Shown one piece after another: positions 1-26,127 of a stretch of 26,127 nt of DNA. Where the stretch lies: positions 1-26,127 of the IMG/VR virus record IMGVR_UViG_3300044294_000118, one strand, 5' to 3'. Numbering within the stretch: the stretch's first letter is position 1; the number at the start of each line of letters is the position of its first letter. The DNA is from a virus. Both the position numbers and the translations under genes were made by a program. A model generated the notes under the pieces. That model saw nothing but the letters and a program-made list of their open reading frames with translations, searched no databases and was not told the DNA's origin.

Positions 1-1184
1 ATACGTTTTAACCTATTTTGCATTAATTCCAACAACACGTCTGTGACAGGCTGCCGTCGCATTCTCGCTAATATTTCAGCTTCCTTTTTCAAACCAGTTA
101 AACCAACACCTCCCGCACCGCTTGTACCCGCAAACAGTTTTTCAGCACCAGACATACCACCAAATCCAGCTAACGGTAGACGACCGCCGCGAATTGCTGT
201 TGCTGCTGCTTCTGCACCTGGCTTAGTTATAGCATTAATAAGATCAGCTAATGTCCCAAAAGTTTGTGCTGCTAGCCCACCAAGACCACGAATTACCGGA
301 CCTAAACTAATAAGGAGATCTCGTAATCCTATAATAGACACCGTAAGTGCTGGCATTAAATCTTTAGTCGCCGCAACTTGTAAATTTTCGAATTCGTTTT
401 GCAGATTTTTTACTGCCTGAGCTGGGCCTTTTAATGAATCTTCTAATTGACCCGCTCCTTCAGTGCCAATCCGTTTTAATGCTTTAATAACAATATCACT
501 CGTAATTTTGCCTTCTGCTGCCAATTCTCTAATTTTACCAATTGGTACACCCATTTCACGTGCAATTGCTTGCACAATTGTTGGTGTTTGTTCAAAGACA
601 CTATTTAACTCTTCTCCGCGCAATACGCCAGAGCCCAATGCTTGACTAAGCTGTAACCAAGCACTTGAAGTTTCGGTAACAGACGCGCCGCTTAGTTTAG
701 CTGCTGTATTAAAACCATTAAATGCTAATTCTACTTCGGCTAATGACATCCCGATTGGGCGTAATCGTGCATAAATTTGAGCTAATGCTTTATTAGCTTC
801 TGTTTGGCTCATTCCAAATCGTTGTGCAGCACGAGTAGCAGCATCTTGCGCTTGTGTTGCTTCGCCAAAAGCACCAGCTAATGCTCTTATGCGCCGTTCT
901 GATTCCTCTCTTTGGATTCCTGTTTGAAATGCCTCCTGTGCTGTTCTTAATCCGATATAAGCCGCTGCAACACGACCCAATGCACCTATTAAATTTTTTG
1001 CCGCTACACCTTGATTATTTAATCCTATCTCTGCGGCTTTTGAGGACGAAGCTAATGCATCATTGGCTTTATTTAATCCTTTTACCGCAGTATTGGTCGC
1101 ATTAGCACTATTTTCTACTGCTTTCAGTTGGCTAACAGCACCACGGCTATCAATATTGATGGCAACATTTGCAACAACTGACAT
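1..1184 (-). CDS. Tail tape measure protein, N-terminal part (3' end outside window)
   Basis: About 394 residues are visible, starting [15 protein letters not shown] and still open at the window's left edge. The protein has the features of the N-terminal tape-measure domain: a long alanine-rich helical start, then a conserved stretch with [31 protein letters not shown] and SDIVIKAL. Tape measure proteins set tail length and fill the tail tube before DNA ejection. The gene follows the tail chaperone frames, as is usual in siphophages. A strong AAAGGAGG ribosome site lies about 11 bases before the ATG, inside the end of the second chaperone frame. The family assignment is confident; total length and any C-terminal enzyme domain cannot be judged here. 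Confidence 0.92.
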
Positions 1185-1189
1185 GGTGC

Positions 1190-1375
1190 TTAGCGCCTCC
1201 TTTTCATTCTACGCTCTTGCTCTTCATTTTGCAGCTCAAAATATGCTGACCATATCAGCAATTCTTCTAACGTCACCTCTTGCTGCAGCTGCACTAACGA
1301 ATAGCCCAATTCCTTTGCAACACCAAGTTGTAGTAACAATAGATTATCCCGTTTTAATTCATTCTTTATTGCTTT
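1190..1375 (-). CDS. Second frame of the tail assembly chaperone (gpT-like extension)
   Basis: An open frame of 61 codons lies between the first chaperone gene and the tape measure. It is shifted +1 (equivalent to -2) relative to the upstream frame and has no ATG, GTG or TTG near its beginning. Its product contains [17 protein letters not shown] and a basic end, MKRRR. This matches the conserved W-x-x-Y-F-E-L pattern of the C-terminal extension made by ribosomal frameshifting in lambda G/GT-like tail chaperones. Such GT-type proteins bind the tape measure and recruit tail-tube subunits. The listed start is only where the frame opens; the likely product is a fusion to the upstream protein. The family call is fairly sure; the frameshift mechanism is inferred. 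Confidence 0.72.
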
Positions 1376-1715
1376 TCATGTCAACTTCTTGCTCCTCTGG
1401 ATTAGTAATGACTGCAAGCATTAGTGATTGCAAATCAGCATCGCGCACTTCATTTTTTAATTCCGCTATCTCACCAGCTTGAAATAACCGACGACCGGCT
1501 TCATCCATCGCCTTTGATACCAACAAATTTAGCGCAAAGCCATTTGTATCATCACCATTAGGCATTTTTTGTGCTCGTTCGCGTTCTGCCATTGTCAATG
1601 GCGTCGCGTAAAATTCAAACGGCGTACCATCAGTTAGCGTAACACTACGCTTGATTGGTGTTAAATTTGCCGCCTTCTTTAGTTGTGCTAATGCAGAAAT
1701 TGTTGAAGAAGCCAT
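1359..1715 (-). CDS. Tail assembly chaperone (gpG-like)
   Basis: This 118-residue acidic protein lies between the major tail protein and the tape measure, the standard position of the gpG-type chaperone. It begins MASSTISALAQLKKAAN and has a middle section with LTMAERERAQKM and NLLVSKAMDEAGRRLF, then a helical acidic end. Chaperones of this type coat the tape measure during tail assembly and are absent from the virion. The last 17 bases overlap the open second frame, which would be reached by frameshifting. No clear ribosome site precedes the ATG, and the gap to the upstream tail protein stop is only six bases, so translation may be coupled. Confidence 0.8.
   Translation of the reverse strand: MASSTISALAQLKKAANLTPIKRSVTLTDGTPFEFYATPLTMAERERAQKMPNGDDTNGFALNLLVSKAMDEAGRRLFQAGEIAELKNEVRDADLQSLMLAVITNPEEQEVDMKSNKE
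1369..1380 (-). promoter_or_regulatory. Candidate +1 frameshift site (ATG-AAA-A-GC)
   Basis: Within the short overlap of the two chaperone frames, the minus strand reads ATG AAA AGC AAT AAA GAA TGA. A lysyl-tRNA on the first AAA can slip forward one base and pair again with AAA, because four A's stand in a row. Decoding would continue at GCA in the second frame, giving a product that reads MK then AIKNEL. A second, weaker option is AAA to AAG just before GAA. The open overlap is short, so any slip must happen in or very near this stretch. Confidence 0.45.
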
Positions 1716-1721
1716 TAGTTA

Positions 1722-2480
1722 TTAAGCAGTAGTGGAGAAGTCAAATGTAGGAACACCAGTAGGACGAAAAGTAATTTCGACCATCTGGGCATCATCGGGA
1801 TTAATGTTTAGTGTTGCTGTTAATAATACAGCATCCATTGCAATGCTACGACTTAAGGCTTCAGTAGTGCCTTTATCGGTATATAACTTAAATGCACAGC
1901 CAACCTGTTGGCGTTGTAGTACATCTTCTACCATACGATTTGATAATGCACTATCTTCATTAGTTACATATACAGATGCACTGCCGCTGCCATCAGCAAA
2001 GCCTGGAATATATGCTCTAAATGGTGCATACTGACCAGCCGTTTGGCCAATGGTCGTCACATCAATTTCAGCACGGTTAATTTCAAAACTCCAATTCTGT
2101 ACTTGACCTACTGCAGAATAATCGGCATAATACACCTCAAATTCATTAGGTGCTGCCAAAGTGCCGTCATCAGTAATTGCCAAAACTGAACCACCAGCAC
2201 TAGTTGATACAGTTAGCACACCAGTAGCAGCGGTATAACTTAAAACATGATAAGTAGTGGCTGAACTAATAGGTGCTGGTAGCGTACCAGAACCCGCTGC
2301 ACCGGTTTGACTGTTTACAATACGAAATTTTACTTGGTCGCCTACTTTTAGATTCAGGTACTGCTGAATTGTAATCTCATCATTGGCTACACTAACATTT
2401 CCTTCGCCAAACGTACCAGTAGTGCCAGCAGGCTTGTAGTACAACGCACCGGAGGTGCCAGACAAAACAGTAACGGCCAT
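1722..2480 (-). CDS. Major tail tube protein
   Basis: A 252-residue, beta-rich, Ser/Thr/Gly/Ala-rich protein located between the tail terminator and the chaperone genes. The C-terminal half, from about residue 125, contains WSFEINRAEIDVTTIGQ, AYIPGFADGSGSASVYV and MVEITFRPTG. These resemble the tail-tube fold of siphophage major tail proteins. Residues 30-115 form a repetitive beta-strand insertion with a TTYHVLSYTAATGVLTVST segment that looks like an added surface domain. Many copies would stack to form the tail tube around the tape measure. The ATG has no obvious Shine-Dalgarno sequence, which is common in cyanobacteria and their phages. Position and fold pattern agree, so confidence is good. 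Confidence 0.85.
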   Translation of the reverse strand: MAVTVLSGTSGALYYKPAGTTGTFGEGNVSVANDEITIQQYLNLKVGDQVKFRIVNSQTGAAGSGTLPAPISSATTYHVLSYTAATGVLTVSTSAGGSVLAITDDGTLAAPNEFEVYYADYSAVGQVQNWSFEINRAEIDVTTIGQTAGQYAPFRAYIPGFADGSGSASVYVTNEDSALSNRMVEDVLQRQQVGCAFKLYTDKGTTEALSRSIAMDAVLLTATLNINPDDAQMVEITFRPTGVPTFDFSTTA

Positions 2481-2516
2481 GAATGTGAATGGTATTTGGC
2501 TGCTTTTATTATAGCA

Positions 2517-2939
2517 TCACTCCAGATAGGCTTCAAATGTTGCAGTAAGCTGTGTTTGAAAATAGGCTTCTGGCGTTGCTGGTGTTACTTGTAATGGGCC
2601 TGATGCCGCATCAAATATGATGCTAGAAAATTTTGCACGGTCGAATTTATCTTTTATACGTTCTGCAATCGTATAATTTGCCGCTGCTCCAACACCAATT
2701 GATGTAAAGATATTTACTATTAGTACACCATTTTGACGGTTAAACCCTACGCCACCTGTGGGTTGTAACGTTGCATAGGCATTATCACCAAACCGTATTA
2801 ATACTTGAAGCCAAGGTGCATTACCTGGTGGTGTAAATGGTATATTAGCGTAACTAACCGGATAAACTGGTGGAATTGCCATTTCAGTAGCAATACGCCC
2901 TTCAATGGCAGCACGAACATCGTTATAAGTGCTGCTCAT
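2517..2939 (-). CDS. Tail terminator-like protein (DUF4128 type)
   Basis: A 140-residue protein with the pattern of phage tail-terminator proteins of the DUF4128/gpU-like group. An N-terminal helix (YNDVRAAIEGRIATEM) is followed by a Pro-rich segment (FTPPGNAPWLQVLIRFGD), then a central beta hairpin with GVLIVNIFTSIGVG and a helix with TIAERIKDKFD. These proteins cap the tail tube once it reaches the length set by the tape measure and provide the docking face for the head. The start codon overlaps the stop of the upstream gene as ATGA, indicating translational coupling. The next gene downstream is the major tail protein, the expected neighbour. Confidence 0.82.
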   Translation of the reverse strand: MSSTYNDVRAAIEGRIATEMAIPPVYPVSYANIPFTPPGNAPWLQVLIRFGDNAYATLQPTGGVGFNRQNGVLIVNIFTSIGVGAAANYTIAERIKDKFDRAKFSSIIFDAASGPLQVTPATPEAYFQTQLTATFEAYLE

Positions 2940-3427
2940 GATTCCCTCCCAATCTTAACTGCATTCTGTTTTACAAATGATTGCATATCTTTGGCTACTA
3001 CTTGTATCCATCCAGGGCCGTTAGTCTGAATACTACTGCCACCGCCTGGTGACGCCCAATTAAGAACTTTTCGAAACGGATTATATCGCTTTTCTTCTTT
3101 TTTTCCAAAGCCTGGAGACGCTATAGCCAACCTCTCTGCATATGGTAAGTTGTTATGCACGCTGTAGATATTGCCAATACGCTCTTGTCCTAACCGATAG
3201 TTAATAGCCAGAGGTGGTGTTGGGCGCCCTCGATAATCACCTGGGGGTGGGCCTTGATAAGGGGCAGCATTCTCTCCAATGGCCCATCCAAGACGGAACC
3301 TACCAAGATCAACCGGACTTTTCCTTTTTACTGTATCGTCTGTTCTTAATACGACATTACGTAACAGCTTCTCCATTTGCTGTTCCGCATAATTACCAAT
3401 ATCACCAATTTTTATTTTTCGTGCCAT
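2936..3427 (-). CDS. Tail completion / head-tail joining protein (HK97 gp10-like)
   Basis: This 163-residue basic protein lies between the head-closure gene and the tail terminator, the usual slot for HK97 gp10-like proteins that complete the tail and join it to the head. Visible features are an N-terminal helix with EQQMEKLLRNVV and the hallmark KRKSPVDLGRFRLGWAI, in which a 'sPVdtGrlr' motif is typical of the family. A later segment reads NNLPYAERLAIASPGF, comparable to the family's 'YA..lE.G' element. The start overlaps the upstream stop and its own stop overlaps the next start, so it sits in a tightly coupled chain. Confidence 0.85.
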   Translation of the reverse strand: MARKIKIGDIGNYAEQQMEKLLRNVVLRTDDTVKRKSPVDLGRFRLGWAIGENAAPYQGPPPGDYRGRPTPPLAINYRLGQERIGNIYSVHNNLPYAERLAIASPGFGKKEEKRYNPFRKVLNWASPGGGSSIQTNGPGWIQVVAKDMQSFVKQNAVKIGRES

Positions 3428-3783
3428 TATACTCTCAAAATTAAGTTATGACTTATTGGTATATTATCTTGTTCTATTGTCGTAATTCGTATTACTTGAT
3501 GTACTACTGATGCAATCAACACTTTATCTGCCGTAGTTGGTGCTGTTGTAAGGTCTGCTGCCGCAATAGTTAACCGCTTATCGCCAGCTTGAATTAAATC
3601 ATCTACTTCACGTATATTGATATCTTCTAAAATACCACTGATAACAGTATCATTTGTGGTTTCAGTTGCTGTACCCGTCGCAGTATTGTATGCGCCCATT
3701 GTAATTCGACGGATAGTAACAACACCGCCAAATTTTGCCATTAACTTACTGGCAACTTTTCGTAATGGATTAGCAAGGCTCAT
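3427..3783 (-). CDS. Head-closure / head-tail connector protein
   Basis: A 118-residue protein of predicted beta-barrel character. It has a short N-terminal helix (NPLRKVASKLMAKFGG), several strands (VVTIRRITMGAYN, VISGILEDINIREV), and a pattern DLIQAGDKRLTIAA that resembles head-completion stopper proteins. Such proteins sit under the connector and stop DNA leaking from the filled head. The ATG overlaps the upstream stop (ATGA) and the stop shares a base with the next start (TAATG). The assignment rests on size, order and fold pattern rather than on a diagnostic motif, so the exact subfamily is open. Confidence 0.65.
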   Translation of the reverse strand: MSLANPLRKVASKLMAKFGGVVTIRRITMGAYNTATGTATETTNDTVISGILEDINIREVDDLIQAGDKRLTIAAADLTTAPTTADKVLIASVVHQVIRITTIEQDNIPISHNLILRV

Positions 3784-4037
3784 ACTTTATACGCAATACA
3801 AGCGCCAGATTGTAATTGTATGCTTGTAAATAATCCATGGATTTCTGATCCAGCTGGAAATGTTTCACCATTTAAACTGTTTCCGGTCATATTAGTACTA
3901 ACAATTGTATTTATATGCGTATTTTCATAAAAATCAATGTGGTTAAACCTACCAGTATGCGCGACAGTATCATTAATCACCTCAGCGCCCAAGGTGTAAT
4001 CGATTCCACTAATGGATTGGTGTCCTTTGTAGCTCAT
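3780..4037 (-). CDS. Small virion-module protein of unknown function
   Basis: An 85-residue protein with many Thr, Asn, Ile and Gly residues and no Cys-rich or charged cluster, probably an all-beta fold. The ending, with GSEIHGLFTSIQLQSGACIAYKV, looks like a repeating beta-strand element seen in small phage structural proteins. It lies between the connector-type protein and the head-closure protein and overlaps both neighbours by ATGA junctions. It is therefore almost certainly translated, and made together with head-tail joining proteins. A role as a decoration, spike-base or connector accessory is possible, but nothing in the sequence decides this. Confidence 0.6.
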   Translation of the reverse strand: MSYKGHQSISGIDYTLGAEVINDTVAHTGRFNHIDFYENTHINTIVSTNMTGNSLNGETFPAGSEIHGLFTSIQLQSGACIAYKV

Positions 4038-4594
4038 GATCGTTTGATTGCAAAATTGCCTGGCCCACTTATTCTAAGCCCTATCAGATAACGTTCAACC
4101 ATTGGCGGGATTTTGTCTGCACCAACCGCACCACCAAAATTAGGGGTAACGTCAAGATTACCAATTTTTACATTTTTGAAATCTTCTAGCCCACTTAAGC
4201 CAATACCATCAGTATTATTATTTAAATATGCCGCAAGTAATACTTGTGCATATTGCACTTGTGGTGGAATCTCATCATCATCAAAATAATCCGTTGTAAT
4301 ACGAAATGGAAATCCTACGGCATAAGTGTTAATATATGTATCAGGTTTACGTACACCAGTGCGCGGCCACTGTAATGCTTGTGTATCCGTTGAACGTGCA
4401 CCTAAATATCGTTCACGATCTAATCTTTGTGTTGCAGTATAAAGTGCACGATTTTTTGCATCTGTTGTGGCAGATGCCCATGCGGTTATATCTGCATCTT
4501 GCACTAATCCGTCAATAATTAACTGGGCATTTGCCAGTGTTATATACGAGTTTGCGCTTACGCCGTTTGGTGTCGCATCAATTGCTATCGGCAT
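4034..4594 (-). CDS. Head-tail connector / adaptor protein (DnaT-like domain type)
   Basis: About 186 residues from the chosen start, MPIAIDATPNGVSANSYIT. An in-frame ATG 39 bases further upstream would place the start inside the terminator hairpin, whereas the chosen ATG follows a plausible AGGAG, so the inner start is preferred. The sequence shows the pattern of phage adaptor proteins often labelled 'DnaT-like ssDNA-binding domain': YITLANAQ near the start, ALYTATQRLDRERY and ALQWPRTGV in the middle, and EIPPQVQYAQVLLAAYL before the C-terminal strand section. The same pattern recurs in many phages directly after the capsid genes. The role is probably as the ring below the portal; DNA binding is not implied. 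Confidence 0.75.
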   Translation of the reverse strand: MPIAIDATPNGVSANSYITLANAQLIIDGLVQDADITAWASATTDAKNRALYTATQRLDRERYLGARSTDTQALQWPRTGVRKPDTYINTYAVGFPFRITTDYFDDDEIPPQVQYAQVLLAAYLNNNTDGIGLSGLEDFKNVKIGNLDVTPNFGGAVGADKIPPMVERYLIGLRISGPGNFAIKRS

Positions 4595-4612
4595 TAGTAG
4601 GTGGCTCCTATA

Positions 4613-4646
4613 TAAAAAATGGGCTGCCGCCATAGCAGCAGCCCAT
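4613..4646 (-). terminator. Intrinsic (rho-independent) terminator
   Basis: On the minus strand a 9-bp perfect stem (ATGGGCTGC with GCAGCCCAT, 4619-4627 and 4638-4646) with a 10-base loop is followed directly by six T's (4614-4619 as A's on the plus strand). It lies just after the tRNA and just before the ribosome site of the connector gene. It would reduce transcription from capsid genes into connector and tail genes, or free the 3' end of the tRNA transcript. Confidence 0.8.
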
Positions 4647-4653
4647 AATGTAG

Positions 4654-4727
4654 TGCCCGTGGCAAGATTCGAACTTGCACTGGAGCGATTTTAAGTCGCC
4701 TATCTCTGCCGGTTGGATTACACAGGC
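4654..4727 (-). tRNA. tRNA with anticodon UAA (predicted Leu, short variable loop)
   Basis: A 74-base cloverleaf can be folded by eye. The acceptor stem is GCCTGTG/CACGGGC (one T-G pair). A 3-bp D stem (ATC/GAT) has GG in its loop, the anticodon stem is GGCGA/TCGCT with loop CTTAAAA, the variable loop has five bases, and the T arm is GCAAG-TTCGAAT-CTTGC. The discriminator base is A, and CCA is not encoded. The anticodon UAA reads the leucine codon UUA, common in these AT-rich genes. Bacterial tRNA-Leu normally has a long variable arm, so the short five-base loop is odd. The gene sits inside the virion operon, 20 bases after the decoration protein gene. Confidence 0.88.
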
Positions 4728-4747
4728 AGGCACTGGACCATTATACG

Positions 4748-5161
4748 TCAACTGCTCTTACGATAAACCGTAAAAGCAGGCGTATCTACTGCAGTGCAGA
4801 CAAATATATAAGATGCGCTGGTAGCAGCAGCAACTGTTCCCATACTAGCTACGCCACCAAGGGTAATACCCGATGCAGCAGCGGTTAAAGTAATGGCATG
4901 AGTAGCAGCAGCCACGTTTACTACAATCAGTTCGAAAGTTGTTCCGATTTCCAGCGGGGCGCCGATGTAGGTTTTTAATTGGGTGCCAGTAGGTGTAGTG
5001 AGAGCACGACCCGCAGTAGGGGTCATGGTCACAACACCATTAACGCACTCTTCTGCAGTCAAAGTGGTTGCTTCGTTAGCAGCAGCCTTTACAGGATGCT
5101 TGCTTAGTGCAATCTCCTGAACCGAAAGGTCAGAAGTCAGCTCAAAAATAGAAGATGGCAT
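4748..5161 (-). CDS. Probable capsid decoration / small structural protein
   Basis: A 137-residue protein that is very rich in Ala and Thr and low in charged residues, encoded directly after the major capsid protein. It begins MPSSIFELTSDLSVQEIALS and then shows a series of short beta strands with TLTAEECVNGVV, FELIVVNVAAATHAITL and YIFVCTAVDTPAF. This resembles small beta-sandwich proteins that coat phage capsids. An AAGGT ribosome site lies right behind the capsid gene stop, so the two are probably made in comparable amounts. Position and composition support a structural role; the decoration function is inferred, and a head-fibre base is another possibility. Confidence 0.6.
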   Translation of the reverse strand: MPSSIFELTSDLSVQEIALSKHPVKAAANEATTLTAEECVNGVVTMTPTAGRALTTPTGTQLKTYIGAPLEIGTTFELIVVNVAAATHAITLTAAASGITLGGVASMGTVAAATSASYIFVCTAVDTPAFTVYRKSS

Positions 5162-5172
5162 GATTGTTTACC

Positions 5173-6213
5173 TTAATCAAAGTTAGAGGTGTTTGTGGCA
5201 CGTACGATCCCAAGGTTCTTGAGTTCGTACACTTTCGCCCAGTTGCCAACTGTCGCCAGTTGAGCACGAGTTGGGTTGGTGGTAGTCACGTCCCATTTGG
5301 CGCCAATCGGATGGTAGCAATAGTGCAAGTCGATCGACATAGCATCACTCTTTGCGAGGATGTCACGGTCAGTTTCGGTTTGCATTGCCATCTGTTCACC
5401 AGAGGCGACAGCACCAGCGGTAAATAGATAGGTGGCATACTCAGTGGTAGCACCACTTCCATCGGTTTGCACATCATCAGAAACGATGACGCGCAGCCCG
5501 CAGTACGTTGGAACATTAAAGTCGCCGCTATAAGCAGTAGCGATGCTGCCGCCAAAGGCATCAGGCATACTGGTATCAGGAGCAACACGCACATCAGCGG
5601 CGCTTACATAATCAATCGCTTTGCGCTCAACCAAATCGTAATAGACCTTGCTGTGCATTGCAATAGCAGTCAACTTGTCGCCTTGATCGCCAAGAAGTGA
5701 TTTGGCTTCGGCAATGTGTCGTGGCGACAAGGTAGTTGGGGTATCACCCGATTCGCCGTCAATGGTCAAGCCAAAGAAAGCAGCAGCACTAGTAGTACTG
5801 CCGATGGCGCCAAACACACCAGCCAAGCAAGACAATAGATCCTTTTGGCGTTGATTAGCAATGTAATCAGCAATCTTGGCACCAATAGCCGCCATGGGAT
5901 CAGCGCCAGCAGCAAGAGCTGCTAGGTCACGAGATTCAAATGCACGGCCACGATGCAGGATCACGCCAACTTGCTTGTCAGCAGTGATTTTGCCGGGGGT
6001 CAGTGAGGAACTATCGGTTAGCACCTCAAAATCGCCGGACAGGTTGGCCTTCCAGAATGGTACATTGATAAAATCACCACCCTCGGCAGCATTTAACTCC
6101 GCCATTGGTTGAACAACACCGGAAGCCAAGAAGGCATCACGTTGTGTGGATTGTTCAATAACATATGGAGTAAAAATTTCTGGGATGATGATGTCAGAGC
6201 GTACAGTTGCCAT
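5173..6213 (-). CDS. Major capsid protein
   Basis: A 346-residue protein between the scaffold and decoration genes, of typical HK97-fold capsid size. It opens MATVRSDIIIPEIFTPYVIE and has a conserved N-terminal region with GDFINVPFWKANLSGDFEVL, SSLTPGKITADKQVGVILHR and RAFESRDLAAL. This is a widely shared major-capsid pattern, with an E-loop-like strand pair followed by a spine-helix region (AAIGAKIADYIANQRQKDLL). The C-terminal half is beta-rich and ends in a conserved Trp-containing strand near GNWAKVYELKNLGI. A clear GAGG ribosome site stands six bases before the ATG, one of the better ones in the operon, fitting high expression. The assignment is confident. Confidence 0.93.
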   Translation of the reverse strand: MATVRSDIIIPEIFTPYVIEQSTQRDAFLASGVVQPMAELNAAEGGDFINVPFWKANLSGDFEVLTDSSSLTPGKITADKQVGVILHRGRAFESRDLAALAAGADPMAAIGAKIADYIANQRQKDLLSCLAGVFGAIGSTTSAAAFFGLTIDGESGDTPTTLSPRHIAEAKSLLGDQGDKLTAIAMHSKVYYDLVERKAIDYVSAADVRVAPDTSMPDAFGGSIATAYSGDFNVPTYCGLRVIVSDDVQTDGSGATTEYATYLFTAGAVASGEQMAMQTETDRDILAKSDAMSIDLHYCYHPIGAKWDVTTTNPTRAQLATVGNWAKVYELKNLGIVRATNTSNFD

Positions 6214-6281
6214 GAATCCTCAAAAAAATGGTTTGCAGTTAGGGCGCAGCCCTGATGCCAGCGTAGCCGGTTATTGATATT

Positions 6282-6950
6282 CTAGCGCATAGATTTCAAA
6301 CGGTCATACAACTCACGGTCTGTCTTAAACAGCCGCGCCTGTTCCGTCAAATTAAATGATTCCTTCGAAAATGGATTTTTGATGCCTGGCGGCAATCCGC
6401 TTTGTGTGCCATTTGTTGGTGCACCACCGCCCTGGGGTTTGGGTTGCTTTTGCATCCAAGCTGGTAACGTCTTTGCCCAATCACCAATCGGTATACGCTC
6501 ATAACCATTTACTACGACAACCGCACCATCAGGGTCTCGTTCAATTTGATCAGAATTTAATTTTGTTTTCAGAATAATATCTGGATCATGAACAATATCA
6601 GCTAATGCTTGAATTGCTGGTGTGACCAGTTCTAATTCTTTAATTCGATTTTCGAGTTCACTAAGGCGCTTGTCTTTTTCCGCCTGCGTCTCACGGAACT
6701 GTTGCTCCAAAGCCTGCCTTGCTTCGGCATATTTACCAGCATTTTCAAGTTCGGTTTGTTCGGCTTGACGTTTGAATTCGAGCAATTCTTCAACATTTAC
6801 ACCTTCTGGTAATTTTGGTGCTTTTTTTGCCGCATTTAATTCAGCAATTAGCTCTTGATTTTTACGCTCCAGTGCTTCAATGCTTTTTTGCGTTTCGTCC
6901 ACTGGTGTAGGGTTTTCTTCGGACATTGATCTAATCAAATGTTTTGGCAT
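6282..6950 (-). CDS. Capsid scaffolding protein
   Basis: A 222-residue, highly charged helical protein directly upstream of the capsid gene, where scaffolds usually sit. Residues 20-110 form a long heptad-rich coiled coil with EALERKNQELIAELNAAKK, KYAEARQALEQQF and ELENRIKELEL. A flexible Gly/Pro-rich section (KPQGGGAPTNG) follows, and then a short basic helix at the C-terminus, DRELYDRLKSMR, of the kind that contacts capsid subunits. No protease motif is visible. The start could also be the ATG eight codons later (MSEENPTPVDE, position 6926), since neither has a clear ribosome site. The protein would template procapsid assembly and leave before or during packaging. Confidence 0.85.
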   Translation of the reverse strand: MPKHLIRSMSEENPTPVDETQKSIEALERKNQELIAELNAAKKAPKLPEGVNVEELLEFKRQAEQTELENAGKYAEARQALEQQFRETQAEKDKRLSELENRIKELELVTPAIQALADIVHDPDIILKTKLNSDQIERDPDGAVVVVNGYERIPIGDWAKTLPAWMQKQPKPQGGGAPTNGTQSGLPPGIKNPFSKESFNLTEQARLFKTDRELYDRLKSMR

Positions 6951-6960
6951 TTATATACTA

Positions 6961-7236
6961 CTACCATTTTTCTTTATCTGCCCAATATGCTGCTGACATT
7001 TTACCTTTGGCAATATTAGCAGCATGACGTGCTTTAAATGATGCCCTACGTGCTTTGTTGGCTTTTGATTCGCCTTCCCGTGCAGGTGATCCACTTACGC
7101 CTTGCTGGCCAAATCGTATTAATTTTATAGTTTCTCCTTCTTTTGCTAATACTACATGTGATTTAGTAGGGTGGTTTGGTGTGCGCTTTGGTTTGTTATA
7201 GCCTTCAAATTGCTCACCACGATAGGTGATGCTCAT
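6961..7236 (-). CDS. Small basic phage protein (VKLIRFGQQG-type, unknown function)
   Basis: A 91-residue, strongly basic protein. It contains the recognisable conserved block IKLIRFGQQGVSGSPAREG followed by a helix KARRASFKARHAANIAKGK and the ending SAAYWADKEKW. Proteins with this signature recur in cyanophages and other phages, often next to head genes, but I know of no proven function. The high Lys/Arg content suggests binding to DNA or to the acidic scaffold, which is inference. The start overlaps the stop of the preceding small gene (ATGA), so the pair is translated together. The same two segments look like halves of one longer protein in other phages, though I cannot check this here. Confidence 0.72.
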   Translation of the reverse strand: MSITYRGEQFEGYNKPKRTPNHPTKSHVVLAKEGETIKLIRFGQQGVSGSPAREGESKANKARRASFKARHAANIAKGKMSAAYWADKEKW

Positions 7237-7400
7237 TTGCGCTTTGGCTTTTTAGCAGTTTTAGCGGCAGCCCTGAAATCAGCAGCAGTAGGGCGGCCTG
7301 GGTCACCTTTACGTGACATGCGCTCTTTACTACCAGCTTCAATACGTTCTTGCTTGGCGTGGATATTAGCGTAAAGGCCAGGCTTTTTAGGTTTGGGCAC
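7233..7400 (-). CDS. Small Lys-rich phage protein (KPGLYANIHAK-type)
   Basis: About 55 residues, starting PKPKKPGLYANIHAKQERI, with a central GSKERMSRKGDPGRPTA and a Lys/Ala-rich end AAAKTAKKPKRK. The segment 'KPGLYANIHAK..RI..GS.E.M...G..G.PT' is a conserved phage pattern found next to the RFGQQG-type protein. Both candidate starts are GTG. I prefer the one giving VPKPKKPGLY because it overlaps the preceding gene by only 14 bases and matches how I recall homologues beginning; the other is 21 bases upstream (7421). Function is unknown. The Lys-rich, probably disordered tail suggests nucleic-acid contact or internal head location, as inference only. Confidence 0.68.
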   Translation of the reverse strand: MPKPKKPGLYANIHAKQERIEAGSKERMSRKGDPGRPTAADFRAAAKTAKKPKRK

Positions 7401-8604
7401 CGTAACGTTTGCGTAGGTCACTTAATGATAGCTCAGATCCATCGTCTCGGACAAGTTTTGCAATAGCAACCCTTGGTCCATATTTTTTTGATAGCATCTC
7501 AAAATATGGCACCTTTTCTACTCCTAATGCTTTAGCCTTAGTCGTTGCATCTTGCTTAAACAGCCACTCACCATATGTCATGTCTTCTGGTACTTGACCC
7601 AATGCACTAGCACGTGTACTCTTGGCCGGTGGTATAAAGCCTAACTCTTCATAATCTATAACTGCAACAGTAGTGCTGCGGCAATTAAAATGCTGCGGTG
7701 GTGTTGGACCTTTGCCATATTCAAATTCTTGGCCATCTAATGCACGGCAAATGCTACTGGTACGAGTATCAAGCGTTGCAATATAACGATATTTTTTAGT
7801 AATATCTTGATTAGCCTTGTACACTTGTTGGCTCGCTGCATTAGCAACTTCGTTGATGCTAGTGCGAACCAATGTAATTACTTGATTATTAGCCACTGCT
7901 GTTAGTTCACCGCCTGCAGCCGCTAATTGCCGTACTGATAACGGGCCATAATCACCAAACTGTAGTTTACCAATTAACCGTTTGGCTATAGATGGAGTGG
8001 TTTCACCTGTTAATAATCCATTACGTACTACCTGGCTGAACCGCTCCGCTTGATCTTCTGCAATACCACGAAATGTTTTTTCAACTGCTTTTCCATTTGG
8101 TAACGTAATCATTGTACCTTGAGTTGCGGTTAAGTTAAACGTACCAGTGCCAACCTGTCGCGCCAATGCTTCTGTACCATAGACCGACTCAAATAAATCA
8201 TCGCTAAGCGCCACCACATTTAGCTGCGTTGGATCAGTTGTTACTACTGATTGCGCAAATTGTGGACTAATTTCTACGGTATTAACTGCAGTACGAATCC
8301 CGGCTGGTAATACTTTACGCAATTGTTCCGTAACAAAATCTGATTGTAATTCTGCTAATCCTTGCAATTCAGCAGATAATAATGTAATACTACCGCCAAC
8401 CCATGTGTTAAGGCTATCTTTTAGTTGTGCAAGTATTGCACGTAATCGTGCCGCTTTAGTTGGTGCTGCCAACTCATCAGTTGTTCGCAACTGATTAACG
8501 GCATCAATAATAATATCATTATAGGTTATTATTATTTGTTTGGCAACACTATTGCTATATCGATTTAAATCAATCGCATTACGATATAATTCCGCTGGTG
8601 TCAT
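7387..8604 (-). CDS. Minor head / head morphogenesis protein (SPP1 gp7 / Mu F-like)
   Basis: A 405-residue protein encoded directly after the portal gene with a 26-base overlap, the normal place for this family. The diagnostic C-terminal block lies near residues 274-310: YIATLDTRTSSICRALDGQ, then PPQHFNCRS. This is the Cys/His-containing 'D.rtc..C..ldG......pp.H.nCRs' signature of Mu F/SPP1 gp7 domains. Upstream is mostly helical, including GLLTGETTPSIAKRL. Members bind the portal, enter the procapsid and act in DNA ejection. A strong GGAGG ribosome site precedes the ATG by about five bases. An extra C-terminal tail of roughly 90 residues follows the signature. Confidence 0.9.
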   Translation of the reverse strand: MTPAELYRNAIDLNRYSNSVAKQIIITYNDIIIDAVNQLRTTDELAAPTKAARLRAILAQLKDSLNTWVGGSITLLSAELQGLAELQSDFVTEQLRKVLPAGIRTAVNTVEISPQFAQSVVTTDPTQLNVVALSDDLFESVYGTEALARQVGTGTFNLTATQGTMITLPNGKAVEKTFRGIAEDQAERFSQVVRNGLLTGETTPSIAKRLIGKLQFGDYGPLSVRQLAAAGGELTAVANNQVITLVRTSINEVANAASQQVYKANQDITKKYRYIATLDTRTSSICRALDGQEFEYGKGPTPPQHFNCRSTTVAVIDYEELGFIPPAKSTRASALGQVPEDMTYGEWLFKQDATTKAKALGVEKVPYFEMLSKKYGPRVAIAKLVRDDGSELSLSDLRKRYGAQT

Positions 8605-9961
8605 TCAACCCTCCATTTGCAGTTGCATTTAGTTCTTCTTCAATATCAAAATTATCACCCAATACTTCACCATCAGCAAGCTGTTGCAATAATGTTTCTT
8701 GTGTAATAGTACCAGCAGTATAGAGTTGTAATAATGCCTGGATTTCTTGTGGTTCTAGTCTTGCGCCAATAAAATCACGATTTACTAAACAACTGCCAGC
8801 CGCTTCAGTATTGCCTAAAAATTGTGCATGATATTGTAAACAATTATCTATCATGTCTTGCATATTTTGTGCAATCACCATCATAGTGCTATCGCCCTGA
8901 CTACGGTCAATTCGCTTAGCTTCTGCTGTTTCAGCACCCAGCTTCTGTCCTAATACCGCCGACAATCCAAGCTCATTAATCTGCGCTGCTAATTGTTCAA
9001 GACGCTTGAACTGATAATCAAAACTACTACCACCTGGTTCGATATATTCAGCACGGCCATCAGCAGGAAATGCAATTGCTTCTCCTGGCCCTGCTGATAC
9101 TTCCTCAGCAGCAGATGGAAAACCAAAAAATGCTAACATCGGTACTGCTGAGATATGTAATTGGTTATCAAGATCTGATTGGATTTGATAAGTTTTAAGA
9201 TTTAATTCAGCAATATCTTCTAGCGGTGGTCTTGATTCTAAATACCCAACACGATTACAATATGCAATACTAAATGGTATTTCAGGAATACTAGTAGTGC
9301 CTTCATCAATAATTTGAAACGTACCTTTATCTTGTTTTTGATGTAATTGATATGCACCTGGTGTTAATACTCTAATTTGTTCTACTGCTTTTTCGCCATA
9401 TTTACCATCAGGTATTAATACAGATTCAAGTAACCGCAACATGCTAAGTTGTTTCTGGCCGTCTTTTATTTCCGTACGCCATCCTAAAATTTGTCTCGGT
9501 GTATATGTACACCAATATGGACGACCACCAGTTGGTGGTGCATCAACTAATACACCAATATGGCCATAACGTACTAATTTACGTGTAGTTTCATACGTCC
9601 ATACGTTAAGGTCATTACCTTCTAAATCAACATCAAACAATTGTTCACGGATAATGTCGCTCGTGTCATCTAATCGTACAGGTTTACGTGTTAACATCCC
9701 GGCCAACATCCGCTCAAGCCGTTGGTAATACGGTGGTACAACACTACGTGCTAAACGGTTATCGTAAGATTCATCTAATTCACGTGGTTCTTGTGGTAAA
9801 TATCGCCGATGGCGGCGTCTCATCCCATAAGTGCCTTGTAATAAGTCTTCAATTAAGATCCAATGCGCCTCTTGGGCATACCACGCAGTATTAGGATCAT
9901 TAACATTGGAAACCTTACGTGTTGCTGTTGTGCGCCCGTAGAAGTTGTAACCGGTGTACAT
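8579..9961 (-). CDS. Portal protein (DUF4055 type)
   Basis: A 460-residue protein placed between the terminase genes and the minor head protein. Its N-terminal third has the pattern of DUF4055 portal proteins: RRYLPQEPRELDESYDNRLAR, followed by ERMLAGMLTRKPVRLDD, and then RKLVRYGHIGVLVDAPPTGG with WCTYTPRQILGW. Near residues 340-375, ELGLSAVLGQKLGAETAEAK corresponds to the long stem and wing helices. Portals form the twelve-fold ring at one capsid vertex, through which terminase pumps DNA and to which the connector binds. The start is ATG with only a weak ribosome site. The C-terminus is acidic and Asn/Gly-rich, as often seen for the crown region. Confidence 0.88.
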   Translation of the reverse strand: MYTGYNFYGRTTATRKVSNVNDPNTAWYAQEAHWILIEDLLQGTYGMRRRHRRYLPQEPRELDESYDNRLARSVVPPYYQRLERMLAGMLTRKPVRLDDTSDIIREQLFDVDLEGNDLNVWTYETTRKLVRYGHIGVLVDAPPTGGRPYWCTYTPRQILGWRTEIKDGQKQLSMLRLLESVLIPDGKYGEKAVEQIRVLTPGAYQLHQKQDKGTFQIIDEGTTSIPEIPFSIAYCNRVGYLESRPPLEDIAELNLKTYQIQSDLDNQLHISAVPMLAFFGFPSAAEEVSAGPGEAIAFPADGRAEYIEPGGSSFDYQFKRLEQLAAQINELGLSAVLGQKLGAETAEAKRIDRSQGDSTMMVIAQNMQDMIDNCLQYHAQFLGNTEAAGSCLVNRDFIGARLEPQEIQALLQLYTAGTITQETLLQQLADGEVLGDNFDIEEELNATANGGLNDTSGIIS

Positions 9962-9993
9962 GATTAGATCCGTTGCTTAGTGATGGTGTACCA

Positions 9994-10146
9994 TCAGTTT
10001 TCATCATCTTCTTCGCATTCATCATCGTCAGCAATAAAAACTTGCTGCAACAGGTTGTATTTTTTTATTTCAAGAAACCCAATCACCTCGGCAATAGTTG
10101 AGCCACTTTCAATCATTTCGTCGATTGCAGCATTCAGTTGTTCCAT
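9994..10146 (-). CDS. Small acidic protein between terminase and portal
   Basis: A 50-residue ORF that fills the gap between the large terminase and the portal gene. It starts MEQLNAAIDEMIESGSTIAE and ends in an acidic run, ADDDECEEDDEN, so it is very negatively charged. An AAGG ribosome site lies about four bases before the ATG. Base composition and codon phase fit a real gene, and otherwise the tight operon would have an unusual 219-base gap. Small helical acidic proteins at this location are known in other phages, but their roles vary. It may be an assembly factor or DNA mimic; this is speculation. Function is unknown. Confidence 0.65.
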   Translation of the reverse strand: MEQLNAAIDEMIESGSTIAEVIGFLEIKKYNLLQQVFIADDDECEEDDEN

Positions 10147-10180
10147 GAGCCTTGCATCGTTCTACTTTAGTCTAGCATCT

Positions 10181-11524
10181 TTAATACAACCTAATGCCAG
10201 TTCCACGGCCCGCAGCCGCATAAAGTGGGTTAAATTCACGCCATACCAAATATCCTAATGCATCATTCATATGATCAAAACCTGATTCCTTATCCGGTTC
10301 GCCTTTATCGGTATAGCATTGTAGCTCTAAACATTCGATTAGCCGTTTACATCGTTGGTGAACATTAAGCCTAATTTGACCTTTACCATTTTCTAATAGT
10401 GCTTGTACTGCTGCAATACGATCACGTACAGGTGGATTTGCTCGTGGCGATTGATTTAACATTCCATAAGATTCCAAGATTTGGATATCGGTGCGTGTTG
10501 CATTGGTGCTACGGTTACCACCACTGGCATCTGGGTAAACATAAATACGCCGCTGCGGGTAACGAGCTAAGATCTGTTGCGCCAATGCATCAGTATCATG
10601 AACGCCGCTGATTTCATCAATTACTACCAGGCTGCCACCAATGCGTAGACTAATAATCGCCGACATATTGCCAATATTAAAATCAATGCCTATTCTTAAC
10701 GATTCGTTGTCAATATTTGATAATTCAGTAATTACATGTTTATTGCGATCGAAGCGATCATATACAGTGCCGGTAGTTAGGTTTACAAACTCACCATCGA
10801 GATATGCACGCAATAGGCTTGGATCGTAGTTGGCTTCTAGCCGCTCGATAAAGTCCGGCGGCAAGTGTGGGTTATCAGCAGTACGCATCTTAATTAGATG
10901 CCGATCACTACGTTGTTTTGCTTCATCACTGCCAAATGTATTCCACATCCACCTAAATCCTTCTGGTGTTGATGCAACTGCAAATTGCCTTATATTACCG
11001 GCGCGTAAACGACCAAGAATTTTGGGAAATGCTTTATTCGCAATGCTTGGAGCTACGGTATCGATCTCATCAGCCAATACCCATGCAAGATTAAGACCAA
11101 TAATACGAGACCAATTTTCAAAACTACGGCATAAAATTTTAGTATCACCACCCGGCAAATGCAACATATATTCCGGTAATGGTGACGCGCGAAAGGTATA
11201 TGGGATTTCATAATGATCTAAAAACTGATCAAAATCATTTTGCCAAATATCACGTATTAATGGTCCGGTAGGTTCCATTACACAACCAATGAATCCTTGA
11301 TTAGCAGCAGCCAGCAATACCGCTTTAGCGCATAAGGCGCGTGTTTTGCCTGCACCATATCCAGCACTAATACCGAGGATTTGTGTTGCAGTATCATCTA
11401 CAAATGCAAGTTGTCCTGGATGTAAATTTAACTTAATTCGTAATAATGTTGCTGATAAATTAAAAACTTTCTCTGGTGATGATTTTAATTCAATATCAGC
11501 CAATCGCCTAAGAATCTTCGACAT
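10181..11524 (-). CDS. terL: Terminase large subunit (ATPase and nuclease)
   Basis: About 447 residues. The ATG at this position is preferred over an in-frame TTG one codon upstream. Residues near 55-62, GYGAGKT, are the Walker A loop, and WVLADEID is the Walker B with its catalytic Glu. AVASTPEG is the coupling motif. The C-terminal RNase H-like nuclease shows IGIDFNIGN, a YVYPDASGG strand, and DHMNDALGYLVW near the end, supplying the metal-binding acidic residues. The enzyme pumps DNA into the procapsid through the portal and cuts the concatemer. It overlaps the small subunit gene by 17 bases. All expected motifs are present and length is normal. Confidence 0.93.
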   Translation of the reverse strand: MSKILRRLADIELKSSPEKVFNLSATLLRIKLNLHPGQLAFVDDTATQILGISAGYGAGKTRALCAKAVLLAAANQGFIGCVMEPTGPLIRDIWQNDFDQFLDHYEIPYTFRASPLPEYMLHLPGGDTKILCRSFENWSRIIGLNLAWVLADEIDTVAPSIANKAFPKILGRLRAGNIRQFAVASTPEGFRWMWNTFGSDEAKQRSDRHLIKMRTADNPHLPPDFIERLEANYDPSLLRAYLDGEFVNLTTGTVYDRFDRNKHVITELSNIDNESLRIGIDFNIGNMSAIISLRIGGSLVVIDEISGVHDTDALAQQILARYPQRRIYVYPDASGGNRSTNATRTDIQILESYGMLNQSPRANPPVRDRIAAVQALLENGKGQIRLNVHQRCKRLIECLELQCYTDKGEPDKESGFDHMNDALGYLVWREFNPLYAAAGRGTGIRLY

Positions 11525-11987
11525 CAATTAACTGCTCACCGGTCTTTGATTGTATACGTAATAATAGTTCGCGCTCTAATTCTGGTGATAAATTAGATTC
11601 TGCTAATGCTTGCACTGCAAGTTCTATACCCTCCTGTCTTGCTTTTATGGTTGCTGCATTATCACTATAATGCTTACGAAATGCAGGTGAATGTGTAAGC
11701 ATCCATTGAGCATCTCTGGTATTGCCTTCTTCTGCTGCCTTTGCAATGATATTGGCTAATCGCATACCACCTTTTGCTCTGCCCTCATTAATAGCTTGCA
11801 AAAGCAACAATTCTAATTGGGTAGATTTATCCGTTTTTGCATTAGAAATCCATTCACATAATGAACGATAAGAAACCCCGACAGCGGGTGCAATGTGTTC
11901 TAATGGGCCACCATATGCCGCTAAAATACGCACTTTATCTATAAGTTCATAATTGAGCTTATAGTGTTTGCGCATTAAATTTGCCAT
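11508..11987 (-). CDS. terS: Terminase small subunit
   Basis: A 159-residue protein immediately upstream of and overlapping the large terminase gene. The N-terminal part has a helix-turn-helix with KVRILAAYGGPLEHIAPAVG and SYRSLCEWISNAK, suited to recognising the packaging site. The middle is helical (ELLLLQAINEGRAKGGMRLA, a likely oligomerisation zone), and a segment with RDAQWMLTHSPAFRKHY follows, which resembles terminase small subunits from many siphophages. The C-terminus is acidic. Its start ATG shares a base with the stop of the clamp gene (TAATG), tying the packaging genes to the replication genes in one transcript. Position and fold pattern make the call firm. Confidence 0.87.
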   Translation of the reverse strand: MANLMRKHYKLNYELIDKVRILAAYGGPLEHIAPAVGVSYRSLCEWISNAKTDKSTQLELLLLQAINEGRAKGGMRLANIIAKAAEEGNTRDAQWMLTHSPAFRKHYSDNAATIKARQEGIELAVQALAESNLSPELERELLLRIQSKTGEQLIDVEDS

Positions 11988-13030
11988 TAGGTTCTAATTT
12001 GGATAGGCATGATAAGGTAAGTTTGACTGGTCACATCAGGATTTGTCAAAGTTATGGGTGAAGTTGAGGTATTGGCACTGATAGTAATGGTATCAGAAGA
12101 AAAAGCACGTAAGCCATCAGCAAGGTAATTAGGATTTAACCCAAGTGGGGGTAGTGTACCAGCAATGGGGATTGATTCAATACCGCTATTGGCATCAAAT
12201 TCAGCTGTAATATTAAGTTGACTAGCAGACGCATTAAGTTTAACCACATCATGGCCAATTACTGCGATACGTTCAATAGCGGACAATAGTTGGGAGCGAT
12301 TAATTGTGGCGGTATGAGAGAAGGTTGGTGGTATAAGGCTTTGTACTGCTGGGAATTCACCTTCTAATATGCGACTAATTATTGTAGTGTCATTAATATT
12401 AAAAGCAACATGGGCTTTATCAACTGCGATTGTAAGAGATGGTTGTTTTGCTAATGTAAGACATTTAATAGGTATCACTACATCAAGTGGTATGGTAAAC
12501 GGAGTAGAAATCACGCTAAGTCTATGACCATCGGTTGCCTCTAGTTGTAAATGATCATCAGTACAAATAAAATGCACTCCACAAAGGATTTGTTTAGAGG
12601 GATCAGTTGATGCTGAGGGTAGAACAGCAGATAATGGTGTCAGGTCAACTGATTCACCGATAGCATCAACAATTGGTAGTTCAGGATAATCTGTAGGGTC
12701 ATCACAAGCTAGGCTATAAGATCCGTTTGTAGAAGTAAGTTTGAATTGATTACCTTCAACAGTAAGTTGTATTGCGGCAAATGGATCCATACGGCTAATA
12801 ATATCAGCTAATGTTCGATATGGTACTACGGTAGACCCATTAGATTGAACAGAAGCAGGAATACTACTAATGATACCTAGTTCGAGATCATAAGCAGTGG
12901 CAGTTAGTTTATCATCAGAAGCAATGAAATAAATACCAGCAAGGATTGGATGTGATGGTTTAGAAGAAATTGCACGACTAACTGATTTAAGCAAACCAGC
13001 TAGATCAGATTGTGATGTCAGAGCTTTCAT
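11987..13030 (-). CDS. dnaN: DNA polymerase III beta sliding clamp (DnaN-like)
   Basis: A 347-residue protein that reads as a complete three-domain bacterial clamp, slightly shorter than cellular ones (about 366-385). Recognisable parts are SRAISSKPSHPILAGIYF and a GTDLE-like AYDLELGI in domain 1, then VPYRTLADIISRM and DYPELP. Domain 2 has SKQILCGVHF and ATDGHRLSVI, and the C-terminus is YLIMPIQIR, corresponding to the conserved PMRL end. The wording of the N-terminus and the domain junction is closer to cyanobacterial DnaN than to E. coli as I remember them. It would hold the host replicase, or another clamp-binding enzyme, on phage DNA. It is followed directly by the terminase genes, an uncommon arrangement. 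Confidence 0.88.
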   Translation of the reverse strand: MKALTSQSDLAGLLKSVSRAISSKPSHPILAGIYFIASDDKLTATAYDLELGIISSIPASVQSNGSTVVPYRTLADIISRMDPFAAIQLTVEGNQFKLTSTNGSYSLACDDPTDYPELPIVDAIGESVDLTPLSAVLPSASTDPSKQILCGVHFICTDDHLQLEATDGHRLSVISTPFTIPLDVVIPIKCLTLAKQPSLTIAVDKAHVAFNINDTTIISRILEGEFPAVQSLIPPTFSHTATINRSQLLSAIERIAVIGHDVVKLNASASQLNITAEFDANSGIESIPIAGTLPPLGLNPNYLADGLRAFSSDTITISANTSTSPITLTNPDVTSQTYLIMPIQIRT

Positions 13031-13214
13031 GAAGAATTGAGATGATGGTGTCGTAGTCGTTATTAAATCTAAGAACTACATCAAGTGGTAAATAATCACT
13101 GTCATCTTGGGCGTTATCACGAATTGCAGCAGCAACAGCTAATGCTTCATATAGAAGGTCATTAAGGCGTTCAACGACTGGCATCTGTTTGGCTGAGATG
13201 TTGGCATAAGACAT
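13005..13214 (-). CDS. Small protein upstream of the clamp gene, unknown function
   Basis: About 69 residues from the preferred start MSYANISAKQMPVVERL. A longer form would begin at 13280 inside the preceding gene without better support. The product is mostly helical in its first half (RLNDLLYEALAVAAAIRD) and acidic (NAQDDSDYLPLD), with a C-terminal helix NNDYDTIISILHES. It overlaps the preceding RHH-like gene by 44 bases and the clamp gene by 26 bases, which argues for coupled translation but also means much of it lies in shared sequence. No family is recognised. It might be a small replication accessory protein, judging only by location. Confidence 0.5.
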   Translation of the reverse strand: MSYANISAKQMPVVERLNDLLYEALAVAAAIRDNAQDDSDYLPLDVVLRFNNDYDTIISILHESSDITI

Positions 13215-13422
13215 GAGCAACAATTGCCTCGATGGTAGTACGTGGAATGTCGCCGCGCCATTTATGGCATGTTGCAGCAACGATCTTATGGTACTCCGCT
13301 GTGGTCAATCGTGCAATAGCGCGATTGCGGACGAGGTGAGCACGTGGGATACCAGCAGCAGCGGCTTGTGCATTGAGGCGCGATAGATCAGCGTCAGACA
13401 CATTAAGTTTAATTTCAGGCAT
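13171..13422 (-). CDS. Ribbon-helix-helix-like DNA-binding protein next to the repeat array
   Basis: An 83-residue basic protein. The N-terminal part reads as a ribbon-helix-helix domain: strand PEIKLNVS, first helix DADLSRLNAQAAAAG, turn IPRAHL, and second helix VRNRAIARL. Such proteins bind as dimers to short DNA repeats through the paired strands. The remaining residues include CHKWRGDIPRTTIEAIVAH, which is helical and without known function. The start lies only 18 bases from the first copy of the GGTTGGAC repeat family, so self-regulation or origin binding via these repeats is a natural hypothesis. It is the first gene after the array in the leftward operon that continues to the clamp and terminases. 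Confidence 0.62.
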   Translation of the reverse strand: MPEIKLNVSDADLSRLNAQAAAAGIPRAHLVRNRAIARLTTAEYHKIVAATCHKWRGDIPRTTIEAIVAHVLCQHLSQTDASR

Positions 13423-13440
13423 TGGTTATGGGGTGAAGTG

Positions 13441-13677
13441 GTCCAACCTTGTTGGTGAGGTTGGACGAGGTTGGACAGGGTTGGACACCAGTGGGGGACT
13501 GGGGTTTCCTATACGTCCAACCTCGTCCAACCTAAGTATATATAAAAAAGGAAAAAAGGGAGGTATGGGGGCAGGGATTACAGGAGAGTTAGTGAAGTAG
13601 GTTGGACCACAAGGTTGGACGAGACAAAAACCAGTGGTAGACAGGGTTTTGGACGACCAACCTGCTTAAGGTTGGAC
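13441..13677. repeat. GGTTGGAC iteron-like repeat array with AT-rich core
   Basis: Nine perfect copies of the octamer GGTTGGAC occur in both orientations. Direct copies start at 13459, 13469, 13479, 13600, 13613 and 13670; inverted copies (GTCCAACC) start at 13441, 13515 and 13525. A near-copy GACCAACC lies at 13655 and forms a 7-bp hairpin with the copy at 13670. Three direct and two inverted copies are spaced exactly 10 bp apart, about one helical turn. Between them lies an AT-rich stretch with TATATA and A-runs (13533-13557). The region is essentially non-coding and sits between the primase gene and an RHH gene. It looks like a replication origin, an operator, or both. Confidence 0.82.
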
Positions 13678-15663
13678 GTAATAGCGTCGACGGCGGCCAG
13701 AGGATTCGCGTTTTGTGATCCAGCCCAGATCTTTGAGAATTGATGCAACCTGCATTTGGTCTGCGCGTGTTTGGCGTTCAATTGGTTTCATAACAGCTTC
13801 AGATAATAATTCTTCAGTAGTTAAAAATTCAACTTTACGTCTTTTGTTCAAATAATCTTGAATTATGGTACGCCATGGTGAATCAACGATATAGCTAGTA
13901 TTTTCATCAGACACTTCAGATTCGGCTTGCAGTGAAAGGTGTATTGGACAATTATTACGATATGAGTGAACAGCAGCGGACCATATTGAATCACGTTCTA
14001 TTTTAAGAGAAGTAGTATCAATTTGATCTTGTTGAGTTTTGGTAGTAGGAATAACCCAGAAGCGACGATTACCAGTTTCATCAACCAGGAAACCAGTAGT
14101 TTTATTAGTAGTACCAACAATTATGCCGCGTCTAGGGAATTGTTCAACGGTTTTACCATATGGTACACGAAAATAATCAATAGGTTGGGAGAGAAAATTT
14201 TTAATTTGGCCAGCATGACGGCGATTAGTAATACGATCAAGTTCAGCCCATTCCATCAACCATGACCGATGTAATACCATAAGATCATCTTTAGAAGAAA
14301 TATCACCTAATGCGTCACTATAAAATTCACCACCAAGACACCCCCAGAAGCTAGATTTATGGGCGCCTTGATCACCCATGATAACGCAAGCATTGTCAAA
14401 TTTACAACCGGGATCAAAACAGCGAGCTACGGCAGCAATAAGAGTACATTTAAGCATTTGGTCATAAATTGTAGGTTGAGAAGAGGAGACATCTGATGGT
14501 CTAATATAAGTAGTAGCAAGGCGATCAATATAAGCAGGTTGAATAGTATCAGCCACATGTTCAAGATAAATACGAACGGGATCATATAAATTTTCATTAG
14601 CAACTTGAACGATGCAATCAATAGCAAGTTCTTTATTCACCTTGAAGCCAAGTTCGGCTAATTTAAGATAAAAGCGTTCAATACCGTCTAATGGTTGTTG
14701 GTTTATTTCAATTTTTTGAGTAAATATATTAAAGCGTATGTTTTGAAAAGCGGAGCGGCAATAGGATAACAATTCAACTGCTTCTAATTTTTCAGGTTTT
14801 GTAATAATTTTTGGCAGTTGTGGATTTGAAATAAATTTAGATGATTGCGGTAGCCAGCCATCTTTTTTTGCCATATCACCAAGAGTGCCGATGGTGACAC
14901 CAGATTTTTTAAATGTATGCCATTTACGCTGACAATCGCTAGGTTTATGTTTTGTAGATTGTGTTGACCAATGCTCCCAATCATCAAGTAAGGAATCATC
15001 ACCGATACTATGTAAAGCCATACCGATAGCAAGCCAATCATCATAATCATCAGCACGAATAGGATTTAAGGCGGTTAGATAAGAACGAGCGCGTAAAGTG
15101 TCATCGGTTGATTTATATTGAACCAAAGGTGCTGTTGATATAGTCTTAAACATTTTTTCGATAAGACAATATGGAGCGGTAGCGATATTAAGATCTTCGG
15201 GCGCATGATTTTTTAGCCAAAAATAACCATCAGTATTAGGGTGTGCACCTGCGACAATAGATTGACAACCATCCCAACGTAATTCGATTTGTTCATTATC
15301 AACGCCAGTTTTATATTTACGAGTATGAATTTGATGCCAAAATGTATTAGGGATTTGGTAAATTATTTGAAAATGGCCATGACGACCTGAGGTAACAGTC
15401 CAACTAGGCGGAAGAGAACAATCCCAAGATTTAAGCAATTGTGATACTGATTGACCATCATGATCAAGAAAAAGAAGGCCACCTGATGGGGTACCACAAC
15501 AAACACCAATTGCTTTAGCGCGACCGATATTTATTTCAGAGAGTAGAGATTGTTTATTAAGAGGATTTTTTTGCCAGCCCTGTTGGTAGGGTCTTTTTTG
15601 GGCATCAACAGCAACAAAGGCCCAATTATCTGGGAGTCGGGCGAGTTCTGCCGTGAGGTTCAT
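13666..15663 (-). CDS. Primase-polymerase fused to VirE-type ATPase (replication protein)
   Basis: A 665-residue multidomain protein. Residues 1-165 match the bifunctional primase/polymerase (archaeo-eukaryotic primase) domain, with catalytic LDHDG (66-70), the SGRHGHF motif (92-98) and ELRWDGCQSI followed by GAHP. Residues about 195-270 look like a PriCT-2 linker domain (DDYDDWLAIGMALHS). Residues about 365-580 form a VirE-like ATPase with a loop GDQGAHKSS (430-438), a Walker B-like LMEWAELDR and TTNKTTGFLVDETGNRRFW. It would prime, and possibly extend, DNA and unwind it at the phage origin. The start overlaps the upstream RHH stop (ATGA). The first domain resembles cyanobacterial proteins. 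The Walker A has His where Gly is usual. Confidence 0.88.
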   Translation of the reverse strand: MNLTAELARLPDNWAFVAVDAQKRPYQQGWQKNPLNKQSLLSEINIGRAKAIGVCCGTPSGGLLFLDHDGQSVSQLLKSWDCSLPPSWTVTSGRHGHFQIIYQIPNTFWHQIHTRKYKTGVDNEQIELRWDGCQSIVAGAHPNTDGYFWLKNHAPEDLNIATAPYCLIEKMFKTISTAPLVQYKSTDDTLRARSYLTALNPIRADDYDDWLAIGMALHSIGDDSLLDDWEHWSTQSTKHKPSDCQRKWHTFKKSGVTIGTLGDMAKKDGWLPQSSKFISNPQLPKIITKPEKLEAVELLSYCRSAFQNIRFNIFTQKIEINQQPLDGIERFYLKLAELGFKVNKELAIDCIVQVANENLYDPVRIYLEHVADTIQPAYIDRLATTYIRPSDVSSSQPTIYDQMLKCTLIAAVARCFDPGCKFDNACVIMGDQGAHKSSFWGCLGGEFYSDALGDISSKDDLMVLHRSWLMEWAELDRITNRRHAGQIKNFLSQPIDYFRVPYGKTVEQFPRRGIIVGTTNKTTGFLVDETGNRRFWVIPTTKTQQDQIDTTSLKIERDSIWSAAVHSYRNNCPIHLSLQAESEVSDENTSYIVDSPWRTIIQDYLNKRRKVEFLTTEELLSEAVMKPIERQTRADQMQVASILKDLGWITKRESSGRRRRYYVQP

Positions 15664-15809
15664 TTGTGCTCCGATGAGTTAGAGCGAAGAGCAATATCAA
15701 TCAGAAGTCTGATCGCAGTAGCACGATTCATTTGATCACCGCGCCAGATGTCAATACGATGAAGGAGGTCAGTGTTAAGTCGGATATGAGTTGGTTGGGA
15801 GAGGTGCAT
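15660..15809 (-). CDS. Ribbon-helix-helix regulator-like protein
   Basis: A 49-residue protein from the chosen start MHLSQPTHIRLNTDLLHRID. It is almost exactly one ribbon-helix-helix domain: strand THIRLN, helix TDLLHRIDIWRGDQ, then the second helix RATAIRLLIDIALRS. An upstream in-frame start (15881) would lie before the predicted -10 box of the leftward promoter, so the shorter form is chosen. It is the first gene of the leftward operon and overlaps the primase start (ATGA). A role in repressing its own promoter or the divergent one is likely for such a small DNA-binding protein, but this is inferred from position. Confidence 0.68.
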   Translation of the reverse strand: MHLSQPTHIRLNTDLLHRIDIWRGDQMNRATAIRLLIDIALRSNSSEHK

Positions 15810-15828
15810 AAGGTAGCAACAATGCCCT

Positions 15829-15856
15829 AATGTAACCGCCAGTGCTACATTGTCAA
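15829..15856 (-). promoter_or_regulatory. Leftward sigma-70 type promoter
   Basis: On the minus strand a perfect TTGACA (15851-15856) is followed after 16 bases by TACATT (15829-15834), which matches TATAAT at four of six positions. Transcription would begin about 12-15 bases before the RHH start at 15809. It would serve the primase-to-virion operon, at least its early part. The sequence agrees with the host housekeeping consensus. Confidence 0.6.
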
Positions 15857-15867
15857 GGAAATGGGGG

Positions 15868-15897
15868 TTGACAGAACGCACCGGACGCGCTTAAGAT
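15868..15897 (+). promoter_or_regulatory. Rightward sigma-70 type promoter
   Basis: A perfect TTGACA (15868-15873) is followed after 18 bases by TAAGAT (15892-15897), four of six matches to TATAAT. Its -35 box is 11 bases from the -35 box of the leftward promoter, so the two point away from each other. It would drive the helicase-methyltransferase and recombination operon. If used, transcription begins after the first ATG at 15896, favouring a later start codon for that gene. Confidence 0.5.
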
Positions 15898-16477
15898 GCC
15901 CGCAGCGCTCAACGCGCCATCCACCTCATCCGTGTTTATGATGACCAAGCGTCGATTGTTCCATGGCGATTCCAAGTCTCCCTTGGATCCGCTTTGCCTT
16001 AGTCCTGATGACCTGCAGGAACGCCTGCAAACAACGGCTGGATTGCAGGAGATGATCCTGCAAAACAACCGTGATCATTTGATCAGCGGCAAGGCTTACA
16101 ACACCGCCGGCTATACGTTGCAGCTGATCGAACACCTGTGCCGCGAATGCACGGTGGCTGAAGTGATTGTTGAATCCGAAGGTGAACTAAGTGAGCGATC
16201 AGTGATAGCCAGCATCAGCAAGATCAACGGCATTTTGTACAGCCTGGCCGGGCTACGTCTGACCCTAAATAAAGAAACCGGACAAATCCGGTTGATAAAT
16301 GAGTCAGATGCATGGCTAGCAACTGAAAAGTTTGCCGCCAAGTTTACCAAGATACGCGATGAATTTATCCGCACTATGGAAGCTTATGAAGCAATTGGTG
16401 GCGAAGTCGAATATAAGTGGCGTAAACAATTGAAATTTCCCCTAAAACATGACCTACCAAGAGTTTTTGCATCATAA
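15896..16477 (+). CDS. Protein of unknown function upstream of the SNF2 helicase
   Basis: Up to 193 residues. If the predicted promoter is right, translation would start at one of the two adjacent ATGs near 15938 (MMTKRRLFHGDSKSP), giving about 178 residues. The protein is mainly helical, with PDDLQERLQTTAGLQEMIL, GYTLQLIEHLCRECTV and IASISKINGILYSLAGLRL, then KFAAKFTKIRDEFIRTMEAY. There are no recognisable catalytic motifs or membrane segments. The sequence is noticeably richer in G+C than the rest of the window, like the two genes after it, and it overlaps the helicase by 29 bases. It may be a partner of the helicase-methyltransferase pair; no function can be assigned. Confidence 0.6.
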   Translation: MPAALNAPSTSSVFMMTKRRLFHGDSKSPLDPLCLSPDDLQERLQTTAGLQEMILQNNRDHLISGKAYNTAGYTLQLIEHLCRECTVAEVIVESEGELSERSVIASISKINGILYSLAGLRLTLNKETGQIRLINESDAWLATEKFAAKFTKIRDEFIRTMEAYEAIGGEVEYKWRKQLKFPLKHDLPRVFAS

Positions 16478-17813
16478 GATCAATACAGGCGCCGAACACG
16501 GCTTTGAGCCGTTGTGGCTGCCCGACCAGTTGTTTGATTTCCAGCAGTCGCTGGTGATATGGGCGATCCGCAAGGGCCGCGCTGCGATCTTTGCCGACTG
16601 CGGCCTTGGCAAGTCAGCTATGCAACTCACATGGGCCGAGAATGTTGCCCGTCACACCAACAAGCCGGTGCTGATCTTGACGCCTTTGGCGGTATCAGCG
16701 CAGACCATCCGCGAGGGTGAGAAGTTTGGGATTGAGTGCCAACGCAGCAGTGATGGCAGTCTGCCAAACCGCCTTGTAGTTACTAACTATGAGCGGCTGC
16801 ATATGTTCAAGCCTGCTGATTTTGCTGGTGTGGTCTGCGATGAGTCGAGCATTCTGAAGTCGTTTGATGGTTCGCGGCGCAATGAAATCACCGACTTCAT
16901 GCGCAAAGTGCCGTATCGACTCTTGGCCACCGCCACCGCAGCGCCTAACGACTTCATCGAGTTAGGTACCAGCAGCGAAGCACTTGGCTACATGGGCCAC
17001 ATGGACATGCTTGCTAGGTTCTTTAAAAATGACAACAACAACCTCACAAGTCGCCGCATGTATGGCGAGGGGCCAAAATGGCGCTTCAAGGGCCATGCAG
17101 AGATCCCGTTCTGGCGTTGGGTGACTAGCTGGGCTAGGGCTTGCCGCAAGCCGTCTGACCTTGGCTTTGATGATGGGCGGTTTATTCTACCAGAGCTGAT
17201 CGAGTTTGACCACCTGATCGACACGCAGACCGTTGCTGATGGGATGCTGTTTGCCATACCGGCAACAGACCTACGCGAACAACGGGCAGAAAAAAAGCGC
17301 ACTGTCGCTGAGCGCTGCGACAGGGTAGCCAACATGGTCGCCAACACCGGCCAGCCCGCCCTAGTCTGGTGCCACCTAAATGAGGAAGGCGATTTGCTGC
17401 AAAAGCTGATCCCAGATTCTGTGCAGGTATCAGGCAAAGATAAGGATGATCTCAAGGAGAGCCGGCTTATCGACTTTGCAGAAGGTCGCAGCCGTGTGCT
17501 AATCACCAAACCAAAGATCGGTGCATGGGGACTGAACTTCCAGATCTGCAACCACGTTACCTACTTTCCATCGCACAGCTTCGAGCAGTATTACCAGTCA
17601 GTGCGTCGTTGTTGGCGTTTTGGTCAAAAGCGGTCCGTCATGGTGGACATTATCTTGACTGAAGGCGAGCGGCGGATTATGGACAACCTGCACCGCAAGC
17701 GGCAACAGGCTGAACAGATGTTCGGTCATCTTGTCGCTGAAATGAATCACTCGCTCAATATTGAGCGCAAACAGTATAACAACTCACCCGTGGAGCTTCC
17801 ATCATGGCTGTGA
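16449..17813 (+). CDS. SNF2-type superfamily 2 helicase/ATPase
   Basis: A 454-residue protein with full helicase motifs. Walker A is DCGLGKS (50-56), motif Ia is LILTPLAVSAQ, motif II is CDESS (130-134), motif III is ATATAAP (160-166), and motif VI is SVRRCWRFGQ (384-393), preceded by GAWGLNFQICNHV. The spacing resembles the compact SNF2/Swi2-like helicases that phages and mobile elements often encode next to a DNA methyltransferase. Such enzymes translocate on double-stranded DNA. Whether it helps modification, anti-restriction or replication is not shown. It overlaps the methyltransferase gene by 10 bases, indicating paired function. High G+C and codon choice set it apart from the AT-rich flanks, suggesting separate acquisition. 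Confidence 0.87.
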   Translation: MTYQEFLHHKINTGAEHGFEPLWLPDQLFDFQQSLVIWAIRKGRAAIFADCGLGKSAMQLTWAENVARHTNKPVLILTPLAVSAQTIREGEKFGIECQRSSDGSLPNRLVVTNYERLHMFKPADFAGVVCDESSILKSFDGSRRNEITDFMRKVPYRLLATATAAPNDFIELGTSSEALGYMGHMDMLARFFKNDNNNLTSRRMYGEGPKWRFKGHAEIPFWRWVTSWARACRKPSDLGFDDGRFILPELIEFDHLIDTQTVADGMLFAIPATDLREQRAEKKRTVAERCDRVANMVANTGQPALVWCHLNEEGDLLQKLIPDSVQVSGKDKDDLKESRLIDFAEGRSRVLITKPKIGAWGLNFQICNHVTYFPSHSFEQYYQSVRRCWRFGQKRSVMVDIILTEGERRIMDNLHRKRQQAEQMFGHLVAEMNHSLNIERKQYNNSPVELPSWL

Positions 17814-18766
17814 TCACCGATCGCTATGCGATATACAACGGCGACTGCATTGAAGTGATGCAAGGTTTGCCAAATCAATCGATCCACTTCTCAATTTACT
17901 CACCGCCGTTTGCCGGTTTATATGTCTATAGTTCAAACGAGCGCGACATCAGTAACTGCAAGGACTATGACCAGTTCATGGATCACTACGGCTTTGTGGT
18001 CCAAGATCTGCACAGATTGACGCTACCGGGCCGGCTGACGGCTGTACATTGCACTGACATTCCCACGGGAAATAGCGGCCAGGATGCGCTGTTGGACTTA
18101 CCCGGCAAGATCATCGAGCTACATCAAAAACACGGCTGGCAGTTTGTCGCTCGTCACACCATTTGGAAGGAGCCGCTTTGGGTGCGCAATCGTACGATGG
18201 TCAAGAACCTGGCCCACAAAACTATTGTGGACGATGCCGCCTTTGCTGGTGTTGCATCAGCCGATTACCTGTTGATCTTTCGTCACAATGGCACAAATCC
18301 GATTCCTATTGCCAACCCAACCGGTCTAGATCATTATGCCGGCGAGTGCCCGATTCCGCAGGATCTACATAAGTACCGCAACTGGAAAGGCAAGCAAACC
18401 GAGAACAAGTTTAGCCATTGGATTTGGCGGCGGTACGCCTCGTCGATCTGGGATGACATCAACATGGGCCGAGTGCTGCCGTTTCGGGATTGCAAAGATC
18501 CTGATGACGAAAAGCATGTACATCCGTTGCAGCTGGATGTGATCGATCGGGCAATTTGTTTAAGATCTAATCCGGGCGAGACAGTGCTTACTCCGTTCAT
18601 GGGTGTTGGCAGCGAGGTTTATGGCGCCGTGCAGCTTGGCCGGCGCGGCATCGGCATTGAGCTTAAGGAGAGTTACTACAAGCAAGCGATCAAGAACATG
18701 GAGATCGCGGTAGAAGCCACACGTCAACCAGACCAGTCAACTTTAATTGATTTAAATGAGTTTTGA
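17804..18766 (+). CDS. Site-specific DNA methyltransferase (SPPF type)
   Basis: A 320-residue enzyme. The catalytic motif is SPPF (33-36) and the S-adenosylmethionine-binding motif FMGVGS is at 265-270, followed by GRRGIGIELKESYY. This catalytic-first, cofactor-last order is that of beta-group amino-methyltransferases; SPP[F/Y/W] is commoner in N4-cytosine enzymes, though N6-adenine cannot be excluded. A GGAG ribosome site lies eight bases before the ATG, inside the helicase gene. No restriction endonuclease is adjacent, so it may protect phage DNA from host restriction or mark it for other proteins. It shares the higher G+C content of its neighbours. Target sequence cannot be read from the protein. 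Confidence 0.88.
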   Translation: MAVITDRYAIYNGDCIEVMQGLPNQSIHFSIYSPPFAGLYVYSSNERDISNCKDYDQFMDHYGFVVQDLHRLTLPGRLTAVHCTDIPTGNSGQDALLDLPGKIIELHQKHGWQFVARHTIWKEPLWVRNRTMVKNLAHKTIVDDAAFAGVASADYLLIFRHNGTNPIPIANPTGLDHYAGECPIPQDLHKYRNWKGKQTENKFSHWIWRRYASSIWDDINMGRVLPFRDCKDPDDEKHVHPLQLDVIDRAICLRSNPGETVLTPFMGVGSEVYGAVQLGRRGIGIELKESYYKQAIKNMEIAVEATRQPDQSTLIDLNEF

Positions 18767-18769
18767 GCC

Positions 18770-20119
18770 ATGCAACTTCGTCCTTACCAGCAACAACTGA
18801 TCACCGACATCCGATTGCAGTACCAGCTAGGGCATCGCGCAGTACTAGCAGTACTGCCGACCGGCGGCGGTAAGACAGTGTGTTTTAGCTATATCGCACA
18901 AGCTGCCGCAAAAAAAGGCAATCGTGTTTGTATCTTGGTTCATCGGCAAGAATTACTTGATCAAGCTAGTAGTGCGCTGAACAATATGGATGTAAATCAT
19001 GGGATTGTTGCAGCGGGTAAAAAAATGGATTTAAGCCATTCAGTACAGATTGCCTCCGTTAATACGATTGCTCGTAGGTTACATTTATTACCACCAGATT
19101 TCTTTCAACTGTTAATAGTAGACGAAGCGCACCATAGTAATGCTGGAACATGGGCAAAAGTAATGCATCATTTTGCTGCTGCAAAATTACTTGGTGTTAC
19201 GGCAACACCAGTTCGAAGCGATGGTCGTGGCCTAAAAGAATATTATCAAACAATGGTGCAAGGTCCCGGCGCGGAATGGCTAACTAATAATGGCTATTTA
19301 GCACCAGCGAAGGTGTTTGCACCGCCTGGGTTTGATAGTGGCGGATTACGTAAACGGATGGGTGATTTCGATATGACGCAAGCATTAGAACGCGTACAGA
19401 TGGGTGATTGTTTGGCGCATTACCAGCAACATTTAAGTAGTAAAACTGCGATTGCATTTTGTTGCTCGGTTGCACATGCGGAGGCGGTGGCTGCTTTGTT
19501 CCAGCGTAATGGTATTGCTGCCGCCAGCATCGACGGGACGATGGCTACTGCGGAACGACGGCAATTATTAGATGATCTTGGCACTGGCAAAATTAAGGTT
19601 TTAACGAGTTGTGCATTGATCGGCGAAGGTATTGATGTGCCAAGTGTTGGTGGATGTATATTATTGCGACCAACAGAAAGTGTTGGATTGCACCTGCAGA
19701 TGATTGGTAGGTGTTTAAGACCACAAGATGGCAAGACTGCAGTAGTGCTGGATCATGTTGGTAATACGTTACGACTTGGCCATTATCTTGATGATTATGG
19801 ATGGTCGTTAGATGGCGCAAATAAACGTGAACGTGATGCAGCACCTAGCGTAAAGATATGCCCGGTATGTTTTGCTACCAGCGCAAGTGTGTTACAGGCA
19901 TGTAAAAATTGCGGCCATTTATTCGCAGTAATGGAACGCGAAGTAAAGGTAATTGATGGTGAGCTTAAGGAACTAATAGCACGCACCAGACGGCGCGAGC
20001 AAAGCCAAGCCACCGACCTAAAATCCCTCCGCCAACTAGCGCAGCAACGCGGTTACAAGCGAGGTTGGGCGGAGCGGGTATATCAAGCTAGATTGGCTAA
20101 AAGATATGGTATGGCTTGA
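18770..20119 (+). CDS. DEAD/DEAH-box helicase with C-terminal zinc finger
   Basis: A 449-residue superfamily 2 helicase with LRPYQQQLI at the start, Walker A PTGGGKT (30-36), DEAH (118-121) and TATP (144-147). A second RecA-like domain has SCALIGEGIDVPSVG and motif VI QMIGRCLRP. Residues 364-381 hold a Cys4 zinc finger (CPVC then CKNC), followed by a basic helical tail. This layout matches phage helicases of the SSL2/RAD25-like group, which act in recombination, branch migration or origin melting. The start is only three bases after the methyltransferase stop. Base composition changes within the gene: the first 100 bases resemble the G+C-rich island and the middle is AT-rich. Confidence 0.88.
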   Translation: MQLRPYQQQLITDIRLQYQLGHRAVLAVLPTGGGKTVCFSYIAQAAAKKGNRVCILVHRQELLDQASSALNNMDVNHGIVAAGKKMDLSHSVQIASVNTIARRLHLLPPDFFQLLIVDEAHHSNAGTWAKVMHHFAAAKLLGVTATPVRSDGRGLKEYYQTMVQGPGAEWLTNNGYLAPAKVFAPPGFDSGGLRKRMGDFDMTQALERVQMGDCLAHYQQHLSSKTAIAFCCSVAHAEAVAALFQRNGIAAASIDGTMATAERRQLLDDLGTGKIKVLTSCALIGEGIDVPSVGGCILLRPTESVGLHLQMIGRCLRPQDGKTAVVLDHVGNTLRLGHYLDDYGWSLDGANKRERDAAPSVKICPVCFATSASVLQACKNCGHLFAVMEREVKVIDGELKELIARTRRREQSQATDLKSLRQLAQQRGYKRGWAERVYQARLAKRYGMA

Positions 20120-20463
20120 GCGAGCAAAGCATCCAACAGCAAATTCGGCTGGCTTGTAGTAAAGGCGACACTAGATTATTTCGCAATAATACCGGAACAT
20201 TACGTGACCATAATGGTCGGCCTGTAACATTTGGCTTATGTAAAGGTAGTAGTGATTTGATTGGTTGGCGTACGGTGAGGATAACAGCTGATATGGTAGG
20301 CCAGCACGTGGCAATATTTACAAGTATTGAAATAAAGACTGCCAAAGGAAGACTTAAGCCGGAACAACAGCAATGGATTGATGTGGTGCAAGCTGCTGGT
20401 GGATTTGCGGGAGTAGCAAGGAGCGTCGAGGATGCGCAACGGATTGTGCTTGTTTTAGGTTGA
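20116..20463 (+). CDS. VRR-NUC domain nuclease
   Basis: A 115-residue single-domain protein that begins with TTG overlapping the helicase stop by four bases (TTGA). It has the VRR-NUC hallmarks: GSSDLIG (44-50), EIKTAKGRL (72-80) with the catalytic Glu-x-Lys, and EQQQWIDVVQAAGG (83-96). The C-terminal strand reads AGVARSVEDA. VRR-NUC proteins are PD-(D/E)XK nucleases; phage single-domain versions act on branched DNA and are often paired with a helicase, as here. It probably processes replication or recombination intermediates. The last part of the coding sequence recurs in decayed form about 320 bases downstream. Confidence 0.88.
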   Translation: MSEQSIQQQIRLACSKGDTRLFRNNTGTLRDHNGRPVTFGLCKGSSDLIGWRTVRITADMVGQHVAIFTSIEIKTAKGRLKPEQQQWIDVVQAAGGFAGVARSVEDAQRIVLVLG

Positions 20464-20487
20464 CCAGGGTTGAGCAAAGGGTATAGG
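20460..20487 (+). promoter_or_regulatory. Promoter A of the duplicated leader unit
   Basis: TTGACC (20460-20465) is followed after 16 bases by TATAGG (20482-20487). It starts at the stop codon of the VRR-NUC gene and precedes a short hairpin and a small membrane ORF. The same arrangement is found 300 bases downstream with a similar GGTTGAC core, which strengthens the call over chance. Confidence 0.4.
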
Positions 20488-20497
20488 ATGCACGCAA

Positions 20498-20512
20498 GCC
20501 GGAGCAACCGGC
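20498..20512 (+). promoter_or_regulatory. Leader hairpin A (GCCGG-loop-CCGGC)
   Basis: A 5-bp stem GCCGG/CCGGC with loop AGCAA lies about ten bases after the predicted -10 box and 18 bases before the small ORF start. No T-run follows, so it is not a standard terminator. It may stabilise the 5' end of the transcript or hide the ribosome site. Hairpin B, 300 bases downstream, has the same AAGCCGG...CCGGCA frame. Confidence 0.45.
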
Positions 20513-20529
20513 ACCCCAAACCGAGCACC

Positions 20530-20712
20530 ATGACCACAACACTCGCATTAATCCTTGCACTGCTGTTGCTGCCGGTGTTGATCCTGCTCTGGGCTACCGA
20601 GAGCAAGCAGCAACGCGCCCGCCGTTGGCGTCGTAATGGCAGAACCTACCGCTTTATTGCTGAACGCATAAACATCAGTCAAAGCACTGCCCGCCGGTGG
20701 TGCATGGCGTAG
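20530..20712 (+). CDS. Small membrane protein with a C-terminal helix-turn-helix
   Basis: A 60-residue protein from the ATG at MTTTLALILALLLLPVLIL. Residues 3-23 form one hydrophobic membrane helix, followed by a basic stretch (KQQRARRWRRNGR) and then a helix-turn-helix-like unit, TYRFIAERINISQSTARRW. Upstream in-frame starts are rejected because they lie within the predicted leader hairpin. A helix-turn-helix tethered to the membrane is unusual for a phage protein. The HTH part resembles short domains in phage regulators and terminase small subunits. It may be a membrane-bound regulator or an inhibitor of a host membrane function; no family is recognised, and translation is not proven. Confidence 0.5.
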   Translation: MTTTLALILALLLLPVLILLWATESKQQRARRWRRNGRTYRFIAERINISQSTARRWCMA

Positions 20713-20713
20713 T

Positions 20714-20760
20714 TGCTGGTGGATTTGTAGGAGTAGCGCGACCACCCAGGGATGCATTAG
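20714..20760 (+). pseudogene. Decayed copy of the VRR-NUC 3' end
   Basis: The bases tgctggtggatttg, then two differing bases, then ggagtagc at 20714-20737 match positions 20394-20417 inside the VRR-NUC gene at 22 of 24 positions, exactly 320 bases apart. Translated in the same phase, the copy reads AGGFVGVARPPRDALG against AGGFAGVARSVEDAQR. It has no start and no upstream domain. It is best explained as the remnant of a tandem duplication that also copied the promoter and hairpin. Confidence 0.65.
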
Positions 20761-20762
20761 GG

Positions 20763-20791
20763 TTGACTACGGCGGGGCAGGGTGGTAATAT
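20763..20791 (+). promoter_or_regulatory. Promoter B of the duplicated leader unit
   Basis: TTGACT (20763-20768) is followed after an ideal 17-base spacer by TAATAT (20786-20791). Transcription would begin just before hairpin B and serve the small membrane ORF and then the exonuclease, annealase, SSB and sigma genes. It is the stronger of the two duplicated promoters by spacing. Confidence 0.55.
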
Positions 20792-20797
20792 ATGAAA

Positions 20798-20812
20798 GCC
20801 GGGGCTCCCGGC
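20798..20812 (+). promoter_or_regulatory. Leader hairpin B (GCCGGG-GCT-CCCGGC)
   Basis: A 6-bp perfect stem with a three-base loop lies within ten bases of the predicted -10 box, so it would form the very 5' end of the message. It corresponds to hairpin A. The stem is longer and tighter, but no T-run follows. Confidence 0.5.
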
Positions 20813-20832
20813 ATCTATCCAACCTACTAACT

Positions 20833-20961
20833 ATGAAACCAAATCCTGCATTAAACATTGCAGCAGTAATCACGTTACTGCTAATGAGCTATGCCTTAGG
20901 TCTTGTTGCTGGCCGCGACCAGCAGAATCAACCATGCCCTATCCATCAATTAAAACAATGA
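20833..20961 (+). CDS. 42-residue single-pass membrane protein
   Basis: A short ORF starting MKPNPALNIAAVITLLLMSY and continuing through a hydrophobic helix (residues 8-26) to a polar tail, GRDQQNQPCPIHQLKQ, with one Cys. Its stop codon overlaps the ATG of the exonuclease (ATGA), a sign that it is translated as the lead gene of that operon. It follows promoter B and hairpin B just as the other small membrane protein follows promoter A and hairpin A, although the two proteins share little sequence beyond being single-pass. It could act as a translated leader for the exonuclease. No family is recognised. Confidence 0.5.
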   Translation: MKPNPALNIAAVITLLLMSYALGLVAGRDQQNQPCPIHQLKQ

Positions 20962-21752
20962 ACATTAGCAATGCCGACTATCATGCTGATCCGGCGATAT
21001 CAGCTAGTCATCTTAAAGCCGTAATGCAATCGCCTTATCATTATTGGAGCCGATTTATTAATCCAAATCGTGATCCAATAATACCAACGGCTGCAATGCG
21101 ATTTGGCACCTTAGTTCATTGTGCAGTATTAGAGCCACATGAATTGCTACAACGTTATGCTGTTGCACCAGATCGCCGCACTAAAGCGGGCAAAGATATA
21201 GCAGACCGTATGGCTACTGATGGCATCGAGGCAATATCAGAAAACGACATGGCATTAGCTTTATCGATGGCTGCTAGTGTTCGCGAGCATCCATATGCCG
21301 CATCACTGCTGGCTAATGGTAAAGCTGAGCAGAGTTATTGGTGGGATGATATTGCAACTGGATTGCGTTGTAAATGTCGTACAGATTGGATTAATGATGA
21401 TATTATTGTTGATCTTAAAACTTGTATTGATGCATCACCGGCTGGTTTTGCACGTGCGATTGCACAATGGAATTATCACCTACAGGCCAACCATTACTTA
21501 GCTGGTACATTGGCAAAACGGTTTATTTTTATTGCCGTAGAAAAGACTGCACCATATGCCGTTGGCATATATGAATTAGATGCTGAGGCATTAGTTCATG
21601 GTGGTATTTTACGTCACACCCATTTACAACGTATTCAAGATTGTCAAGCGATTAATGAATGGCCTGGTTATACCAGCACCATTGAAATGCTTAGCTTGCC
21701 AGGCTGGGCATTAAATAATGCTTATTCAACCATCACTTCAGAGGATTTCTAA
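20958..21752 (+). CDS. PD-(D/E)XK exonuclease (DUF3799/YqaJ-like recombination nuclease)
   Basis: About 264 residues from the ATG that overlaps the upstream stop (MNISNADYHADPAISASHLK). This opening is typical of phage exonucleases of the DUF3799 group, so the earlier in-frame ATG at 20934 is less likely. Further motifs are FGTLVHCAVLEP (49-60), the metal-binding core RTDWINDDIIVDLKT (141-155) with Asp and Asp-x-Lys, and QWNYHLQANHYL (170-181). The enzyme would chew one strand from DNA ends, making single-stranded tails for the annealing protein encoded immediately after it, as in Red/RecET systems. It likely supports concatemer formation and recombination-dependent replication. Confidence 0.85.
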   Translation: MNISNADYHADPAISASHLKAVMQSPYHYWSRFINPNRDPIIPTAAMRFGTLVHCAVLEPHELLQRYAVAPDRRTKAGKDIADRMATDGIEAISENDMALALSMAASVREHPYAASLLANGKAEQSYWWDDIATGLRCKCRTDWINDDIIVDLKTCIDASPAGFARAIAQWNYHLQANHYLAGTLAKRFIFIAVEKTAPYAVGIYELDAEALVHGGILRHTHLQRIQDCQAINEWPGYTSTIEMLSLPGWALNNAYSTITSEDF

Positions 21753-22480
21753 TGGGCGCCATTGCTACTTGGACAACAGAACAAACGCAACTGATTAGTA
21801 GCGTTATTGCACCAGGTTGTAGTGCAGATGAATTGAAATTATTTGCTTATGCTTGCCAGCGCACTGGGTTAGATCCGTTTAGTAAACAGATCTATGCAAT
21901 CAAGCGTGGCGGCAAGATGACGATCCAAGCTGGTATTGATGGCTTACGTAGTATTGCTGAACGTACTGGCGAACTAGATGGATCTGAGACATATTGGTGC
22001 GGAGATGATGGGCAATGGTCTGATGTATGGATTGGTGGCAAACCACCTGCAGCAGCTAAGACCATTATTTACCGTAAAGGTAGTCAACATCCATTTGTTG
22101 GCGTAGCACGGTTTGCAGACTATAACACTGGGCAAGGTTTATGGAGTAAGATGGGTGCGGCGATGATTGCAAAATGCTCAGAAGCATTAGCATTACGTAA
22201 AGCATTTCCGGCTGATATGTCTGGTGTTTACACCATAGATGAAATGGAACAGGCAGAAATAACGGTATCATCATCTACTGCTACACCAGCATTAATATCT
22301 GATGGTAATGCAAAAATTTTTGCTGCTGGTAAGGCTGCAATAGCAAAAGCTAAGACCATAGATGAATTACAAACTGCAACGACACGTTTAGAAGCACGTC
22401 AACCAGATTTAAGTGCCGAACAATATAACGAATTACTTGAATTGTCATTATTGCGCGAAGTGGAAATCAATCATGATTGA
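21752..22480 (+). CDS. bet: Single-strand annealing recombinase (Bet/RecT family)
   Basis: A 242-residue protein with the features of phage recombination protein Bet: FAYACQRTGLDPFSKQIYAI, then GGKMTIQAGIDGLRSIAERT, and a later GLWSKMGAAMIAKCSEALAL followed by RKAFPADMSGVYT. These span residues 28-170 and form the annealing core; the C-terminal 70 residues are a helical, variable tail. Together with the exonuclease, whose stop shares one base with its start (TAATG), it forms a two-gene recombination system. It anneals complementary strands and may act with the SSB encoded downstream, since C-terminal regions of such proteins often contact SSB. Confidence is high. Confidence 0.9.
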   Translation: MGAIATWTTEQTQLISSVIAPGCSADELKLFAYACQRTGLDPFSKQIYAIKRGGKMTIQAGIDGLRSIAERTGELDGSETYWCGDDGQWSDVWIGGKPPAAAKTIIYRKGSQHPFVGVARFADYNTGQGLWSKMGAAMIAKCSEALALRKAFPADMSGVYTIDEMEQAEITVSSSTATPALISDGNAKIFAAGKAAIAKAKTIDELQTATTRLEARQPDLSAEQYNELLELSLLREVEINHD

Positions 22481-22679
22481 CCATTTAACAACTGACCAAC
22501 TAGCATCACGTTGGGGGCTTCGGCCCTCAACGATTAAATTTTACCGTTCAACTGGTTTTGGTCCAGAATACATAACATTACCACGGCGATGTCAACCATT
22601 GGGCACTCCGCGTGTTATGTATCCATTAGCTTCAGTTTTAGCTTTTGAAGCTACTCATAACATTACTCCACTACCTTGA
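22473..22679 (+). CDS. Small helix-turn-helix (MerR/excisionase-like) protein
   Basis: A 68-residue protein from the ATG MIDHLTTDQLASRWGL, which overlaps the annealase stop by eight bases. It carries a winged helix-turn-helix of the excisionase/MerR type: LTTDQLASRWGLRPSTIKF, then YRSTGFGPEYITL as the wing and a strand RVMYPLASVLAFEA. Proteins of this size act as DNA-bending architectural factors or small regulators. With no integrase in the window, an excisionase role is not supported, so it may regulate this operon or take part in replication. The gene fills the short gap between annealase and SSB and is probably translationally coupled. Confidence 0.72.
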   Translation: MIDHLTTDQLASRWGLRPSTIKFYRSTGFGPEYITLPRRCQPLGTPRVMYPLASVLAFEATHNITPLP

Positions 22680-22685
22680 TTTCTC

Positions 22686-23027
22686 ATGACTCTCCCTGTA
22701 TCTGGTAATGTACGGATTATTACTGATCCTTCATTACATAGTTTTGACAGCGGCACTGTTGTTTGTAATTTTGCCGGTGGCATATACGAAGGTAAAGATA
22801 AAGATGGTAATTATATCAATAATGCAATTGATATTGAAATGTGGGGCAAATCTGCTGAAATCATTGTTGATCGATGTAAAAAAGGCGATTATATTTTTGT
22901 TATAGGTAACATCAGGCGACAAGAATGGATAGACAAAAAAACTAATGAAAAGCGTAGCAAACACGTATTGGTAGCTAATCGATTCGAATTTTTACCACGT
23001 AATAATAAAGATGAGGATGCGTTCTAA
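22686..23027 (+). CDS. ssb: Single-stranded DNA-binding protein
   Basis: A 113-residue OB-fold protein. Recognisable are SGNVRIITDPSLHSF near the start, IDIEMWGKSAEIIVDRCKKG (like the W-G-k-x-A-E segment of SSB), and YIFVIGNIRRQEWIDKKTNE, followed by a strand ending VANRFEFLP. The acidic tail DEDAF resembles the C-terminal SSB tip that binds partner proteins, with Phe last. It would coat single strands formed by the exonuclease and the replication helicase. The gene sits between the HTH and the sigma factor and shares one base with the sigma start (TAATG). It is shorter than cellular SSBs, as usual for phage versions. Confidence 0.85.
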   Translation: MTLPVSGNVRIITDPSLHSFDSGTVVCNFAGGIYEGKDKDGNYINNAIDIEMWGKSAEIIVDRCKKGDYIFVIGNIRRQEWIDKKTNEKRSKHVLVANRFEFLPRNNKDEDAF

Positions 23028-23905
23028 TGGCTGACGCTACTAGAGATTATTTAGAAGCTATTAGTCGTTATCCACTATTAACTATTGTGCAAGAAATTGA
23101 GCTATCACGTAAGGTGGCTCGATATATGGAATTGCGTGATTTAAAAGGTGAACGTACAAAACAAGAACAACGTGAAATAAAAATTGGCATCAAAGCGCGA
23201 AATACAATTATTAATTGCAATCTACGTTTAGTAGTACATATTGCAAAACGATTTACAACTCAAATTGAAAGTTTAGATTTACTTGATATAATACAAGAAG
23301 GATCCATTGGTTTACAACGAGCGGCTGAATTATTTGATGCATCACGTGGCTATAAATTCAGCACTTATGCTTATTGGTGGATTAGACAATCTATACAACG
23401 TGGAATTGCTACTAAAGAACGTTTAATACGTATTCCACAACACGCAATAGATTGTGCTAATAAAATATTACGTATTGAATCTACATTTATGCAAGAACAT
23501 GGACATAAACCAACTAAAGTTGAATTAGCAGAATTAGCAGGTATTACATTATCGCAACTATTAACATTAATTGATTGTAAAGCAAAACTTACTAGCTTAG
23601 ATCAAGCTGTTGTAGATGATAATAATTTATTGATTGATTTAATTGCCAGTCCGATAGAGCAAGATACGGAAATGGATCACGATAAAGAACAGTTAGAGTT
23701 AGCTTTTTTTTACTTAAATAATACTGAAAAAGATATCATAAATAAGCGCTATGGTTTGAATGGTGAACCAGAACCATTAGTTTTATCACAAATTGCTATT
23801 AATCATGGTGTCTGCCGGGAACGCATTAGACAACGTATAAATATTGCACACAATAAATTAAAATTAAAGATGTTGGCGTATGAATTTCCACCACGGGCGC
23901 CTTGA
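23027..23905 (+). CDS. Sigma-70 family RNA polymerase sigma factor
   Basis: A 292-residue sigma factor with regions 1.2, 2, 3 and 4, like cyanobacterial group 2/3 factors. DYLEAISRYPLLTIVQEIEL (7-26) is region 1.2. Region 2 (about 57-128) has the core-binding DIIQEGSIGL and the -10-reading TYAYWWIRQSI. Region 3 runs roughly 138-210, with LIDLIASP at its end. Region 4 (226-280) has RYGLNGEP and helix-turn-helix SQIAINHGVCRERIRQR. Because all DNA-contacting regions are present, it should recognise promoters by itself rather than act as an anti-sigma. It is the last gene of the rightward operon, which fits a switch to later transcription. Codon use is strongly AT-rich (one sampled line near 27 % G+C). 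Confidence 0.93.
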   Translation: MADATRDYLEAISRYPLLTIVQEIELSRKVARYMELRDLKGERTKQEQREIKIGIKARNTIINCNLRLVVHIAKRFTTQIESLDLLDIIQEGSIGLQRAAELFDASRGYKFSTYAYWWIRQSIQRGIATKERLIRIPQHAIDCANKILRIESTFMQEHGHKPTKVELAELAGITLSQLLTLIDCKAKLTSLDQAVVDDNNLLIDLIASPIEQDTEMDHDKEQLELAFFYLNNTEKDIINKRYGLNGEPEPLVLSQIAINHGVCRERIRQRINIAHNKLKLKMLAYEFPPRAP

Positions 23906-24112
23906 TTGTATTAAAAATAATTGAGCTTCTAGATTTGCAATATGTCCGACAGCTTGTGTTAATAATTTTGCTTGATGAGCATTTTGCTTTATTAAGTTAC
24001 TACAAAGTTTTGATATGTCGTCCTTGTTGGGATGGTTGATTGCAATACGAGATTGGCGTTCTATCATTAATTGTTCCTCTAAGCTGAAATCGACAATCAT
24101 CCACTGCATCAT
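23864..24112 (-). CDS. Small helical protein, possible NblA/Ycf18-like
   Basis: An 82-residue helical protein whose 3' end overlaps the sigma gene by 42 bases on the opposite strand. After a short start, VDFSLEEQLMIERQSRIA resembles the 'LSLEQQF.I......' opening of NblA/Ycf18, and the following DISKLCSNLIKQNAHQAKLL resembles its second helix, which ends near the typical family length of about 60 residues. NblA promotes breakdown of phycobilisomes, and several freshwater cyanophages carry it. A further tail, LEAQLFLIQSRRPWWKFIRQ, is not typical. A start at the second ATG has a better spacing from AAAGG. The match is by eye and imperfect; a general small coiled protein is the alternative. Confidence 0.45.
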   Translation of the reverse strand: MMQWMIVDFSLEEQLMIERQSRIAINHPNKDDISKLCSNLIKQNAHQAKLLTQAVGHIANLEAQLFLIQSRRPWWKFIRQHL

Positions 24113-24132
24113 TACCTTTTAGTAGGTAATAC

Positions 24133-24164
24133 ATTATAACGATGGATTATCCAACAGTTGTCAA
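24133..24164 (-). promoter_or_regulatory. Possible promoter for the NblA-like gene
   Basis: On the minus strand a perfect TTGACA (24159-24164) and a perfect TATAAT (24133-24138) lie before the gene, but the spacer is 20 bases, longer than the usual 16-18. The TATAAT is about 20 bases before the start codon, a fitting distance. It could need an activator or the phage sigma factor. Confidence 0.4.
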
Positions 24165-24408
24165 AGTAAAAACACAAGATGGCTTTATATGGCAAGTCAG
24201 CTATGCTGGAATAGTTAAAGAACATTGCCAAAATTGGCAAGCTATGATATTTTATCATCAATTAATGCAGTATTATCAACGCGACGTAGATAACTTATCA
24301 ATTTTATTGCACGACCCAAATTCCACGTCTCGTGTTGTGTCCACCAAGACCATAATTCAGAATGACCCTTCTGCCCATTATGGACAGAACAACATGGAGC
24401 AAGGTTAG
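24142..24408 (+). CDS. Doubtful small protein overlapping the HNH gene antisense
   Basis: An 88-codon ORF read away from the NblA-like gene. Its first 33 codons, with VVKVKTQDGFIWQVSYAGIV, lie in sequence with no other gene and look like an ordinary beta-strand protein segment. From there on it runs 167 bases antisense to the HNH gene, and its last 30 residues (RVVSTKTIIQNDPSAHYGQ) look like a shadow of that gene. Possibly a real gene has lost its 3' half to the incoming HNH gene and now ends in foreign sequence. It could also be entirely spurious. No family is recognised. Confidence 0.3.
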   Translation: MDYPTVVKVKTQDGFIWQVSYAGIVKEHCQNWQAMIFYHQLMQYYQRDVDNLSILLHDPNSTSRVVSTKTIIQNDPSAHYGQNNMEQG

Positions 24409-24583
24409 ATTTACATGTAATGCCACCAAATTTTTTTGGTACTAAATGATCAAGTGTTATTGTAGTAAATCTTTCACCACAGATATAACAACAACTATTC
24501 CATTCTTCAATTATACTTTTTCTAAATCTATGTTTGGTTACCTTACGACTGACTAGTTCGGTTTCGTTGATGTGATGATTCAT
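24242..24583 (-). CDS. HNH endonuclease
   Basis: A 113-residue HNH nuclease from the ATG MNHHINETELVSRKVTKHRF. The core has CYIC (32-35) for zinc, the catalytic DHLVPKKFGG (45-54), SNLAPCC (59-65), and HNGQKG (68-73), followed by a helix with WSWWTQHETW. This is the standard order of HNH enzymes; the two CxxC-like pairs bind a structural zinc ion. Phages carry them as free-standing homing endonucleases or as packaging nucleases; here the gene is far from the terminases and overlaps other reading frames at both ends, which suggests an inserted homing-type gene. Codon use is AT-rich like its surroundings. Confidence 0.82.
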   Translation of the reverse strand: MNHHINETELVSRKVTKHRFRKSIIEEWNSCCYICGERFTTITLDHLVPKKFGGITCKSNLAPCCSVHNGQKGHSELWSWWTQHETWNLGRAIKLISYLRRVDNTALIDDKIS

Positions 24584-24746
24584 TAGTTTTAGGCAGTAGA
24601 TATGGCAACACCTCATAATCAAGGAGGTGCTCACTTGATTGCGCAATTTCCTCTAATCGTGCTGCAATACCTACGGCAATATCTTCAGCGCTATAATTAG
24701 TATCAACTATCATAGTGGCTGAAATTTGAATTAGAAATCGATTCAT
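24543..24746 (-). CDS. Small protein between metallophosphoesterase and HNH genes
   Basis: A 67-residue ORF whose ATG overlaps the metallophosphoesterase stop (ATGA), supporting translation. The product starts MNRFLIQISATMIVDTNYSA, a strand-rich opening, then has a helix DIAVGIAARLEEIAQSSEH and a polar, Ser/Gln-rich end. Its last 14 codons overlap the HNH gene start by 41 bases, so the C-terminus may be an artefact of the HNH insertion. It has no known motifs. A small alpha-beta partner of the phosphoesterase is possible but unsupported. Confidence 0.5.
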   Translation of the reverse strand: MNRFLIQISATMIVDTNYSAEDIAVGIAARLEEIAQSSEHLLDYEVLPYLLPKTNESSHQRNRTSQS

Positions 24747-25594
24747 GTTGTAGACTCACAAGTAATTTCAACACCAGAGGATGCTCGTGGTCTTAGTTTA
24801 AGCCATATTCCACCTAATGATTTAGGCATTACAATTTTTTCTATAGCAAATCCACTGCCACCTTTAAATTCTTCTTTATATGTACCAGTTTGCAAATGTA
24901 ATCTGGATTCAACTCGTACTTCACCAATTTGATTAAGTCGATATGCCGGATGTGAAACGATAGTACGTTCATGATTATGACCATTAACAATTACATCAGC
25001 ATCAGGAAATATAGCAGCATAACGACCGCCACCCATAACACCTTTAGTGACAACACCACCCCATGCGCCATGATGATAAGCTAACGTTACACGTCTTATT
25101 TTTTGTTTATTCATATGAAATGTAATCCATATAAAACCTTGATAACGCATGTGTTCTACTTTACTACCACGATCACGCATTATACGAACAACATTGCCTA
25201 ACGGATCAATTTCATTATGGTTAATGATTGCGGTTTCATGATTACCATCTGACATTACACAAATACGATCTTGCCATGGTTGCAACCAATCTGCAGTTTC
25301 ATTAAATACAAGATCAAAATAATTACTACCTAAATGTTCTAAGCGTATATCACCTTTGCTTCCGCGACGGTCTTTTTTACCTTGCATTAAACACATAATA
25401 TCACCAAAAAAAAGCGCCAATCCTTGGCGCTCATTCATTTCATCAAGATGCTTTTTAAATAATTTACGGTCACATTTAGGATTATCTAAATGAATATCAG
25501 ATGCAAGTAAAAAATGATACCATTGTTGAGTTGAAGTATATGGTATTCGAATTTCTGTTAATTCGTTGCTATGTCGTATTATTTGATGTGTCAT
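24743..25594 (-). CDS. Metallophosphoesterase (calcineurin-like)
   Basis: A 283-residue enzyme from the ATG that overlaps the peptidase stop (ATGA). The two-metal active site is complete: ASDIHLD (31-37), FFGDIM (62-67), SDGNHET (115-121), YHHGAW (173-178) and NGHNHER (204-210). The order and spacing match class III metallophosphoesterases such as nucleotide, DNA-end or protein phosphatases; substrate cannot be told from sequence. The C-terminal third contains strands with GEVRVESRLHLQTGTYKEEF. Phages use such enzymes in nucleotide metabolism or DNA repair. Being in one cassette with a peptidase suggests a small host-interaction or lysis module, but this is inference. Confidence 0.88.
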   Translation of the reverse strand: MTHQIIRHSNELTEIRIPYTSTQQWYHFLLASDIHLDNPKCDRKLFKKHLDEMNERQGLALFFGDIMCLMQGKKDRRGSKGDIRLEHLGSNYFDLVFNETADWLQPWQDRICVMSDGNHETAIINHNEIDPLGNVVRIMRDRGSKVEHMRYQGFIWITFHMNKQKIRRVTLAYHHGAWGGVVTKGVMGGGRYAAIFPDADVIVNGHNHERTIVSHPAYRLNQIGEVRVESRLHLQTGTYKEEFKGGSGFAIEKIVMPKSLGGIWLKLRPRASSGVEITCESTT

Positions 25595-26112
25595 GGTTTT
25601 ATTAATAAAGCCCATCCAGTGCCGGCGCCATCAGCTTCCCAACGACGATTAAATCTCAATTTACTATATTTCACGTTAGCGCCACCTTTATTACTAACAT
25701 AACCACCATTAACTAAATCAGCTTCACCATTTGGATCATTGAAAATCCAGTATCCGTCTTCGGTAAATCCAATGATAACGCTCCAATGGCCACCACCAGT
25801 TGGCGTATTATATGGACCTTGATGTAACCATCCCACAGCAATAGGTCTACCAGCACATAATTCAGCTTCTAATAAACCTGGAGCACAATTTGTTTTGAAT
25901 TGCGCTTGTAATCCTAAACTACGTAATGCTTGTAATTGTGCCTGTGAATCTGTAGTATCGCCGTATTTACTACGAATTTTATTGTATTCATCATCATTTT
26001 TTACCTTGCCATAGTATTTAGCAATCATTGCACAACTGCTACTAAAACATTCGCGGTAGCCCGTACCAGACGCATTATCATTCTGTGATTCATATGGTAC
26101 TTTTAGTAGCAC
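25591..26112 (-). CDS. C39-like papain-fold peptidase (possible lysis enzyme)
   Basis: At least 173 residues from a GTG start; the frame stays open to the window's right edge, so the true start may lie beyond it. The papain-like triad is visible: Cys22 in YRECFSSSCAMIAKYYG, His109 in GGGHWSVIIG, and Asp126 in IFNDPNGE. The pattern 'VPYESQNDNASGTGYRECF' near the beginning is typical of phage and cyanobacterial C39-like peptidases. Possible roles are cell-wall cleavage during lysis or processing of a virion protein. No signal peptide or membrane helix is seen in the visible part. It leads a coupled cassette with the metallophosphoesterase. Confidence 0.82.
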   Translation of the reverse strand: MLLKVPYESQNDNASGTGYRECFSSSCAMIAKYYGKVKNDDEYNKIRSKYGDTTDSQAQLQALRSLGLQAQFKTNCAPGLLEAELCAGRPIAVGWLHQGPYNTPTGGGHWSVIIGFTEDGYWIFNDPNGEADLVNGGYVSNKGGANVKYSKLRFNRRWEADGAGTGWALLIKP

Positions 26113-26127
26113 GGATGTAGTTTTTTT

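Follow-up and report, generated by a model that had tools for sequence, protein, structure and literature searches.

A probable iteron-type replication origin behind the PrimPol-VapE gene of a tailed phage, and the winged helix that may read it

Origins that lie directly 3' of the gene for a Rep or Pri-Rep helicase are known from the SaPIs and PICIs (PMC6092414, PMC7581432). The SaPI Rep reads iterons located directly downstream of its own gene by means of its C-terminal domain (PMC7581432), and the PICI origins, situated immediately 3' of rep, always have an AT-rich region with a set of iterons on each side; in the case of EcCICFT073 a plasmid carrying Rep and ori replicates (PMC6092414). Three other systems invite comparison. 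ORF904 of pRN1 unites a PrimPol, an SF3 helicase and a winged helix in one protein, and the essential region directly 3' of its gene contains a long conserved stem-loop without iterons (PMC4234260). In the alpha protein of phage P4 a primase is fused to a helicase, and a C-terminal winged helix reads short iterons, at least as Yeo 2002 is cited in PMC4234260. Sfi21, a tailed phage of Streptococcus thermophilus, has in its replication module a noncoding element resembling an origin, PER, extra copies of which block the phage (PMC6356513).

The locus described here was found in a stretch of viral DNA of 26,127 bases, which we call the window. The record lacks a terminal repeat and the contigs of its relatives reach 36–49 kb, so the window is probably a fragment. 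Its source is probably a freshwater cyanophage-like virus, such tailed phages being probably picocyanobacterial. Terminase, portal, head morphogenesis, major head and tail genes are all present in the window, with a tRNA-Leu gene (TAA anticodon; 4653–4727, minus strand) among the head genes. The features of the locus, listed from the primase gene towards the clamp gene, are the following.

13666–15663, minus strand: initiator candidate of 665 aa, PrimPol/PriCT-2/VapE (Pfam and predicted structure)
13669–13878, minus strand: part of that gene coding for the C-terminal winged helix, the proposed iteron reader
13441–13677, no strand: iteron array, candidate replication origin, with nine exact copies of GGTTGGAC and one near copy
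13670–13677, plus strand: iteron, exact GGTTGGAC, within the last codons of the primase gene
13655–13662, minus strand: near-match iteron GGTTGGTC, the tenth copy
13600–13620, plus strand: iteron pair on the initiator side of the core (13600, 13613); the corresponding block runs opposite to the primase sense in 54 of 56 relatives
13533–13599, no strand: asymmetric core of 67 bp between the opposed blocks, AT-rich at one end and containing a purine/pyrimidine tract; candidate unwinding element
13515–13532, minus strand: iteron pair beyond the core, 10-bp spacing; the equivalent block runs in the primase sense in 53 of 56 relatives
13459–13486, plus strand: iteron triplet, 10-bp spacing
13441–13448, minus strand: outermost iteron
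13171–13422, minus strand: RHH-like ORF of 83 aa downstream of the array (sub-threshold Pfam match, NikA-like, E=0.03)
11987–13030, minus strand: DNA polymerase III beta clamp homologue, probable replication accessory

The exact octamer GGTTGGAC occurs nine times within 13441–13677 and nowhere else in the window, starting at 13441(-), 13459(+), 13469(+), 13479(+), 13515(-), 13525(-), 13600(+), 13613(+) and 13670(+), the last of these lying inside the primase reading frame, where it codes for the final residues VQP. The chance expectation for the window is 0.36 copies, and among 100 dinucleotide-preserving shuffles the maximum was 3 and none had nine, which bears out the view of the first-pass annotation that nine perfect octamers are far above chance. 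Its description of opposite orientations on the two sides of an AT-rich segment is equally accurate: the AT-rich stretch TATATATAAAAAAGGAAAAAAGGG, at about 13536–13560, lies between the minus-strand copies at 13515 and 13525 and the plus-strand copies at 13600 and 13613. The 10-bp helical phasing it had also proposed stands for 13459/13469/13479 and for 13515/13525, but not for 13600/13613, which are 13 bp apart; nor is it a rule shared by the relatives, since their tandem spacing ranges from 7 to 10 bp. That annotation had not recognised the repeat, although arrays of this type are known, as set out above, from the SaPIs and PICIs.

The gene neighbourhood reported earlier, with a primase/VirE-type gene and an RHH-like gene on either side of the array and the clamp gene beyond, could be confirmed and refined. 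The 665-aa protein is made up of a PrimPol domain (residues 13–164; PF09250), a PriCT-2 domain (192–265), a VapE-like SF3/D5-type helicase (392–590; Pfam E 4.8e-62) and, in the structure model, a C-terminal winged helix at about residues 596–665 (pLDDT about 90). By sequence the helicase matches the SaPI PriRep1 of structure 7pds with an E value of 1.3e-32, and residues 286–665 of the full model can be superposed on this PriRep1, which is bound to dsDNA, with Z 17.1 (340 aligned, rmsd 7.6), the winged helix of the model sitting where 7pds has its own C-terminal domain. The PrimPol domain matches that of pRN1 by fold (Z 11.4). Taken alone, the winged helix gives fold matches of Z about 6, tied among many winged helices and hence unspecific, and a Foldseek search with the C-terminal domain alone returned no match below E 0.001. 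The origin-binding domain of P4 alpha was absent from the fold-match lists, which does not speak against kinship.

The window thus contains the sequence features of a SaPI/PICI-type Rep-ori unit: a VapE/D5 helicase, a C-terminal domain, and a 3' array in which an AT-rich region lies between two sets of iterons. As in SaPIbov1, SaPI1 and EcCICFT073, where the VapE/D5-type helicase is sometimes fused to a primase, the array follows immediately 3' of the gene, and the C-terminal domain is here proposed to be the origin reader as well. Unlike the SaPIs and PICIs, the module belongs to no satellite island and is found in a tailed phage that has head and packaging genes of its own; among its relatives the layout is multi-block, the words are clade-specific and cassettes are exchanged, and the function of the module as an origin is proposed from sequence. 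A phage-inducible chromosomal island was considered for the element itself and rejected, the window having virion genes of its own where a satellite depends on a helper phage to supply virion proteins. The window protein shares the architecture of P4 alpha and differs from it in the primase, which is of the PrimPol (AEP) type, PF09250 with PriCT-2, and not of the TOPRIM/DnaG type. With pRN1 it shares the combination of domains and the position of the array 3' of the primase; unlike pRN1, it has iterons, and no conserved stem-loop was found in two short sub-segments of the array. The likeness to the Sfi21 PER element is one of description only.

With the primase as the query, 80 loci were collected in a first scan and 110 distinct 3' regions overall, 56 of which are dissimilar (the window and the Synechococcus phage S-LBS1 are counted among the 56). 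Arrays were scored by a de novo word search against shuffles and then by a motif model of the layout. In related phages, where the first-pass annotation had recommended a search for the octamer, the layout is kept in nearly all and the words differ. Oppositely oriented repeat blocks around a core of about 70 bp, directly 3' of the PrimPol-VapE gene, are found in nearly all of the 56: the block at +28 to +66 from the primase stop is in minus orientation in 54 (104 minus and 2 plus matches), and the block at +112 to +168 is in plus orientation in 53. By de novo search the arrays stand well over the shuffle level in most relatives; in a minority (e.g. L167, L175 and L178) the word finder alone was not above shuffles, and the arrays there are called by layout and motif model only. 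The repeat word is clade-specific, with GGTTGGAC, GGTTAGAC, GGTAGGAC, GGTAGGGCA, GGTAGGAA and GGTTGGCAA as its forms. Three contigs of 41–49 kb (G009, G012 and G005) are probably complete genomes, because they end in direct terminal repeats of 127, 123 and 109 bp.

S-LBS1 (MG271909) is the closest annotated isolate, with a primase 48% identical to that of the window. It has a dense array 3' of the primase, as the window does, but with another repeat word (AGGTTGGGCAG/AGGTTAGGCAG) and with neither an RHH nor a clamp gene adjoining; terS comes directly after the array. The main text of the S-LBS1 genome paper does not mention the repeats (PMC6157547). Its dense iterons occupy 34237–34641 (L009 1–405), near the end of the linear record, and include an internal duplicated stretch of about 100 bp. 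Arrays of other words are also found 3' of primase/helicase genes in the distant phages PS3, NatCom_18656 and NatCom_43249. Marinobacter phage PS3 has eleven TGGGGTGA-type repeats (at most 1 mismatch) at or 3' of the primase stop (L266 3927–4300), well above shuffles, and these are likely to be another origin of this kind. In cyanophage S-2L the gap 3' of the PrimPol gene (L265 4027–4385) is rich in GGCAC/GTGCC-like words, a position that would fit the origin of a diaminopurine phage; the GGCAC-like repeats there were not above shuffles. No word exceeded shuffles in Streptococcus phage Javan100, and Synechococcus phage S-H1 was left out, as the large gene at the equivalent place is a different primase type.

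Which protein reads the array? The RHH-like gene begins about 20 bp past the last octamer. Repressors of the Omega/ParG kind bind direct and inverted short repeats upstream of their own genes, and bidirectional short repeats in such a place are typical of the Omega type. On that view the array might serve the RHH-like protein as its operator or as a partition site. The relatives make this very unlikely. The RHH gene is missing from 31 of the 56, all of which retain the array; at L015 and L024 the RHH proteins are 96% identical and the words different, while L024 and L040 have a common array and RHH proteins only 60% identical. The co-occurrence and co-variation expected of an RHH centromere or operator are thus not seen, and an RHH operator or partition site was rejected as the general function, since the array does not go with the RHH gene. 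A small ORF of 69 aa (13005–13214, minus strand; MSYANISAKQ...) overlaps the RHH-like ORF. Relatives of it (MSSLIHIPAKQQPVINRLHD...) are retained even at L011, a locus without an RHH gene, and its longer frame, 13005–13280, gave no PHROG match.

The word changes, on the other hand, with the winged helix, and the clearest cases are natural exchanges between close relatives. The primase cores of L015 and L024 are mostly 80–100% identical, and identity is about 93% once more in the stretch that starts near +290 and takes in the RHH and clamp genes, yet it falls to 52–77% around the primase stop, between about -230 and +260. This replaced tract, which is the same in L014/L027 and L014/L024, comprises the array and the portion of the primase gene that encodes the winged helix; the two have been exchanged as one cassette of about 500 bp in pairs that are about 93% identical on both sides. 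Its counterpart in the window is the winged-helix coding part at 13669–13878 together with the array. In L024 and L040 the winged helix and array are about 94% identical, and everything downstream is replaced to the end of the comparison at +1.85 kb. Three recombinant loci (L089, L183 and L200) combine a catalytic core of the L090 type (82–85%) with a winged helix and a word of the window type.

Across the loci, the recognition-helix region of the winged helix (DQMQVA) is nearly invariant and the wing is variable. Words were classed by their 3' suffix, because the consensus of the motif model is mixed in some loci (e.g. L024, with GGTTAGGAC and GGTAGGAC). Proteins with a short wing (RE[ATSPG]-xG[RK]RR) go with ACG-type words in 25/25 cases and those with a long wing in 0/30; suffix and wing type are concordant in all 55 scored loci (Fisher p 3e-16 for wing type against ACG-type word, a value that overstates independence, as the loci are related). 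In partial Mantel tests, word distance correlates with winged-helix distance given the helicase (r = 0.61), whereas with helicase distance given the winged helix r is -0.10. On the catalytic-core tree the word class requires 7 changes, and on the C-terminal tree 2, the minimum; independent word switches on the core tree number only 3–4, too few for a sign test. As far as these comparisons go, the word follows the C-terminal winged helix and neither the catalytic core nor the RHH gene. The array persists without the RHH gene, and the word is kept when that gene is replaced and changed together with the winged helix; for these reasons the reader of the array is most likely the winged helix of the adjacent primase-helicase and not the RHH protein. 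Part of the co-variation could be due to linkage of neighbours, but the RHH gene, which adjoins the array on its other side, shows no such pattern.

One may go a step further and suppose that each type of wing recognises a particular 3' half-octamer, following a simple code in which the short RE-xGRR wing specifies ACG, the long M/V-xG-R-Q/S-W type GCA, and QKWVFF CAA/AAG, and that winged helix and array form one transferable origin-specificity cassette, exchanged to change replication type. We put this forward tentatively, as a possibility with the odds somewhat against it. If it were true, co-infecting phages or satellites could avoid competing for each other's initiator.

A search blind to the protein leads, in most cases, to the same type of helicase. 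Viral contigs were scanned for the DNA pattern GGTTGGAC-NN-GGTTGGAC alone, which gave 80 loci, 58 with at least four octamers and 22 without an array, and VapE helicases were called in them by tblastn. A VapE helicase (25–54% identity) was present at 45 of the 58 array loci and at 1 of the 22 others (Fisher p 1.6e-9, which is optimistic, some contigs being near-copies of each other), and in all 45 the array lies 3' of the helicase, 40–404 bp from the end of the match. Among the remaining array loci, L294 has its array after a DUF5906 helicase, and L300, L310 and L314 appear similar to it by a look at the sequence only; L349 has, by inspection, a DnaG-like N-terminus of the zinc-finger/TOPRIM type. 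Several of the distant proteins have window-like wings (e.g. KREATGERNYRYYRP and KRDSTGDRQRYYVKK), others unlike ones (RTKTPPREWRYVAP). This tie to VapE helicases also bears on the idea that the small terminase recognises the array as a cos or pac site for packaging. The genes terS and terL do lie about 1.5–3.5 kb downstream of the array, and in S-LBS1 terS follows it directly; but L024 and L040 retain the array while the sequence downstream has been replaced, and in the L090 clade other genes come after it. A packaging site is, in our judgement, extremely improbable.

Another possibility is that hairpins are what is read, as has been proposed for pRN1, and that the octamers are only parts of stems. 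The shared protein architecture and the position 3' of the gene are in its favour, as is the fact that the opposed iterons of the window (the triplet 13459–13486 with 13515–13533) yield perfect inverted repeats of 19 nt. However, single-strand folding of two fixed sub-segments of the array, carried out for about 35 relatives, gave scattered z scores and no consistent excess of stability, and hairpins would leave the words, the tandem copies and the link to the wing unexplained. We rate the chances of a stem-loop origin as very low.

Replication initiators often autoregulate, and the array lies between the primase gene and the RHH, clamp and terminase genes, which run in the same direction; the role of the array might be mainly regulatory, with the initiator repressing or terminating transcription between early and late genes and replication starting elsewhere. 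This has a small chance of being right. Conserved opposed blocks around an AT/purine core fit an origin better, and the matching PICI layout has a proven Rep-ori function (PMC6092414). The array may also have a dual role, as origin and in regulation.

We consider the best-supported reading, with a probability of roughly 0.87, to be that the array is a phage replication origin of the PICI-type iteron kind whose initiator is the adjacent PrimPol-VapE helicase, reading it through the winged helix. The first-pass annotation had suggested an origin to which a phage initiator binds, and the conserved layout, the tracking of wing and word, the swaps and the PICI match all speak for it. The steps we infer would be as follows. 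The winged-helix domains of the primase-helicase would attach to the octamers of the opposed blocks on either side of the core of about 70 bp, and binding there would load helicase rings that face each other. The SF3/D5-type helicase would melt the AT-rich end of the core, and the PrimPol domain would prime synthesis in both directions, perhaps with the phage beta clamp plus the host replicase or the PrimPol itself. GC skew, a check that the first-pass annotation had proposed, does not single out the array consistently and speaks neither for nor against the origin: of 12 sequences, 5 have the skew minimum within about 0.3–1.7 kb of the array, and two have a maximum no more than 60 bp from it. 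In-phase TAG/TAA repeats resembling DnaA-trios are strong in the cores of a few loci (L182 and L189) and not general (mean z 0.37). In the cores of L182, L189 and L195 (about +60 to +132 from the primase stop) the TAG/TAA runs have the AT-rich end on one side and, on the other, a G-rich run by the iterons, an order that recalls the DnaA-trio. With respect to the iteron blocks, the AT/purine core points one way in the window clade (13533–13599 in the window) and the opposite way in the L090 clade (e.g. L190), and its orientation in the recombinants L089, L183 and L200 goes with their winged helix.

The origin type itself has already been published; what these sequences would add is its wide distribution in phages, the relation of wing to word and the exchange of cassettes. 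In a large group of tailed phages, among them one cultured relative that infects Synechococcus, an iteron origin 3' of the helicase gene seems to be the rule, and comparable arrays also follow distant VapE helicases and, in at least one case, a DUF5906 helicase. These phages thereby gain a defined candidate origin and a named domain that is expected to read it, and their natural swaps make the rule of protein–DNA recognition directly testable.
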